Assembly: GCA_017634975.1 (NCBI GenBank)
Contig: JAGBMJ010000013.1
Coordinates: 29,079-93,078 of the forward strand
Length of the DNA stretch: 64,000 nt
DNA from: Lachnospiraceae bacterium
Lineage (GTDB): Bacteria > Bacillota > Clostridia > Lachnospirales > Lachnospiraceae
Reading direction: 5' to 3'
This document shows, one piece after another, positions 1 through 64,000 of this stretch. Within the stretch, counting starts at the first letter, position 1, and every line of letters begins with the position of its first letter. A model generated the notes under the pieces. That model did no database searches. It was not told the DNA's origin and saw only the letters and a list, made by a program, of their open reading frames with translations. A program made the translations under genes and the position numbers.

Positions 1-141
1 CTGCTCCTGCCGAAACTGTTCGGACTGACCGGCGTGGAGATCTCCCAGACGGTGGCAGATGTGCTGGCACTGTTTGTTACCGTACCGCTGGCATTGTCCG
101 AGATCCGGAAATGGAAGGAAGAGATCATTCCTTCCGAATGA
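1..141 (+). CDS. MATE family efflux transporter, C-terminal end (partial)
   Basis: This is the last 46 codons of a gene that starts before the window; frame 1 is open from base 1 to the TGA at 139-141. The peptide begins LLLPKLFGLTGVEIS and ends in a charged tail. The pattern of a hydrophobic helix, a short GLTGV loop, a second helix and a basic/acidic tail matches the C-terminus of Na+/drug antiporters of the MATE family, which sit in the cytoplasmic membrane. The fragment is too short to name a substrate. The next gene starts 40 bp downstream on the same strand. Confidence 0.6.
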   Translation: MLLPKLFGLTGVEISQTVADVLALFVTVPLALSEIRKWKEEIIPSE

Positions 142-181
142 TACCGGCTTATATGAACTACTATTGAAAGGGAAGCTTATA

Positions 182-2842
182 ATGATCTACTATTTTCATG
201 GAATCGTGGTTTTGTCCGTCGTCCTGTCTTCCATATTCGTTCTTCGATGGCAAAGGGGGATTTCCGTACATTTTGCCATGATCTTTCTGTTCATACCGGT
301 CATCAATCTCGGATATCTCAAGGTGGCAACGGCGCAGAGTGTATCGGAAGCATTGCTTGCAAACAGCATTGAGTATTTTGACGGATGCTTTTTGGAGCTT
401 TTCTTTTTTTTATATGTCATGAACTTTTGTAAATTGAAGATGCCAAGGATCTGTACGGCGATCCTTCTTACGATCGGTTCGCTCATTTTATTCTTTTCTC
501 TCAATACCGGTGAGACGGGGCTGCTTTATAAAAGTGCGGAGCTTAAGACACTGGACGGGGTATCCTATCTGGTCAAGGAATACGGGCCGGTACACAGCTT
601 TTATTATTTTATGATTGCTTTTTATCTCGTAGCCAACCTATCGGTCATCCTGTACAGCCTTACCAGAAAAAATATATCCAAGACCAATTCCGTTCTTTTG
701 CTGGTCGTTTATCTTGTGATCATTTTTTCCTTTCTGGGAGGCAAGATCTTTCATCCGGCCTTTGAACTGCTTCCGGCGTCTTACGTTTTTTCGCAGATCA
801 TGTTCCTGATCATCATGAGCAAGATCACGCTCTATGATGTTTCCGGTTCTTCCATTTCCAATCTTACAGAAAACGGAAGCATCGGTTTTGCTTCGTTTGA
901 TCTGAAACTCCGTTATCTCGGGTGTACGGATCCGGCTCTGGAATGTCTTCCGGAGCTGGATACACTCTATGTGGATCAGACGCTGACGGGAGAAAATCCG
1001 GTATTTGCGGATATTCTGAACTGTATCCGGAATCTGGATGAGAAACGGAGCGAAGCATTTTTTTACGTGACACAGAACGATATCGGATACAAGGTCACGG
1101 CGGATTATCTGTATACCGGAAAAAAGATCAGGGGATATCAGTTACGAACGGAAGACAATACACTGGAAACGAGACGGCTGGAGGCAATGAAGCTGAAAGA
1201 ACGTCAACAGGAAATGGAGGCAGAGATCCTGCGGCTGGAAAAATCCTCAGCGGAGGCCGCCAATGAGGCAAAAAGCTCTTTTCTCGCGCAGATGTCGCAC
1301 GAGATCCGCACCCCGATCAATGCCATTCTGGGAATGAACGAAATGGTGCTGCGTGAAAGCGATCAGCCGGAAATTCTGGAGTATGCCGCCAATATACAGA
1401 GCTCCGGAAGGACGCTGTTGTCGATTATCAATACGATCCTGGATTTTTCCAAGATCGAAGACGGAAAAATGGAGATCGTTCCGGTGGAATACGATACAGC
1501 TGTTCTGGTCAATGACCTGCAGAATTCGGTGGCGGAAAGAGCAAAAGAAAAAAATCTGGATCTGATCCTGAAGATCGACCGGGAACTGCCGGCAAAGATG
1601 AAAGGAGATGATGTGCGTATACGTCAGGTGATCTCCAACCTGCTGACCAATGCCGTCAAGTATACGGAAAAAGGTTCGGTCACGCTCATTATCCGCAAGC
1701 AGAAAATCGAGAATAACGCGATCCTGTTGTATGTGGAAGTGACCGATACCGGCATCGGGATCAAAGAAGAAGATCTTAATGCGCTGTTTGAATCCTTTAA
1801 GCGTCTGGATCTTGCGCATAACCGTTCGATCGAAGGCACCGGCCTGGGTATGTCGATCGTGACCGGACTCCTGGATAAAATGCAGAGTCATCTGGAGGTG
1901 CAGAGTGTATATGGTCAGGGATCTTCGTTTTCCTTTGCACTCCGACAGGAGATCGTTGATCCGCAGCCGATGGGAGATTACAATAAAGCCGTGCAGCCGG
2001 TCCTGGTGAATGCAGAGGAGGCTCTCCACGCACCTGATGCAGATGTTCTTGTAGTGGATGATAACGGGATGAATCTGAAGGTGGCGGACAAGCTGCTGGG
2101 AATCTTCGGAATCCATGCGGATCTTTGCTCTTCCGGCAGGGAGTGTCTGGAAAGACTGAGGCAGCAGAAATACGATATCATCTTTTTAGATCATATGATG
2201 CCGGAAATGAACGGGTTTGAAACCCTGGATGCGATCCATGAGCAGCATCTGATCCCGGATACTACGACGGTGGTTGCCCTTACGGCCAATGCCATAGCGG
2301 GCGTCCGGGATATGTATCTGTCCAAAGGGTTTGATGATTATCTTTCGAAGCCCATTGAAAGCCGGGAGCTGTGCCGGATCCTCGAAAAGCATCTGCCGGA
2401 GGAAAAAAAGGAAGCACCCGGTCAGGGAACGGTCCGGATCGATACGGAAGAGGCATCGTCATCGGAGGAAGATGTTTTTTCGGAAGCGGAACGAGAGCAT
2501 TTGCTTGCGGTGTGTCCGCAGATCGATCTCGAAACAGCGATGACATATTGTATGGAATCCAAAGAGTTTTTCTACGAAACGCTGCGCGTATTTGCGGAGG
2601 AAGAGAAATCTGTGGTACTTCAGCAGGCCTTTTCGGAGGAGGACTATAAAAAATACAGGATCACGGTTCATTCGATGAAGAGCTCCTTAAAGACCATCGG
2701 TGCTGTGAAGATCTCCGAAAAAGCAAAGCAGCTGGAGGATGCTTCCAAAGAAGGGGATACGGCATTTATCAAAACGCATCACGCCACCTTTGTGCAGGAA
2801 TACAGAGAATTTCTGGAGGCGGTCAGAACAATATTAAGCTGA
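182..2842 (+). CDS. hybrid sensor histidine kinase with receiver and Hpt domains
   Basis: An 886-aa membrane kinase carrying a complete internal phosphorelay. Residues 1 to about 225 form several hydrophobic helices that look like a 7TM-type sensor. A PAS-like region and a coiled coil (about 330-365) follow. HisKA has H373 in MSHEIRTPINAIL. HATPase shows an N-box (SNLLTNAVKYT) and DTGIGI (about 521). The receiver has VVDD near 623 and phospho-acceptor D670 in FLDHMMPEMNG. A C-terminal Hpt has H830 in VHSMKSSLKTIG. The start at 182 follows GAAAGGGAAG; the frame is open upstream to 59 but that extension lacks a site and overlaps the previous gene. No output regulator is adjacent, so the downstream target is unknown. 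Confidence 0.93.
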   Translation: MIYYFHGIVVLSVVLSSIFVLRWQRGISVHFAMIFLFIPVINLGYLKVATAQSVSEALLANSIEYFDGCFLELFFFLYVMNFCKLKMPRICTAILLTIGSLILFFSLNTGETGLLYKSAELKTLDGVSYLVKEYGPVHSFYYFMIAFYLVANLSVILYSLTRKNISKTNSVLLLVVYLVIIFSFLGGKIFHPAFELLPASYVFSQIMFLIIMSKITLYDVSGSSISNLTENGSIGFASFDLKLRYLGCTDPALECLPELDTLYVDQTLTGENPVFADILNCIRNLDEKRSEAFFYVTQNDIGYKVTADYLYTGKKIRGYQLRTEDNTLETRRLEAMKLKERQQEMEAEILRLEKSSAEAANEAKSSFLAQMSHEIRTPINAILGMNEMVLRESDQPEILEYAANIQSSGRTLLSIINTILDFSKIEDGKMEIVPVEYDTAVLVNDLQNSVAERAKEKNLDLILKIDRELPAKMKGDDVRIRQVISNLLTNAVKYTEKGSVTLIIRKQKIENNAILLYVEVTDTGIGIKEEDLNALFESFKRLDLAHNRSIEGTGLGMSIVTGLLDKMQSHLEVQSVYGQGSSFSFALRQEIVDPQPMGDYNKAVQPVLVNAEEALHAPDADVLVVDDNGMNLKVADKLLGIFGIHADLCSSGRECLERLRQQKYDIIFLDHMMPEMNGFETLDAIHEQHLIPDTTTVVALTANAIAGVRDMYLSKGFDDYLSKPIESRELCRILEKHLPEEKKEAPGQGTVRIDTEEASSSEEDVFSEAEREHLLAVCPQIDLETAMTYCMESKEFFYETLRVFAEEEKSVVLQQAFSEEDYKKYRITVHSMKSSLKTIGAVKISEKAKQLEDASKEGDTAFIKTHHATFVQEYREFLEAVRTILS

Positions 2843-2897
2843 AGGGAGGATACATCATCCCTCCCAAAGCAGATCAGGAATACCGCATCCGTCGCCG

Positions 2898-2929
2898 GCC
2901 TTCTTCTTAAGAGGAAGGCTTATTTTTTT
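2898..2929 (+). terminator. rho-independent terminator after the hybrid kinase
   Basis: An inverted repeat (GCCTTCTTCTT pairing with AAGAGGAAGGC, one G-U pair, essentially no loop beyond a tight turn) is followed by a run of seven T. It separates the kinase from the M13 peptidase. Confidence 0.8.
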
Positions 2930-2932
2930 CCG

Positions 2933-2995
2933 TTCACCACCGAAAAAGTGCATTTCACCACATTTTCGATTTTTATCGGGATCCGTATATATAAT
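2933..2995 (+). promoter_or_regulatory. promoter region with two TTCACCAC direct repeats
   Basis: Two exact copies of TTCACCAC start at 2933 and 2954, that is 21 bp or two helical turns apart, on the face upstream of a TATAAT box at 2990-2995. The -35 region is poor. This arrangement suggests a direct-repeat activator site for the M13 peptidase gene. The function is inferred; only the repeats and the -10 are seen. Confidence 0.4.
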
Positions 2996-3043
2996 GGACA
3001 ATGTTCAACAGTGCTGTAAAAAAGAAACAGAAGGGAAGAAATT

Positions 3044-5068
3044 ATGAAAAAGAGAGTGGCGGCAATGCTGCTGATGACATCCGTACTGCTGTCGGGCTGC
3101 GGGAGCGCAGATCCGGAGTTTTTTATGGAGGAGGAGCAGGAAACGGACGAAGAAGTCATTTTGGATCCGGCATCCATTCGTCCGCAGGATGACTTCAACG
3201 GTTATGTCAATGCGGAGTATCTGATGAGTGTGGATCTTGATGAGCATAGCGGAAGTTATGGATCGTTTGAAGCAGTGCAGGATATGGTGGATGAACAGCT
3301 CGAAGGGATCATCGAAGAGATCGTAAACGGTGACCGTGCTTCGTATGCGTCGGGGAGCAATGAGCAGCTGATCTACGATGCATACTATCAGCTACTGGAG
3401 GCGTCCTGCGGCGGAGAATTTATGAACGAAGAAGATGTTTCCGATATGCAGGCAACGATCGAGAGGATTCAAAATACGCAGACGATCGAAGCGTTTCTGG
3501 AACTGAGCGGGGAACTATATAAAACGTGGAATGCGAATCCGATCTTCGGTCTCTCCGTAGATTCGGATATGCACAATTCTTCGGCGGGAAGTATCTGGCT
3601 GGAGCCGTTTTCGGATCCGGGCGGACAGAAACTGAAACAGATCTGTGTCGGCGGCCGGATGGGACAGACGGTAGCGATGTATTATCGCATCGCACTGAGC
3701 GACAGCGGAATGAATGCCGATGAGGCAAAAGAACGAAGCGTGGCAACCGCCCGGATGATCATCGACATTGCGCAGGCAACGGATCTGGATCTGATCGACC
3801 GTATGGAAAAAGACTGGAGCGTTGCAATGCAGACGGCACAGTACAAAACCGCTGCGGAGGTGGATGCGATCTGTCCGAACGTCGGGATGGCGGGATTGCT
3901 TAAGACGATGGGACTTCCGGCGGATGCAGCGGACGGTGTATATCTCTGGGATGCGGGACAGCTTGCAAAGATCGATTCGCTGCTTACGGAAGAGCATCTG
4001 AAGGAGTGGCAGGATATTGCGCTGATGGCTTATCGGAGCAGTATAGGCGATCTGCTTACCGAAGATTACGGCGGCCATCCGGTTCTGTATTTCAATAACA
4101 AATATGCATTGGACGGAGTGAAATTTATCCTGGGAAAAGAACTCGGAGAGGAATATACGGAACGGTATTATGATGAGCAGACAGTCGAAGCGGTATGTGA
4201 GATCACGAAACAGATCACGGAAGAGTACAAAGTGATGATCGATGAATGCGACTGGCTCAGTGCAGAAGGGAAAAGCGCAATCCGGGGCAAACTGGATCAT
4301 ATGATGTATTTTATCGGTGCGGATGAGCCGCATACGGTGGATCCGAAGGATGCAGCACTGATTGGACATTCGGTCTATGACACACAGCGGAGGTTCAACA
4401 GCAGGGATTATGAAGAACGGATGGATGTGCTGCAGAACGGTGTGGAACGGAACGGTTTTCAAAACATGGCACCGATGTCAGTAAATGCCTGTTATTCCCC
4501 GGATATGAATGCGATCAATATCACACCGGCGATCATGAATCCGCCTTTTTACAGCCCGGAGCAGACAGATGCGGAAAATCTCGGCGGGATCGGTGCAGTG
4601 GTGGGACACGAGATCTCCCACGCATTTGATAATCATGGGATGCTGTTTGACAGTAACGGAAATTATGAGCCCGACTGGATGCCGCAGGAAGACAGGGATG
4701 CGTTTGACGCTATGGCGGCACAGATCGAGGAATACTATTCACGACAGATGATCATGGGGATCCATCCGGTAGACGGGGAACTGACGCTGGGAGAAAATCT
4801 GGCGGATATCAGCGGGGTGGACTGTATCCTGCGGCTGGCAAAGACAAACGAAGAACGAAAGGAGCTGCTGGAGAACTACGCAAGAGTATGGGCGTGTGTT
4901 TCCCAGAAGGACGGCGCGCTTGCACAGCTGTATTCGGATGTTCACAGTCCCGCGATCACACGCGTGAATGCAGTGGTGGCACTTTTTGATCCCTTCTATG
5001 AGATCTATGATGTAAAAGAAGGGGATGCAATGTATGTGGCTCCGGAAGAAAGGGTAACAAGGTGGTAG
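3044..5068 (+). CDS. M13 family metallopeptidase, lipoprotein (PepO/neprilysin-like)
   Basis: A 674-aa zinc endopeptidase. The N-terminus is a lipoprotein signal with lipobox LSGC (C19), so the enzyme should be anchored on the outer face of the cytoplasmic membrane. The zinc motif is HEISH (H522, H526) in VVGHEISHAFDNHG and the third ligand is E584 in GENLADISG, with D588. The substrate-binding motif reads VNACYSPDMNAI where M13 enzymes normally have VNAYY. Length fits the family (about 650-700 aa). Start follows AGAAGGGAAGAA. The ABC permease begins 39 bp downstream, so the peptidase, ABC pair and following two-component system may form one functional unit; substrates are probably peptides. 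Confidence 0.93.
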   Translation: MKKRVAAMLLMTSVLLSGCGSADPEFFMEEEQETDEEVILDPASIRPQDDFNGYVNAEYLMSVDLDEHSGSYGSFEAVQDMVDEQLEGIIEEIVNGDRASYASGSNEQLIYDAYYQLLEASCGGEFMNEEDVSDMQATIERIQNTQTIEAFLELSGELYKTWNANPIFGLSVDSDMHNSSAGSIWLEPFSDPGGQKLKQICVGGRMGQTVAMYYRIALSDSGMNADEAKERSVATARMIIDIAQATDLDLIDRMEKDWSVAMQTAQYKTAAEVDAICPNVGMAGLLKTMGLPADAADGVYLWDAGQLAKIDSLLTEEHLKEWQDIALMAYRSSIGDLLTEDYGGHPVLYFNNKYALDGVKFILGKELGEEYTERYYDEQTVEAVCEITKQITEEYKVMIDECDWLSAEGKSAIRGKLDHMMYFIGADEPHTVDPKDAALIGHSVYDTQRRFNSRDYEERMDVLQNGVERNGFQNMAPMSVNACYSPDMNAINITPAIMNPPFYSPEQTDAENLGGIGAVVGHEISHAFDNHGMLFDSNGNYEPDWMPQEDRDAFDAMAAQIEEYYSRQMIMGIHPVDGELTLGENLADISGVDCILRLAKTNEERKELLENYARVWACVSQKDGALAQLYSDVHSPAITRVNAVVALFDPFYEIYDVKEGDAMYVAPEERVTRW

Positions 5069-5107
5069 GACGAAGAAGGCGTCCTGCCGATACTATGGAG
5101 GATTAAC

Positions 5108-7588
5108 ATGGGTTTAATGATCAAACATTCTTTGAAAAATATTTTTGCGAAACCGTTCCGGCTGCTGCTGCTGGTAATCTGCATTACATTTGCATCCTTT
5201 ACGGCACTGCTGGCGGTCGATATGCGGAACAATATCACGTCTTTGATGAAGGGGTATATGATGGATATGATCGGCCAGATGGATATCCTTGCGTATAACT
5301 CTTCTGCGGAAACGATGGAGGGACTGGATGAGATCGCAGCATTAAAAAAAGTCGGTGTTGCTTCGGCGCTTCAGTTTGAATACGAGAACGATCCTTCCGG
5401 TTACGAGTATTCGTATGAAACAAGGATCGAAGTGATGGCGTTTTCGGATTACAGTACAGCGTATGAGATGTCGTTTTTTCCGATACCGGTAGACCTGGAC
5501 GAGCAGTCGGCTGTGATCACCCGGGAATATGCGGATACCTTCGGAACAGCGATCGGCGATACGATCCGGCTGCAGACCAGAGATGAAGAAGATATCGAAC
5601 TGAAAGTGCAGGATATCGTGGAGCTGCAAAATGTAATTGTCAGAGGAGAAGCGGTGTTCGTAACCGATACGATCGTGCAGCGGATCGCCTGTACGAGAGA
5701 TGCGGATTATGATGCCTGGCTGATCGATGTGGAAGATGATACAAAGGTGTCCGATGTGGCGGATGCTTTGCGGAAAGCAGATCCGTCCGCAGAGCTGGAA
5801 GTAGTAAACGAGTTGATGGATGATCCGGATATTGAGCAGATATATAACCTGTTTTACCTGCTGTTTCTGATCTCGTTTTTGCTGGTGATCTTTGTGACGG
5901 TATCTCTTGCAGAAAAGATCGTTAATGAACGGATGTCGGTGATCGGTACGCTCCGCAGTCTCGGAGTGACGCCGGGATTGACGACCTGTTTCCTGCTGAT
6001 CGAAAACATCTTATATGCCGTGATCGGAACAGGGATTGGAATCCTGCTGTATGTAAAGGTAAAACCGGTTATGCTGGGGGCCATGATCAATCTCAGCGAA
6101 GAGGGGGTAGATCCGAAACAGTATATCGGTGCGACTCCGGTATGGGTGTATCTGCTTGTTCTGGCAGGGGCGATCCTCGTGGAATGTGCTTATCCGTTAT
6201 ATGAGCTCACCAGAGCGGTAAAGACTCCGATCCGCGATATTATTTTTGACAACAAAGATACGGCATTTCAGTATCGCTGGAGCAGACTGTATACCGGGAT
6301 CGTGCTGGGAGCAGCGGCGATCGTTACCGGCCTGCTGGTGAAAAACTTTGTGACACTGGCGATATCTCTGGTCTGCGGGATCATCGCACTGGCAGTACTG
6401 ATCCCCTTCCTGATCCGGATTCTGTCCAAAGGGATCGCAGCGATCTGCAGGAAGTCTGCATTTCCGGTGGCACAGCTGGCGGCGGAGAACATTTCCAGAA
6501 ACCGTATCATAATGGGGACTGCGGTGCTTTGTGTGACATCACTGACCCTTTCCCTTTTGATCGGAAGTATGGGAGAAGCGCTTACCGGGGATCTCGAAAA
6601 AACGGATTATGATTGTGATGTGATGGTCGATATCAGTGTGAACGATGAGTATCACAATTATCGCTATATCGGTGCGGTTGAGGGGGTGGAGGAAGCGGAT
6701 TATATCTATCGTACTCCGGCAAACCTGAAATTGGGAGAGGATAAACAAAGAGTCTTTTCCGCGGTTGCCGATACACCGCATACGATGCTTACAGACCTTC
6801 CGGCGGAGGGCTTTGCCCTGAAGGAAAATGAGATCATTATTTCCACAGCGGCAGCACAGCGGCTGGGGATCACGATCGGAGACGAGATCATGATCACGCT
6901 GGATGCGGATACGGATTTTCCGATCGAAAAAAAGATGATCGTGAAGGATACGCTGCATATGGAAAAGATGGAGAGCTTCGGGATCTGGACGGTGATCATA
7001 AATCCGGATGTGTACGAGCATATCTTCGGCGAAAAGATCCTCAGTATGGTACTGGTAAGATGCGCAGATCCGGATGCGGTAAAAGAAAGGATTGAAAAAT
7101 GCAGTGAATCCGGTTCGCTCAGAGCCAGTACGATGGAAGAGATGATCGAAGAGGACAAGTCATCCAACAGCGGATTGCTGATGGTGATACGACTGATCGT
7201 TGCGGGAAGCGCAGGACTGACACTGATCGGTATCGCCGGCAACCAGTCTCTCGGATTTCTGACCAGAAAGCGTGAAAATGCGCTTCTGTACTCGGTGGCA
7301 CTGCCCAGAGGCGGACTTAAGAAAATGTTATTCCTGGAAAGCGTATTTTCTATGGGGATCTCAGCGGCCGTTGCAGCGATCACGGCACCGTTTCTCTACG
7401 GCGTGTTGGGACATCTGATGGATGTGATCGGAGACGGTGAGATCAATATTCTGGAAAAAGGTATGACGGCGACCACAGACAGCCTGGCGTACCTGGGGAT
7501 CATATTGGTGATCTATCTGCTGACGACACTGATCCCGTTTAAATACCTGCGGAAGATGAATATTGCAGAAGAACTGAAATACGAATAA
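5108..7588 (+). CDS. FtsX-like ABC transporter permease
   Basis: An 826-aa integral membrane protein with the duplicated FtsX/MacB architecture. One N-terminal helix (about 15-38) precedes a large extracytoplasmic domain (about 40-250), then three helices (about 255-400). A second copy follows: helices at about 400-445, a second outer domain (about 490-680) and three helices to the end, closing with FKYLRKMNIAEELKYE. This topology is typical of LolCDE/MacB-like or bacitracin-export-like permeases. It starts at ATG 5108 after GGAGG and is followed 25 bp later by its ATPase. Likely role: extrusion or mechanotransmission of peptides or lipids; substrate unknown. Confidence 0.92.
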   Translation: MGLMIKHSLKNIFAKPFRLLLLVICITFASFTALLAVDMRNNITSLMKGYMMDMIGQMDILAYNSSAETMEGLDEIAALKKVGVASALQFEYENDPSGYEYSYETRIEVMAFSDYSTAYEMSFFPIPVDLDEQSAVITREYADTFGTAIGDTIRLQTRDEEDIELKVQDIVELQNVIVRGEAVFVTDTIVQRIACTRDADYDAWLIDVEDDTKVSDVADALRKADPSAELEVVNELMDDPDIEQIYNLFYLLFLISFLLVIFVTVSLAEKIVNERMSVIGTLRSLGVTPGLTTCFLLIENILYAVIGTGIGILLYVKVKPVMLGAMINLSEEGVDPKQYIGATPVWVYLLVLAGAILVECAYPLYELTRAVKTPIRDIIFDNKDTAFQYRWSRLYTGIVLGAAAIVTGLLVKNFVTLAISLVCGIIALAVLIPFLIRILSKGIAAICRKSAFPVAQLAAENISRNRIIMGTAVLCVTSLTLSLLIGSMGEALTGDLEKTDYDCDVMVDISVNDEYHNYRYIGAVEGVEEADYIYRTPANLKLGEDKQRVFSAVADTPHTMLTDLPAEGFALKENEIIISTAAAQRLGITIGDEIMITLDADTDFPIEKKMIVKDTLHMEKMESFGIWTVIINPDVYEHIFGEKILSMVLVRCADPDAVKERIEKCSESGSLRASTMEEMIEEDKSSNSGLLMVIRLIVAGSAGLTLIGIAGNQSLGFLTRKRENALLYSVALPRGGLKKMLFLESVFSMGISAAVAAITAPFLYGVLGHLMDVIGDGEINILEKGMTATTDSLAYLGIILVIYLLTTLIPFKYLRKMNIAEELKYE

Positions 7589-7613
7589 ATACCGGCTGAT
7601 AAGGAGAAAAGTC

Positions 7614-8285
7614 ATGGATACAATAATTACGGTTGATAATGTATATAAATCATTCGGGAAGGATGATCTGGAAGTAAAGGTATTGCAGGGGGCAGATCTG
7701 ACGGTGCAGAGAGGGGAGTTTGTTTCCCTGATGGGGCCGTCCGGTTCCGGAAAGTCAACACTGTTATATCTGATCGGCGGTCTGGACCGGAATTTTACGG
7801 GAGATATTGTTGTATGCGGAGAAAACATCGGAAAACTGAAAGAGAAAAAACTTTCCGCGCTGCGTCTTAGCAAGATCGGTTTTATCTTCCAGTTCTACAA
7901 TCTGGTGCAGAATCTGTCGGTGGAAGATAATATCACGCTGCCGCTGAAAGTGGCAAAGCGTTATGACAGCGCTGCGGAAAAGCGTTTGACGGAGATCCTG
8001 GATATCACCGGGATCGCGGATAAGCGCAAGGTCATGCCGGCGAAGCTTTCCGGCGGACAGCAGCAGCGTGTGGCTATCGCGCGTGCACTGATGGGAGAGC
8101 CGGAGATCATCCTGGCGGATGAGCCGACCGGAAATCTGGATAAGGAATCCGGCGAGACCATCATGGAACTGTTCAAAAAGATCAACGAGGAAAAGGGAAT
8201 GACGATCATGCAGGTGACACATTCCGAAAAGAACAGCCGATACGGCAGCCGGCTGGTAAATCTCGACAACGGCAAGCTTATCTGA
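7614..8285 (+). CDS. ABC transporter ATP-binding protein (MacB/LolD type)
   Basis: A 223-aa nucleotide-binding subunit. Walker A is GPSGSGKST at 41-49, the signature starts at L145 ([15 protein letters not shown]), and Walker B ends in D169-E170 followed by PTGNLD. The SGGQQQR signature and ADEPTGNLD box are characteristic of the LolD/MacB/BceA subgroup, which pairs with FtsX-like permeases such as the gene just upstream. The final residues are NGKLI. A dispersed repeat and then a LytTR response regulator follow, consistent with regulated expression of an export module. Confidence 0.95.
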
Positions 8286-8306
8286 TATGATAAAGACACA
8301 CTCTTG

Positions 8307-8356
8307 GCTTCACCCCTTGGGGGGAAGCTGTCAGCGAAGCTGACTGATGAGGGGGG
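8307..8356 (+). repeat. REP-like dispersed palindromic repeat, copy 1
   Basis: A two-part palindrome between the ABC ATPase and the response regulator: CCCCTTGGGGGG, then GTCAGC-GAA-GCTGAC, then GATGAGGGG. The same order of parts recurs at 58791-58840, and a shorter form at 12712-12748. It looks like a dispersed intergenic repeat of Clostridia. Confidence 0.6.
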
Positions 8357-8374
8357 AATTATCGGAGCCGTTAT

Positions 8375-9076
8375 ATGAAAATCGCAATATGTGATGATGA
8401 AAAAATATTTTTAGATAGTCTTGAGGAGAAGATCTACGGGATCCTTTCCAAACTGGATTGTGAAGTGATCGCGTTTGGCAGTGCGGAAGCGCTGCTGTCT
8501 TCTTCGATGGATTACGATCTCATCTTTCTGGACATAGAGATGGGAGAACTGGACGGAATGGGCGCGGCAAAAAAGATCCGGGAAACGGATTTTGAAACGC
8601 CCATCGTATTCCTGACCAGTCATATAGAGATGGCACTTGAAGGATATGAAGTAAATGCTTTCCGTTTTTTGAAGAAACCGGTAGAGGAAGAAAAGCTAAG
8701 GCAGACATTGCAGGACATTCAGTTGATGAAAGCTAGTCATAAAGGTGTCCTGATCAAGGCCGGAGGAGAAGAGATCGTGGTGATCCCATCGGAAGTTTTG
8801 TTCCTGGAATCGGACAATAATAATGTGCGTATCATTACCTCCTCCGGTTCCATAACGACACGGTTAAAGCTCAGTGAAGCAATTGAAATCTTTAACCGCA
8901 TCAATGATACGATACGGAAAGTGCATCGCTGCAGTGCGGTTAATCTGGATCATGTGGCGCGCCTCCGAGACCGGGAAGCAGTTCTCGATGACGGCAGTGT
9001 GATCGCTGTCAGCCGTTCCTGTTTTGCGGAATTTAAAAACGCACTTTACGAGTATGTGAAGAAAACTGTAAGATAA
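8375..9076 (+). CDS. LytTR family response regulator (AgrA-like)
   Basis: A 233-aa two-component regulator. The receiver has acidic D7-D8, phospho-acceptor D53 in [13 protein letters not shown], and the conserved lysine pair in FLKKP (about 100-101). From about 130 to the end is a LytTR DNA-binding domain, with typical stretches [10 protein letters not shown] and [14 protein letters not shown]. It is directly abutted by its kinase: the TAA at 9074-9076 is followed immediately by ATG 9077. LytTR regulators bind short imperfect direct repeats; the likely targets are the adjacent peptidase and ABC genes, which is inference from position. Confidence 0.95.
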
Positions 9077-10237
9077 ATGATATATTACGCTTTACCCACT
9101 ATAATACTTTTATTTGTTGCCGCATTTTTAATGTGGTTTTTTATCTTTGGAAGAAAAGCGGTACAAAAAGAGGAGCTTGCTTCTTTGATACAAAAAAGCA
9201 TGCATATTCTTTCGGCTGTTTTTTGTGTCCTGTTAAGTGTACTCATCGGTTACGAAATCCATAAGGCATTTACGTTTTTGGAAATTTTCGGCAATGCGGA
9301 ATTGCTGCATGCTTTGTTTTATCCGGTCAGCGCACTGGCAGTTGTTTTTCTGATGATCCCGTTTGCAGTGGCCTGCGCGAAAAGAGAACCGGTGATTCCG
9401 GGGATCTCTGCGATATTTTTATCTTTCCTGGTAGTTCTGCTTTTGGATCTGCTGTGCTACTGTGTGATCCGTGAACATGATACGATCTCTGCGCCGCTTT
9501 GCTATCTGGTATCGGCGCTGCTTTCGTGTATGGCAGTTTATTATACGCCGCGATTATCGAATGACCGCTATCAGGCAGAACTGAAAAAGATCGACAGGAT
9601 GCTTGCGGATGCGCGGAATGCACATTATGAAGCGATCAAAAAAAGCAGTATGGAAACCAGACGCAGCCGCCATGATATGAAGAATCATCTGATCGCAATG
9701 AAAGAACTGGCGATGCAGGAACGCAAAGAAGAACTGATCGCCTATATTGATAATATCGCGGAGCAGATCGAAGCCGCAGCACCGCCTTATCGCAGCGGAA
9801 ATGACATTGCGGATGTTATTATCGCAGATAAACATGCAAAGGCGCAAAAACGTGGATTGGAGCTGTGCATTTCCGGCAACCTTGCAGGCCTGGATATCGA
9901 GACCGCGGATCTGGTCACGATCCTTTCCAATCTGCTGGATAATGCGATCGAAGCCGTAAGCCGGCTGTATGGAAAAGATCTTCCGGCAGAGGATAAAAAA
10001 ATCCATCTGGAGTTTAAAAAGAGCGCGAATTTTCTTATGATCGTGCAAAAGAATAAGAGCATGACAAAACTGGTACCCGGAAAGATCGTATCCTCCAAAA
10101 ATTCACCGGATCACGGTTTCGGAATCAGCAATATCAAAAGGGCTGTAAAGAAATACGGCGGTGAGTATAATATCAATTGCAGCAGGGAAGGAGAGATCTA
10201 TCTGGTTGAGATGGAGATCGTATTGCCGCTGCTATAG
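9077..10237 (+). CDS. GHKL-domain sensor histidine kinase (AgrC-like)
   Basis: A 386-aa kinase partner of the LytTR regulator. Six hydrophobic segments occupy about 1-158. The phospho-acceptor is H199 in the motif RSRHDMKNHL, typical of the HPK10/AgrC group. The C-terminal GHKL ATPase has the N-box ILSNLLDNAIEA and the glycine motif HGFGISNIK. Start and stop are translationally coupled to the regulator with no gap. No AgrB/AgrD peptide-signal genes lie nearby, so the ligand may be an environmental peptide rather than a self-made pheromone. Confidence 0.93.
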   Translation: MIYYALPTIILLFVAAFLMWFFIFGRKAVQKEELASLIQKSMHILSAVFCVLLSVLIGYEIHKAFTFLEIFGNAELLHALFYPVSALAVVFLMIPFAVACAKREPVIPGISAIFLSFLVVLLLDLLCYCVIREHDTISAPLCYLVSALLSCMAVYYTPRLSNDRYQAELKKIDRMLADARNAHYEAIKKSSMETRRSRHDMKNHLIAMKELAMQERKEELIAYIDNIAEQIEAAAPPYRSGNDIADVIIADKHAKAQKRGLELCISGNLAGLDIETADLVTILSNLLDNAIEAVSRLYGKDLPAEDKKIHLEFKKSANFLMIVQKNKSMTKLVPGKIVSSKNSPDHGFGISNIKRAVKKYGGEYNINCSREGEIYLVEMEIVLPLL

Positions 10238-10251
10238 AAGAAGGAGAAGCA

Positions 10252-11361
10252 ATGAATAGCGGAAAAAAGACAGGCATATCAACAGTTTTATTAGTAGCTT
10301 TATCAGTTCTTTTTGCATTTGCTTGTTTACATATTCTATCATTTCTGTATGACTGGCGTTTTCGGGATCATCCCAAAAAGCCGGATGATGAGCTGTCATC
10401 ATTATTGTCCGATCAGCATGGAGACAAGTTTTATTATAATGGTTCCTATACTAGTCCCGATGGAGGGAAAGTATATTCGTTTATAGAGCATGGATTTTTT
10501 AGCACCGAAGAATTGTATGCTTTTATAGGCAGTATTAATGATTTCATATCAGGATCGAAGGAAAAGGTATGTATACGTTTATGCTATAGCAATCCGGGAC
10601 GCTACGTGCTTCCAGAGGTGAGTTTAAGCAACTACTCAGATGAAGCGTTACCTGAAGCAGATTATCAGGGGCTGTATTCTGTGACTGTATATTCCGAGGC
10701 GGTGGATAGTATATGGTATTCTCCGGAAACATATATGGGGATGAAAGGGATAAGGAGATTAGTGATCAATGAACGCAATCTTAGAGATAATGCTATATTT
10801 AAAGGCATAAACTGGAGAAGCGTATGGCCGGAAATAGAATATGTATCCGTATGCCGGGATGGTCGTTATGATACAGGTAGTGCTATTATCGTACCCGGTA
10901 GTAAAGATATGGTATATAAATTGGGTGGAGATCCGGATGCAAAATGTCATATAAAACTGGCGGAAGAGTCAGACCGTGCTGTTTTTTTGGTATATCTGGA
11001 TGATGATTCCAATTGTTTGTTGAAAAAAGATATTGAATATTCGGAAGGGGATGTTTTTGAGATTTTTCTTTTTGAAACACACAGAGATGTACATAAATAT
11101 AAATTATTCATATACAATACTACGGAGAAGGATGGCATAATAAATTACGAGTATAAGTTGATCCGTTTTGATGAGGACGGAAAAGAAGTCGTAGAGGATC
11201 AGACGAGTGTCTGTGGAGATCGTAATGATCCCGGTGTAAAGAAGGATATGGAAGACTTTATTATAAGTGCGTATTTTTATAAGGACAATGGTATGTTTTT
11301 TGCTAAGGTCGAAGGAGATCAGTGCATTTTCAGCATTAATGACAACGAAAGCATCAGGTGA
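10252..11361 (+). CDS. unknown membrane-anchored protein
   Basis: A 369-aa protein I do not recognise. A basic N-terminus is followed by one hydrophobic helix (about 11-32), then a soluble, aromatic-rich region predicted to face outward. It starts 14 bp after the kinase, behind AAGGAG, so it is probably in the same operon. Its sequence is visibly richer in A/T than the neighbouring genes, which may indicate later acquisition. A terminator overlaps its stop codon. A role in sensing or in the export module is possible only by position. Confidence 0.8.
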   Translation: MNSGKKTGISTVLLVALSVLFAFACLHILSFLYDWRFRDHPKKPDDELSSLLSDQHGDKFYYNGSYTSPDGGKVYSFIEHGFFSTEELYAFIGSINDFISGSKEKVCIRLCYSNPGRYVLPEVSLSNYSDEALPEADYQGLYSVTVYSEAVDSIWYSPETYMGMKGIRRLVINERNLRDNAIFKGINWRSVWPEIEYVSVCRDGRYDTGSAIIVPGSKDMVYKLGGDPDAKCHIKLAEESDRAVFLVYLDDDSNCLLKKDIEYSEGDVFEIFLFETHRDVHKYKLFIYNTTEKDGIINYEYKLIRFDEDGKEVVEDQTSVCGDRNDPGVKKDMEDFIISAYFYKDNGMFFAKVEGDQCIFSINDNESIR

Positions 11362-11374
11362 CACTGGTGTTTTT
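11352..11374 (+). terminator. terminator overlapping the stop codon
   Basis: CATCAG pairs with CTGGTG (one G-U) around a 6-nt loop that contains the TGA stop of the preceding gene, followed by TTTTTCTCTT. Confidence 0.65.
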
Positions 11375-11416
11375 CTCTTGCATTTTTCCGGGACATACAG
11401 TAAAATGACAATGGTT

Positions 11417-11589
11417 CCGGCACTACGTGCCGGGGCTGAGAAAGGAAGATTTGCCATACGGCAAATCACAGAAGCGCCTCAAAGTTCCAAGCTCCGCCAG
11501 GAGCGCGACAAGGATTTCGAAGAAATCCCGATTGGATTTCGAAGAAATCCCGATAAAAGGCGCGGGCTCCCCCGCACGAAGTGCGGGGG
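11417..11589. repeat. array of six consecutive short hairpins
   Basis: Six perfect stem-loops lie in 173 bp: CCGGCAC-TAC-GTGCCGG (11417), GATTTGCC-ATAC-GGCAAATC (11448), GCTCC-GCCA-GGAGC (11491), GGATTTC-GAA-GAAATCC twice (11512 and 11534, within a 22-bp direct repeat), and a 9-bp C/G-rich stem with a GAA loop (11569-11589). No open frame explains them. Three of the loops are GAA. The array ends three bases before the ZTP riboswitch. I do not recognise it as a known RNA family. Confidence 0.75.
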
Positions 11590-11593
11590 CAGA

Positions 11594-11709
11594 GATATGT
11601 GACTGACGGAAAGCCCGGTATACGGGATAGTGGAGTTCACCACATGGAGCATATCTTGGAAGTAAGAAACCGACCGTCTGGGTACCATGTGGTTCCCGGA
11701 CGGTTTTTG
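11594..11709 (+). promoter_or_regulatory. ZTP (pfl) riboswitch with terminator
   Basis: The leader fits the ZTP/ZMP aptamer. P1 pairs GATATG (11594) with CATATC (11650). The conserved GTGACTGACGG follows P1. A GTGG/CCAC stem (11630/11640) precedes ATGGAGC, and the core CCGTCTGGG lies at 11674. GACGG (11605-11609) can pair with CCGTC (11674-11678) as the known pseudoknot. The same CCGTCTGGG also forms the left arm of a terminator with CCCGGACGG and a T run ending at 11709. Ligand binding would therefore block termination. An extra CCCG/CGGG hairpin is inserted after the pseudoknot strand. The downstream genes are purine-synthesis genes that consume ZMP, which fits. Confidence 0.88.
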
Positions 11710-11807
11710 TATTCACAGAGACATAATAATTTTATGGGGAACCGACAATGTAACCTTTAACTGCGGTGTGATGCCGCCAATGCTTTTTAAGAAAAGGAGA
11801 AAAGAGC

Positions 11808-12524
11808 ATGAAGAAAAATGACATTGTGGAACTGTTGAAGAACAACGCGTATCCCGGACGCGGGATCATTCTGGGCGAGTCCCCGAGTGGAAAGTATGCA
11901 GTAACGGCATATTTCATCATGGGACGCAGCGAGAACAGCCGTAACCGTGTGTTTGTTGAGGACGGTGAAGGCATCCGTACCCAGGCGTTTGATCCGGCGA
12001 AGCTGTCCGATCCCAGCCTGATCATCTATGCACCGGTACGTGTACTGGGCAATAAGACTATCGTGACAAACGGCGACCAGACCGATACGATCTATGACGG
12101 AATGGACAAACAGCTGACCTTTGAACAGTCCCTGCGCAGCCGCGAGTTTGAGCCGGACGGCCCGAACTACACACCGCGTATTTCCGGTGTGATGCACATT
12201 GAGGCAGGCAAGTACAGCTATGCAATGTCCATCTTAAAGAGCAATCAGGGTGATGCTTCTGCATGCAACCGCTTTACCTTTGCTTATGAGAATCCGATCA
12301 AGGGTGAGGGCAGATTTATCCATACTTATATGAACGACGGCAATCCGCTGCCTTCCTTCGAAGGGGAACCGGAATGGATCGGCATCCCGACCGAGGATAT
12401 CGATGAGCTGACCGGGATCCTGTGGGATGCGCTGAATGAAGAGAACAAGGTATCTCTGTTTGTTCGCTACATCGATATCGCAAGCGGCAAGTACGAGACG
12501 AGAATCGTTAACAAGAATAAGTGA
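11808..12524 (+). CDS. purO: IMP cyclohydrolase, PurO-type
   Basis: A 238-aa stand-alone IMP cyclohydrolase-like protein, catalysing the last ring closure of purine synthesis (FAICAR to IMP). Recognisable blocks are the start NNAYPGRGIILGESPSGKYAVTAY-like region, SRNRVF, and GDQTDTIYDG. In most bacteria this activity is the N-terminal MGS-type domain of PurH. Here it is a separate, unrelated fold next to a PurH that lacks that domain. ATG 11808 follows AAGGAGAAAAGAGC. Control by the upstream ZTP riboswitch is strongly suggested. Confidence 0.88.
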   Translation: MKKNDIVELLKNNAYPGRGIILGESPSGKYAVTAYFIMGRSENSRNRVFVEDGEGIRTQAFDPAKLSDPSLIIYAPVRVLGNKTIVTNGDQTDTIYDGMDKQLTFEQSLRSREFEPDGPNYTPRISGVMHIEAGKYSYAMSILKSNQGDASACNRFTFAYENPIKGEGRFIHTYMNDGNPLPSFEGEPEWIGIPTEDIDELTGILWDALNEENKVSLFVRYIDIASGKYETRIVNKNK

Positions 12525-12529
12525 TCAAC

Positions 12530-12691
12530 TAAGGAACTGTTACAAAATAACTTTACAATTTGCCCTGTCTTTCTGCCCATCTGCGTCATCGAAAAATCTT
12601 GACGTAGCCCGCTACGCCTGCGATTTTTCTCTTAGCAGCTGAACAGAAATCCTTCGGCAAATTTGTAAATTTATTTATGAACAGCTCCTAA
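12530..12691. mobile_element. MITE-like element with imperfect terminal inverted repeats
   Basis: A 162-bp non-coding element inserted between purO and purH. Its ends, TAAGGAACTGTTAC and the complement of GAACAGCTCCTAA, form about 35-bp imperfect inverted repeats reaching TTTGCC. An internal palindrome pairs GAAAAATCTTGACGTAGC with the complement of GCTACGCCTGCGATTTTTC. The whole element can fold into one long hairpin. It carries no gene and would need a transposase in trans. Confidence 0.7.
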
Positions 12692-12711
12692 GCAAGAATG
12701 ATAAATTTTTC

Positions 12712-12748
12712 CCTGGTTTCCCCATGGGGGAAGCTGACGGATGAAGGG
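12712..12748 (+). repeat. REP-like dispersed repeat, copy 2 (short form)
   Basis: TTTCCCCATGGGGGAAGCTGACGGATGAAGG shares the C-run, G-run, AAGCTGAC and GGATGA parts with the copies at 8307 and 58791, but it lacks the middle hairpin. It lies just before the purH ribosome site. Confidence 0.5.
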
Positions 12749-12782
12749 AATAAGCAGATAATATATAGGAGGTTTTATTGCA

Positions 12783-13961
12783 ATGAAAGAATTAGAATTG
12801 AAATATGGCTGTAACCCGAACCAGAAACCGTCCAAGATCTTTGTGAATGACGGACGCGAGCTGCCCATCGAAGTGCTGAACGGCAAGCCGGGCTACATCA
12901 ACTTTATGGATGCGTTTAACGGCTGGCAGCTGGTGAAGGAGCTCAAGGCAGCAACCGATCTGCCGGCAGCAACCTCCTTTAAGCACGTATCTCCGGCAGG
13001 CGCTGCCGTAGGTATCCCGCTGGATGATGTGCTGAAGAAGATCTATTTTGTAGATGAGACCATTGAACTGTCCCCGCTGGCCTGTGCATATGCAAGAGCA
13101 CGTGGCGCAGACCGTATGTCTTCTTTTGGTGATTTTATTGCTCTGTCCGATGTATGTGATGTGGCTACCGCAAAACTGATCAAGCCGGAAGTATCCGATG
13201 GTATCATTGCTCCGGGATATGAGCCGGAAGCATTGGAAATCTTAAAAGGCAAGAAGCGCGGCACCTACAATGTGATTCAGATCGATCCGTCCTATACACC
13301 GCAGCCGGTAGAGCATAAGGATGTGTTCGGCATCACCTTTGAGCAGGGCAGAAACGAGCTGAAGATCGACAAGGATATGCTTAAGGATATCGTGACCGAA
13401 AAGAAGGAACTGTCTGAGCAGGCCAAGATCGATCTGGTGATCGCCCTGATCACATTGAAATATACGCAGTCCAATTCCGTATGCTATACCAAGGGCGGAC
13501 AGGCTATCGGTATCGGTGCAGGACAGCAGTCCCGTATCCACTGCACCCGTCTGGCAGGCAGCAAGGCTGACAACTGGCTGCTGCGTCAGTGCCCGAAGGT
13601 ACTGGACCTGCAGTTTGTAGACGGCATCAGCCGGGCAGACCGTGACAACTCCATTGACCTCTATATCGGTGAGGACTATATGGATGTGCTGGCAGAAGGC
13701 GCTTGGCAGAATATCTTCAAGGTAAAACCGGAAGTGTTTACGAAGGAAGAGAAAAAGGCATGGCTGGCACAGATGACCGATGTGGCACTTGGCTCGGATG
13801 CATTTTTCCCGTTTTCCGATAACGTAGAGCGTGCAAGCCGTTCCGGCGTGAAGTATATCGCACAGCCGGGTGGTTCCAAGCGTGATGATCTGGTGATCGA
13901 GGCCTGCAACAAGCTTGGTATCGTAATGGCATTCACCGGTATCCGTCTGTTCCATCACTAA
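12783..13961 (+). CDS. purH: AICAR transformylase (PurH without cyclohydrolase domain)
   Basis: A 392-aa phosphoribosylaminoimidazolecarboxamide formyltransferase that converts AICAR (ZMP) and 10-formyl-THF to FAICAR. It begins directly with the transformylase-type block LKYGCNPNQKPSK and shows the KHVSPAGAAVG motif (KHxNPCG in classical PurH). It ends with FTGIRLFHH. A full PurH is about 510 aa, so the N-terminal IMP cyclohydrolase domain is absent and is supplied by the PurO-type protein upstream. Start is ATG 12783 after TAGGAGG. A MITE and a REP-like repeat separate the two genes, but no terminator is evident between them. Confidence 0.93.
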   Translation: MKELELKYGCNPNQKPSKIFVNDGRELPIEVLNGKPGYINFMDAFNGWQLVKELKAATDLPAATSFKHVSPAGAAVGIPLDDVLKKIYFVDETIELSPLACAYARARGADRMSSFGDFIALSDVCDVATAKLIKPEVSDGIIAPGYEPEALEILKGKKRGTYNVIQIDPSYTPQPVEHKDVFGITFEQGRNELKIDKDMLKDIVTEKKELSEQAKIDLVIALITLKYTQSNSVCYTKGGQAIGIGAGQQSRIHCTRLAGSKADNWLLRQCPKVLDLQFVDGISRADRDNSIDLYIGEDYMDVLAEGAWQNIFKVKPEVFTKEEKKAWLAQMTDVALGSDAFFPFSDNVERASRSGVKYIAQPGGSKRDDLVIEACNKLGIVMAFTGIRLFHH

Positions 13962-13970
13962 GACGAAAAA

Positions 13971-14070
13971 AACGGGGGAACCAGGGGAAAACCAGGGGAA
14001 AACCAGGGGGACGGACCTAGTGGTACTTCAGTACCACTAGGTCCGTCCCCCTGGTTTTCCCCTGGTTTTC
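13971..14070. repeat. perfect 40-bp palindrome acting as bidirectional terminator
   Basis: The arms 13988-14027 and 14030-14069 are exact reverse complements over 40 bp around a 2-nt centre (TC). Each arm consists of AAAACCAGGGG units followed by GACGGACC. The structure lies between the convergent purH and ABC-2 permease genes and touches the permease stop codon. T-rich right-hand ends on both strands suit a bidirectional terminator. GGGGACGG-type dispersed repeats occur again at 17501-17573. Confidence 0.8.
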
Positions 14071-15748
14071 AGTACAATTCTTCCATATTTTTCAGGATGA
14101 TCTTTTTGCCGAAGATCACGGCGATGAAATCCAGGATGACCAACAGAATCAGGATCAGCAGATGCACCGGCAGGATCCCTAACGGCGTTAGTTCAAATGC
14201 CAGAAAAGCAATACCGCAGACAAAGATCGCAAGCACCATGATCACTGCCATATTGAAGAAGCTGTTCAGATTGCCGCGCAGGGCACTGTATTCGTCATCC
14301 CAGAGGGTGAACGGTGCGGCAGAGTCCATAGACAGCCCGATGACGATGGAAAGGATCAAAGCGCTCAATGCCAGCAGGCAATAATAGAGACTCCACGGAA
14401 CGGACCAGCCGACATAAAAGGAAGCTATGATCACAGTCAGGACCAGAGCCGGATAGGTGACGAGGAGAGCGACGGCAGCCTTGGCATACATCTGGGTCTC
14501 GTAGGGAACCGGAATGTACTTGATGATATCCACATGAGCGCCTTCTCTGGTGAAAGCGGTGGAAGACAGGCTGTTGAGCGCGGAAGCAACAAAGGCGGTA
14601 AAGATGACGACCAGAAGCAAAATGAGTGCAGCCCTGGAGTAACCTTCGCGATACAGATTCAGGAAATGCTGAATGTTCTCATTGTTTTTTGACAGCGAAA
14701 AGAGGATCACGATCCCGATCGGCCAAAGCAGATTGATGTAAAAACAGTTGGAGGCATAGGCACGTGTGCGCAGGAGCACCTTTATTTCCTTTTTTATATA
14801 CGCCCTTAAAACGGAAGTTGATTTTAAATTTAATTTATCTGTATCTGCCTTCTTTTTCTGACTTCCGAGAGCTCCGGCCGTATACAATCCTTCCTGATAC
14901 AGAAGGTAGCCGAGGAAGAGCATAATGCCTACGACAACGGCATTGCCCAGCAGATACAGGATCAGGGAGAGAAGGCTGCCGGAGCCGATGGCGTTTCCGA
15001 GCAGCGGAACCGTAAAGAATAAAATATTGCAGATCTGTAAAAACAGATTGGAACCGCCGGCAAGGGAATCCATGTAGTTATTCACATTAACGCCTCCCAT
15101 CCCACGGAAGGAAAGCAGGAAAATTGCAACAAAAACCAGCAGCAAAACCGTAGATAAATGATAAAAGACTTTAATGTTGCGTACCTTCTTCAAGACAGAC
15201 ATTAAAACAAGACTTAATATCGTGCAGTAAGCAAGCGGCAACAGAGGAGTTACGAGAGTGCCTATAAGTGCTGCAGCGATCTGTACGGGACCGAGAACGC
15301 CCCGGATGCCAAAGCTCTGCACAGCAGCAGCAAAATGGCCGATGAACATGGAAAAGAGTACCATAAATTCCATGATACTTTCTGCCATATAGGTGTGCCA
15401 GAATTTGGCGGACAAAAGCTGCCAGTGGGAAAGCGGAAGCGTGACCATATGCTCACGGTCGGACGAAAAGAACAGGACATTGAATACCACCAGCATACTG
15501 AAGATCATGGAGAAGGCGGAAATGATGTGGACCTCCGAAAGCAGAGCGTTCATCGTATTATTTTCCACCATCAGCGCAAGAGACATGATATAGGTGATAT
15601 ATCCGACGATCAGACAGCAGGGAAGCATGATGCAGCTGAACGCTATGAGACCGAAAGCGAGATAAAGACTTCCTTTTAATCCTTTTTTCGGTGTGGGCAT
15701 TTCAAAATTGGCTCGATAGACGTTGAAAAGAGTGCGGACATTATTCAT
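14069..15748 (-). CDS. ABC-2 type transporter permease
   Basis: A 559-aa polytopic membrane protein with about twelve hydrophobic helices spread over its length and a cytoplasmic basic stretch near the middle (GSQKKKADTDKLNLKS). It lies 54 bp downstream of an ABC-2-type ATPase on the same strand and starts with ATG after AAAGGAG. That pairing and the topology indicate the membrane half of an exporter. The sequence does not reveal the substrate; drugs, peptides or lipids are all possible. Confidence 0.85.
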   Translation of the reverse strand: MNNVRTLFNVYRANFEMPTPKKGLKGSLYLAFGLIAFSCIMLPCCLIVGYITYIMSLALMVENNTMNALLSEVHIISAFSMIFSMLVVFNVLFFSSDREHMVTLPLSHWQLLSAKFWHTYMAESIMEFMVLFSMFIGHFAAAVQSFGIRGVLGPVQIAAALIGTLVTPLLPLAYCTILSLVLMSVLKKVRNIKVFYHLSTVLLLVFVAIFLLSFRGMGGVNVNNYMDSLAGGSNLFLQICNILFFTVPLLGNAIGSGSLLSLILYLLGNAVVVGIMLFLGYLLYQEGLYTAGALGSQKKKADTDKLNLKSTSVLRAYIKKEIKVLLRTRAYASNCFYINLLWPIGIVILFSLSKNNENIQHFLNLYREGYSRAALILLLVVIFTAFVASALNSLSSTAFTREGAHVDIIKYIPVPYETQMYAKAAVALLVTYPALVLTVIIASFYVGWSVPWSLYYCLLALSALILSIVIGLSMDSAAPFTLWDDEYSALRGNLNSFFNMAVIMVLAIFVCGIAFLAFELTPLGILPVHLLILILLVILDFIAVIFGKKIILKNMEELY

Positions 15749-15802
15749 AAGAACTCCTTTATCACTGCTTCGGTCGGTTCAAGGCTTCCAAGAGCAGAAA
15801 GC

Positions 15803-16558
15803 TTATTTTTTGTAACGGATCATCTCCAGGAAGATCTCTTCCAGGTCCTGACCGGGATGTGCAGCGGAGAGATCCTCTACGGTACCCTGATAGAGGGATT
15901 GGCCATAGTTCATGATGATGATGTGGTCGCATAGTTTTTCGGCAACCTCCAGTACATGGGTCGAAAACAGTACACAATTACCTTTTGCGGCGTGTTCCCG
16001 CATCATCTGTTTGAGCTCATAAGCAGCAGACGGATCCAGACCGGTCATCGGTTCGTCCAAAATCCACGCAGGCGGATTGTGCGTCAGCGCCGCGATGACC
16101 ATCAGTTTCTGCCGCATTCCGTGGGAGTATTCCCGCATAGGGGTCTCCAGGGCGTCGAATATACCGAAGCGGGCAGCAAGATCCTTTACACGGGGAGCCC
16201 GCTCTTCTTCCGGGATCTTATAGATATCAGCCACAAAGTTGATATATTCCAGTCCGGTGAGCTGCAGCAAAACATCGGGATTGTCGGCAACGTAAGCGAA
16301 AGACTGTTTTGCTGCAAGAGGTTCCTTTACGATATCGTGGCCTGCGATCAGGGCGCGTCCGGTTACCGGTCGCAGTATCCCGGTCAGCATCTTGATCACG
16401 GTGGTTTTGCCGGCGCCGTTTGGACCGGCAAAACCGACGATTTCCCCTGCTTTGATGGAAAAACTCATATCATCCACGGCTTTATGGTCACTCCCGTAGA
16501 TCATGCTGAGATTTTCTGCCTGAATTAAGATCGTATCCTGAATTGAAGTGTTCTCCAT
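15803..16558 (-). CDS. ABC transporter ATP-binding protein (ABC-2 exporter class)
   Basis: A 251-aa ATPase. Walker A is GPNGAGKTT (about 45-53), the signature is the variant YSHGMRQK typical of CcmA/NatA-like export ATPases, and Walker B is AWILDEPMTGLDP. It drives the adjacent permease. I chose ATG at 16558, which has AAAGGA six bases upstream; a GTG three bases earlier is also open but sits too close to that site. A strong promoter for this operon lies at 16657-16685 on the minus strand. Confidence 0.94.
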   Translation of the reverse strand: MENTSIQDTILIQAENLSMIYGSDHKAVDDMSFSIKAGEIVGFAGPNGAGKTTVIKMLTGILRPVTGRALIAGHDIVKEPLAAKQSFAYVADNPDVLLQLTGLEYINFVADIYKIPEEERAPRVKDLAARFGIFDALETPMREYSHGMRQKLMVIAALTHNPPAWILDEPMTGLDPSAAYELKQMMREHAAKGNCVLFSTHVLEVAEKLCDHIIIMNYGQSLYQGTVEDLSAAHPGQDLEEIFLEMIRYKK

Positions 16559-16656
16559 CACAGATCCTTTCTGAATAGTAGAAAATGAATGTTACTATCA
16601 CAGTCCTGAAAGACCGCTAACCGTAAATGGGGTATATGCCCAAAGAGTTATAAAAT

Positions 16657-16685
16657 ATTATAAAGTATTTGATCTTATTTGTCAG
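16657..16685 (-). promoter_or_regulatory. sigma-A promoter of the ABC-2 operon
   Basis: Read on the minus strand: CTGACA, 17 bp, TATAAT. It lies about 100 bp upstream of the ATPase start and is divergent from the promoter at 16713. Confidence 0.7.
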
Positions 16686-16712
16686 CAGGGGGATTTGTGA
16701 GCTTTTTGTGTC

Positions 16713-16741
16713 TTGTATCAGAGGGATAAATCGGATATAAT
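16713..16741 (+). promoter_or_regulatory. sigma-A promoter of the DUF2812-like gene
   Basis: TTGTAT, 17 bp, TATAAT. Transcription would start near 16748. This argues against a start codon at 16750 and for the ATG at 16819. Confidence 0.7.
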
Positions 16742-16818
16742 AAAACGGTATGGGCAGAAGAAAACGGGAGATTTTTTCGGCCCGATATTCGGAAGAATGT
16801 TCTGAAAGGGGAAAGAAC

Positions 16819-17427
16819 ATGGGAATTCAGAAAAAGTTTTTTGCGGCACTGAGGTATATCGTTCCTTCCGAAATGGAAACGTATCTGGAAGAAATGAGTG
16901 CAAACGGACAGATCCTCAGACCGGTAGGGGAGAGCGGTTTGTTTTATTTTGAGTTTATTGAGGAAAAGCCGCAGAAAACCAGGTTCATCGTGGATCACAG
17001 CGGAATGTCCAAGGTAGCGTATATGCAAACGGCTGTAGATAGTGGCTGGGATTATATGGGAAAAAGCTTTAACTGTGAAATCTGGCGTAAGAACTACGAA
17101 GACAGCAACCGTCCGCCGGCGTTTACAGATCAGGAGGGCGTACAGAAGCATTGTCTGCGGCAGGGGCTGGTGATGGCGGCAATGGCTTTGGTGTGTCTTG
17201 CTCTGGCGGTTGCCATTGTATATTTTATGCGTGAAGAACGCCTGCAGGGAATCTCGGCACATACGGTTCAGTATGCGATCATGCTCATCACGCAGCTTCC
17301 GTTTATTCTGTATTTTGCCTGGGCAGGTCGTAAGCTTTTGGCGGAAGCGGCACATCTGAAAGAAGTGATCGCCAGGGGGGCCATCCGGAAAAGGGCTTCT
17401 GTGATTAGCGAGAGCGAAGACGAATAA
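16819..17427 (+). CDS. DUF2812-like membrane protein
   Basis: A 202-aa protein. The N-terminal half has the look of DUF2812: a helix with YLEEMSANGQIL, the strand FYFEFIEEKPQKTRFIVD, and SGWDYMGKSFNCEIWRK. Two membrane helices follow at about 115-137 and 148-167, with a charged tail. DUF2812 proteins are often paired with PadR-type regulators; none is present here. ATG 16819 follows GAAAGGGG. The frame continues up to 16750 but that ATG would sit on the transcription start. Function is unknown. Confidence 0.75.
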   Translation: MGIQKKFFAALRYIVPSEMETYLEEMSANGQILRPVGESGLFYFEFIEEKPQKTRFIVDHSGMSKVAYMQTAVDSGWDYMGKSFNCEIWRKNYEDSNRPPAFTDQEGVQKHCLRQGLVMAAMALVCLALAVAIVYFMREERLQGISAHTVQYAIMLITQLPFILYFAWAGRKLLAEAAHLKEVIARGAIRKRASVISESEDE

Positions 17428-17450
17428 TCGGAACAGATCTTATATACAGG

Positions 17451-17477
17451 CAGGCGCCCATCGGGTGCCTGTTTTTT
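17451..17477 (+). terminator. rho-independent terminator
   Basis: CAGGCGCCC pairs with GGGTGCCTG around ATC (one G-U), followed by TTTTTT. Confidence 0.85.
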
Positions 17478-17500
17478 GATAAATTCAATGTTTGCCGAGC

Positions 17501-17573
17501 TACCCGTCCCCGCGTTCTCTGAATCATGAGGACAAAAGGACCGTCCCCGCGTCCTCAAACATGATTTGAGGGA
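17501..17573. repeat. GTCCCCGCG-type dispersed repeat pair
   Basis: Two copies of CCGTCCCCGCGT(T/C)CTC about 37 bp apart, each followed by a short palindrome (the second is CCTCAAA-CATGA-TTTGAGG). The GGGGACGG core matches that in the 13971-14070 palindrome, suggesting one dispersed repeat family. Confidence 0.5.
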
Positions 17574-17925
17574 ACATAAAATTATTACGTTAATTCAGGA
17601 GAAAAAGAGAAAGAATGGAAGAATGGTATACATAAGTGGAATAAGTAAATACGTGAGAGAAGTTGTCTGCAGTCAACATAAATCGGAGAAGAAGTAGAAA
17701 TTAAATCAGGAATAAATATAAAGATGAGGGAGGAATAAAGACAAAAGAAAATCCGAAAATTGACCAAAATGGTCTGACAGGGAAAGTGATAATAATTTTA
17801 TAAACAATAGTTAACGATAATAAAATCAAAGAGAAGAGAATGCCGGGTAACATAAATACAGAAGTAAACATAATATTTGGAGGGAGCAGGGAAGATCAGT
17901 TGACGTAAGATATAGACATAAAGGG
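17574..17925. other. AT- and purine-rich intergenic stretch, no gene seen
   Basis: About 350 bp without a credible gene. The + strand is unusually purine-rich. It contains a small palindrome GACCA-AAA-TGGTC near 17763. Possible -35 boxes TTGACG (about 17900) and TTGACA (17926) lie just before the helicase gene. Frames on both strands are short and lack ribosome sites. Confidence 0.4.
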
Positions 17926-17982
17926 TTGACAGAAAGGGATTATGTCTTGAAACGTACGTTCTGTTATGCTAGTATTGAGAGC

Positions 17983-20565
17983 ATGGGTGCAGACAATGAG
18001 CAGGTGACAATTAAAGAACTTAACGAAACAGTAGTGAAGCCTTCGTTTGTTATTCCGATCTCGGTCCGGCAGCTGGTGGAGTTTATGCTCCGGTCGGGGG
18101 ATATCGATAACCGGAGGACAATGTCACCGGAAAAAGCGATGCAGGAGGGGAGCCGTCTGCATCGCAAACTGCAGCGGAGTCAGGGGCCGGAGTACAGTGC
18201 CGAGGTGATGCTGCGGTATGAGTATGTGACGGAAAACTATGTGGTGCGCATCGAGGGGCGGGCAGACGGCATCATAAACGAGAGCCTTGCCAGACCACAG
18301 GAACCGGATATACAGGCAAATCAAATTTCGTTAAATCAATATTTAATAAACGAGGAATTTGATCAGATCACGATCGATGAGATCAAGTGCGTACACAGGA
18401 AACTGGACCGGATGACGGCGCCGGAACCGGTGCATCTGGCGCAGGCGAAGGTGTACGCATATATTTATGCATTGCAGAACAGGCTGCCTCTGATCCGGGT
18501 GCGGATGACCTATTGCAATGCGGAGACGGAGGAACTGAAGTACTTCTTTGAGGAGTACGCCTGGAATGAGATCCGGGACTGGTTTGAGGATCTGATGCAG
18601 GGGTATCGCAAGTGGGCGGACTTTGCCTTTGCGTGGAGAGAGACCAGGCAGATATCGATCGGAGGACTGGAGTTTCCTTTTTCGTACCGGGAAGGACAGC
18701 GGCAGCTGGCGGTATATGTGTATCAGACGATAAGGGAGCGGAAGAAACTTTTTCTGGAAGCACCCACGGGAGTCGGCAAGACCGTAACCACCCTGTTTCC
18801 GGCCATCAAGGCAATGGGGGAGAATCTGACGGACCGGATCTTTTACTTAACTGCCAAAACGATCACCAGAACAGTGGCATGTGATACACTGCAGATCATG
18901 CGTAAGCAGGGGCTGCGGCTGAAAAGTATTGAGATCACGGCAAAGGAAAAGATCTGTCCTTTGGAAAAGACGGAGTGCAATCCGGAAGCATGTCCGTATG
19001 CAAAAGGGCATTTTGACCGTATCAATGATGCGATCTACGATGCTGTCATGAATTATGACGGGATGGACCGGGATACGGTAAGCGAGATCTCGGAAAAGTA
19101 TCAGGTATGCCCGTTCGAACTGAGTCTGGATCTGAGTCTGTTCTGCGATACCATCATCTGTGATTATAATTATGCATTTGATCCGCATGTGGCTCTGAAG
19201 AGGTACTTTGCGGACGGAAACAGCGGAGAATATACCTTCCTGGTAGACGAGGCACACAACCTGGTCGATCGCGGGAGGGATATGTATAGCGCGGCATTAT
19301 TTAAAGAAGATTTTCTTTCACTGAAGCGGGTGCTGAATGAGGTGACGGAAAAGGCGGCAAACGGGGAACTGAAAAGCAAAAAGAAAACAAAAGGGATCCC
19401 GCTTCTGTTCAAGGTGATCCGCGGACTGGATAAGTGCAACCGGGAGATGCTGCGTCTGAAACGGGACTGTGAGAAAGTGAATGTTTTGGGGGAGATCGAT
19501 GCTTTTGCCGGGCTGGTACAGGGACTGAACACTTCGTTGACGGAATTTCTGGAAGAGGAAGAGAATACCGGCGTAAAGGATGAAGTGCTGGAATTCTATT
19601 TTCTGATCGGACATTTTCTGACCATCTATGAGAAGCTGGATGAGAACTATCGCATCTATACGGAGCTTATGGAAGACGGGAAGTTTATGCTGAAACTCTT
19701 ATGCGTCGACCCGGGGAAGAATCTGGCAGAATGTATGGCAAAGGGACGCAGCAGTATCCTGTTTTCGGCAACCCTGCTGCCGATCCAATACTATAAAAAG
19801 CTTTTGGGCGGTGAAAATACGGATTATGAAGTGTATGCAAAATCCTCTTTTAACCGGGATAAACTGGGGGTTTTTATCGGAAGGGATGTGACGAGCAAAT
19901 ATTCCAGAAGAAACGAAAAGACCTATTTCAACATCGCCAGACATATTTCCGAGATCGTATCGGTCAAAGAGGGCAATTACATGATCTTTTTCCCGTCGTT
20001 TGCCTTTATGAAGGAAGTGCAGCAATGCTATGAACAGTACTTCCTTGAAGAAGGTGTGACGGAATGTATCTCACAGAAGGAGAGGATGAACGAAAGCGAA
20101 CGGGAAGAGTTCCTTTCGAGATTTGTTAAAACAGGCCTGGTTCTGCCGGAAGCAGCGGGGAAGACAAGGGTGCCGGACACCCTTCTGGGATTCTGCGTAT
20201 TGGGAGGGATCTTTTCCGAGGGGATCGATCTGAAGGAGGATGCCCTGATCGGAAGTATCATCATAGGTGTCGGTTTTCCGCAGATCTGCAGTGAACGGGA
20301 GATCATAAAAGAATTCTTTGACGAAAAAGGATTTGATTATGCCTACCGCTATCCGGGAATGAACAAGGTATTGCAGGCGGCCGGCCGTGTGATCCGAACG
20401 GAAAAGGATCAGGGGATCGTGGCACTTCTGGACGAACGTTTTCTGGAGTATTCCTACCAGAGGATGTTTCCGAGAGAATGGCAGGGGTTTTCGGTAACGA
20501 ACGTGAACGGGATCGGAAATGCAGTAAGTGCCTTTTGGGAGATGCAGCTTGGCGAAGAACAGTGA
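17983..20565 (+). CDS. Rad3/DinG-like helicase fused to a PDDEXK nuclease domain
   Basis: An 860-aa protein. Residues about 60-185 look like a Cas4/RecB-type nuclease: D95 in GRADG, E133-x-K135 in IDEIK, and a later QAKVYAY block. The helicase part has Walker A with K266 (EAPTGVGKT). Four cysteines (C325, C332, C337, C376) fit the Fe-S cluster of XPD/DinG enzymes. The DEAH box is D422-H425, and QAAGRVIRTEKDQG is motif VI. Likely a DNA repair or processing helicase. The start is uncertain: ATG 17983 immediately precedes the conserved region but has a weak ribosome site; a TTG at 17926 adds 19 residues. Confidence 0.9.
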   Translation: MGADNEQVTIKELNETVVKPSFVIPISVRQLVEFMLRSGDIDNRRTMSPEKAMQEGSRLHRKLQRSQGPEYSAEVMLRYEYVTENYVVRIEGRADGIINESLARPQEPDIQANQISLNQYLINEEFDQITIDEIKCVHRKLDRMTAPEPVHLAQAKVYAYIYALQNRLPLIRVRMTYCNAETEELKYFFEEYAWNEIRDWFEDLMQGYRKWADFAFAWRETRQISIGGLEFPFSYREGQRQLAVYVYQTIRERKKLFLEAPTGVGKTVTTLFPAIKAMGENLTDRIFYLTAKTITRTVACDTLQIMRKQGLRLKSIEITAKEKICPLEKTECNPEACPYAKGHFDRINDAIYDAVMNYDGMDRDTVSEISEKYQVCPFELSLDLSLFCDTIICDYNYAFDPHVALKRYFADGNSGEYTFLVDEAHNLVDRGRDMYSAALFKEDFLSLKRVLNEVTEKAANGELKSKKKTKGIPLLFKVIRGLDKCNREMLRLKRDCEKVNVLGEIDAFAGLVQGLNTSLTEFLEEEENTGVKDEVLEFYFLIGHFLTIYEKLDENYRIYTELMEDGKFMLKLLCVDPGKNLAECMAKGRSSILFSATLLPIQYYKKLLGGENTDYEVYAKSSFNRDKLGVFIGRDVTSKYSRRNEKTYFNIARHISEIVSVKEGNYMIFFPSFAFMKEVQQCYEQYFLEEGVTECISQKERMNESEREEFLSRFVKTGLVLPEAAGKTRVPDTLLGFCVLGGIFSEGIDLKEDALIGSIIIGVGFPQICSEREIIKEFFDEKGFDYAYRYPGMNKVLQAAGRVIRTEKDQGIVALLDERFLEYSYQRMFPREWQGFSVTNVNGIGNAVSAFWEMQLGEEQ

Positions 20566-20686
20566 AACAGTTTATAAAGCAAAAAAAGCGTGCAGAGTGC
20601 AGCATTCTGTGATAAAATAATCAATTATGTATTTGCCGTAACAGGGCATTTGCTATTTGACAGAATAAAACGGGAGGAGACTTGCC

Positions 20687-22000
20687 ATGTGGGCTTACGA
20701 GAGTGTATTCTATCAGATCTATCCGCTGGGATTCTGCGGGGCACCGTATGAAAACGATGGGGTAGCACAGTCGAGGATCCTGAAAGTGCTGGATTGGATT
20801 CCGCACATCAGGAAGCTGGGCTGTAATGCGATCTACTTTTCGCCGGTCTTTGAATCGGATACGCACGGGTACAATACGCGGGATTACACAAAGCTGGATA
20901 CCAGACTCGGTACGAACGAGGATTTTGCGCGAGTCTGCAGTGAATTGCATAAGGAAGGGATCAAAGTTGTCCTGGACGGTGTGTTCAATCATGTGGGGCG
21001 TGGATTCTGGGCATTTCAGGATGTGCTTCACAACCGTGAATCTTCTCCGTATGTAAGCTGGTTCAACCGTATTGATTTTGGCGGCAACTCCAATTACAAC
21101 GACGGCCTGTGGTATGAGGGCTGGGAAGGCAATTATGATCTGGTCAAGCTGAACCTGCATAATGAAGATGTGATACAGCACATCTTCCATGCGGTCGAGG
21201 GCTGGATCAAAGAGTTTGACATCGACGGGATCCGGCTGGATGTGGCATATTGTCTGGATCACGAGTTCCTGCGCAGACTGCGGGAGTTTACGGACAGCAA
21301 AAAAGAGGATTTCTACTTATTAGGAGAGGTATTGCACGGAGAGTACGGCCGGATGCTGAATGAGATGCACCTGCATTCGCTGACCAATTACCAGTGCTAT
21401 AAGGGGATCCATTCCGGATTTAATTCCTGCAATATGTTTGAGATCGTTCACAGCCTGATGCGGCTGTTCGGACCGGAAGACTGGACCGTCTGCCGCGGTG
21501 CGCATCTGTTATCCTTTGCGGATAATCATGATGTGTCCCGTATCGCATCGCTGATCCAGGATCCGAACTGTCTGCCACTGGTCTATGCGATGGTATTCGG
21601 TATGCCGGGCATCCCCTGTGTCTACTACGGCAGTGAATGGGGGACGAAGGCGGACAAATCCCAGGGGGATCCGGCACTGCGGCCTTCCTTTGATGCGCCG
21701 GAGTGGAATGCGCTTACGGACTATATCGCAAAGCTGGCCGCAGCAAAGAAAAACAGCAAGGCGCTCAATTACGGCGGTATGCGCAATGTCCTGCTGCAGA
21801 ATAAACAATGTATCTTTGAGAGAAAAACGGATGGCGAGCGCGTGATGGTTGCAATCAACATGGACAGCAATCCGTACTGGGCGCACTTTGATGCGGGCTG
21901 CGGACAGGCCACGGATCTGATCACGGGACAGCTGCACGATTTCGGAGGCGGCAGTGAGCTTCCGCCGTACAGCGCGGCGTTCTGGCTGATGGAGAGATAA
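20687..22000 (+). CDS. GH13 alpha-amylase family glycoside hydrolase
   Basis: A 437-aa cytoplasmic enzyme (no signal peptide) with the GH13 barrel motifs in order: VVLDGVFNHVG, GIRLDVA with nucleophile D185, LLGEVLHG with acid/base E214, and FADNHD with D282. The short length and N-terminal YQIYPLGFCGAP resemble the maltodextrin-cleaving intracellular GH13 enzymes. It probably acts on maltooligosaccharides or a related alpha-glucan. It starts after GGGAGGAG and lies 40 bp upstream of valS, with no metabolic link to it. Confidence 0.92.
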   Translation: MWAYESVFYQIYPLGFCGAPYENDGVAQSRILKVLDWIPHIRKLGCNAIYFSPVFESDTHGYNTRDYTKLDTRLGTNEDFARVCSELHKEGIKVVLDGVFNHVGRGFWAFQDVLHNRESSPYVSWFNRIDFGGNSNYNDGLWYEGWEGNYDLVKLNLHNEDVIQHIFHAVEGWIKEFDIDGIRLDVAYCLDHEFLRRLREFTDSKKEDFYLLGEVLHGEYGRMLNEMHLHSLTNYQCYKGIHSGFNSCNMFEIVHSLMRLFGPEDWTVCRGAHLLSFADNHDVSRIASLIQDPNCLPLVYAMVFGMPGIPCVYYGSEWGTKADKSQGDPALRPSFDAPEWNALTDYIAKLAAAKKNSKALNYGGMRNVLLQNKQCIFERKTDGERVMVAINMDSNPYWAHFDAGCGQATDLITGQLHDFGGGSELPPYSAAFWLMER

Positions 22001-22040
22001 TCATTGATAAATATTATATAGAAGAAAGAGGAAACACAAA

Positions 22041-24701
22041 ATGGCAAAAGAACTGGCAAAAACCTATGATCCCAGTGGGATCGAAGACCGGCTGTATCAG
22101 AAATGGCTGGATAAGAAGTACTTCCATGCGGAAGTGGATGAGAGTAAGAAACCGTTCACGATCGTGATCCCGCCCCCAAATATCACGGGACAGCTGCATA
22201 TGGGGCACGCACTGGACAATACCCTGCAGGATATCCTGATCCGCTTCAAACGTATGCAGGGCTATAATGCGCTGTGGCAGCCGGGTACGGACCATGCTTC
22301 CATCGCGACGGAAGTGAAGATCATTGAGAAGCTGAAAGAGGAAGGTATCCGGAAGGAAGATCTGGGACGTGAGGGTTTTCTGGAACGTGCCTGGGCCTGG
22401 AGAAAAGAGTACGGCGGACGTATCGTATCCCAGTTAAAGAAGATGGGATCTTCCTGTGACTGGGACCGTGAACGTTTCACTATGGATGAAGGCTGCAACA
22501 AGGCGGTCAACGAAGTATTTGTTAAGATGTACGAGAAAGGCTACATCTACAAAGGCTCCCGTATCATCAACTGGTGTCCGGTATGCAACACTTCGATCTC
22601 GGATGCGGAAGTAGAGTACCAGGAGCAGGCAGGGCATTTCTGGCATATCAAGTATCCGATCTTAAACGATGATGATACCGAGAGTGGGGAATATCTGATC
22701 TTTGCTACCACACGTCCGGAGACGATGCTGGGCGATACCGCTGTGGCGGTACATCCGGAAGATGAGCGCTACAAGCATCTGATCGGTAAGAATCTGATGC
22801 TGCCGCTGATGAACCGCAAGATCCCGGTAGTGGCAGATGAATATGTAGACCGTGAATTCGGTACCGGTGTCGTAAAGATCACCCCGGGACATGACCCGAA
22901 CGACTTTGAGGTGGGCAAGCGTCACAATCTGCCGATCATCAATATCATGAACGATAATGCAACGATCAATGCGAACGGCGGAAAGTACGAGGGCATGGAC
23001 CGTTACGAAGCCAGAGAAGCCATCGTGAAAGAACTGGATGCCATGGGACTGCTGGTAAAGATCGAGGACCATGTACATAACGTAGGTACCCATGACCGCT
23101 GCAAGACGACGGTAGAGCCGCTGGTAAAAGCGCAGTGGTTTGTAAAGATGGACGAACTGATCAAGCCGGCGCAGAAGGCGGTAAGAGAAGGCGAGATCCG
23201 TCTGGTACCGGAGAGCATGCAGAAAACCTATTTCAACTGGACCGACAATATCCGTGACTGGTGTATTTCCAGACAGCTGTGGTGGGGCCACCGGATCCCG
23301 GCGTACTATTGTGATAAGTGCGGCGAGACGGTTGTGGCAAAGACGGCTCCGGAGAAGTGTCCAAAGTGCGGGGAGACACATTTTACGCAGGATCCGGATA
23401 CACTGGATACCTGGTTTTCTTCAGCGCTGTGGCCGTTTTCAACCCTGGGCTGGCCGGAGCAGACGAAGGAACTGAAGTACTTCTATCCGACGGATGTGCT
23501 GGTAACGGGCTATGATATCATCTTCTTCTGGGTCATCCGTATGATCTTCTCGGGCTACGAGCAGATGGGCGAGAAGCCGTTTAAGACGGTGCTGTTCCAC
23601 GGGCTGGTAAGAGATGACAAGGGCCGCAAGATGAGCAAATCTCTGGGCAATGGTATCGATCCGCTGGAGATCATCAGGCAGTATGGTGCAGATGCGCTGC
23701 GTCTGACGCTGGTGACCGGTAATGCACCGGGTAACGATATGCGTTTCTACTATGAAAAAGTAGAGGCAAACCGTAATTTTGCAAACAAGATCTGGAATGC
23801 TTCCCGATTCATTATGATGAATATGGAAGATACACAGCCGACGAAGCCGGAAGTGGCAGATCTGAAGCCGGCAGACCGCTGGATCACTTCCCGTGTGAAC
23901 CGTCTGATCAAAGATGTGACGGAGAATATGGAGAAGTACGAGCTGGGTGTGGCAGTACAGAAGATCTACGACTTTATCTGGGATGAATTCTGCGACTGGT
24001 ACATTGAGATGGTGAAGCCGCGTCTGTATGCAAAGGATGATGCAACGTCCCGAAATGCTGCGCTGTATACCTTAAAGACTGTGCTCATTGATGCGCTGAA
24101 ACTGCTGCATCCGTATATGCCGTTCGTAACGGAGGAGATCTTCTGCACGCTGCAGGAGGAAGAAGAATCCATTATGGTTTCCGATTGGCCGGTCTATGAC
24201 GAGGCGAGAAATTTTGCAAAGGAAGAAGCGGAGATCGAGACCATCAAAGAAGCCATCCGCGGTATCCGTAACGTACGTACGGAGATGAATGTGCCGCCTT
24301 CAAAGAAAGCACAGGTATTTGTGGTTTCCGATTCGGAAGAGAAGCGTGCGGTATTTACCGGCAACAATGACTTCTTTAAGACCCTGGCGTATGCATCCGA
24401 AGTGATCGTACAGGCGGATAAGACCGGCATTGCTGACGATGCGGTATCCGTAGTGATCGCACATGTCAATATCTATATGCCGCTGGGAGATCTGGTGGAT
24501 CTGGAGAAAGAACTGGAGCGCCTGAAGAAAGAGGAACAGCGTCTGGAGGGCGAATTGAAACGTGTCAACGGTATGCTTTCCAATGAGAAGTTTGTTTCCA
24601 AGGCGCCGGAAGCCAAGATTGCCGAAGAGAAGGCAAAACTGGAAAAGTACACGAAGATGATGGAGCAGGTGAAGGCACAGATCGCGAACCTGGAAAAATA
24701 A
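22041..24701 (+). CDS. valS: valine--tRNA ligase
   Basis: An 886-aa class Ia synthetase that charges tRNA-Val. The HIGH motif is HMGH (53-56) in [18 protein letters not shown], and KMSKS is exact at 530-534. A zinc-binding CDKCGET...CPKCGET pair, the tryptophan-rich WWGHRIP block and the editing domain between them are present. The C-terminal coiled coil ([19 protein letters not shown]) is characteristic of ValRS. Length matches the family. No T-box leader is seen in the 40 bp upstream. Confidence 0.98.
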
Positions 24702-24731
24702 AAAAGTAAAAATACACAAAAAACACAAAAA

Positions 24732-24777
24732 AACGGGAAAAATTGATGCGGGGGCATTGATTTTTCCCGTTGATTTC
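24732..24777 (+). terminator. terminator after valS
   Basis: AACGGGAAAAAT pairs perfectly with ATTTTTCCCGTT, enclosing a smaller TGATGC/GCATTGA stem, and the site is followed by a short T-rich tail. Confidence 0.75.
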
Positions 24778-24830
24778 TGTATAGTAATTTTGTATGTGTG
24801 AAAGTGGATTTGTGAACGGAGCAGTCGAAG

Positions 24831-24998
24831 TTGATCATATTTGAAGAAGAATTAAAAAAATTCAGCAGGAGTCTGGAGATAGCGGATACGGAAGATGCGG
24901 TATACAGCGAAGATCTGACGGATATGATGAGCATCTTTATCAATCTCGCAAATGATTATGACGAGACGCCCGTGGATGTGGATGTAGAAGACGAATAG
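24831..24998 (+). CDS. small acidic protein, unknown
   Basis: A 55-codon frame starting with TTG (ACGGAGC lies upstream) and ending 11 bp before the zinc-ribbon/TPR gene. The peptide is strongly acidic and ends DVDVEDE. The middle, SEDLTDMMSIFINLANDYDE, could form an amphipathic helix. The coupling distance and the preceding terminator suggest it is the first gene of an operon with the TPR protein. No family is recognised. Confidence 0.5.
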   Translation: MIIFEEELKKFSRSLEIADTEDAVYSEDLTDMMSIFINLANDYDETPVDVDVEDE

Positions 24999-25009
24999 GA
25001 GATAAGGGG

Positions 25010-26422
25010 ATGGAGTGTTACAATTGTGGTTTCCCCTTATCGGAGTTGGGCTATTGCACCAGCTGCGGAGCGGACGTGCGTAAATATAAAAAGATCATGT
25101 TTACGGCAAACCGTTTATACAATGACGGTTTGGATCGCGCAAGTGTGCGGGATCTGTCCGGAGCGATCAGATCCCTGCGGGGAGCATTGCGTTGTAACAA
25201 AAATCATATCGATGCAAGAAATCTTTTGGGACTGGTCTATTATGAAATGGGTGAGGCGGTCGCAGCTTTTGTAGAGTGGGTGATCAGCAAGAACATTCGC
25301 CCGGAAAAGAACCTTGCAGATGAATATATCAATATGGTACAGTCGGATAAAGGCCGGCTGGATACCATCGGAGCCACATTAAAGAAGTATAATGTTGCAT
25401 TGGATCTTTGCAATCAGGGGGAGCGCAGCTACGATCTGGCTGTGATCCAGCTGAAAAAAGTATTGAGTCTCAATCCGAAATATGTAAAAGCACGTAAACT
25501 GCTGGCGTTGTTGTATCTGAATAAAGGGGATTATGACAAAGCGCTGAAAGGGTTAGAAGCCTGTCGGGATATCGATTGCGGTGACGTGGATACGCTCCGC
25601 TATCTGCAGGAAGCGGAATTAGGAATGTATGGCGGGGATCCCGCCGGCGGAAAAAAGCGTAGAGAGAAGAAGGAACCGGTTGCGGCAGTCAGCTTCAGCA
25701 GCGGTAATGATACGGTCATTCAGCCGGTAAGGCACAAAGAGTCTATGGGACTGACGGCATTGCTGGAGATCGCACTGGGCATTCTGGTCGGTGTATTGGT
25801 CACGTATTTTCTGATCGTGCCGGGGCGTGAAGCGGCGGTTCGTACGCAGAGTAACGAACAGCAGGCACTTTTGGGCGAACAGATGGATGCCAAGAATGCC
25901 GAGATCGCTGATATGAATGCACGTATCCGTGAACTGGAACAGACGATCACGGATCAGCGTATGGAATTGGACGGCTATACGGGAAGCAATGGTATTCTTT
26001 CTGTATATGATCATCTGCAGGCGGCAGCCAGTGCCTATCTGGACAGTTCGGAAAGTGCACTGACGGTGGAGCAGTATCTGGGGATGATACCGGAATCGTA
26101 TCTGGAAACAGCATCGCCGGAATTCCGGGAGCTGTATACGCAGCTGAAGGCGGAGATCGGAGATTCTGTGGCGGAAAGCTACTACGATGCCGGTCTGGAA
26201 GCCTACCGGCAGCAGGACTATACGGTAGCGATCAGCAGCCTGGAAAAAGCATGTACATATGACCCGGGGAATGATGATGCATTGTATTATCTGGGTGTAT
26301 GCTATTATGATAGCGGTAATGTGAGCACAGCATCGGAGAAGTTTAATCAGCTGCTGGCACGTTTTCCGGAAAGCGCTCAGGCAGATAAAGCAAGACAGCG
26401 TCTGGAAGAGATCGGGGAATAG
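25010..26422 (+). CDS. zinc-ribbon, TPR-repeat membrane protein
   Basis: A 470-aa protein. It begins with a zinc-ribbon (C3, C6, C16, C19). TPR-like helices follow (about 30-205; for example RSLRGALRCNKNHIDARNLLGLVYYEMGE and LNPKYVKARKLLALLYLNKGDYDKAL). One membrane helix lies at about 247-272. A coiled coil (about 278-325) comes next, then a C-terminal TPR/YbgF-like domain (about 385-470) with DALYYLGVCYYDSGN. The cytoplasmic half is therefore joined to an outer TPR half. It may scaffold cell-envelope complexes, but its role is not known. Confidence 0.85.
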   Translation: MECYNCGFPLSELGYCTSCGADVRKYKKIMFTANRLYNDGLDRASVRDLSGAIRSLRGALRCNKNHIDARNLLGLVYYEMGEAVAAFVEWVISKNIRPEKNLADEYINMVQSDKGRLDTIGATLKKYNVALDLCNQGERSYDLAVIQLKKVLSLNPKYVKARKLLALLYLNKGDYDKALKGLEACRDIDCGDVDTLRYLQEAELGMYGGDPAGGKKRREKKEPVAAVSFSSGNDTVIQPVRHKESMGLTALLEIALGILVGVLVTYFLIVPGREAAVRTQSNEQQALLGEQMDAKNAEIADMNARIRELEQTITDQRMELDGYTGSNGILSVYDHLQAAASAYLDSSESALTVEQYLGMIPESYLETASPEFRELYTQLKAEIGDSVAESYYDAGLEAYRQQDYTVAISSLEKACTYDPGNDDALYYLGVCYYDSGNVSTASEKFNQLLARFPESAQADKARQRLEEIGE

Positions 26423-26480
26423 GTATTTGTAAGATATGTCACTTCTTTATATCATACAATTTTAGGAGGAATGAACAAAG

Positions 26481-27056
26481 ATGAAGACAGTAAAGGTAAA
26501 GCAGAAAAAGAATGAGGAAAAGAAGGATATTGCGGGGCGCATAGTCGGTCTCATCTTTCTGACATTGCTGATCGCAGTTGGTTATTATATGTACGACATG
26601 TTCCGGCCTCTTTCGATTGATTCGGATACAACAGCCGGTGACTGGCATCATACGGCGGAGATGAATGAGAAGAGAACCGAGCATTGGGTGTTTAACAATG
26701 ACGGAACCGCGATGAGCTATACCATGAACAATGAAACCAAGATGATGGAAGATGAGGTCACCTATGACTATTATATATGTATTGCACAGGAAACCTATCA
26801 GCAGTACATTGATCAGGGTATCCTGAAGAAAGCGGCATCCGGCGGCTATGAGGACAGCAACGGCGTAAAGTATTCCACGCTGGATTCCGATAAGACACAG
26901 GCAGAAATGGTGCTGACCACATCCCATGTCAGAAAAGCGGACGAGAAAACGCTCCGAATCCGTGTGACGCATCTGAGCAAGGTAGAAATGGATGTTATAT
27001 TTATCAATGATCGTTGGACTACGACTACCACACGTTTGACAAAGAATCTGTTCTAA
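26481..27056 (+). CDS. unknown membrane-anchored protein
   Basis: A 191-aa protein with a lysine-rich N-terminus, one membrane helix (about 19-41) and an outer domain rich in aromatic and threonine residues. It contains TAGDWHHTAEM and ends WTTTTTRLTKNLF. The segment HWVFNNDGTAMSY resembles lipocalin-like domains that report on deviations from a baseline, but I cannot assign a family. The gene follows the TPR gene by 58 bp, behind TAGGAGGA, and is closed by a terminator. Confidence 0.75.
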   Translation: MKTVKVKQKKNEEKKDIAGRIVGLIFLTLLIAVGYYMYDMFRPLSIDSDTTAGDWHHTAEMNEKRTEHWVFNNDGTAMSYTMNNETKMMEDEVTYDYYICIAQETYQQYIDQGILKKAASGGYEDSNGVKYSTLDSDKTQAEMVLTTSHVRKADEKTLRIRVTHLSKVEMDVIFINDRWTTTTTRLTKNLF

Positions 27057-27073
27057 GGGAAACATAGGATCAA

Positions 27074-27125
27074 ATACCCTTGCAGTCGGGAAAGGCAAAA
27101 TGCCTGTGTGCAGGGGTATTTTTAT
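27074..27125 (+). terminator. rho-independent terminator
   Basis: AATACCCTTGCA pairs with TGCAGGGGTATT, enclosing AGGCA-AAA-TGCCT, then TTTTT. Confidence 0.8.
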
Positions 27126-27164
27126 GCCCTGAAATTTTGAGACGATGTGTAAAGAGGCTTAAAT

Positions 27165-27911
27165 GTGAATACAGAAGAAAAACGGTCGAATGACCGGGGA
27201 CAACAGTTCAGAGAAGGTTTTCGCGATGGAGTTCCCATAGCGTTGGGATATCTTGCGGTAGCATTTACATTAGGGATACAGGCAAAGGAAGCCGGGATGA
27301 GTGTCTGGGAGGCGACGGTGATGTCACTGGTAAATGTGACTTCGGCCGGAGAATTTGCGGCTTTGACGATCATCAGCTCGGCATCGTCATATCTGGAGAT
27401 GGCGATCTCCCAATTGATCATCAATCTGCGCTATATGCTGATGAGTTTTGCACTGTCCCAAAAAGTGTCGCCGGAATTGAGCGTTCCGCACCGTATGGGC
27501 ATGGCGTTTGGCGTGACGGATGAGATCTTCGGCATATCCGTCGGCCGCGACGGGGCACTTAGCCCGTTTTATAACTATGGTGCTATGAGTATTGCACTTC
27601 CCGGGTGGACGGTCGGAACGGCACTGGGGGTAGTGATGGGGAATGTCCTGCCGGATAGCGTGGTGAGCGCACTCAGTCTGGCCCTATACGGGATGTTCCT
27701 TGCGATCATCATCCCGAAAGCGAGAGAGGACAAGCATGTACTGGCGGCGGTGATCGTAGCGATGGCGGCCAGCTGGCTGTGTACAAAGCTGCCGGTGGTC
27801 CGGGAGATTTCGGCGGGAACGCGCATCATTTTGCTGACCGTGATCATCTCGCTGATCGCAGCCTTGGTATTTCCGGTAAAAGATGAACAGGAGGCAGGAG
27901 AACATGAATGA
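27165..27911 (+). CDS. azlC: AzlC family branched-chain amino acid exporter, large subunit
   Basis: A 248-aa membrane protein with the AzlC pattern: FREGFRDGVPIALGYLAVAFTLGIQA at the N-terminus and the SAGEFAAL and ISQLIINLRYMLMSFALSQK blocks. It exports branched-chain amino acids (or analogues) together with AzlD. It starts with GTG at 27165 behind AGAGG, and its stop overlaps the azlD start by 8 bp, so the pair is translationally coupled. No regulator of the Lrp type is adjacent. Confidence 0.92.
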   Translation: MNTEEKRSNDRGQQFREGFRDGVPIALGYLAVAFTLGIQAKEAGMSVWEATVMSLVNVTSAGEFAALTIISSASSYLEMAISQLIINLRYMLMSFALSQKVSPELSVPHRMGMAFGVTDEIFGISVGRDGALSPFYNYGAMSIALPGWTVGTALGVVMGNVLPDSVVSALSLALYGMFLAIIIPKAREDKHVLAAVIVAMAASWLCTKLPVVREISAGTRIILLTVIISLIAALVFPVKDEQEAGEHE

Positions 27912-28221
27912 TCTGTGGCATAATGTATGGATCTATATAGCGATCATGGCGGTGGTGACTTACCTGATCCGTATGCTGCCCCTGACGCTGCTGCGTAAGG
28001 AGATCCAAAACCGGACACTGAAATCGTTTCTGTACTATGTGCCGTATGTGACGTTGTCCGTAATGACTTTTCCGGCGATCCTGCATGCGACACAGAGCAT
28101 TTATTCGGGAGCTGCAGGCTTTTTTACGGCACTTTTGCTTGCCTACCGGAAAAAGAGTCTTCCGGTCGTGGCGGTATGTGCGTGCACGGTGGTCTTTGTG
28201 CTGGAACTGGCAGGAATATGA
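27904..28221 (+). CDS. azlD: AzlD family branched-chain amino acid exporter, small subunit
   Basis: A 105-aa partner of AzlC with four hydrophobic helices. It shows the AzlD motif TYLIRMLPLTLLRKEIQNR near the N-terminus and YVPYVTLSVMTFPAIL. ATG 27904 is preferred because AGGAGGCAGGAG lies just upstream and it overlaps the azlC stop; an in-frame ATG at 27883 would lie inside azlC without a site. Confidence 0.9.
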   Translation: MNDLWHNVWIYIAIMAVVTYLIRMLPLTLLRKEIQNRTLKSFLYYVPYVTLSVMTFPAILHATQSIYSGAAGFFTALLLAYRKKSLPVVAVCACTVVFVLELAGI

Positions 28222-28314
28222 GGATACGACGGTACGACCCGGCCACGAGCTGCGCACCGGCCGATGAGTTGTAACGATGCAACTATAAGTTGCGGCTTTG
28301 CAACCAATTCTTTC

Positions 28315-28343
28315 TTGCCAAACAGGTATTTATTATATATAAT
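28315..28343 (+). promoter_or_regulatory. strong sigma-A promoter
   Basis: TTGCCA, 17 bp, TATAAT, about 55 bp upstream of the DUF5684-like gene. Two small palindromes (GTTG/CAAC and GTTGC/GCAAC types at about 28265-28305) lie just before the -35. Confidence 0.8.
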
Positions 28344-28398
28344 GTGCTTGTTACAAGAAAGTTCACAAAAATATCACAAATCAAGGAGGGGTAACAAA

Positions 28399-28776
28399 AT
28401 GGATAATGAAGCAATGGCGGAGGCAATAGGCGGAGCGGTTTCCGGCACATCTCTGGTGTTCAGTCTGGTAGTGCTTGTGCTTATGGTAATTGCTTACTGG
28501 AAGATGTTTGAGAAGGCAGGCGTGGAAGGATGGAAGAGTCTGATCCCGCTCTATAATCTGTACATCCTGTTCCAACTGGCCTGGGGCAATGGACTTTTGT
28601 TCCTGTTAATGCTGATTCCCTGCGTAAACATTGTAGTTGGTCTTATTCTGGATTGGAAAATCTGCAAGGCTTATGGCCAGGGAGTTGGTATCTTTGTACT
28701 GATGCTGTTCCTTCCGAACGTTGCATGGCTGTACCTGGGCTTCAGCAATAATGTTCAGTACATCGGGCCGCAGTAA
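28399..28776 (+). CDS. DUF5684-like small membrane protein
   Basis: A 125-aa protein with three to four membrane helices. It contains the characteristic block YWKMFEKAGVEGWKSLIPLYNLYILF (helix, then a GWK..IP.YN loop) seen in DUF5684 and signal-peptidase-associated small proteins. ATG 28399 follows an excellent site, AAGGAGGGG. The frame is open further upstream to 28264 but that part precedes the promoter. It shares an operon with the DUF4234 gene 22 bp downstream. Function unknown. Confidence 0.85.
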   Translation: MDNEAMAEAIGGAVSGTSLVFSLVVLVLMVIAYWKMFEKAGVEGWKSLIPLYNLYILFQLAWGNGLLFLLMLIPCVNIVVGLILDWKICKAYGQGVGIFVLMLFLPNVAWLYLGFSNNVQYIGPQ

Positions 28777-28798
28777 GGTCTGAAGAAAGGATACGACT

Positions 28799-29149
28799 AT
28801 GATGATCAAAGAACGTAACATTGCAGTATGTGTGGTACTTTCCATCGTGACCTGCGGTATTTACGGTATTTACTGGCTGTATAAGATGGTGGAGGAAGCA
28901 GATTACCTGACGGGGAATCCGAATCCGCAGCCACCGATCGTAGTGATCCTGCTGAGTATCGTGACCTGCTCGATCTACCTGATCATCTGGCTGTACAATA
29001 CCGGCAAGCGTTTCGATGAGATGAGTGTACGGGAAGGCAGAGGGGAAGGCAACAACGGGATCCTGTTCCTGCTGCTTGCGATCTTCGGATTGGCGATCGT
29101 GGACTATGTGCTGATCCAGGATAACCTGAACAAGCATGCAAATGCGTAA
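28799..29149 (+). CDS. DUF4234-domain membrane protein
   Basis: A 116-aa protein with three membrane helices. Two repeated blocks, LSIVTCGIYGIYWLY and LSIVTCSIYLIIWLYNTG, are the hallmark of DUF4234. The second of two adjacent ATG codons (28802) could also be the start. A strong terminator follows. Proteins of this family are common in Firmicutes, usually near other small membrane proteins; the function is not established. Confidence 0.88.
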   Translation: MMIKERNIAVCVVLSIVTCGIYGIYWLYKMVEEADYLTGNPNPQPPIVVILLSIVTCSIYLIIWLYNTGKRFDEMSVREGRGEGNNGILFLLLAIFGLAIVDYVLIQDNLNKHANA

Positions 29150-29173
29150 AAACTGTATTTGTTAAAAAAGTAG

Positions 29174-29209
29174 AAAGGATCCGGGGGTATATCTTCCGGA
29201 TCCTTTTTG
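29174..29209 (+). terminator. rho-independent terminator
   Basis: AAAGGATCCGG pairs perfectly with CCGGATCCTTT around an 11-nt loop; the T run continues to 29207. Confidence 0.9.
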
Positions 29210-29245
29210 TCAGAAGACACCGGAATGTGCGAGAATCCCAAGTAC

Positions 29246-29274
29246 TTGAAATTTTGGATGTTTTGTGTTATAAA
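29246..29274 (+). promoter_or_regulatory. sigma-A promoter of the activase-like gene
   Basis: TTGAAA, 17 bp, TATAAA, 50 bp upstream of the GTG start. It may also serve the ATP synthase genes downstream. Confidence 0.65.
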
Positions 29275-29324
29275 TATTGTGTTTTTTGGTAACCGTGAAT
29301 TTGAGCAGATGAGAGAGTTTTGAA

Positions 29325-32300
29325 GTGGAAGAGAATAAGAAGATTTATCATGTGGGATTGGATATCGGTTCAACAACCGTAAAAGTAGTGGCTATTGATC
29401 CGGAAGGAAAAGTGGTCTATTCGGAGTACCGCAGACATCATGCTGAGGTACGTCAGGTATTGGAACAATTACTGGGAGAATTGATGGATACCATCGGAAA
29501 TGCCCAGTGTACCATAGAGATTACCGGAAGCGGCGGCCTGCAGCTGGCAGAGCGTCTGCAGATCCCGTTTGTGCAGGAGGTCGTAGCGGTCGTAGGTGCG
29601 GTACGACAGCTGTACCCGCAGACGGATGTGATCATTGAGCTGGGCGGAGAAGATGCAAAGCTGGTGTATCTGACCGGCGGTGTGGAACAGCGTATGAACG
29701 GCATCTGCGCCGGCGGTACCGGTGCGTTTATCGATCAGATGGCATCCCTGATCCAGACGGATGCAGCCGGACTGGATCTGCTGGCAAAGGATGCACATGC
29801 AAAGTATCCGATCGCGGCTCGCTGCGGCGTGTTTGCAAAGACGGATATCCAGCCGCTCATTAACGATGGTGTAGCAAGAGAGGATCTGGCGATCAGTATC
29901 TTTCAGGCGGTGGTGGATCAGACCATTTCCGGTCTGGCATGCGGCCGTCGTATCAAGGGAAAAGTGGCATTTCTGGGCGGACCTCTGCATTTCCTGCCGA
30001 GACTCCGTGAACGTTTTGCGGATACCCTGCATCTGGGACCGGATGAGCAGATCGTGCCGGAGAACGGACATCTGTTTGCAGCACATGGTGCGGCGATCCA
30101 CGGCCAGCGCGGAGGTGCGGTATCGCTCGGAGAGATCAGGGAAAACCTGGCACATGTCGGTACCGGCATGGAACTGGAGCATCTGCAGTGTCTGTTTGAA
30201 ACGGAAGCGGATCTGGAAGCATTCCGTGAGAGACAGCGGAGCAATAAGGCACCGGCCGGAGATATCAAAGAGTATCATGGCAACTGTTTTCTGGGCATAG
30301 ACGGCGGTTCTACAACAACCAAGATGGCACTGCTGTCCGAGGACGGAAAGCTTCTGTATTCCTATTACGGAAATAACAAAGGTGACCCGGTCGGCTGCGT
30401 GAAAGAAGCGATCCGCGGCCTGGCGGAGGTGATGCCGAAAGACGCAAAGATCGCACATGCATGCTCTACCGGATACGGTGAAAAACTGTTAAAAGAAGCA
30501 TTCGGCCTGGATGAGGGCGAGGTGGAGACCATTGCGCACTACTATGCAGCGCGCTTTGTGGATCCGGAAGCCGATTGTATCATCGATATCGGCGGACAGG
30601 ATATGAAGTGCATCCGTATCAAGAACGGCAGTGTGGATTCCATTCTGCTGAACGAAGCGTGTTCTTCGGGATGCGGCTCTTTTATAGAAAACTTTGCGGA
30701 TTCCATGGGATACACGGCGAAGAGCTTCTCGGAACTGGCGCTGAAGTCCAAGATGCCGCTGGATCTGGGAACCCGTTGTACCATTTTTATGAACTCCAAC
30801 GTAAAGCAGGCACAGAAGGAAGGTGCGGCAGTTGAGGATATTGCAGCCGGACTGGCATATTCGGTTGTAAAAAATGCGTTGTTTAAGGTGATCCGTATGA
30901 CGGATCCGGCGCAGCTGGGCGAGCATATCATCGCACAGGGCGGTACGTTCTTAAGCGATGCGATATTGCGATGCTTTGAACTGGTATCCGGGCGCGAAGT
31001 GATCCGGCCGGCAGAAGCAGGTCTGATGGGGGCCATGGGTGCGGCGCTGATCGCAAAAGAACGCTGGACCGGTGGCGTATCTTCCATGCTCTCCTTTGAA
31101 GAGATCGCGGATCTGACCTTTACCACATCGCAGTCCAGATGCAAGGGCTGCCAGAACCGTTGCCGCCTGACGATCGGCCAGTTCTCCAACGGTCACAGAT
31201 ATATTACCGGTAACCGCTGTGAACGTGTTGTGGGTGGCGGCGGAAAGAAGAACGATGCGCCGAACCTGTTCGAATTCAAACGTAAGAGGATGTTTGACTA
31301 TGAGCCTTTGGAGGCAACCCAGGCACCCAGAGGCGTGATCGGTATTCCGCGCGTTCTGAATATGTATGAGAATTATCCGTTCTGGGCGGAGTTCTTCAAA
31401 CATCTTGGATTCCGTGTGGTGATCTCGCCGTTCTCGGATCAGAATCTGTATCGTCTGGGTATGGATTCGATCCCGAGTGAATCCGAGTGCTATCCGGCAA
31501 AGATGGTACACGGTCATATCACCTGGCTTGTGGAGCAGGGCGTGGACCGGATCTTCTATCCGTGCGTTTATTATGAGCGAAAAGAAAATGCGAATGCGCA
31601 GAACCATTATAACTGTCCGATGGTCATTTCCTATCCGGAAAACGTCCGCAACAATATGCAGATCATTTCGGAGAAGAACATCAATCTGATCTCGCCATTC
31701 ATTGCATTTACCGATGAGCAGGTGCTGACGAAGTGCCTGGAAAGCGTAATGCATGAAAACTTTGAGATCAGTAAAAAAGAGGTTCGGGAAGCGGTGCATA
31801 TCGGCTGGGAAGCTCTACTTAAGTGCAAGGCCGATATCACGGAGGAAGGCCGCAAGACGGTTGCCTGGCTGAAAGAACACAAAGCACATGGTATCGTACT
31901 GGCCGGACGTCCGTATCATCTGGATCCGGAGATCAACCATGGTATTCCCGAGATGATCCAGAGTCTCGGCTTTGCGGTATTGACGGAAGACAGCGTAGCT
32001 GCACTTGCAGAGGTAGAGAGCGGTCTGCGTGTGACGAATCAGTGGACCTACCATGCAAGACTGTATGCCGCAGCGGAATATGTGGCGACACAGGATGTGC
32101 TGGATCTGATCCAGCTCAACTCCTTCGGCTGTGGTCTGGATGCCGTAACGGCAGATCAGGTACGTGAACTGCTGGAAAAGAGAAACCGTCTGTATGCATT
32201 ACTGAAGATCGATGAGATCAGCAACCTGGGTGCGGCACGTATCCGTGTGCGTTCCCTGGCAGCAGCGATCCGTTCCAGAGACAGCGGTCCGCAGAAAAAA

Positions 32301-33569
32301 GTGACTCCGGTGGAATATCCGAGAGTGGAATATACGAAAGAGATGAACGACGCGGGATATACGATCCTGTGTCCGGAAATGTCCCCGCACCATTTCGAAC
32401 TGGCCAAGGCGGCATTTGAAACCTGCGGTTATCGTCTGGCATTGATGAAGAATGAAAACCACAATGTCATCGATATGGGACAGCGCTATGTCAATCATGA
32501 TGCATGTTATCCGGCGATGATCGTGACCGGTCAGATCATGGATGCGGTATCTTCGGGGGATTATGATACGAAGCGCCTGGCCGTGATGATGGTACAGACC
32601 GGCGGCGGCTGTCGTGCATCCAATTATGTGGGCTTTATCCGCAAGGCGCTGAAGGAAGGCGGCTACGGACATATCCCCGTGATCTCACTGAATGTAAACG
32701 GTATGGAGACCAACTCCGGTTTCACGCCGTCCGTGACCCTGCTGTATAAGGTGATGCAGGCCGCTATGTACGGTGACCTGATGGCAAATATGCGCTATCA
32801 TGCCAAGGCGTATGAAGTGGAAGAGGGTGCTACGGAAGCCATGTACGATAAATGGCAGAAGAAGTGCATTGAGTCGATCCGGCAACACAGCAGCATGCAT
32901 ACTTTCTATAAACTCTGCCGTCAGATGGTCAATGATTTTGACTCGATCGAACTGCGCACGGATATCGTGAAGCCGAAGGTCGGTATCGTAGGCGAAGTAC
33001 TTGTAAAATACATGCCGCTTGCAAACGAGCATCTGGCGGATCAGCTGGAGAAAGAAGGCGCGGAAGTGGTAATGACCGAAATGGTTACCTTCCTGGAATA
33101 CTGCTTCTCCGGTGCGATCTACCGAGGAAAGAAGCTGGGCAAGAGCAAGAAGGCGGCTATGGCGGCACGTTTTGGTCTGGGACTGGTCGACAGCATCAAG
33201 AAGAAGACCGATAAGATGCTGGAGGAAAGCAAACACTTTACCCCGGCGGGACGGCTAAGTCAGATCAAGAGTTTTGCGATGGAGATCCTGCAGCAGGGTA
33301 ACCAGACCGGAGAAGGCTGGTATCTGCCGGGCGAGATGATCGAGCTGATCCATCAGGGCGTGAACAATATCGTCTGTGTGCAGCCGTTCGGATGTCTGCC
33401 GAACCACATCGTGGGTAAGGGCGTTACCAAAAAGGTCAAGGAGAAATATCCTGAGGCCAATATCGTAGCGATCGATTACGACCCTTCCGCAAGTAAGGTG
33501 AACCAGCTGAACCGTCTGCGCCTGATGCTGGAAGTGGCGCAGGAAATGCTGCGAAACGAAGGAAAGTAA
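29325..33569 (+). CDS. BadF/BadG/BcrA/BcrD ATPase and DUF2229 fusion (acyl-CoA dehydratase activase-like)
   Basis: A 1414-aa protein. Two ASKHA-type ATPase domains of the activase family lie at about 8-260 (LDIGSTTVK, GGTGAF) and 324-580 (GIDGGSTTTK, ACSSGCGSF, CTIFMNSNVKQ). A cysteine cluster RCKGCQNRCR and GNRCE (about 605-640) follows. From about 670 a DUF2229/HgdB-like dehydratase region begins with GVIGIPRVLNMYENYPFW and runs to the end. Homologues activate 2-hydroxyacyl-CoA dehydratases by ATP-driven one-electron transfer through a [4Fe-4S] cluster. The true substrate of these giant fusions is not established. GTG 29325 is the start. atpB follows 30 bp later. Confidence 0.9.
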   Translation: MEENKKIYHVGLDIGSTTVKVVAIDPEGKVVYSEYRRHHAEVRQVLEQLLGELMDTIGNAQCTIEITGSGGLQLAERLQIPFVQEVVAVVGAVRQLYPQTDVIIELGGEDAKLVYLTGGVEQRMNGICAGGTGAFIDQMASLIQTDAAGLDLLAKDAHAKYPIAARCGVFAKTDIQPLINDGVAREDLAISIFQAVVDQTISGLACGRRIKGKVAFLGGPLHFLPRLRERFADTLHLGPDEQIVPENGHLFAAHGAAIHGQRGGAVSLGEIRENLAHVGTGMELEHLQCLFETEADLEAFRERQRSNKAPAGDIKEYHGNCFLGIDGGSTTTKMALLSEDGKLLYSYYGNNKGDPVGCVKEAIRGLAEVMPKDAKIAHACSTGYGEKLLKEAFGLDEGEVETIAHYYAARFVDPEADCIIDIGGQDMKCIRIKNGSVDSILLNEACSSGCGSFIENFADSMGYTAKSFSELALKSKMPLDLGTRCTIFMNSNVKQAQKEGAAVEDIAAGLAYSVVKNALFKVIRMTDPAQLGEHIIAQGGTFLSDAILRCFELVSGREVIRPAEAGLMGAMGAALIAKERWTGGVSSMLSFEEIADLTFTTSQSRCKGCQNRCRLTIGQFSNGHRYITGNRCERVVGGGGKKNDAPNLFEFKRKRMFDYEPLEATQAPRGVIGIPRVLNMYENYPFWAEFFKHLGFRVVISPFSDQNLYRLGMDSIPSESECYPAKMVHGHITWLVEQGVDRIFYPCVYYERKENANAQNHYNCPMVISYPENVRNNMQIISEKNINLISPFIAFTDEQVLTKCLESVMHENFEISKKEVREAVHIGWEALLKCKADITEEGRKTVAWLKEHKAHGIVLAGRPYHLDPEINHGIPEMIQSLGFAVLTEDSVAALAEVESGLRVTNQWTYHARLYAAAEYVATQDVLDLIQLNSFGCGLDAVTADQVRELLEKRNRLYALLKIDEISNLGAARIRVRSLAAAIRSRDSGPQKKVTPVEYPRVEYTKEMNDAGYTILCPEMSPHHFELAKAAFETCGYRLALMKNENHNVIDMGQRYVNHDACYPAMIVTGQIMDAVSSGDYDTKRLAVMMVQTGGGCRASNYVGFIRKALKEGGYGHIPVISLNVNGMETNSGFTPSVTLLYKVMQAAMYGDLMANMRYHAKAYEVEEGATEAMYDKWQKKCIESIRQHSSMHTFYKLCRQMVNDFDSIELRTDIVKPKVGIVGEVLVKYMPLANEHLADQLEKEGAEVVMTEMVTFLEYCFSGAIYRGKKLGKSKKAAMAARFGLGLVDSIKKKTDKMLEESKHFTPAGRLSQIKSFAMEILQQGNQTGEGWYLPGEMIELIHQGVNNIVCVQPFGCLPNHIVGKGVTKKVKEKYPEANIVAIDYDPSASKVNQLNRLRLMLEVAQEMLRNEGK

Positions 33570-33599
33570 AAAAAGGCAAAGCCTGGGGGCATAGAAGGG

Positions 33600-34466
33600 A
33601 TGAGCAAACAGCAGAGAAGAAATATCATCATCGTATCGATTCTGTTTCTGGCGGCGATCATTGCAGGGATTGTAATGATGCCGCAGCCGGAAAAGCATGA
33701 GACGATCAAGGCTGCCATGCGTGACGCTGTTCTGCACGACGAGAATAAGATCGCTTTCTTTGGTTTTGCCGTGGATCCGTCCCTGGTATCCGGCTACATT
33801 GTTACGGCGGTGCTTTTGTTCATCGCACTGCTGATCCGGATTTTTGCCATCCCGAAGTTTCAGATGGTGCCGGGCAGATTCCAGTTTCTGATCGAGCAGT
33901 GGGTAGGTATCTTTGACGGCCTGGCAAAGACAAACTCCCCGCATAAAAACGGCGCGCTGGGCGCCTATATCTTCGGTGCCGGTACCTATATCTTTGCCGG
34001 TACCATGTTTGAACTCTTCGGTATTCAGGGTATCACCACCGAAGGGCACAGTATTTCTCTGCCGGCACCGCTGGCAAATATCAACGGTGCGATCTGTATG
34101 GGCTTTCTGTCCTATCTGTTTATTTTATCCGGCGGTATTTTGGTGAATAAGGTAAAGGGCGTGGGGAAGACACTGAAAGAGTTTTCCCTTCCGGTTTCCA
34201 TGACCTTCCGATTGTTCGGAGCCCTGCTTTCCGGTATGCTGACGACGGAACTCGTGTATTATTACATCAATCTGAGTTTTGTCCTGCCGGTGATCGTAGG
34301 ACTTTTGTTCACGGTGCTGCATGCATTGATCCAGGCCTATGTCCTGACAATGCTGACCAGTGTATATTACGGTGAAGTGACAGAGGTCAGTGAACAGAAA
34401 CCGAAAAAGAAGAAAAAGAACAAACCGAACAAACTGAACAATGATGCGGAAATCGCAGAAGCATAA
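33600..34466 (+). CDS. atpB: F-type ATP synthase subunit a
   Basis: A 288-aa membrane subunit of Fo that forms the half-channels. The essential arginine is R204 in SMTFRLFGALLSG, and the last helices carry IVGLLFTVLHALIQAYVLTMLT. An additional hydrophobic N-terminal helix (about 8-26) precedes the usual first helix, and the C-terminus is an unusual lysine-rich tail (QKPKKKKKNKPNK). ATG 33600 follows GAAGGG. It is the first gene of the ATP synthase cluster; no atpI is present. Confidence 0.95.
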   Translation: MSKQQRRNIIIVSILFLAAIIAGIVMMPQPEKHETIKAAMRDAVLHDENKIAFFGFAVDPSLVSGYIVTAVLLFIALLIRIFAIPKFQMVPGRFQFLIEQWVGIFDGLAKTNSPHKNGALGAYIFGAGTYIFAGTMFELFGIQGITTEGHSISLPAPLANINGAICMGFLSYLFILSGGILVNKVKGVGKTLKEFSLPVSMTFRLFGALLSGMLTTELVYYYINLSFVLPVIVGLLFTVLHALIQAYVLTMLTSVYYGEVTEVSEQKPKKKKKNKPNKLNNDAEIAEA

Positions 34467-34492
34467 AAGAACAGATAACGGAGGATAAAAAA

Positions 34493-34864
34493 ATGAAACA
34501 GTTAAAGAAGATGGCAGTAATGTTGGCAGCAGTGATCCTGCTCATCGGTGCGGTGGCATCGGTAAGCGCTTTGCAGGCGAATGCAGCGGACAGTGCAGAG
34601 ACAGCTGTGGCAGCAGAGGCACAGGCAGGCGCGGACAGCAGCACGGGCATGAAAGCACTGGCAGCTTCCATCGCCATCGGTCTGGCAGGTATCGGCGGTA
34701 CCATTGCCATGGGTATGGCGATCGCAAAGTCCAACGAAGGTGTAGCAAGACAGCCGGAAGCAGCCGGCAAGATCCAGACGCAGCTGATGCTCGGCCTGGT
34801 ATTTATCGAGACCGTTGTTATTTATGCATTGATCGTAGCGATCCTGATCGTCTTCGTATTATAA
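34493..34864 (+). CDS. atpE: F-type ATP synthase subunit c with N-terminal extension
   Basis: A 123-aa c subunit; the usual length is 70-90. Residues from about 53 form the standard hairpin: glycine-rich helix 1, polar loop RQP (86-88), and helix 2 with the ion-binding E106 in VFIETVVIYAL. Residues 1-31 look like a cleavable signal peptide (basic start, hydrophobic core, ANA-A), followed by an Ala/Glu-rich linker. At the position of the Na+ ligand Gln32 of Ilyobacter c there is methionine, so H+ specificity seems more likely. That is an inference from alignment by eye. Confidence 0.95.
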   Translation: MKQLKKMAVMLAAVILLIGAVASVSALQANAADSAETAVAAEAQAGADSSTGMKALAASIAIGLAGIGGTIAMGMAIAKSNEGVARQPEAAGKIQTQLMLGLVFIETVVIYALIVAILIVFVL

Positions 34865-34903
34865 AAAAAGGTCTATTATTGAACGATTCGGAGGTTTTGT
34901 GTT

Positions 34904-35398
34904 ATGCCGTTGGGAATTGACTTTACACAGATATTGCTGCATTTATTCAATGTGATCATACTGTTTGTAGGTCTCTACATCCTGCTGTATGCGCCGGTGA
35001 AGGCGTTTATGCAGAAGCGCAGCGACTACTATGCGGATCTGGAGAAGGATACCAAAGCCGCATTGGAAGAAGCAAATGCAAAAAAAGCAGAGTATGAGGA
35101 AAAGCTGGCAGCCGTGGAACAGGAGATCGAGGAGCAGCGCAAGGCTGCCAACAGTGAGATCGCGGCCATGAAGCGGGAGCAGAGCGAGGCGGCCAAAGAG
35201 GAAGCCAGAAAGATCCTTGAGAGTGCGAGAGAAAACGGTGAGAAGCAGAAGCTGATGATCATCAGCGGTGCCCGTGAGGATATCACGCATATGATCGAAG
35301 AGGCAACCCGCAAGGTTATGGCGGGAGAAGCGTCTGCAGATCCTTACGAGGATTTTATCCGGAATGCGGAAAGGAGCCGTGCAAATGGCCACAAGTAA
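34904..35398 (+). CDS. atpF: F-type ATP synthase subunit b
   Basis: A 164-aa peripheral-stalk subunit. One membrane helix (about 8-30) is followed by a long charged coiled coil (about 38-150, with EYEEKLAAVEQEIEEQRKAA). Length is normal. Its last 14 bases overlap the start of atpA. In other bacteria atpH (delta) stands between atpF and atpA, but here there is none. The b dimer should therefore contact whatever delta-like part alpha provides. Confidence 0.93.
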   Translation: MPLGIDFTQILLHLFNVIILFVGLYILLYAPVKAFMQKRSDYYADLEKDTKAALEEANAKKAEYEEKLAAVEQEIEEQRKAANSEIAAMKREQSEAAKEEARKILESARENGEKQKLMIISGAREDITHMIEEATRKVMAGEASADPYEDFIRNAERSRANGHK

Positions 35399-37139
35399 GA
35401 TACAGAAAGCCGTTCTCTATGCTGCGAAGGAGCCGACTGCGCAGCAGCAGGAAAGGCTTTTGCATTTTTTGGAAGAAAAATACGGCAGGGCTTATGAACT
35501 GGACTGGCATGAGGATGTGAGTACCGGCAATGGCTTTCGACTGGTGGTGGGCGACGAAGTGTACGACAACACCAAGGAAGGCCGCTTTTTGCAGTTGAAA
35601 GAACTGCTGGGCGAGCTGGCGCTCCGGGAGGATGCGGAAGATGTGATCTCACTGTACCGTTCCTCCATCGACAGCTGGGATGCCGAGACAGTGGCGGAAG
35701 AAGAAGGTACGGTGCTTTCGGTCGGCGACGGTATCGTATTTATTGACGGACTGGGCGGCGCGGAATATGGCGAGATCGTGGTATTTGAGTCCGGCGTGAA
35801 GGGAATGTTCCAGGATATCCGTCAGGATACCATGGGCGTGATCCTGTTTGGTGACGACAGTGAAGTGCGTGTGGGCAGCCGTGTGCGCCGCACAAAAAAG
35901 ACGGCAGGTATCCCGGTAGGGGATGCGTTCCTGGGACGTGTGGTCAATGCACTGGGTGAGCCGATCGATGGGATGGGGCCGATCGCGGCCTCGGATTACC
36001 GTATCGTGGAAGCACCGGCGGCAAGCATCATTGACCGTCAGTCGGTAGACACGCCGATGTACACGGGACTGCTTACGATCGACTCGATGTTCCCGATCGG
36101 ACGCGGACAGAGAGAGCTGATCATCGGCGACCGGCAGACCGGCAAGACAACGATCGCACTGGATACGATCCTGAACCAGAAGGGGAAGGACGTGATCTGC
36201 ATCTATGTGGCGATCGGACAGAAAGCCGGCAGCATCGCGCAGCTGGTCGGAAATCTGAAGAAAAAGGGCGCTATGGATTATACGGTCGTTGTCAGTGCAA
36301 CGGCCAGTGAACCGGCACCCATTCAGTATATCGCGCCTTATGCGGGAACTTCGCTGGGTGAGTATTTTATGTATCAGGGCAAGGATGTGCTGATCGTTTA
36401 CGATGATCTCTCAAAGCACGCGATCGCTTACCGCGCCTTATCCCTGCTGCTGGATCGTTCCCCGGGACGTGAGGCGTATCCGGGCGATGTCTTTTATCTG
36501 CATTCCAGACTGCTGGAACGCTCCGCGCATTTATCGGATGCGCTGGGCGGCGGCAGTATGACGGCACTGCCGATCGTAGAGACCCAGGGAGGCGATGTAT
36601 CGGCGTATATTCCGACGAACATCATCTCCATCACGGATGGCCAGATCTTTCTGGAGAGCGACCTGTTCTTTTCCGGACAGCGGCCTGCCGTAAATGTCGG
36701 ACTTTCCGTATCCCGTGTGGGTGGCGCGGCACAGACTAAGGCAATGAAAAAGGCGGCCGGCTCGATCCGTCTGGATCTGGCACAGTATCGCGAGATGGAG
36801 ATCTTTACCCAGTTTTCCAGTGATCTGGATGAAGCCACCCGAAAACAGCTGGTCTACGGACAGGGGCTGATGCAGCTGCTGCGGCAGCCGCAGGGCAGCC
36901 CGTTTTCCCTGCATGAGCAGGTAGTGATCCTGGTGGCTGCGACTGCGCATGTAATGCAGGATGTGGATCCGCTCAGGATCACGGAATTCAGGAAAGCGCT
37001 GCTGGCGTATTTTGAACAGAAGAAACGGACCTTGATGCAGAAGATCGATACCGAAGGCACGATGTCGGACGAACAGAAGGCAGAGATCATAGAGACGGCA
37101 AAGGAGTATCTTGAGCTGTGGCAAACGGCAGAGAAATAA
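35385..37139 (+). CDS. atpA: F-type ATP synthase subunit alpha fused to a delta C-terminal-like domain
   Basis: A 584-aa protein; normal alpha is about 500. Residues from about 85 are a typical alpha: VAEEEGTVLSVGDGI, Walker A GDRQTGKTT (248-256, K254), and SISDGQ-like IISITDGQIFLESDLF. The first 78 residues are additional and resemble the C-terminal domain of delta/OSCP: PTAQQQERLLHFLEEKYG, then GFRLVVGDEVYDNTKEGRFLQL, matching the delta pattern of a helix, a GG..V.VGD.V.D.S..GR..L hairpin and a helix. The N-terminal six-helix domain of delta is absent. Start ATG 35385 has AAGGAG nine bases upstream; an earlier ATG at 35364 lacks a site. Confidence 0.93.
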   Translation: MATSKIQKAVLYAAKEPTAQQQERLLHFLEEKYGRAYELDWHEDVSTGNGFRLVVGDEVYDNTKEGRFLQLKELLGELALREDAEDVISLYRSSIDSWDAETVAEEEGTVLSVGDGIVFIDGLGGAEYGEIVVFESGVKGMFQDIRQDTMGVILFGDDSEVRVGSRVRRTKKTAGIPVGDAFLGRVVNALGEPIDGMGPIAASDYRIVEAPAASIIDRQSVDTPMYTGLLTIDSMFPIGRGQRELIIGDRQTGKTTIALDTILNQKGKDVICIYVAIGQKAGSIAQLVGNLKKKGAMDYTVVVSATASEPAPIQYIAPYAGTSLGEYFMYQGKDVLIVYDDLSKHAIAYRALSLLLDRSPGREAYPGDVFYLHSRLLERSAHLSDALGGGSMTALPIVETQGGDVSAYIPTNIISITDGQIFLESDLFFSGQRPAVNVGLSVSRVGGAAQTKAMKKAAGSIRLDLAQYREMEIFTQFSSDLDEATRKQLVYGQGLMQLLRQPQGSPFSLHEQVVILVAATAHVMQDVDPLRITEFRKALLAYFEQKKRTLMQKIDTEGTMSDEQKAEIIETAKEYLELWQTAEK

Positions 37140-38014
37140 AAAACCGTATCGGCAGTGTACGAAATACCAGAAAGATCACGAATGCGATGTATCTGATCTC
37201 TTCTTCCAAGCTGCGTAAAGCCAGGGCAGAACTAGCCAAAACAAGACCGTTCTTCCGGGCAACGGAGCATGAGATCAAGCGGATTTTCCAAAGTACTTCG
37301 GAAGTGGAGTCGCAGTATTTCTACCCGTCCTCCGGACCGACCAAAGCAGAGACCGTAGCGTTTCTGGTGATCACTTCAGACCGCGGGCTGGCAGGTGCAT
37401 ACAACTATAATGTGATCCGGCGCGCAGAGGCGGAGATCCGCAAACGGGAAAAGGTGCGGCTCTTTGTGATCGGTGATTACGGCCGCCGGTATTTTAAGCA
37501 TCATAACGGACCGGTGGAGGAAACCTTTTTTTATACGGCACAGGATCCCACGTTCCGCAGGGCCAGAGAGATCAGTTACACATTGCTGACGGAGTATACC
37601 GAGGGGCGTGCGGACGAGATCCGTATCATCTACAGTGATATGGAAAATGATATGGTCAGTACCGTCAAGTGCGTGCGTGTACTGCCCTTTGAACGTAAGA
37701 TGTTTCTTTCGGAGGAAGAGGCGGAGAACAGTTCCGACCAGATGTATAAGTTTGAGCCGTCTGCCTCCAAAGTGCTGGATCAGATGATCCCGTCTTATAT
37801 GGCTGGTTTCATCTACGGCGCGATGGTCGACAGTTTTTCGGCGGAACAGAATGCAAGAATGAATGCGATGCATACCGCTACCGAGAACGCGGACGAGCTG
37901 ATGGGAGATCTGCAGATCGAATACAACCGCGTGCGGCAGTCCGCCGTCACACAGGAGATTACCGAGGTAGCTTCGGGAGCCCGGGCACAAAAGAAAAAGA
38001 AGAAAAAATTTTAG
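37118..38014 (+). CDS. atpG: F-type ATP synthase subunit gamma
   Basis: A 298-aa central-stalk subunit. It starts REIKNRIGSVRNTRKITNAMYLISSSKLRKA, the usual N-terminal helix, and has TSDRGLAGAYNYNVI. The C-terminal helix holds ARMNAMHTATENADELMGDL. It starts at GTG 37118, 22 bp inside the end of atpA, with AAGGAG upstream; the overlap suggests translational coupling. A lysine-rich end (KKKKKKF) is present. Confidence 0.96.
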   Translation: MANGREIKNRIGSVRNTRKITNAMYLISSSKLRKARAELAKTRPFFRATEHEIKRIFQSTSEVESQYFYPSSGPTKAETVAFLVITSDRGLAGAYNYNVIRRAEAEIRKREKVRLFVIGDYGRRYFKHHNGPVEETFFYTAQDPTFRRAREISYTLLTEYTEGRADEIRIIYSDMENDMVSTVKCVRVLPFERKMFLSEEEAENSSDQMYKFEPSASKVLDQMIPSYMAGFIYGAMVDSFSAEQNARMNAMHTATENADELMGDLQIEYNRVRQSAVTQEITEVASGARAQKKKKKKF

Positions 38015-39457
<1,443 letters not shown>

Positions 39458-39477
39458 AGACGGAGAAATAAAACGGA

Positions 39478-39897
39478 TTGAATACGTTTCATCTGAAAAT
39501 CTATGAGTCAGACAGCGCCTTTTTTGAAGGCGAAGCGGAGATCGCGGTGATCCCCGTGGAGGACGGGGAATACGGTGTGATGGCAGGGCATGAGAATGCC
39601 GTGGTAGCCGTGATGCCGGGGATCATGCATTATCGTCCCGTGGGTGGGGAGATGCAGTATGCATCGGTCGGTAACGGCATGCTCCGTGTGGAAAAGAACG
39701 ATGTGCTGGTGCTGGTGGAAACTGCGGAGCGTCCCGAGGAGATCAATGAGGCACGTGCACGGGCGGCGGAGGAAGAGGCCCGGGAAGCCATGCTGCAGAA
39801 GAAGAGCTATCAGGAATACCGGCTTGCGGAGATCCAGCTGGAGCGGGAACTGGCCAGACTGAAGCTGATGGACTACCGGGATGGACCGGGAAACTAG
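39478..39897 (+). CDS. atpC: F-type ATP synthase subunit epsilon
   Basis: A 139-aa subunit with the epsilon beta-sandwich: LKIYESDSAFFEGEAEIAVIPVEDGEYGVMAGHENAVVAVMPG is the classic start (VPG/EGEFGVLPGH type). A C-terminal helical pair (about 88-135) is rich in Glu and Arg. The start is TTG 39478 behind GGAGA. It ends the ATP synthase cluster. Confidence 0.95.
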   Translation: MNTFHLKIYESDSAFFEGEAEIAVIPVEDGEYGVMAGHENAVVAVMPGIMHYRPVGGEMQYASVGNGMLRVEKNDVLVLVETAERPEEINEARARAAEEEAREAMLQKKSYQEYRLAEIQLERELARLKLMDYRDGPGN

Positions 39898-39976
39898 ACA
39901 AATGATGCAGAGTATGGTAGAATTCGCCTATATGTACGGAATTTAAGGAAAAATGGGTGAAGTCGGAGGAAGAATT

Positions 39977-40192
39977 ATGGCAGAACTGGACAGACAGGCA
40001 ACGGAACTGGAAACCCTGATGCATTCGTTATCCTTTGCGGATGAAGGCGCCGGCGTGGTACAGACAGCAAATACAACCATGCGGCAGAAGGATATTGATT
40101 TTCTGGTAGCGATCCTGCAGGAATTACAGGAATATCGTGAGATCGGAACGGCAGAGGAATGTCGTGCATACAAAGCAAAGGCGCTTGGCTGA
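39977..40192 (+). CDS. small unknown soluble protein
   Basis: A 71-aa protein starting at ATG 39977 after CGGAGG (an ATG eight codons earlier lacks such a site). The sequence looks like a helical protein (ELDRQATELETLMHSLSFADEG, then KDIDFLVAILQELQEYREIGTAEECRAYKAK). I recognise no family. It lies 79 bp after atpC and before the flippase gene and could be co-transcribed with the ATP synthase genes. Confidence 0.65.
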   Translation: MAELDRQATELETLMHSLSFADEGAGVVQTANTTMRQKDIDFLVAILQELQEYREIGTAEECRAYKAKALG

Positions 40193-40320
40193 TCTTTGGA
40201 TGGAGAGCCTTTGGCGTGTTGTAAGGGAGTGTTGCTGAGAAGGGCGGGGCGTTACAGAACCTGCCCTCTTATTATTTGTGTAGAAAGGGCATGAAAATGC
40301 CTGTGTTTTTTGGAGGAAGC

Positions 40321-41958
40321 ATGTCGGCACAGGTGAAAAAGTCCCTGGTGGTACAGGGAAGCATACTGGCGATCGCGGGACTGATCACAAAAGTGATCGG
40401 TTTTATTTACCGTATCCCGATGGCGAATATCCTGGGGAATACCGGAAATGGTCTGTATTCGGTGGCTTTCGGTATCTACAATATTGCTCTGACCCTGTCT
40501 TCCTACAGCATGCCGCTGGCGGTCTCGAAACTGATGAGTGCGCGGCTGGCCAAAGGACAGTATAAGAATGCCTATCGTCTGTTCCGCTGTGCACTGGCCT
40601 TTGCGATCGTAACCGGCAGTATCGCCTGTGCAGCACTCTTTTTCGGAGCGGAAGCTTTTGCGGGGATCTATCATAAAGAAGGATTGGAATACCCGCTGCG
40701 GGTATTGGCACCGACGGTATTTGTCGTTGCTTTATTGGGAACCTGCCGCGGATTTTTTCAGGGACACCGTAATATGGTACCGACAGCGGTCTCCCAGGTG
40801 ATCGAGCAGATCGTTAATGCTATCGTGAGTGTGGCGGCGGCTTCGGCTTTTGTCCGGATCGCATCGGAACGGGTCGGGGCATCCGGCAGAGACGTACCGA
40901 ATGTGGTCTCGGCTGCAGCGGCAGCCGGCGGGACCATGGGGACCTTTGCCGGTGCATTTACGGCGCTTCTGATCTTTGTTCTCATTTCTCTCGGAAGGCA
41001 GAAAGCACGCCGGATCGAACTTTCCGGGGAGGATCTGGCAGATGAGGATTACGGGCTGATCGCCAGAGCGATCCTGCTTACCATGCTTCCGGTGATCCTG
41101 AGCCAGACGATCTATCAGATCGGGTATACTCTGGATGATCTGCTTTTCGGTAACCTGATGGTGAAGAAGGGGTATGCCGAGAATACGGTCACCAGTATGC
41201 AGGGGGTATTCAACACACAGTACAATCAGATGGTAAATCTGCCGGTGGCGATCGCAACGGCGATGGCATCTGCAGCATTGCCGAGCATTGTAGCGTCTTT
41301 TGCCAGGGGCGAAACCGAACGGGTAAAGGAGAAGATCTCATCGGTACTGAAGGTAAATATGCTGATCGCCATTCCGGCAGCCGCCGGGTTGGCTGCATTG
41401 GCAGAGCCGGTGATGGGGGTTCTGTTCCCGAGACTGGGAGATTATATGCCAATGGCGGTGATGCTTTTGCGGACGGGTTCGTCGGCCGTTGTATTTTATG
41501 CATTATCTACCCTGACCACTTCGATCCTGCAGGGAAGCGACCGTATGCGTCTGCCGGTGATCCATTCGGCCATCTCGCTTACGATCCATGTGATCCTTGT
41601 GGCCGTCTGTGCATGGTTTACCGATCTGGGCGTGTATGGCCTGATCATCGGTAATGTCACGTTCCCGTTGCTGGTATGTACACTCAACTGCCGCAGCGTG
41701 GCAAAACGGGTGGGGTACTGTTTCCAATGGAAGAATACCTTTATCAAACCGGCAGCGGCTGCGATCGTTATGGGCGTCGTGGCATTCGGCATCTATACAT
41801 CGATTGCGGATGCTCTCGGTATGCTGGTGGCCATGATCGTGGCAATATGTGCTGCCGTGGCCGTCTATGGCGGTATGCTGCTGGTACTGAAGGCGGTGAC
41901 GCTCAGTGAATTAAAAGCGATGCCCCTGATCGGAAAATTCTTTCGGAAAAGAACGTAA
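40321..41958 (+). CDS. MVF/SpoVB-like lipid flippase
   Basis: A 545-aa membrane protein of about 14 helices in the MurJ/SpoVB/Wzx superfamily. It begins KKSLVVQGSILAIAGLITKVIGFIYRIPMANILGNTGNGLYS, the typical start of SpoVB/YtgP-like oligosaccharide flippases, and has TCRGFFQGHRNMVPTAVSQVIEQI. It probably flips a lipid-linked cell-wall precursor. ATG 40321 follows TGGAGGA; the 15 codons open upstream are not conserved in type. The gene stands alone between the small protein and feoB. Confidence 0.9.
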   Translation: MSAQVKKSLVVQGSILAIAGLITKVIGFIYRIPMANILGNTGNGLYSVAFGIYNIALTLSSYSMPLAVSKLMSARLAKGQYKNAYRLFRCALAFAIVTGSIACAALFFGAEAFAGIYHKEGLEYPLRVLAPTVFVVALLGTCRGFFQGHRNMVPTAVSQVIEQIVNAIVSVAAASAFVRIASERVGASGRDVPNVVSAAAAAGGTMGTFAGAFTALLIFVLISLGRQKARRIELSGEDLADEDYGLIARAILLTMLPVILSQTIYQIGYTLDDLLFGNLMVKKGYAENTVTSMQGVFNTQYNQMVNLPVAIATAMASAALPSIVASFARGETERVKEKISSVLKVNMLIAIPAAAGLAALAEPVMGVLFPRLGDYMPMAVMLLRTGSSAVVFYALSTLTTSILQGSDRMRLPVIHSAISLTIHVILVAVCAWFTDLGVYGLIIGNVTFPLLVCTLNCRSVAKRVGYCFQWKNTFIKPAAAAIVMGVVAFGIYTSIADALGMLVAMIVAICAAVAVYGGMLLVLKAVTLSELKAMPLIGKFFRKRT

Positions 41959-42016
41959 ATAAGCCTTCCCGCTTTGGGAAAGATGCCCGAGGGGCGGATG
42001 AGGAGTTTTGAACAGT

Positions 42017-44401
42017 ATGAAATTAAGCGACTTAAAACAGGGCGAAAAAGCAAGGATCACAGATGTTGGCGGAGAGGGAGCTCTCAGGCAGCACTTTTTG
42101 GATATGGGACTGATCCCGGGAGCGGATGTGGAACTGGTGAAGTTTGCCCCCATGGGTGATCCGGTGGAGTATCGTGTATACGGCTATGAACTGACCCTGC
42201 GTCTGGCAGATGCAGAGCAGATCACCGTGGAAGAACTTCCCCATAAAAAAGAAACATCTCCTGACGGAGAAACTCTGAAGCCGCGCAAAGACGCGTCGGG
42301 TTCCCGTGATCACAGATCACGATCAGAAGCAGAGCATCCGGGTCTGGGGGAAGAAGGACGCTATCATGAAAAAGAAACGGAGAATCCCCTGCCGGAGGGA
42401 ACGCCGCTGACCTTTGCACTGGTCGGCAACCAGAACAGCGGAAAGACCACGCTGTTTAACCAGCTGACCGGATCGAACCAGCATGTCGGAAACTTTCCGG
42501 GGGTTACGGTCGATCGCAAGGATGGAGAGATCCGCGGACAGAAGGGGACGCTGATCACGGACCTGCCGGGCATCTATTCCATGTCGCCGTATACCAGTGA
42601 AGAGATCGTTTCCAGGGATTTTGTCCTGAAGGAAAAGCCCAAGGCGATCATAAATATCGTGGATGTGACCAGTATCGGGCGGAATCTGTATTTGACGATG
42701 CAGCTGCTCGAGATGGGACTGCCGATGGTGGTAGCACTCAATATGATGGATGAGATGATCGGCAACGGCGGCTATGTGGACATCAACGCGATGGAGGAGA
42801 TGCTGGGTGTGCCGGTTGTGCCGATCTCGGCAGCAAAGAATGAGGGTGTGGATGAACTGGTGCATCATGCGATCCATGTGGCGAAATATCAGGAAACACC
42901 GACGGTGCAGGATTTTTGCGACAGTACGGATCATGGCGGTGCCGTACACCGCTGTATTCATGCAGTGATGCATCTGATTGAGGATCACGCGGTGAATGCG
43001 GGGATCCCCGTACGGTTTGCGGCAGCCAAGCTGATCGAAGGAGATCAGCTGCTTCTGGAACAGCTGGCGCTGGAGCAGAATGAAAAAGAGATGCTGGAGC
43101 ATATCGTGCTGCAGATGGAAAAAGAGCGTGGTATGGATCACAGTGCGGCGATGGCGGAAATGCGCTACGCCTACATCAATAAGGTGTGCGACCGCTGTGT
43201 GGAAAAGCCGGCGGAGAGCAAGGAGCATATCCGCAGCCGGCAGCTGGATCGTGTGCTGACCGGCAAATATACCGCGATCCCGGTGTTTGTACTGGTGATG
43301 GCAGCCGTGTTCTTCCTGACCTTCGGTTTGATCGGGCCGTTTCTGCAGGACCTGCTGGCGGCAGGGATTGAAAAACTGGGAAGTGTTGTGGATGGCATGA
43401 TGGATGCAGGGCAGGTGAACTATGCCGTGCGCAGTCTGGTGATGGACGGGATCTTTGAAGGTGTGGGAAGCGTGGTCAGTTTCCTGCCGATCATCGTGAC
43501 CATGTTTTTCTTTCTCTCTCTTCTGGAGGACAGCGGGTATATCGCGCGTGTAGCGTTTGTGATGGACAAGCTGCTGCGAAAGATCGGCCTGTCCGGGCGC
43601 AGTATCGTGCCGATGCTGATCGGGTTTGGCTGTACGGTGCCGGCGGTCATGTCCACACGTACCCTGCCCTCGGCAAGGGACCGCAGGATGACGATACTGC
43701 TCACGCCGTTTATGTCCTGTACGGCCAAGCTGCCCATCTATGGTTTCTTTGTGAGTGCATTCTTTCCGGAGTACAGCTGGCAGATCATCACGGGACTGTA
43801 TCTGCTGGGGATCGTTACCGGGATCCTGGTATCCTTATTGTTTAAGAAGACACTGTTCAAAGGTGAGGCGGTACCGTTTGTGATGGAACTGCCCAATTAC
43901 CGTATGCCGGGGGCGAAGAATGTGCTGCAGCTTTTGTGGGAAAAAGCCAAGGACTTTCTGCAGAGAGCCTTTTCCGTGATCCTGATCGCGACGATCGTGG
44001 TATGGTTCTTAAAGAGCTTTGATCTGCGATTTGAACTGGTAGAGGATGCGCACAGCAGCATCCTGGCAATGATCGCCGGATGGTTCGTTCCTTTGATGCA
44101 GCCGGTCGGAATGGGAGACTGGCGTATCATCACGGCACTGGTGAGCGGGTTTATGGCGAAGGAAAGTATGGTCTCCACTATGGAAGTGCTCTTTGCACCG
44201 GAGGGGGTAGCAGGCGTGATCCCGACGGCGGCAGCGGCTGCAATGCTGGTCTTTTCGCTGCTCTATACTCCCTGTGTGGCTGCAGTGGCATCCATCCGCC
44301 GGGAACTGGGAAATAAGTGGGCGATGTGTGTGGTGCTGTGGCAGTGCGGGATCGCGTGGGTGGCGGCCCTGCTGGTAAATCTGCTCTGCTCCGGTCTGTA
44401 A
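42017..44401 (+). CDS. feoB: FeoA-FeoB fusion ferrous iron transporter
   Basis: A 794-aa protein. Residues 1-75 are a FeoA (SH3-like) domain with GGEGALRQHFLDMGLIPGADVELVKFAPMGDPVEYRVYGYELTLR. A charged, probably disordered linker spans about 76-125. The FeoB GTPase follows: G1 GNQNSGKTT (K143), GNFPGVTVD, DLPGIYS, and NMMDE. The membrane part carries two gate domains with FGCTVPAVMSTRTL and TPFMSCTAKLPIY. ATG 42017 is preferred, eleven bases after AGGAG; the TTG at 42008 is too close to it. It imports Fe2+, and a Fur-type site was not recognised. Confidence 0.95.
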   Translation: MKLSDLKQGEKARITDVGGEGALRQHFLDMGLIPGADVELVKFAPMGDPVEYRVYGYELTLRLADAEQITVEELPHKKETSPDGETLKPRKDASGSRDHRSRSEAEHPGLGEEGRYHEKETENPLPEGTPLTFALVGNQNSGKTTLFNQLTGSNQHVGNFPGVTVDRKDGEIRGQKGTLITDLPGIYSMSPYTSEEIVSRDFVLKEKPKAIINIVDVTSIGRNLYLTMQLLEMGLPMVVALNMMDEMIGNGGYVDINAMEEMLGVPVVPISAAKNEGVDELVHHAIHVAKYQETPTVQDFCDSTDHGGAVHRCIHAVMHLIEDHAVNAGIPVRFAAAKLIEGDQLLLEQLALEQNEKEMLEHIVLQMEKERGMDHSAAMAEMRYAYINKVCDRCVEKPAESKEHIRSRQLDRVLTGKYTAIPVFVLVMAAVFFLTFGLIGPFLQDLLAAGIEKLGSVVDGMMDAGQVNYAVRSLVMDGIFEGVGSVVSFLPIIVTMFFFLSLLEDSGYIARVAFVMDKLLRKIGLSGRSIVPMLIGFGCTVPAVMSTRTLPSARDRRMTILLTPFMSCTAKLPIYGFFVSAFFPEYSWQIITGLYLLGIVTGILVSLLFKKTLFKGEAVPFVMELPNYRMPGAKNVLQLLWEKAKDFLQRAFSVILIATIVVWFLKSFDLRFELVEDAHSSILAMIAGWFVPLMQPVGMGDWRIITALVSGFMAKESMVSTMEVLFAPEGVAGVIPTAAAAAMLVFSLLYTPCVAAVASIRRELGNKWAMCVVLWQCGIAWVAALLVNLLCSGL

Positions 44402-44440
44402 TACGTATACTTACTTTTGCCAACCTGATATAACGGAATG

Positions 44441-44489
44441 AAAAGACACATTATCATATGACTTTGGTCATAAGGATAATGTGTCTTTT
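44441..44489 (+). terminator. long hairpin after feoB
   Basis: AAAAGACACATTATC (44441) is the exact complement of the segment at 44475-44489, and the inner TATGAC/GTCATA palindrome extends the stem. The right arm ends in TTTT. It can act as the feoB terminator while overlapping the operators of the next promoter. Confidence 0.65.
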
Positions 44490-44523
44490 GTCACTATACC
44501 GGCGGATGCATATGGATTATAAT
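44457..44523 (+). promoter_or_regulatory. two-operator activated promoter, copy 1
   Basis: Site 1 is TATGAC-TTTG-GTCATA (44457-44472). Site 2 is TGTGTC-TTTT-GTCACT (44480-44495), with its centre 23 bp downstream. The -10 is TATAAT at 44518, and no -35 is recognisable. The same layout with identical spacing precedes the prepilin gene at 45079. Dyads of TGAC-N4-GTCA type are typical of NarL-family regulators, and one is encoded at 48217. Confidence 0.65.
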
Positions 44524-44569
44524 GACCACTATGGCAAAAAATCAGTGCATTCGGGGAGGATAACGCTTG

Positions 44570-45067
44570 ATGATACCTATGGGATACGGGAAAAGCTCGC
44601 TGGGAACCTGTTTTGGAGTATTCATTATCCTGGGCGGAGTCTGGCTTACGACAACGCTGGTGAAAAGCGGTGCGGACATGGCGGATGCAAGGTATATCAT
44701 GATCGGCGCTGTTTTACCGGCGTTTCTGTTTATTATGATGGATCTGACAAATAATCTGAAGAACCGGAACAATATCGAGTATATGCATCGGATGCTGGAG
44801 TATCCCGCGGTGAAAGGAAAGATCGTAGAGATCAAAAAATACCGTTTTCATTTTGGAGTCCGTGAGGAGATCACTTCCGATCAATTTCATTATCGCAGTT
44901 ACGTATACCGTGTCGTAGCATCCTTTTATGATGAAAAAAACAGATGTGAAAAAAAGGTTGTTTCCGAATTTTATGCGCGGGATCCCAGACGGTGGATACT
45001 GTCGGATCGTGTGGATATTCATTATTCTCCGGCCGGAGAGTGTTGGATCGAATTGGATGAAAAATAG
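44570..45067 (+). CDS. unknown two-helix membrane protein
   Basis: A 165-aa protein with two N-terminal membrane helices (about 10-32 and 42-62) and a soluble domain of about 100 residues containing VKGKIVEIKKYRFHF and YRVVASFYDEKN. The domain resembles small beta-rich DUF3592-type domains (a conversion of K-x-x-x-G-x-I-V-x), but I am not certain. ATG 44570 follows GGGGAGGA. It is probably controlled by the duplicated operator promoter just upstream, together with the prepilin gene. Confidence 0.75.
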   Translation: MIPMGYGKSSLGTCFGVFIILGGVWLTTTLVKSGADMADARYIMIGAVLPAFLFIMMDLTNNLKNRNNIEYMHRMLEYPAVKGKIVEIKKYRFHFGVREEITSDQFHYRSYVYRVVASFYDEKNRCEKKVVSEFYARDPRRWILSDRVDIHYSPAGECWIELDEK

Positions 45068-45078
45068 ACACGGCTTCA

Positions 45079-45145
45079 TGTGACAAAAGTCATATTGATA
45101 ATATGTCTTTTTTCACTACCAGCTATTTCTTCGTTTGTATATAAT
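45079..45145 (+). promoter_or_regulatory. two-operator activated promoter, copy 2
   Basis: Site 1 is TGTGAC-AAAA-GTCATA (45079-45094). Site 2 is TATGTC-TTTT-TTCACT (45102-45117). The -10 is TATAAT at 45140-45145, and there is no good -35. Over the first 40 positions it is identical to copy 1 at 31, and every spacing is the same. Confidence 0.65.
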
Positions 45146-45230
45146 GCGCTTGTAACGGATCAGAACCAAAAGTTCTTACGGCTGCGGCAGCCGGAAATGA
45201 AAATTCTGCTTCACAAACGGAGGAATGATA

Positions 45231-45794
45231 ATGAAAAGATACAGGAACAACAAAGGGTTCTCATTGGTTGAACTGATCATTGTGGTTGCGATCATAGCGG
45301 TACTGGTGGGTGTACTGGCACCGCAGCTGATAAGGTATGTTGAAAAAGGAAAAGTATCTGCCGATACCGAGTTTTGCGATACACTGCACAGCGCGATCAC
45401 TTATGCATTGATGGACTACGATGTACAGACGGCAACGGATGGCAGTACGCATTGGATCCATGAACTTACAAGACCTTATCCGGGATATACACTGCCTTTG
45501 TGTGATATCGATACCAGCCCGCTTCCGGTTCAGTACAGACATTGCAAGTTTACGGAAACCGTAGCGGAGATCATGGGATTTAATCCGTGGGATTGCACGC
45601 CGGAAGAGCTGGGACTGCTGTCGACGCCAATGTCCGGATACGTTTTGGAACCCTATGCACTTGTGAATGATACCGGCACAGCGTTTGCTGTACTTCTGGA
45701 TTATTCCGATCGTACCGGAAACAGGGATGGTGTTATGTTCGGATACGATCATTATCAGAATCTGGAAGATTCCAAGGTGATCTATATAAAATAA
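45231..45794 (+). CDS. orphan type IV prepilin-like protein
   Basis: A 187-aa protein with a class III signal: MKRYRNNKG then FSLVELIIVVAIIAVLVGV, cleavage expected after G9, with F10 and the +5 glutamate E14. The mature part after the hydrophobic helix contains paired cysteines and several aromatic residues. No prepilin peptidase, assembly ATPase or inner-membrane platform gene is in the window, so it depends on genes elsewhere or serves as a pseudopilin. ATG 45231 has CGGAGG seven bases upstream; the ATG at 45225 is too close to it. Confidence 0.88.
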   Translation: MKRYRNNKGFSLVELIIVVAIIAVLVGVLAPQLIRYVEKGKVSADTEFCDTLHSAITYALMDYDVQTATDGSTHWIHELTRPYPGYTLPLCDIDTSPLPVQYRHCKFTETVAEIMGFNPWDCTPEELGLLSTPMSGYVLEPYALVNDTGTAFAVLLDYSDRTGNRDGVMFGYDHYQNLEDSKVIYIK

Positions 45795-45807
45795 ATATCG
45801 GAAACCA

Positions 45808-45836
45808 TTGTAAACGGATGCCGGATGACGTATAAT
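45808..45836 (+). promoter_or_regulatory. sigma-A promoter before the two-helix protein and kinase
   Basis: TTGTAA, 17 bp, TATAAT; transcription would start near 45843, just before the small membrane protein gene. Confidence 0.75.
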
Positions 45837-45871
45837 CTTTAAGGAATAAAAGATCGGAGAAACGATTTACA

Positions 45872-46102
45872 ATGAAACTGGTAATTCTTATAATCGCAAT
45901 GATTTTTGTGATCGGCTGGGCAGGCTGGATCATCGTCAATCCGGATGGATATCGTACCTATCTGCAGAATCATCCGGAGATGGACAAGAACGGGACATGG
46001 AGCGATGCATCGGATGCAAAGCTTCGGATCACCGGAGTGCTGATCATTGCAGCGATGCTGGCTTGCGGATTCTTCTGGCTGAAGCTGACCGGGGTGATTT
46101 GA
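45872..46102 (+). CDS. small two-helix membrane protein
   Basis: A 76-aa protein with helices at about 2-22 and 53-73 joined by a polar segment (NPDGYRTYLQNHPEMDKNGTWSD). ATG 45872 stands behind CGGAGAAACG. It lies 18 bp before the sensor kinase and shares its promoter, so it may be an accessory of that two-component system. This is a position-based idea; no family is recognised. Confidence 0.75.
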   Translation: MKLVILIIAMIFVIGWAGWIIVNPDGYRTYLQNHPEMDKNGTWSDASDAKLRITGVLIIAAMLACGFFWLKLTGVI

Positions 46103-46120
46103 TCTCCTTTTCTGCAGCGG

Positions 46121-47953
46121 ATGGATGATATGACTGAGGAAAAAGCAGGAACAGAAAGACGCATCACGATCACGGGTATCCTGTATGGTACCGTGATCAT
46201 GGTGCTTTTGTTGTTTTTGGTGACATGTACGGATTTTTCGGATGGGATCCGGAACTATCCCGGGACGCATTATCAGCCGTGTATCGATGGATGGTCCGGT
46301 GAAAAAAATGAACCGGTGAACATGCGTAAGATTGCCACCGAGATCAAAGAAGTTCCGAAGATCCGGGTTCATCGCAAGCTTCCGGAGGAGATCCTGCCGG
46401 GGGAGATGCTGAATATCAGCAGTCATAATCTGTTTTTTGATGTATATGTGGATGGAACATGTATTTACCGCTATGAACCGGTGGAAAATCTCACCGGTTA
46501 CGGTACCGGGGATGTATATCATACGGTACCGGTGACATCGCAGGATGCTGGGAAGGAAGTTGTTCTGGATGTGGAACTGGAGCATGCCAGAAGGAATGGC
46601 GGGCGGTTTTCGGATGTGGTCGTCTGCAGTACGCAGGATTTTTATTATCTGATCTTTCGGGAGAGAGGTTTTGCATTTCTGCTGTCCGGACTGATCATTT
46701 TTCTGGGAATGTCCATTCTGGTATTTCATTTTACAATTGCGCGGAAGAATACGGAAAGTTATGATCTGTTTTCCTTTGGGATCAGTGTGATCATGATCGG
46801 TTTATGGACGATGATCGAAACCGATGTACCGCAGCTGCTGATACGGATGACCAATGCGCTGCGTGTTCTGGATTATACCCTTCTGCTTTTTATGATCTAT
46901 CCGGTGGAGCGCTTCATTTATTCCATTACAAAAAAGAGTAATCCGTTGCATCCGAAAATCTCTTTCGGACTGCTGATTGTGATCATGACGATCGCTCTGA
47001 TCGCAAGATTTGTCTATGGGCTGGATATGCATAGTATGATGGGGCTGATCATGCCGTACTATGCATTTTCTATCTTTCAGATCGGATGGATGCTGGTACA
47101 GAATCGAAGGTATTGCCGGAAAAACGGGATTGATGAAGGGCTGCATTTTTTCTATTTTGGTGCGATATTCTTTTTGGGAGGAGGCCTGATCGATGTGATC
47201 CGGTATATCTTCATCGGGAAGGAAATCAGCGTTAACGGCAATTTCCTTCGTATCGGTTTAACGATCTTTCTGTTTACCCTGCTGGTACAGATGGTGGAAA
47301 TATATATCAAAAAAGAAATGGCGGTACGTGAAGAGCGTAAGAAGACATTATTGATGGCAGAGAACAGGATCCTTACGGAACGCGCCGAACTTTCGCAGAC
47401 TTTGCATGACCGGCTGGGACACAGTATCAATGGTTCGATCTATCAGCTGGAAGCCGGTAAACTGCTTTTGGAAAAAGACCCGGAAAAAGCGCGTGGGATG
47501 ATCCAGGCCGTGATCGATCAGCTCCGTACCGGTATGGATGAGATCCGGGCCATCCTTCGGAAAGAGCGGCCGGAAAAGAATAAAATGGCGCTGATACATC
47601 TGCAAAAGCTGTGTGCGGATTGTAAGGCAAAGGGGATGGAGGCGGAGCTGCAGACGGAAGGAAATCTGTCTGTGATACCGGATGATCTGTGGGAAATCAT
47701 TTTGGATAATTGTTATGAGGCCGTAAGTAATTCGATGAAGTATTCCAAAGCAAAGAAGATCGAACTGCGGATCATGGTGATGAATCAGATGGTGCGCTGT
47801 GTTGTATCGGATAACGGAATAGGGTGCAGCCGGATCATTGACGGTATGGGCATCTCCGGTATGCGGCAGAGAATACGGGCCGCAGGCGGGACGATCAGTT
47901 TTGAATCGGAAGCCGGATTTCTGGTAAACATGCTGCTGCCGCTGAAAAAGTAA
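46121..47953 (+). CDS. sensor histidine kinase, DesK/LiaS class (HisKA_3)
   Basis: A 610-aa kinase. After one helix (about 18-37), an outer domain (about 38-185) resembles the 7TMR-DISM extracellular type. Seven membrane helices follow (about 185-400), then a linker. The phospho-acceptor H429 lies in LSQTLHDRLGHSINGSI, the HisKA_3 box. The HATPase has ILDNCYEAVSNSMKYS and SDNGIGC, ending with GMGISGMRQRI. The start could be ATG 46121 or 46130; neither has a clear ribosome site, so coupling to the upstream gene is likely. The partner regulator is at 48217. Confidence 0.92.
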   Translation: MDDMTEEKAGTERRITITGILYGTVIMVLLLFLVTCTDFSDGIRNYPGTHYQPCIDGWSGEKNEPVNMRKIATEIKEVPKIRVHRKLPEEILPGEMLNISSHNLFFDVYVDGTCIYRYEPVENLTGYGTGDVYHTVPVTSQDAGKEVVLDVELEHARRNGGRFSDVVVCSTQDFYYLIFRERGFAFLLSGLIIFLGMSILVFHFTIARKNTESYDLFSFGISVIMIGLWTMIETDVPQLLIRMTNALRVLDYTLLLFMIYPVERFIYSITKKSNPLHPKISFGLLIVIMTIALIARFVYGLDMHSMMGLIMPYYAFSIFQIGWMLVQNRRYCRKNGIDEGLHFFYFGAIFFLGGGLIDVIRYIFIGKEISVNGNFLRIGLTIFLFTLLVQMVEIYIKKEMAVREERKKTLLMAENRILTERAELSQTLHDRLGHSINGSIYQLEAGKLLLEKDPEKARGMIQAVIDQLRTGMDEIRAILRKERPEKNKMALIHLQKLCADCKAKGMEAELQTEGNLSVIPDDLWEIILDNCYEAVSNSMKYSKAKKIELRIMVMNQMVRCVVSDNGIGCSRIIDGMGISGMRQRIRAAGGTISFESEAGFLVNMLLPLKK

Positions 47954-47979
47954 GGAATACAGTTGATGTAAACGATGAG

Positions 47980-48003
47980 CCTGTCGTGAAGACAGGTTTT
48001 TTG
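47980..48003 (+). terminator. rho-independent terminator after the kinase
   Basis: CCTGTC-GTGAA-GACAGG followed by TTTTTTG. It separates kinase and regulator transcription. Confidence 0.8.
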
Positions 48004-48008
48004 TTCGG

Positions 48009-48037
48009 ATGACAATACAAACGCACCGGAGTATAAT
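48009..48037 (+). promoter_or_regulatory. sigma-A promoter for the NarL-type regulator
   Basis: ATGACA, 17 bp, TATAAT. The leader to the regulator start is about 170 bp and holds no clear gene. Confidence 0.6.
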
Positions 48038-48216
48038 GGTTTATGGAAGGCACGGAGATGATTTTCGTGGGTGACAATGCAGCCTTTTGCGTGTTATTAT
48101 ATACTACAGCAGCCTGTTTGATGATCATACCGGGCCTGGGCGGGCTGGGATGAAAGATGAAAAGAGCGGATGCCCGGGAACTGGGATGAGAAAATGATTT
48201 TCGGGATGGTAGAGGC

Positions 48217-48879
48217 ATGGAAAAGATCAAGGTGATCATTGCGGATGACAGCGATTTTGTACGGGATGGTATGAAGATCATTCTGGATCTGGATGATGCA
48301 TTCGAGGTACTCGGGAGCGCAGCAAACGGGCGGGAAGCCATCGATCTGGCGGAAAAGGAACGGCCGGATGTTTTCCTGATGGACATACAGATGCCGGTCA
48401 TGGACGGGATCGAAGCAACGAAGTATATTGTTGAGCACGATATGGGGAAGGTTTTGATCCTTACTACTTTTGACGATGATGAACTCGTACAGCAAGCACT
48501 ACGAAACGGAGCCGCAGGATACCTGATCAAGAATCATACACCGGAGCATCTGAAACAGATGATCAAATCCGTTTATCACGGGACCGGTGTGATGGAGGGA
48601 CACATCCTGCAGACACTTGCCGGTAAGGGAGAGCAGAAAGAAAGCGCATCTGCGCAGCCGGAAAGCAGTTTTGATCCTTCCGGATATTCGGAGAGAGAAA
48701 TGGATATCATCCGGGCGGTTGCGGAAGGTTTATCAAATAAAGAGATCGCGGACAAGCTCTTTATTTCCGAAGGTACCGTAAAGAATTATATCTCGAACAT
48801 TCTGTCAAAAGAGGGGCTGGCACATCGTACCGCACTTGCGGTATACTATCTGACGGGAAACAAGAATACGAATATGTGA
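48217..48879 (+). CDS. NarL/LuxR-family response regulator
   Basis: A 220-aa regulator. The receiver has D10-D11 and phospho-acceptor D56 in VFLMDIQMPVMDG, with a TTFDDDELVQQAL segment. The C-terminal helix-turn-helix (about 155-215) reads SEREMDIIRAVAEGLSNKEIADKLFISEGTVKNYISNIL, typical of LuxR. It is the expected partner of the HisKA_3 kinase at 46121. The two tandem TGAC-N4-GTCA-type operators upstream of the 44570 and 45231 genes are plausible targets. Confidence 0.95.
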   Translation: MEKIKVIIADDSDFVRDGMKIILDLDDAFEVLGSAANGREAIDLAEKERPDVFLMDIQMPVMDGIEATKYIVEHDMGKVLILTTFDDDELVQQALRNGAAGYLIKNHTPEHLKQMIKSVYHGTGVMEGHILQTLAGKGEQKESASAQPESSFDPSGYSEREMDIIRAVAEGLSNKEIADKLFISEGTVKNYISNILSKEGLAHRTALAVYYLTGNKNTNM

Positions 48880-48932
48880 ATATGTTTTCTGCACCTGGTA
48901 ATATAGCAGTGCAAAGAAGGAGAGGCATGCTT

Positions 48933-49169
48933 ATGCGCACAATGGATTTTAAAATGGAGCGTCCGGGACTCCTGGAAGCCGGACAGAAAGTAACGGTGAC
49001 GGAGGGCCTGCTTCCCGGCAGTTACTATTATGTGATCGATCCGTCCCTGGCGATGTCGGCCAATTTCAAATTGAAAGACCGGCTGTATGTTACCGAGGGT
49101 GAGGTGGAGAAAGTGGAGGAGACCCCGCGGGGATTTTATGTGACCGTCCGTTTCGACGACGGAAACTAA
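48933..49169 (+). CDS. small unknown soluble protein
   Basis: A 78-aa protein, ATG 48933, with GGAGAGG seven bases upstream (ATG 48927 is also possible). The sequence is rich in beta-forming residues: VTVTEGLLPGSYYYVIDPSLAMSANFKLKDRLYVTEGEVEKVEETPRGFYVTVRFDD. It could be a small beta-barrel such as an SH3- or OB-like domain. It is followed 35 bp later by ridA. No family is assigned. Confidence 0.7.
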   Translation: MRTMDFKMERPGLLEAGQKVTVTEGLLPGSYYYVIDPSLAMSANFKLKDRLYVTEGEVEKVEETPRGFYVTVRFDDGN

Positions 49170-49204
49170 AGATATCAATAAAGAGACAGAGGAGGAATTT
49201 AACG

Positions 49205-49582
49205 ATGATCAAAACAATCGCAACCGACAAGGCACCGGCAGCAATCGGACCGTATTCGCAGGCAAAGGTGGCAGGAGACACCCTGTATGCTTCCGGACAG
49301 ATCCCGATCAATCCGGCGACCGGCAATGTAGAGGCTGAGGGCATTGAAGCCCAGGCGGAGCAGGCGATCAAAAATGTAGGTGAGATCCTTACGGCAGCAG
49401 GTACCGATTATGCACATGTGGTAAAGACCACCTGCTTCCTGGCAGACATGGGAGATTTCGCAGCATTCAATGCTGTATACGAGAAGTATTTCACTGACAA
49501 GCCGGCCAGAAGCTGCGTTGCCGTCAAGAGTCTGCCGAAGGGTGTACTTTGTGAAGTGGAAGTCATTGCATATCTGGGATAA
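49205..49582 (+). CDS. ridA: RidA family enamine/imine deaminase
   Basis: A 125-aa cytosolic protein that hydrolyses reactive 2-aminoacrylate-type imines released by PLP enzymes. Conserved parts are AIGPYSQAKVAGDTLYASGQI, the catalytic R102 (ARSCVAVKSLPKG) and E117 (CEVEVIA). Length is exactly that of the family. It starts after GAGGAGG. It precedes the riboflavin operon but has its own spacing and is not under the FMN riboswitch. Confidence 0.96.
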   Translation: MIKTIATDKAPAAIGPYSQAKVAGDTLYASGQIPINPATGNVEAEGIEAQAEQAIKNVGEILTAAGTDYAHVVKTTCFLADMGDFAAFNAVYEKYFTDKPARSCVAVKSLPKGVLCEVEVIAYLG

Positions 49583-49583
49583 A

Positions 49584-49610
49584 CGGAAGTAACGGAAGTA
49601 ACGGAAGTAA
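49584..49610 (+). repeat. three tandem copies of CGGAAGTAA
   Basis: Three exact 9-bp units directly after the ridA stop codon. Each unit carries TAA, so they add stop codons in one frame. A slippage-type microsatellite. Confidence 0.8.
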
Positions 49611-49648
49611 CCATGATAGTCTGCATGCCGGCGTAAAAGGACGAAGAT

Positions 49649-49677
49649 TTGACGAAACGAAGGATCGGTGCTATGAT
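49649..49677 (+). promoter_or_regulatory. sigma-A promoter of the riboflavin operon
   Basis: TTGACG, 17 bp, TATGAT; transcription would start about 20 bp before the FMN riboswitch. Confidence 0.75.
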
Positions 49678-49702
49678 ATAGCTCGATAAAAAGAATAAGA
49701 TA

Positions 49703-49822
49703 TGATCTTCAGGGCGGGGTGTGATTCCCCACCGGCGGTACAGCCCGCGAGCGATGGTATGATTCGCATGATCCGGTGTGATTCCGGAGCCGACAGTAAA
49801 GTCTGGATGGAAGAAGAGACAG
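49703..49822 (+). promoter_or_regulatory. FMN riboswitch (RFN element)
   Basis: All conserved RFN blocks are present in order: TCAGGGCGGGGTG, ATTCCCCACCGGCGGT, AGCCCGCGAGC, a variable arm (about 49755-49775), GGTGTGATTCCGGAGCCGAC, AGTAAAGTCTGGATGG and GAAGAAGA. P1 pairs TCTTC (49706) with GAAGA near 49812. A terminator follows, so FMN should cause premature termination of the riboflavin operon. Confidence 0.97.
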
Positions 49823-49842
49823 AAAAGTTTTTTTGATGTATC

Positions 49843-49871
49843 CGCCCCGATGTTTTTCGGGGCGTTTTTTG
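49843..49871 (+). terminator. riboswitch-controlled terminator
   Basis: CGCCCCGA pairs with TCGGGGCG followed by TTTTTT, 20 bp after the RFN element. Confidence 0.9.
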
Positions 49872-49952
49872 TATCACAGATTTGCCCGGCAATTCCTGAA
49901 AATCAGAATCTCTCCGGGGGATGCGCACTTGCGCATAGATTATACTTTACGT

Positions 49953-51101
49953 ATGGACGATATGGAAGAAAAACAAAAATATATGCGGCGTGCGATCGAA
50001 CTGGCCTGGGGCGGGATGGGATATGCAAGCCCCAATCCGATGGTGGGAGCCGTGATCGTAAAAGGCGGCAGGATCATCGGGGAAGGTTTTCACCGAAGGT
50101 GTGGCGAGCTGCACGCGGAACGGGATGCTTTTGCGCATCTGACGGAAGATGCTGCAGGGGCGGAAATGTATGTGACACTGGAACCGTGCTGTCATTACGG
50201 GAAACAGCCGCCCTGTACCCTGGCGGTCGTGGAGCATGGCATCCGAAAAGTGTATATCGGCTCGCGGGATCCCAATCCGCTGGTCTCCGGGAAAGGAGCA
50301 GCGTTTTTAAGAGAGAACGGGATCGAGGTAATAGAGGATTTCCTGCGGGAGGAATGCGACCGGCTGAATCCCGAATTCTTTCATTTTATTTCTACAGGAA
50401 AGCCCTATGTAGTGATGAAATATGCGATGACTGCAGATGGCAAGATCGCGACAAAGACCGGGGATTCCAAATGGATCACGGGGGAGGCAGCCAGAAAGAA
50501 TGTACATATGGAACGGAGCCGGTATGCTGCGATTCTGGCGGGAATCGGTACGGTGCTTGCCGATGATCCGATGTTAAATGCGCGGATCGATACCGAAGAG
50601 ACACACGGTGGATTTTTGGAAGGTTACGATGTAACACTCCCGGATCCGGTACATCAGCCGGTACGTGTGATCGCGGATGCGCATCTGAGGATACCGATGG
50701 AGAGCAATGTCGTGAAGTCGGCACGGGAGTACAGGACGATCATCGTGTGCGCTGAGGCAGAAGAAGAAAAGAAACGACAGCTGACAGAGGCCGGGGCGGA
50801 AGTGCTTGTTCTTCCCGGAGAAGACGGAGAGGTCAGCCTTACCAAGCTGATGGAGTACCTTGGGGAAAACAGGATCGCAAGTGTCTATATCGAAGGCGGC
50901 GGTACCATTCACGAAGCGGCGGTCCGGGCCGGGATCGTAAATAGAGTAAGTGCCTACATCGGACCGAAGGTTTTCGGCGGCAGGGATGCCAAAACACCGG
51001 TGGAAGGAAGCGGATTTGCCAGAGTTGCGAATTCTATGCAGCTGCGGCTGACGGGGCTGCACCGGCTTGGTGAAGATGTCTGGCTGGAATATGAGGCGTA
51101 G
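49953..51101 (+). CDS. ribD: riboflavin biosynthesis deaminase/reductase
   Basis: A 382-aa bifunctional enzyme that converts the first pyrimidine-ring intermediate to 5-amino-6-(5-phosphoribitylamino)uracil. The deaminase half has zinc ligands H54 (HAERD, catalytic E56), C79 and C88 in PCCHYGKQPPC. The reductase half starts near 150 with KPYVVMKYAMTADGKIAT and has YIEGGGTIHEAAV. I chose ATG 49953 (MDDMEEKQKYMRRAIELA); no strong ribosome site is visible, and ATG 49962 is an alternative. The frame is open to 49833 but that extension overlaps the terminator. Confidence 0.95.
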   Translation: MDDMEEKQKYMRRAIELAWGGMGYASPNPMVGAVIVKGGRIIGEGFHRRCGELHAERDAFAHLTEDAAGAEMYVTLEPCCHYGKQPPCTLAVVEHGIRKVYIGSRDPNPLVSGKGAAFLRENGIEVIEDFLREECDRLNPEFFHFISTGKPYVVMKYAMTADGKIATKTGDSKWITGEAARKNVHMERSRYAAILAGIGTVLADDPMLNARIDTEETHGGFLEGYDVTLPDPVHQPVRVIADAHLRIPMESNVVKSAREYRTIIVCAEAEEEKKRQLTEAGAEVLVLPGEDGEVSLTKLMEYLGENRIASVYIEGGGTIHEAAVRAGIVNRVSAYIGPKVFGGRDAKTPVEGSGFARVANSMQLRLTGLHRLGEDVWLEYEA

Positions 51102-51152
51102 CAGTTTTGAACCCATAGGGGGCTCAACTGCTATCATGAGAGGTAGTAATTT

Positions 51153-51794
51153 ATGTTTACAGGGATCATAGAAGAGACGGGAAGTGTTGCGCGGGTATTG
51201 CAGGGCGGAACGTCCGGCGAGATCCGGATCAATGCATCGTATGTGCTGGAAGGGACAAAGCTTGGAGATTCCATTGCGGTAAACGGTGTGTGTCTGACGG
51301 TAACGGGATTGTATGATGACGGATTTACGGCGGATGTGATGCCGGAAACCTTACGGCGCAGCAATCTGGGAATGTTAAGATCCGGAGACCGGGTCAATCT
51401 GGAACGGGCGATGGCGGCAGACGGACGCTTCGGCGGACATATCGTATCGGGACACATCGACGGCACCGGAGAGATTGCATCGCTCCGGAATGAGGGCAAT
51501 GCCGTATGGGTACGGATCCGTGCCAAAGAAGAGATCCTTGCACTGATCGTGGAAAAAGGATCGATCACCATTGACGGTATCAGTCTGACCGTGGCCACAC
51601 TCGGAAGTGATTACTTTGAAGTATCGATCATCCCCCATACGGGAGCACAGACCACCCTTCTGAAAAAGAAGGCGGGGGATAAAGTAAATCTGGAAAATGA
51701 TATCATCGGAAAATATGTGCAGCGTCTGCTGGAAAAGAGCACGCAGTCTTCAGGGATCACGGAGAGCTTTCTGGCAGAGCATGGTTTTTTCTGA
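51153..51794 (+). CDS. ribE: riboflavin synthase, alpha chain
   Basis: A 213-aa enzyme that dismutates two 6,7-dimethyl-8-ribityllumazine molecules to riboflavin. It starts with the invariant MFTGIIEETG and consists of two lumazine-binding repeats of about 97 residues (GDSIAVNGVCLTVT in the first, KGSITIDGISLTV in the second), each followed by SGHIDGTG or IIPHT-type residues. It lies 51 bp after ribD behind GAGAGG. Confidence 0.97.
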   Translation: MFTGIIEETGSVARVLQGGTSGEIRINASYVLEGTKLGDSIAVNGVCLTVTGLYDDGFTADVMPETLRRSNLGMLRSGDRVNLERAMAADGRFGGHIVSGHIDGTGEIASLRNEGNAVWVRIRAKEEILALIVEKGSITIDGISLTVATLGSDYFEVSIIPHTGAQTTLLKKKAGDKVNLENDIIGKYVQRLLEKSTQSSGITESFLAEHGFF

Positions 51795-51815
51795 GTAAAG
51801 GAGAGATATAAAAAA

Positions 51816-53030
51816 ATGGATTTTCAGTACAACACAATTCCGGAGGCGCTGGAAGCGCTGAAGAGCGGAAAACTGATCATGTGCACGGACGATCCCGACC
51901 GGGAGAATGAAGGCGATCTGATCTGTGCGGCAGAGTTTGCGACCAGGGAAAACGTGAACTTTATGGCAACCTACGGAAAGGGTCTGATCTGCACGCCGAT
52001 GTCCAAAGAGATCGCAGACCGTCTGAACCTTCCGCAGATGGTATCGGAAAATACGGACAATCACTGCACGGCCTTTACGGTATCGATCGATCATATTGAT
52101 ACGACCACCGGGATCAGTGCGGAGGAGAGAGGCTATACCTGCCGAAAACTCTGTGATAAAAATACGAAAGCATCAGATCTGCGGCGGCCGGGGCATGTAT
52201 TTCCGCTGACGGCAAGGCATGGCGGTGTGCTGGTGCGCAACGGACACACGGAGGCAACGGTGGATCTGTGCCGTCTGGCCGGTCTGACCGAGTGCGGTCT
52301 GTGCTGCGAGATCATGCGGGAAGACGGTACCATGATGCGTACTGAAGAGCTGCAGGCCATGGCAAAGGAACACGGACTGGTATTTATCACGATCGCGGAC
52401 CTGCAGGATTATCTGCGCCGCTATGAAAATCATATGATCCTGGAAGCTTCTGCAAAGCTTCCGACTTCTCATGGAGAGTTCCGGATCAACGGATATGTCA
52501 ACGATATCAGTGGAGAACACCATGTGGCATTGATCTGCGGAGAGATCGGAGACGGCGAGGATATCCTGTGCCGTGTACATTCGGAGTGTCTGACGGGAGA
52601 TGTGTTCGGTTCGGCCAGATGTGACTGCGGTCCCCAGCTGGCTAAGGCAATGGATATGATACAGAAGGAGGGGCGCGGCATTATCCTGTATATGCGACAG
52701 GAAGGCCGCGGCATCGGTCTGATCAATAAACTGAAGGCGTATGAACTGCAGGAAAGAGGTTTCGATACGGTGGATGCCAATATCAAACTGGGCTTTGCGC
52801 CGGATCTGCGGGAATACTGGAACGGTGCGCAGATCCTGCAGAATCTCGGTGTGAAATCGCTGCGGCTGCTCACCAACAATCCGGAGAAGATCTACGGGCT
52901 GGAAGGTTTTAACTTTAAGATCAAGGAGCGTGTGCCCATTGAGATCGAACCGGGCAAATACGATGAATTCTATCTGGAGACCAAACAGAAACGAATGGGA
53001 CATATCTTCCAGCAGATCAAACTCGGATAA
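51816..53030 (+). CDS. ribBA: bifunctional DHBP synthase/GTP cyclohydrolase II
   Basis: A 404-aa fusion providing both precursors of the riboflavin pathway. The N-terminal DHBP synthase has [17 protein letters not shown] and the [23 protein letters not shown] block. The C-terminal GTP cyclohydrolase II (from about 210) has the zinc site [15 protein letters not shown] and RQEGRGIGL. It starts behind AAGGAGAG, 21 bp after ribE. Confidence 0.98.
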
Positions 53031-53065
53031 GAAACGATAATAAAACAGTAAAGGAGATAAGAAAA

Positions 53066-53536
53066 ATGAGCATCAATCTGATCGAAGGAAATGTAGTAGC
53101 GAAAAAGGGACTGCGCGTGGGAATCGTGGCATCCCGTTTCAACAGCTTTATCGTGCAGAAGCTTCTGGATGGTGCGGTAGACGGTCTGGTACGTCACGGC
53201 GTGGAGGAGAAGAATATCTCTGCAATGTGGGTGCCGGGCGCATTTGAGATACCTCTGGCTGCAAAGAAGATGGCAGAGTCGGATAAGTACGATGCCGTGA
53301 TCGCAGTCGGTGCCGTGATCCGCGGATCCACGACACATTATGATTATGTATGCGCAGAGGTTTCCAAGGGAATTGCAAGTGTATCTCTTTCTGCAGGCAA
53401 GCCGGTACTCTTTGGTGTGATCACAACGGAGAATATCGAGCAGGCCATCGAGCGTGCCGGATCCAAGGCAGGCAACAAGGGCTATGACTGTGCACTGGCA
53501 GCTATCGAAATGGTAAATGCGCTGGAGCTGGTCTGA
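53066..53536 (+). CDS. ribH: 6,7-dimethyl-8-ribityllumazine synthase
   Basis: A 156-aa subunit of the lumazine synthase shell that condenses DHBP with the ribitylamino-uracil. Typical parts: [47 protein letters not shown] and [20 protein letters not shown]. It starts after AAGGAGAT. The stop is followed after only three bases by the HAD gene. Confidence 0.98.
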
Positions 53537-53539
53537 CCC

Positions 53540-54229
53540 ATGATCCGTACGCTGATCTTTGATTACGACGGGACCATCCATAATACGAAGCATCTCTACG
53601 GTGAGGCGTTCCGAAAAGCGTATGCATACCTTGTGGAGCATAAGCTGGCACCGGAGAAGGTGTATACCGACGATGAAACGAGCATCTATCTCGGAATGAC
53701 AAAGTATGAAATGTGGGAGACCTTCCGGCCGGATCTGCCGGAAGAGATCAAAGAGATCTGCGGTAACATCATCGGCGAAGCCATGGATGATTATGTGCTG
53801 GAAGGACGGGCGGTATTGTATGACCAGGCCATGCAGACCCTGCGGGAGTTAAAAGAAAGGGGCTATTATCTGCTGATCCTTTCCAACTGCCGCATCGCTT
53901 ATATGGAGGCGCACCGGAAAGCGTTTTCTCTGGACGAAGTGATCGACGATTACTATGCAGCAGAGTCGTATGATTTTATTCCGAAAGAGGAGATTTTCCT
54001 GAAGATCCGGGAACGGTACCCCGGGGACTATGTGATCATAGGTGACCGGGATAAGGATATTCGAACGGCATTGGTACATGGCTTGCGATCCGTCGGCTGT
54101 ACCTATGGCTTTGCTGCACCGGGAGAACTGGATGCGGCGGATATCCGTATCGGGGATATCACAGAGTTACCCGGAGCGATCGAACAGCTGCGATCGGCGA
54201 GCATCAAAACGGGGGAGCACCTAAATTAA
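53540..54229 (+). CDS. HAD-family hydrolase, candidate riboflavin-pathway phosphatase
   Basis: A 229-aa subfamily-I HAD phosphatase with D8-x-D10 in IFDYDGTIHN, S/T motif LILSNC, a lysine in FIPKEE and the acidic motif GDRDKD. An alpha-helical cap lies between residues 15 and 85. It begins three bases after ribH, in the same operon, under the FMN riboswitch. The dephosphorylation of 5-amino-6-(5-phosphoribitylamino)uracil is carried out by HAD phosphatases in E. coli and B. subtilis (YigB, YbjI, YcsE), so this gene is a good candidate for that step. That is inference from position and fold. Confidence 0.85.
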   Translation: MIRTLIFDYDGTIHNTKHLYGEAFRKAYAYLVEHKLAPEKVYTDDETSIYLGMTKYEMWETFRPDLPEEIKEICGNIIGEAMDDYVLEGRAVLYDQAMQTLRELKERGYYLLILSNCRIAYMEAHRKAFSLDEVIDDYYAAESYDFIPKEEIFLKIRERYPGDYVIIGDRDKDIRTALVHGLRSVGCTYGFAAPGELDAADIRIGDITELPGAIEQLRSASIKTGEHLN

Positions 54230-54231
54230 AC

Positions 54232-54260
54232 TTGCCAAGCCGTAGTATTTGTTGTATAGT
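54232..54260 (+). promoter_or_regulatory. sigma-A promoter of argG
   Basis: TTGCCA, 17 bp, TATAGT, about 52 bp upstream of the argG start. It begins three bases after the HAD stop codon. Confidence 0.75.
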
Positions 54261-54311
54261 TTAGCTTGATTTTTGGAAATCCATATATTAAAGAAAAGAG
54301 AGGAACAGATC

Positions 54312-55532
54312 ATGGCAAAAGAAAAAGTAATCCTTGCTTATTCCGGCGGTCTGGATACTACCGCCATCATTCCGTGGCTGAAAGAGAATTTTGACTACGA
54401 AGTCGTTTGTGTCTGCGTCGACTGCGGTCAGGCAGAAGAACTGGATGGCTTGGAGGAGCGCGCAAAGTTCTGCGGCGCTGAAAAGCTGTACATTCTGGAT
54501 GTGACCGATGAGTTCGCAGACGAGTATATCGTTCCCTGTGTACAGGCACACGCAGTATACGAGAATAAGTACCTGCTGGGTACCTCTATGGCTCGTCCGC
54601 TGATCGCAAAGAAACTGGTGGAGATCGCACGTAAGGAAGGCGCAGCAGCCATCTGCCACGGTGCTACCGGTAAAGGAAATGACCAGATCCGTTTTGAGTT
54701 GGGTATCAAAGCACTGGCTCCGGACATCAAGATCATTGCTGCATGGCGTAATGACAAGTGGACCATGGATTCCCGTGAGTCCGAGATCGAATACTGTAAG
54801 GCACACGGCATTGACCTGCCGTTCTCTGCAGATTCCAGCTACAGCCGTGACCGTAACCTGTGGCACATCAGCCATGAAGGTCTGGAACTGGAAGATCCGG
54901 CAAATATGCCGAACTATGATCATCTGCTCGTACTGGGCACCACCCCGGAGAAGGCACCGGAGGAAGGCGAGTTTGTTACCATTTCCTTTGAAAAGGGTGT
55001 TCCTACCGCTGTGAACGGCGAGAAGATGAAGGTATCCGACGTGATCCGCAAGCTGAACCAGCTCGGAGGCAAGCACGGTATCGGCATCATTGATATCGTT
55101 GAGAACCGTGTGGTTGGTATGAAGAGCCGTGGTGTATATGAGACACCGGGCGGAACCATTCTGTACGAAGCACACCAGCAGCTGGAAGAGCTGATCCTGG
55201 ATCGCGAGACGACCAAGACCAAACTGGATATGGGCAATCTGTTCGCACAGATCGTATATGAAGGCAAGTGGTTCACCCCGCTGCGTGAAGCAGTACAGGC
55301 ATTCATCGAGAGCACACAGCAGTATGTTACCGGTGAAGTGAAGTTCAAGCTTTACAAGGGCAATATCATCAAGGCAGGCGAGACTTCTCCGTATTCTCTG
55401 TATAACGAGAGTATTGCTTCCTTTACGACAGGCGATCTGTATGACCATCATGATGCAGAGGGCTTTATCAACCTCTTTGGTCTGGCAAGCAAAGTGCGCG
55501 GCATGAAGCATCAGGAACTGAACAAAAAATAA
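54312..55532 (+). CDS. argG: argininosuccinate synthase
   Basis: A 406-aa enzyme joining citrulline and aspartate with ATP. The PP-loop is AYSGGLDTTAI near the N-terminus; other signatures are GATGKGNDQIRFE and GRNLWHIS-like RNLWHISHEG. ATG 54312 follows AGAGGAACAG; the 13 codons open upstream are in the leader. It is not followed by argH, and no ArgR box was recognised. Base use appears more biased toward C-ending codons than that of its neighbours, as in highly expressed genes. Confidence 0.97.
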   Translation: MAKEKVILAYSGGLDTTAIIPWLKENFDYEVVCVCVDCGQAEELDGLEERAKFCGAEKLYILDVTDEFADEYIVPCVQAHAVYENKYLLGTSMARPLIAKKLVEIARKEGAAAICHGATGKGNDQIRFELGIKALAPDIKIIAAWRNDKWTMDSRESEIEYCKAHGIDLPFSADSSYSRDRNLWHISHEGLELEDPANMPNYDHLLVLGTTPEKAPEEGEFVTISFEKGVPTAVNGEKMKVSDVIRKLNQLGGKHGIGIIDIVENRVVGMKSRGVYETPGGTILYEAHQQLEELILDRETTKTKLDMGNLFAQIVYEGKWFTPLREAVQAFIESTQQYVTGEVKFKLYKGNIIKAGETSPYSLYNESIASFTTGDLYDHHDAEGFINLFGLASKVRGMKHQELNKK

Positions 55533-55548
55533 TCAAATAAACACAGGC

Positions 55549-55594
55549 GGCAGGACGATCTATGGAGATTTTATCGGATCGTCCTGCCCTTTTC
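55549..55594 (+). terminator. terminator after argG
   Basis: GGCAGGACGATC pairs perfectly with GATCGTCCTGCC around a 16-nt loop, followed by CTTTTC. Confidence 0.85.
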
Positions 55595-55603
55595 TGCTGA
55601 AAT

Positions 55604-55894
55604 ATGAATGTGATACAGATAATTATCGTCTATCTGGCGGTTTTGAATATAGCAGCATTTGCAGCGATGGGAGCAGATAAATGGAAAGCGGCACACCATG
55701 CGTGGCGTATCCCGGAGGCAATGCTTTTTCTTTTGGTCATCCTGGGCGGAAGTTTCGGCGGTTTTGTTGCGATGCATCTGTTCCGGCATAAGACCAGACA
55801 CTGGTATTTCCGCTATGGTTTTCCGGTGATCCTTGCCCTGCATCTGATCGGAGGGGCATACCTGATCGGTTCGGGTAATATCGTTATAATGTGA
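55604..55894 (+). CDS. DUF1294 membrane protein
   Basis: A 96-aa protein with three membrane helices. It shows the DUF1294 pattern: MGADKWKA near the first helix, WRIPEAMLFLLVILGGSFGGFVAMHLFRHKTRHWYFRYGFP. The start lies ten bases after the argG terminator and has no clear ribosome site, so the start is less certain than the family. Function unknown. Confidence 0.85.
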   Translation: MNVIQIIIVYLAVLNIAAFAAMGADKWKAAHHAWRIPEAMLFLLVILGGSFGGFVAMHLFRHKTRHWYFRYGFPVILALHLIGGAYLIGSGNIVIM

Positions 55895-55952
55895 ATAGTA
55901 ACTGTGATCTTCTCACCGCAGATTAAGGCGATGGAAGATCGGATAGGAAAAA

Positions 55953-57308
55953 ATGAAGATTATCATTGTCGGCTGTGGCCGGGTGGGGTATGACCTGGCA
56001 AAGCAGTTATCGGAAGAAAAACATGATATCACGATCATCGATACCAATGCAGACAAGCTGGATCGCACTCTTGCGGTGCTGGATGTGCAGGGGGTAGAAG
56101 GAAACGGTACTTCCTACCGTGTGCAGCTGGAAGCGGGAGCCAGGGACTGCGACTTTATGGTAGCGGTCACGGGGCAGGATGAGGTGAATCTGCTGTGCTG
56201 TCTGATGGCAAAAAAGGCCGGCAGCCGTCATGCCATCGCCCGCGTGCGTAACCCGATCTATAATGAAGAGATCGGCTATCTGACGGATGAATTCGGGCTT
56301 TCCATGACGATCAATCCGGAACTGGCCTGTGCTGAAAATATTGCGAAATTGATCGAGGTGCCCAGCGCTTTGGATATCACGACATTTGCCAAAGGACAGA
56401 TCGACCTGATCCGGCTGCCGATCCCGAAGGACAGTCCGATCCATGATATGACGGTTTATGATTTTTCCAATCATACCGGGCATACGACCCTGATCACGGC
56501 CATCGAGCGCGACAAGCAGGTGATCATCCCCAACGGTCATACGGTTCTGAAGGGTGGCGATGATATGTATGTGATCGCCCGTACCAGGGAGATCCATAAA
56601 CTGCTTCCGAAGATCGGCATCCCGTCCAAACCCATCCGTTCCGTGCTTATTGCGGGTGGCGGTACAACGGCCTATTATCTGGCGGAGAAACTGTCCGATC
56701 TGCCGATCGATGTCAAGATCATCGAAGTAGATCACAGCCGTTGTGAAACCTTAAGCGAGCAGCTTCCGAAAGCGATGATCATCAATGGCAATGCGACAGA
56801 CAGGCAGCTTTTGATGGAGGAAGGTATCACCGAGAAAGATGCGGTGGTATCTCTGACCAATCTGGATGAGGAAAACCTGGTGCTCTCCCTGTTCTGCAGC
56901 AAAGTAGGGAAAGGAAAGACGATCACCCGGCTGAATACGATCTCCTTTGACGAGGTGCTTGCAGATCTGCCGATCGGTGCAGTGGTTAGCCCCAAAGCGA
57001 TCACGACCAAAATGATCCTGCAGTATGTGCGTGCTTTGCAGAATGCGCATGGAAACAATATCGAAACCCTTTACCGGATCCTGGGCGGGCGCGTGGAAGT
57101 ACTGGAATTTCAGGTGCGTAAGGATGCCAATGTTACGGACACACCGCTGATGGATCTGAAACTCAAGAAGAACCTGCTGGTCTGCGCCATTATGCGTGGC
57201 GGGGAGATCATCACTCCCGGAGGTAAAGATGAGATCCATGCGGGGGACCGTGTGATCATTGTAACCACCCAGCTGGGGCTGAAGGATATTAGTGAGATTT
57301 TGGCATGA
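55953..57308 (+). CDS. trkA: Trk potassium uptake regulatory protein TrkA
   Basis: A 451-aa cytoplasmic protein made of two RCK units. Each has a Rossmann NAD/ATP-binding part (KIIIVGCGRVGYDLA at 2-16 and VLIAGGGTTAYYLA at about 230) followed by a TrkA_C domain. It gates the TrkH channel. Its ATGA overlap of 4 bp with trkH shows tight coupling. Start after ATAGGAAAA. Confidence 0.95.
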   Translation: MKIIIVGCGRVGYDLAKQLSEEKHDITIIDTNADKLDRTLAVLDVQGVEGNGTSYRVQLEAGARDCDFMVAVTGQDEVNLLCCLMAKKAGSRHAIARVRNPIYNEEIGYLTDEFGLSMTINPELACAENIAKLIEVPSALDITTFAKGQIDLIRLPIPKDSPIHDMTVYDFSNHTGHTTLITAIERDKQVIIPNGHTVLKGGDDMYVIARTREIHKLLPKIGIPSKPIRSVLIAGGGTTAYYLAEKLSDLPIDVKIIEVDHSRCETLSEQLPKAMIINGNATDRQLLMEEGITEKDAVVSLTNLDEENLVLSLFCSKVGKGKTITRLNTISFDEVLADLPIGAVVSPKAITTKMILQYVRALQNAHGNNIETLYRILGGRVEVLEFQVRKDANVTDTPLMDLKLKKNLLVCAIMRGGEIITPGGKDEIHAGDRVIIVTTQLGLKDISEILA

Positions 57309-58750
57309 ATTACGGAATGATCATTTATCTGCTGGGACGGGTATTGGAGATCGTCGGTTTTATGATGGCCTGTCCTTTGGCGGTATCTTTATATTATCAC
57401 GAGAGTAACGGTATTCTCTTTTTGATCTGCGGCGGTATTATGCTGATCATCGGAGCGTTGGTCTGCCATCTGGTCAAACCGAAGAAAACAGCATTTTATG
57501 CCAGAGAAGGTTTTGTTGTTACTTCCTTAAGCTGGATCCTGCTTTCCGTGACCGGCTGTCTTCCCTTTTATCTGAGTGGGGAGATCCCTTCGTTTATTGA
57601 TGCATGGTTTGAGTGCATTTCGGGATTTACCACCACAGGGGCATCGATCGTGCCGGCGGTGGAGGATCTTTCACACTGCATGAATTTCTGGCGCTGTTTT
57701 ATCCAGCTGATCGGCGGTATGGGCGTGCTTGTCTTTATGCTGGCACTGATCCCGTCTACCGGAGGGCAGGATCTGTATATCATGAAGGCAGAAAGCCCCG
57801 GCCCCAGTGTCGGCAAGATGGCACCCAAGGTACGGCAGACGGCATTTTATCTGTATATCATCTATTTTACACTGACGGCTCTGGAAGCAGTCTGTCTGAT
57901 GATCGCGGGGGCACCGGTATTTGACAGTATCTGCACGGCGTTTACTACAACCAGTACCGGCGGCTTCGGTGTGCGCAATACGTCTCTTATGGACTACAGT
58001 GTTCCGGTGCAGTATGTGGTTTCGATCTTTCTCTTTTTCTCGGGGCTGAACTATAATTTCTTCTTCTGTCTGTGGATGCGCAAGTGGAAGGATGCGTTCC
58101 GTTCGGAAGAAGTCAATCTTTATACCGGGGTCTTCTGGTGTTCTGTAGTGCTGATCACCGTGAATATCGTCCTGAATAATCATTACGGATGGGAAGAAGG
58201 TTTCCGTCATGCGTTTTTACAGGTAGGATCGATCATGACAACAGCCGGGTTTTCTTCGGCAGATTTTGACCGGTGGCATTCTTTTTCCAGAGAGATACTG
58301 ATCCTGCTGATGCTGGTGGGCGGATGTGCAGGTTCTACCTGTGGCGGCATCAAGATCTCCCGTATCCTGATCTATCTGAAGACCGTACGGAAGGAACTTT
58401 CCCAGCTTTGCCATCCCCGCAGCGTGAAAGTGCTGAAGATGGAAGGAAAAGCGATCCCGCATGCGGTGCTGCGCTCGGCAAATATCTTTCTGATCACCTA
58501 TGCCTCACTGTTTGTGGTCTCCATGCTGCTGATCAGTCTGGAGGGGTTTGATTTTACGACGAATTTTACTGCCGTTGCTTCGGCAATCGGCAATATAGGA
58601 CCGGGCTTTTCACTGGTCGGACCGACGCAGAATTTTGCCTTTTTTTCACCCGTTTCCAAGGCGGTGCTGATGTTTGATATGCTGGCGGGCAGACTGGAAC
58701 TGTTCCCGCTTCTGGTGCTGTTCAGCCCGGAAACGTGGAGAAGAAACTGA
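57305..58750 (+). CDS. trkH: Trk/Ktr potassium uptake protein TrkH
   Basis: A 481-aa K+ channel-like transporter with about ten helices and four pore-loop repeats. Visible filter regions include FTTTGAS (first), TTTSTGGFG (second), TTAGFSS (third) and AIGNIGPG (fourth). It starts inside the last codons of trkA. The C-terminus MLAGRLELFPLLVLFSPETWRR is typical. A REP-like repeat follows. Confidence 0.95.
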   Translation: MNYGMIIYLLGRVLEIVGFMMACPLAVSLYYHESNGILFLICGGIMLIIGALVCHLVKPKKTAFYAREGFVVTSLSWILLSVTGCLPFYLSGEIPSFIDAWFECISGFTTTGASIVPAVEDLSHCMNFWRCFIQLIGGMGVLVFMLALIPSTGGQDLYIMKAESPGPSVGKMAPKVRQTAFYLYIIYFTLTALEAVCLMIAGAPVFDSICTAFTTTSTGGFGVRNTSLMDYSVPVQYVVSIFLFFSGLNYNFFFCLWMRKWKDAFRSEEVNLYTGVFWCSVVLITVNIVLNNHYGWEEGFRHAFLQVGSIMTTAGFSSADFDRWHSFSREILILLMLVGGCAGSTCGGIKISRILIYLKTVRKELSQLCHPRSVKVLKMEGKAIPHAVLRSANIFLITYASLFVVSMLLISLEGFDFTTNFTAVASAIGNIGPGFSLVGPTQNFAFFSPVSKAVLMFDMLAGRLELFPLLVLFSPETWRRN

Positions 58751-58790
58751 TGCATATATAACGTGCGGGAAATTTCTGAGTGGATTATTT

Positions 58791-58840
58791 CCCTTGCCTC
58801 CCCCTTGAGGGGAAGGTGTCGCGAAGCGACGGATGAGGTG
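58791..58840 (+). repeat. REP-like dispersed repeat, copy 3
   Basis: CTCCCCCTTGAGGGGAAGG, then GTCGC-GAA-GCGAC, then GGATGAGG: the same three parts as the copy at 8307. It marks the border between trkH and the AT-richer accessory region. Confidence 0.6.
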
Positions 58841-58861
58841 ACAAACAAAGGTTAAGAGATA

Positions 58862-59230
58862 ATGGATATACTGGCGGAAAAAGAAGCAAAATTTGCAAAT
58901 ATCATCTGGGTGAATGCTCCTGTTAAGCCTGGAAAACTGGCAAAGATCTGCGAACCACTCCTATGCTGGAAAAGAACTACTACGTATACGGTGCTGAAAA
59001 AACTCTGCGATAAAGGGTTTTTTAAAGTAGACGAGGATGGAATGGTTAAAACTGTAGTGTCGAGGGAACGGTACAGAGAAATGCTCAGCGACAAAATTAT
59101 CGAAGAGTATTTCAATGGTTCTCTTTCGGCTTTTGTGAAAGCCTACACACAGAAAAGAGAAATTCCGCCTTTAGAGGCGGTAGAAATCTATAAGTACATC
59201 GAAATCTCAAGAATTCTGGAGCGGGGCTGA
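58862..59230 (+). CDS. BlaI/MecI/CopY-type transcriptional repressor
   Basis: A 122-aa winged-helix repressor. The recognition region reads LAKICEPLLCWKRTTTYTVLKKLCDKGFF, and the dimerisation part SRERYREMLSDKIIEEYFNGSLSAFVKAY, both typical of BlaI. The usual N-terminal LP..E..VM..IW appears as the divergent LAEKEAKFANIIW. The family normally pairs with a BlaR1 membrane peptidase, but none is adjacent, so the inducer mechanism is unknown. It ends 24 bp from the convergent gene. Confidence 0.88.
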   Translation: MDILAEKEAKFANIIWVNAPVKPGKLAKICEPLLCWKRTTTYTVLKKLCDKGFFKVDEDGMVKTVVSRERYREMLSDKIIEEYFNGSLSAFVKAYTQKREIPPLEAVEIYKYIEISRILERG

Positions 59231-59253
59231 AACTATCACAGCACGACAAGCTT

Positions 59254-61056
59254 CTAAACAAAATCGTGTTCAATCTGATCTTTCAAAATGTCGATTTTTA
59301 CAGCCATATCCATATCTTTCTTAAGCCAGGCATTCATTTGTTCTCTGGCGAGATTGATGTAAGTAAGGGCTTTCTCCATATCCTGACTGTCATAGTACAT
59401 AGATGCAAGCTCATAGCTGGCGTGAGGATAGGAAAGTTCGGAAGCACGGTGCAGATACTCGGATTGCATCAGGGGATTTTGACAAATATTCATCGCCATA
59501 GTGTAGTACGCGCGGTTATAATTCAATTCACAGGCTTTCAAAAGAAGTGTTTTGGCTTCTTCTTTTCTTTCCTGAGCTATGTAAAATTCAGCCAGTTTAT
59601 TTGTTGCCCACAGGTTTTCGTTTGCAACTGCAATTCCGAGCTGTTCCTCATAATTCATATGTGGCGCGATTTTAGGATTCTTTGTCAGTTCGGACAGTAA
59701 TGCGGTGTCTTTCATATGCGCTTGAAGAAACATGGCTATTTTATTGTTTGAGTAATACCATCCGGCATCTGCCGCAGTAATGGCGTGAAGCAGGGCTTTT
59801 CTATACAGTTCAAGCGCATCGTCAGCCGGTTTGTCTGAAAGATTGCCACGCATACGGTCAGCGATTGTGATCTCCATATCTGCCAGCAGATTTAACGCCG
59901 GAGGATAATAATCCGCCTTGTACAAAATTGTACAGGCATTCTCAAGAATGGAAATGTCCTTTTTGGATGAGTAATTGTATTTCATTCGCAGCAGATCAGC
60001 GTACGACCAGCAGGCATAAGGATTCTTTGGAGATGACAACTCCATGGATCGTTGGTACAGCGAAGAGGCTTTTCCGCGGTCTATAAAGATTTCCTTATAA
60101 CAGGAGATGCTGATATGAAGTCTGGCTCCGTGGGCGTAAATATCCCCCAGTTCTGCTGCGGCATAGCAGTTTTGATCAGCCCATTTACAGAGTATATTAA
60201 AACGGTCATAAGAATTTTTTCCATAACAGTTGATTTTTGTCTGATATATATCCATTTGTTCCTCATTGCTGACTACAGGCGCATTGAATATAAACTGCGC
60301 CGGTAGAATTGATTCGTTTATCTGGTCGTTATGCTGCCGGATGACCACATCCAAAATAATCCGGGCAAGTGTTTGTATATCCAAATGGGAAGAATCGGTC
60401 ATTTTACTGAGGGTAGATGAGAACTCCTGACATTCATCCAGCAGATGATTAAATATTTTTCGCGCAAAATCAGGAGAGAAACGATAGTATTCCGGATAGT
60501 TTGCAGAAAGTGGCATAGAATCGTTGCAGACAATACGGATATCGTTGCCGCGGTGAAAATAATAAACCAGATAGTATTGCAGGATCCAGAATAGTCTGCG
60601 GATAATTCCTTCATAGGATTCTTCCGTATTTGCACATTGTTCAAGTGCTTTTTTCAGATCATGCGGTAGATCCTTCACGCCACTTACATACTTGCTTATA
60701 TTTGAGGAAAGAGCCTGATTCATAATTTTTCCGAGTTGATATGGTCTTTCTGCCGGAGGATTCGAAAGGCGCAGATTCGAATAGATCAGGGAATGGATCG
60801 GCATCTGGTCCGGATTCCGTGTGGTGTCCACACTTGTGGTAGCTATAATATAGCTTTTGATATCCGGAATCATATCATCAATACTTCTTTTATAGGTATC
60901 ATTTTCCGCCTGCCTTGAGACATTGGAAGAAAATACGGTAACAAGCATGTACATATCATCCTGATATTTGAACAGCTTACCGGCACTGGATCCGCATAAC
61001 GCACTGGATAAGGCTTTTAATGGTGTTTTACTTCTGGAGGTATGTGAAGTAGCCAA
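59254..61056 (-). CDS. Sel1/TPR-like repeat protein with an N-terminal domain shared with 61209-62120
   Basis: A 600-aa protein without signal or membrane helix. Residues about 12-245 form an all-alpha domain containing LCGSSAGKLF, IDDMIPDIKSYI and RLFWILQYYLVYYFHRG. From about 290 helical Sel1/TPR-like units follow (AAELGDIYAHGARL, YACWSYADLLRMKYN, PPALNLLADMEI, ATNKLAEFYIAQERKEEAKTLLLKACELNYNRAYYTMAMN, ASYELASMYYDSQDMEKAL). It starts with TTG 61056, with AAAGGAG six bases upstream. Its N-terminal domain looks homologous to the divergent neighbour. No family or function is recognised; the sequence is AT-rich. Confidence 0.8.
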   Translation of the reverse strand: MATSHTSRSKTPLKALSSALCGSSAGKLFKYQDDMYMLVTVFSSNVSRQAENDTYKRSIDDMIPDIKSYIIATTSVDTTRNPDQMPIHSLIYSNLRLSNPPAERPYQLGKIMNQALSSNISKYVSGVKDLPHDLKKALEQCANTEESYEGIIRRLFWILQYYLVYYFHRGNDIRIVCNDSMPLSANYPEYYRFSPDFARKIFNHLLDECQEFSSTLSKMTDSSHLDIQTLARIILDVVIRQHNDQINESILPAQFIFNAPVVSNEEQMDIYQTKINCYGKNSYDRFNILCKWADQNCYAAAELGDIYAHGARLHISISCYKEIFIDRGKASSLYQRSMELSSPKNPYACWSYADLLRMKYNYSSKKDISILENACTILYKADYYPPALNLLADMEITIADRMRGNLSDKPADDALELYRKALLHAITAADAGWYYSNNKIAMFLQAHMKDTALLSELTKNPKIAPHMNYEEQLGIAVANENLWATNKLAEFYIAQERKEEAKTLLLKACELNYNRAYYTMAMNICQNPLMQSEYLHRASELSYPHASYELASMYYDSQDMEKALTYINLAREQMNAWLKKDMDMAVKIDILKDQIEHDFV

Positions 61057-61090
61057 GAGATGCTCCTTTCCAAAGTCGAATATCTGTTTC

Positions 61091-61128
61091 TGTACAATAT
61101 TATACCGCTGATACGGAATTTGTACAAT
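61091..61128 (-). promoter_or_regulatory. promoter with paired TGTACAAT boxes
   Basis: On the minus strand TTGTAC, 17 bp, TATAAT (61127-61099) should drive the 600-aa gene. The + strand octamer TGTACAAT occurs at 61091 and again at 61121, 30 bp apart, flanking the -10 and covering the -35, which suggests an operator pair. Confidence 0.55.
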
Positions 61129-61208
61129 TTTTTTCCGACGGAAATCCTTTTAGCATTGTATACAGGTAACATTCACCAATTGTATGCGTAAAGCGGAAAG
61201 GAGAGCCT

Positions 61209-62120
61209 ATGGATATGCTTAGGGAATTGGTAGAAAGATTGTGTGGAAAGGGTGCTAATAAGCTCTTTCGAAACAGGGAAGTGATGATACAGGCACTGCT
61301 CAGTATACCTGCAGATCATCTCCAAACAAAAGATATGGATGAGTATTCCACAGTAGATGAAATCATTACAGGAATCAGGTTATATCTTGGCCGCTATCAT
61401 TCCGGAATAACGATTTCGAAAGACAAAGATCTCCATAAGGCAATGATTATGAATCTGACAAAAACAGGGCAGGATGGAACGGACATCTTAAATGTGAGAA
61501 GTGACAAAGGAAGCATAAATTATCTTACATTTGACATGGATCAGTCGTTAAAGGCGAACGCCAGCCATCTGATCAATGGAGAAAGAGTGATACCGCTTTA
61601 CTGGCGGAGGATGTGCAAAGATGCGGAAAATGCGCAAATCTTATGCGACAGAATGGCCTGGATTCTCCAGTATCTTGAAGTGTATTATTATAGCGACACC
61701 CGAATGGCGGAGAGAAGAGAGAATCCTACGACAAAAAACGGCTATATCTCATATTATGCGATTAATACGCATATGTCAAAACTGCTGAAAGAAGAAATGC
61801 AGGATATTTATTCTGACTGCGGTTTATCGTATGATGTAGGAGATTTGTCAGATTACCATCAATTGGCAAAAGAATTGATGAATATGATCCGTACATCTTA
61901 TGAAATAAGAAAGGGCAAAAGGGAAGTCATTGTCGCTTTCCCTAATGATAATCTCCAATCGTTGAAAGAATGCAAACGTATGTGTGAAGAAGCGGGGAAG
62001 TTGCTGGATCGGGTCAGCAATGGGGAAAATATCGATTATGAAATCATATATAATATATATCGAAACGCGTTTTCCTGCATTAGCTCCGAAAAGCCGTCTA
62101 TTTATTATAGACATAAATAA
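61209..62120 (+). CDS. unknown protein, paralogue of the N-terminal domain of the divergent gene
   Basis: A 303-aa soluble protein. Conserved landmarks with the divergent gene are LCGKGANKLFRNRE (vs LCGSSAGKLFKYQD), VDEIITGIRLYL (vs IDDMIPDIKSYI) and RMAWILQYLEVYYYSD (vs RLFWILQYYLVYYFHR). It lacks the Sel1/TPR part. It starts after AAAGGAG. The last codons are duplicated in degenerate form just downstream. It has no recognised family; the divergent arrangement suggests the two proteins act together. Confidence 0.78.
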   Translation: MDMLRELVERLCGKGANKLFRNREVMIQALLSIPADHLQTKDMDEYSTVDEIITGIRLYLGRYHSGITISKDKDLHKAMIMNLTKTGQDGTDILNVRSDKGSINYLTFDMDQSLKANASHLINGERVIPLYWRRMCKDAENAQILCDRMAWILQYLEVYYYSDTRMAERRENPTTKNGYISYYAINTHMSKLLKEEMQDIYSDCGLSYDVGDLSDYHQLAKELMNMIRTSYEIRKGKREVIVAFPNDNLQSLKECKRMCEEAGKLLDRVSNGENIDYEIIYNIYRNAFSCISSEKPSIYYRHK

Positions 62121-62213
62121 TATATCAGAATGCATTTTCTTACATTAGCACCGGAAGAATCTGTCTATATAACATAGACAAAATAGGTGCCAAACATGTC
62201 TATAAACATAGAC
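62070..62213 (+). repeat. duplicated gene 3' end with three GTCTAT/ATAGAC hairpins
   Basis: The end of the 61209 gene (ending IYYRHK) is repeated imperfectly about 64 bp later; the second copy would read QNAFSYISTGRICLYNIDK in the matching frame. Three stem-loops GTCTAT-N4/5-ATAGAC lie at 62096, 62163 and 62198. Confidence 0.7.
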
Positions 62214-62253
62214 GATACAAGTAAGTGTTCTTATGGTATTTATATACTAATTG

Positions 62254-62330
62254 GTGTATGGCGGGTGGGTAACTGTCCACCCCCATACCCGCAATCACTT
62301 ATTCCTTCATCTGTTCTCACAGATATACAG
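62254..62330. repeat. 77-bp direct repeat, left copy
   Basis: Identical to 63673-63749. On the minus strand it reads the last seven codons and stop of the SH3-domain gene plus a hairpin (GTATGG...CCATAC type). Here it is detached from any gene. It lies just beyond the terminator of the lipoprotein gene. Confidence 0.9.
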
Positions 62331-62366
62331 AAAAAAGAGATATAACCATATTATGGTTATATCTCC
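62331..62366 (-). terminator. terminator of the lipoprotein gene
   Basis: On the minus strand GAGATATAACCAT pairs with ATGGTTATATCTC, followed by TTTTTT. Confidence 0.85.
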
Positions 62367-62420
62367 TTTAGGACTTTCTTTTAAACTGAACTTATGCACA
62401 TTTTGGTTACAACCTGTGGA

Positions 62421-63530
62421 TTACTCCAGTGTAAGGTAGAATGTGATGGATTCTTTTGTACCATCCTCATATGTTACCTCGCAGGTTATTTCTCTGTTAG
62501 AACAACTTACTCCCTTTCGGTTTTCAATATATACATCTCCAGTTATGTCATCAACCATTACAAAAAAGTCATCACAACCAGTACATGTTATATCTTTAAT
62601 TTCCATTGTTCCAAAGAAATACAGAATCACGTTCATGTCCACAGTTCCCTCAAATGTATCTTGTTCCTTTAAAATTGTTAATACTTTATCTTTTCCATCT
62701 ACTATTCCAGCAACTACAGCACTAAGCTTATCAAACTTGACATTCTGACTTTTTAGACAAACTGTCATTGGTTTTTCATGGTTATTATACTTTGTAAAAT
62801 CGATTCCATCAATAACATTTTCACCACTATTTACTGTAGCATCTGTTGGCTTGGAAATGTCCTGCGTTTTTTCAACAACTAACTCTTCAGGTATTTCCAC
62901 AGAAGAATCAATTGTTACATAGAATACAAATTCTTCGGAGGTACCATCTTCATAATTAAATGAATACTTAATCTCAAGATTTTCGGTACCAAAATCGTAG
63001 TGCATATTATACGTATAAGCCATTCCTTTACTTGCAATTTCATCATCATTACTAATGCCCCAACTGATAAAATAATTATCATTTAAAGGATCAATACTCT
63101 TAATCCTTTTAGGAGCATAAATATGAAATGCAACATAAGTTTTGGGATTCCACTCAATTGAATCACCACTTTTCAAAATAGCTGATACATTATGACTTTG
63201 CATTACGATGATTCTTGCTGTATCATAATTCATTTCATTGATAAATTCACCAATGTTTTTCTCATGAGTATAATACTCGTAAAAATCGATTCCATCACAC
63301 ATAATCGGTTCATGTTCTACAACAGTTTCTGTGGGTTGCACTGTAGGCTCGGAAGGAGCTTCTGTAGGAGCCTCAGTAGGCTGTACAACCTGTGTTTCTG
63401 TAGGCTGTGCTACTGTTTGCGTTGTTGTCGGTGCAGGCTGCGAAGTTGATCCTTCACATCCAGCAAGTGCACACATCATAAGGATGCATGCTGTAAGCAG
63501 TGCTACAAAACTTTTCCGGTTCCTTTTCAT
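62421..63530 (-). CDS. lipoprotein with two related domains
   Basis: A 369-aa surface lipoprotein. The signal ends in the lipobox LAGC (C25). A Thr/Pro/Gln/Glu-rich linker (about 28-80) precedes two domains that look like a tandem duplication: each begins with GIDF..Y..HEK and ends with YEDGT.E...FY.T. No catalytic motif is recognised; an extracellular binding role is possible. ATG at 63530 has AAGGAGG upstream. The frame is also open to an ATG at 63611 behind GAGGA, which would place 27 polar residues before the signal. The gene is AT-rich and lies between perfect 77-bp direct repeats. Confidence 0.85.
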   Translation of the reverse strand: MKRNRKSFVALLTACILMMCALAGCEGSTSQPAPTTTQTVAQPTETQVVQPTEAPTEAPSEPTVQPTETVVEHEPIMCDGIDFYEYYTHEKNIGEFINEMNYDTARIIVMQSHNVSAILKSGDSIEWNPKTYVAFHIYAPKRIKSIDPLNDNYFISWGISNDDEIASKGMAYTYNMHYDFGTENLEIKYSFNYEDGTSEEFVFYVTIDSSVEIPEELVVEKTQDISKPTDATVNSGENVIDGIDFTKYNNHEKPMTVCLKSQNVKFDKLSAVVAGIVDGKDKVLTILKEQDTFEGTVDMNVILYFFGTMEIKDITCTGCDDFFVMVDDITGDVYIENRKGVSCSNREITCEVTYEDGTKESITFYLTLE

Positions 63531-63635
63531 TGTTTTTTCCTCCTTAGTTGTTGTTAAAATATTGTTTACAAGTTCCTCATTCAGTTTTTTTGCTTTTGTG
63601 TTATTTTTCATGTCAAAGTCCTCAGTCCAAAGCGG

Positions 63636-63663
63636 AAACGGCTCCCAAGATTTCCGGGAACCG
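63636..63663 (-). terminator. terminator of the SH3-domain gene
   Basis: On the minus strand CGGTTCCC pairs with GGGAGCCG (one G-U) around a 9-nt loop, followed by TTT. Confidence 0.6.
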
Positions 63664-63672
63664 CACCGCTTT

Positions 63673-63749
63673 GTGTATGGCGGGTGGGTAACTGTCCACC
63701 CCCATACCCGCAATCACTTATTCCTTCATCTGTTCTCACAGATATACAG
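63673..63749. repeat. 77-bp direct repeat, right copy
   Basis: Identical to 62254-62330. Here it contains the actual 3' end of the SH3-domain gene (stop codon complement at 63726-63728) and its downstream hairpin. Confidence 0.9.
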
Positions 63750-64000
63750 GATGCTGCCGGATACAACCGGAGTGGTCGCATCGGAACCTGTTTCTGCCGG
63801 TGCCGCATCACCTTCACCGCCTTCGCCGCCTTCTTCCGGTGCAGCCTCACCGGTTTCCTCCGGCGCTGCTTCGGTAACATCTACAAAATCACTGCGGATA
63901 TATCCGTTAATGCTGCTTCCGTTTACTTCACCGGTTATCTCATACCAGGTATAACCATCACTTCCCTCGGTACTGCTGACGATCGTAAAAGTATCTCCAC
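63726..64000 (-). CDS. SH3-domain protein, C-terminal end (partial)
   Basis: The last 91 codons of a gene whose start is beyond the window. A bacterial SH3 (SH3_3-type) domain is recognisable: GDTFTIVSSTEGSDGYTWYEITGEVN and GYIRSDFVDV. It is followed by a low-complexity Glu/Ala/Pro/Gly-rich stretch and a short tail ILYICENR. Such domains bind the cell wall in Gram-positive bacteria, so the protein is probably secreted. Its final codons lie within the 77-bp repeat. Confidence 0.75.
   Translation of the reverse strand, partial: GDTFTIVSSTEGSDGYTWYEITGEVNGSSINGYIRSDFVDVTEAAPEETGEAAPEEGGEGGEGDAAPAETGSDATTPVVSGSILYICENR

What the first reader, a model, noticed from the sequence alone, without database searches (positions are those of the whole stretch)
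35385..37139. ATP synthase alpha subunit with a fused delta C-terminal-like domain and no atpH
Seen: atpF and atpA overlap with no gene between them, and alpha is 584 aa, with about 80 extra N-terminal residues whose pattern (PTAQQQERLLHFLEEKYG, then GFRLVVGDEVYDN...GRFLQL) matches the C-terminal domain of delta/OSCP. Known: delta is normally a separate single-copy subunit whose N-terminal domain binds the alpha N-termini and whose C-terminal part binds b. Inference: the delta N-terminal domain was lost and the b-binding part moved onto alpha, which would give three copies per enzyme. I know of b-delta fusions in mycobacteria, but not of this arrangement.
Basis: partly seen in the sequence, partly recalled or inferred. 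Interest (0 to 1): 0.82.

Follow-up and report, generated by a model that had tools for sequence, protein, structure and literature searches.

The report
ATP synthase alpha carrying delta's anchor
In this gut-type bacterium one of two ATP synthases has no separate delta subunit and carries delta's stalk-binding half on its alpha subunit instead, the same layout that engineers recently built to give the enzyme up to three side stalks and a lower gear, so it points to a natural version of that machine.

Summary
The main observation holds. [quoted passage not shown] The operon has no delta gene. 'No atpH' is wrong for the genome: a conventional operon with a full delta lies on another contig.

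The arrangement is common in relatives: 66 of 299 family genomes carry such fusions. In 20 of 20 genomes tested the fused alpha is the only alpha found, and no other delta passes the cut-off. Relatives show stages: separate delta, full delta-alpha, delta-CTD-alpha, and one b-delta-alpha protein. Fusions arose at least twice.

The kind is in print. PMC12229609 (2025) engineered this fusion, obtained up to three stalks and a doubled H+/ATP ratio, and named Acidaminococcus as a natural case. The engineered chain 9jc1_I is the top structural match to the window protein among 350,542 chains.

Most likely each alpha carries its own b dock, so one to three stators can bind. Stalk number in the native enzyme is unproven.

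The parts
35385..37139 (+). atpA: fused delta-CTD-alpha subunit, 584 aa
   Evidence: TIGR00962 733 bits plus Pfam OSCP, ATP-synt_ab_N, ATP-synt_ab, ATP-synt_ab_C; top fold match 9jc1_I
35385..35621 (+). delta/OSCP C-terminal domain (residues 1-79: E7-13 H19-33 E37-43 E51-55 E58-61 H64-79)
   Evidence: Pfam OSCP 99-171/172; model of residues 1-85 alone has mean pLDDT 83.9; fold matches
35622..35699 (+). linker and retained native alpha N-terminal helix (residues 80-105)
   Evidence: profile positions 8-100 align with residues 4-100 of engineered 9jc1_I, linker included; low model confidence here
33600..34466 (+). atpB, a subunit, 288 aa
   Evidence: Pfam ATP-synt_A 56.9 bits
34493..34864 (+). 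atpE, c subunit, 123 aa, with long N-terminal extension
   Evidence: Pfam ATP-synt_C at residues 56-119; motif M/FIETVVIY
34904..35398 (+). atpF, b subunit, 164 aa
   Evidence: Pfam ATP-synt_B 38.9 bits
37118..38014 (+). atpG, gamma subunit
   Evidence: Pfam ATP-synt 301 bits
38030..39457 (+). atpD, beta subunit (listed ORF; the true start may lie a few codons downstream)
   Evidence: Pfam ATP-synt_ab 252.9 bits
39478..39897 (+). atpC, epsilon subunit
   Evidence: Pfam ATP-synt_DE_N and ATP-synt_DE

Best explanation
This operon encodes an F-type ATP synthase without a delta subunit. The part of delta that binds the b stalk is built into the N-terminus of alpha, and the delta N-terminal domain, which normally caps the top of F1 in one copy, is gone (shown by sequence). 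Each of the three alphas therefore offers one b dock, and b2 with its a subunit binds to the fused domain as in an ordinary enzyme (inferred from fold, from the b C-terminal consensus and from the engineered twin). With the single-copy cap gone, the head can take up to three b2-a stators, so ions per ATP can rise two- to threefold and ATP can be made at a low ion-motive force, or more ions pumped per ATP in reverse (inferred; a doubling was shown only for the engineered Bacillus PS3 enzyme). The coupling ion is probably H+, because the c subunit lacks the Na+-type glutamine of the genome's other, conventional enzyme (inferred from a recalled motif).
Against: No stalk or a-subunit count exists for a native enzyme in what I saw. 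Ten relatives keep the delta N-terminal domain inside the fusion, so fusion alone does not require a symmetric head. In the window an in-frame GTG at 35643 with an upstream GGGAGGA could start a shorter alpha. The window's genome also has a conventional delta and alpha, so mixed assembly cannot be excluded there. In the engineered enzyme proton-pump activity was lower, and three-stalk particles were very rare in cryo-EM.
Confidence: 0.65

Rival explanations
1. Single-stalk enzyme: all three alphas carry a delta-CTD, but only one binds b2 and a; the other two docks stay empty. The fusion is then just a simpler way to hold one stator, with an ordinary ion-to-ATP ratio.
For: PMC12229609 states that all ATP synthases so far have one a subunit. 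The operon holds single a and b genes. Ten relatives still carry the delta N-terminal domain, which that paper says limits stalks to one.
Against: The engineered twin (with the epsilon C-terminal domain also removed) carried on average two and up to three stalks. Loss of the N-terminal domain may be repeated (single-loss tree p-AU 0.0385), which would fit selection for a freer head but is weakly supported.
Confidence: 0.28
2. Mixed alpha pool: an internal start or proteolysis, or alpha from the second operon, supplies unfused alpha, so the enzyme holds about one delta-CTD.
For: The window has an in-frame GTG at 35643 with a Shine-Dalgarno-like GGGAGGA about 11 nt upstream. The genome has a conventional alpha.
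Against: No start is conserved there: 9 of 41 distinct fused alphas have no ATG/GTG/TTG in that 41-codon span, and 9 of 41 (the window among them) have one with 4 or more SD-like bases. In 20 of 20 relatives tested no other alpha was found. Other start codons and proteolysis were not tested.
Confidence: 0.06
3. The extension is a vestige or an annotation artefact without a role.
For: The extension is less conserved than the rest of alpha (median dN/dS 0.088 against 0.034).
Against: Purifying selection, a complete predicted domain fold, presence in 65 genera of the sample, and no other delta over the cut-off in 20 genomes.
Confidence: 0.01

Closest known systems
Engineered delta-delta-N-alpha FoF1 of Bacillus PS3 (PMC12229609, PDB 9jc1) and the natural fusions it names in Acidaminococcus fermentans (also UniProt G4Q3K6, A0A1I2C5T3)
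   Same: delta N-terminal domain absent, delta C-terminal domain joined by a short linker to the alpha N-terminus, no separate delta in the operon; collinear with 9jc1_I over its residues 4-100 and its top fold match
   Different: Natural, and in a lineage apart from the fusions of other families (one clade rejected, p-AU 9.9e-5). Here it coexists with a conventional enzyme. Stalk number unknown. That Acidaminococcus falls in the other group is my inference; its sequence was not seen.
Mycobacterial b-delta fusion (PDB 7jg5 and others)
   Same: delta domain joined to another stator subunit; the window domain matches its delta CTD
   Different: There the fusion partner is b and, as recalled, delta stays single-copy with its N-terminal domain; here only the CTD is kept and it is on alpha
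N-ATPase (alternate F1Fo, TIGR03324)
   Same: an F-type enzyme with no delta gene, found beside a conventional enzyme (recalled)
   Different: The window alpha scores 606 bits, under the TIGR03324 cut-off of 750.5, and the gene order differs (window; N-ATPase order)
V/A-type ATPases with two or three EG stalks

Membership tests
F-type ATP synthase alpha subunit (TIGR00962) | score over the curated cut-off and the three alpha/beta domains | tested here: met
   733 bits against 484.45; Pfam ATP-synt_ab_N, ab, ab_C all over cut-off
F-type ATP synthase alpha subunit (TIGR00962) | P-loop GDRQTGK and the SVSRVG segment (role of its arginine recalled) | tested here: met
   G248-K254 and S441-G446 invariant in 45 aligned fused alphas
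delta/OSCP subunit (PF00213) | C-terminal, b-binding domain | tested here: met
   profile 99-171/172 over cut-off; fold
delta/OSCP subunit (PF00213) | N-terminal helical domain that caps F1 | tested here: not met
   delta-profile match starts at position 94 of 170 in the same protein (L002); no room for it between b and alpha
[quoted passage not shown]
[quoted passage not shown]
   needs purified enzyme
[quoted passage not shown]
   needs proteoliposomes
N-ATPase (TIGR03324) | score over the curated cut-off of the alpha model | tested here: not met
   606 against 750.5 bits
Mycobacterial b-delta fusion | b and delta in one chain | tested here: not met
   b is a separate 164-aa ORF

The most novel reading that the evidence does not exclude
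Lachnospiraceae-type bacteria run natural multi-stalk F-type ATP synthases with up to three a subunits, working as a low-gear enzyme beside, or in place of, the ordinary one. The design evolved at least twice, here along the path separate delta, full delta-alpha fusion, loss of the symmetry-breaking delta cap. In one genome (G068) even b is fused in, so that b and alpha are encoded 1:1.
Probability: 0.5. Interest if true: 0.9.

Novelty: new member of a known kind. Interest (0 to 1): 0.68.

Why it matters
The stator of F-type ATP synthase is taught as one stalk and one a subunit, so ions per ATP are set by the c-ring alone. [quoted passage not shown] The window belongs to a large natural group with the same design: 66 of 299 genomes sampled in its family, about ten further families of the phylum (capped list), a named strain (Eubacterium ruminantium ATCC 17233, L133), and genomes in which no other F-type alpha was found. 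That makes the question whether natural multi-stalk ATP synthases exist directly testable, and gives a series of intermediates to test why delta normally limits the enzyme to one stalk.

Tried and rejected
Rejected: hidden or displaced delta N-terminal gene in G062 and G137. Their OSCP matches reached upstream across stops. In G062 the b gene lies in the same frame just upstream; in G137 the upstream part of the frame shows no open delta N-terminal domain. Rejected: internal start as a conserved feature. Rejected: true second copy of the fused operon; C104 is 99.98% identical to the window over the 18 kb compared. Rejected: one origin for the main and the other-family fusions (50 rows; L051 and L241 were left out of the group tested). 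Weak: repeated loss of the delta N-terminal domain rests on p-AU 0.0385, with the group chosen after the tree was seen; holding the full fusions (without L241) as one clade is not rejected, p-AU 0.0902. The tree used LG+G4 without mixture, and its bootstrap had not settled. Rows left out: the tree used 84 of 199 distinct alphas; the labels of L123 and L210 were changed from full to CTD because their length came from an upstream start codon, which bears out. L223 (G330, another family, 578 aa) gave no delta-profile match, so it may not be a fusion. The conventional-delta profile is weak: it missed the window protein too. L051 (G071) and L241 (G050, a full fusion near the base) fall outside the main fused clade and may be further origins. 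The listings were cut at about 150 rows. The 20 genomes were chosen because one search showed a single weak OSCP match; G256 has a further sub-cut-off match (16.5 bits). Physiology: no RnfC at E 1e-5 and no NiFe hydrogenase large subunit at E 0.001 in G000; an OAD beta subunit is present. Only these three families were searched, so the direction in which the enzyme runs stays open. The triple fusion was sought in its genus, but only that one genome is held. Nine paper searches showed no other report of a natural delta-alpha fusion in their listings; papers outside the open library were not seen.

Full report

The genome. G000 (4.36 Mb, 147 contigs, 99.1% complete, 7.5% contamination) also has a conventional operon on C123 with a 182-aa delta and a 504-aa alpha. 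The fused operon appears again on C104, but the 18,001 bases compared are 99.98% identical to the window, which suggests a redundant contig. The congener G004 (1% contamination) also has both enzymes.

How common it is. A profile of 41 fused N-termini was run over 299 genomes of the window's family (298 genera). The tool does not name the family; the nearest named rows in the tree are Lachnospiraceae, so I call it Lachnospiraceae by inference. By my count of the rows, 66 of 299 genomes (65 genera) have a match at E 1e-29 or better that runs through without a stop: 43 with frames of 576-647 aa (delta-CTD-alpha by length), 20 with 669-758 aa (full delta-alpha by length), one of 787 aa, and two cut by contig ends; G220 is a borderline further one. 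In the named genome collection 194 stretches matched a pattern from 11 fused sequences, 184 encode a relative, and the best 80 were kept. All 80 show an alpha behind b (two of the alphas cut short by contig ends), and no separate delta ORF appeared in a single-sequence search. From b stop to the alpha barrel there are 284-341 nt in 79 of 79 loci measured. Of 17 such loci fetched, 15 show a match of the conventional delta profile inside alpha (L225 only at 15 bits), and L223 and L226 none; that profile also misses the window protein, and L226 matched the fused profile at 1.1e-45 (G565). With a profile of the sister delta type, 128 of 129 distinct fused alphas match: 10 from position 18 or earlier, so over the whole of delta, 118 from position 82-114, so over the C-terminal domain only, and 1 (L223) not at all.

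Does it work without delta? In one search I looked at 29 genomes. In 20 of them the fused alpha is the only OSCP match at E 0.05, except that G256 has a further sub-cut-off match of 16.5 bits. TIGR00962 finds exactly one alpha at E 1e-100 in each of these 20, the fused one. The genomes are 81 to 100% complete. The fused subunit most likely does delta's job there. The extension is under purifying selection: dN/dS median 0.088 over 17 pairs, range 0.022-0.591, against a median of 0.034 for alpha. The b proteins of fused operons share the C-terminal consensus YDxFLdxAE (74 proteins), which fits a retained delta-binding tip.

How it arose. In a tree of 84 alpha cores, with the extension left out, the window groups with Lachnospiraceae AC2031 and XPB1003, an uncultured Lachnospiraceae MAG (L123) and its congener G004 (100/98). 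The Lachnospiraceae-type fusions sit inside a clade of second F-type enzymes in which 14 rows still have a separate delta, of about 170-180 aa in L230, L231 and L233-L239. Full and CTD-only fusions are mixed in the fused part, and one full fusion (L241) branches near the base. Holding the 30 CTD-only rows of that clade together costs 74 log units, p-AU 0.0385; holding 8 full ones together costs 63, p-AU 0.0902. So repeated loss of the delta N-terminal domain is likely but weakly shown. Holding 38 Lachnospiraceae-type and 12 other-family fusions together is rejected, p-AU 9.9e-5, so delta-alpha fusion arose at least twice. One genome, G068, has b, delta-CTD and alpha in one ORF of 778 aa; it is that genome's only alpha at E 1e-100, only OSCP match at E 0.05 and only ATP-synt_B match over the cut-off. 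In G062 one stop codon alone separates b from the fused alpha in the same frame, which shows how such a protein can arise. The triple fusion is a single case.

Mechanism. PMC12229609 (passages, whole Discussion) deleted the N-terminal domain of Bacillus PS3 delta and fused the rest to alpha by a short linker, in a background without the epsilon C-terminal domain. The enzyme formed up to three peripheral stalks, each with an a subunit. The a and b amounts rose 2.2 and 1.8 times, H+/ATP rose from 3.0 to 5.8, and the equilibrium ion-motive force fell to about half. The authors conclude that the delta N-terminal domain, sitting on the pseudo-threefold axis, limits the stalk number to one. They also report lower proton-pump activity and very few three-stalk particles. 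The window protein has the same design: the three chains of 9jc1 rank 1, 2 and 4 of 350,542 and align over 568-574 columns, and the sequence profile runs without a break through delta-CTD, linker and alpha N-terminal helix. My best explanation is that the natural enzyme docks b2 on fused delta-CTDs and can hold more than one stator. Docking is well supported; the number of stalks is inference.

Alternatives. A single-stalk enzyme with two empty docks is the main rival. Unfused alpha from an internal start is not general: 9 of 41 distinct fused alphas have no ATG, GTG or TTG in the 41-codon span around the native alpha start, and 9 of 41 have one with at least four Shine-Dalgarno-like bases; the window is one of the latter, with GTG at 35643. 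It needs a protein-level test there.

Ion and direction. In one search, 34 of 58 c subunits in loci labelled conventional (other families included) read Q with VAETTGLY, a Na+-type pattern (motif recalled); the window genome's conventional c has this pattern. Of 120 c subunits in loci labelled CTD, none has this Q; 105 read M with an ET motif and 15 read I with an EAT motif (the same locus can occur more than once). Among 16 c subunits of other-family CTD fusions 3 do have Q. The fused enzyme of the window is thus probably H+-coupled while the conventional one in the same genome is probably Na+-coupled. G000 has an OAD-type decarboxylase beta subunit but no RnfC and no NiFe hydrogenase large subunit, so the fused enzyme may run as an ATP-driven pump in this organism. 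This is open.

Known or new. The layout is known as an engineered enzyme and as a prediction for Acidaminococcus. Nine searches of the open library listed no report in Lachnospiraceae. In the passages I saw, PMC5709465 reports a delta-b fusion, and PMC4478896 says that all 62 butyrivibrio genomes have all ATP synthase subunits, with no mention of a fusion. I therefore file it as a new member of a known kind, from a separate and large natural lineage, with relatives (full delta-alpha and b-delta-alpha) that I found described nowhere in those searches.

Noticed in passing
L227 4129-6492 (G068:C33): One ORF of about 778 aa encodes b, delta-CTD and alpha together; no other ATP-synt_B match over cut-off, OSCP match or alpha found in that genome. 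Single case; b and alpha would be 1:1.
   Followed up: partly
   Followed up: partly
window 34493-34864: The c subunit has about 50 extra N-terminal residues that look by eye like a signal peptide; most c subunits of the loci labelled CTD are similarly long before the first site.
   Followed up: partly
window 34493-34864 and L036: The genome's two c subunits differ at the ion site: M/FIETVVIY in the window, Q/VAETTGLY in the conventional operon, suggesting H+ and Na+ coupling.
   Followed up: partly
L037 (G000:C104): Contig C104 repeats the window at 99.98% over the 18 kb compared; probably assembly redundancy.
   Followed up: yes
G005 contigs C15, C17, C37: Five delta-like matches at E 0.01 or better, some partial and close together on C15; not resolved.
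   Followed up: no
L141: A MAG labelled Acholeplasmatales carries the Lachnospiraceae-type fused operon: transfer or misbinning.
   Followed up: no
window 29325-33569: A 1414-aa ORF just upstream resembles the 2-hydroxyacyl-CoA dehydratase activator family by eye; not searched.
   Followed up: no
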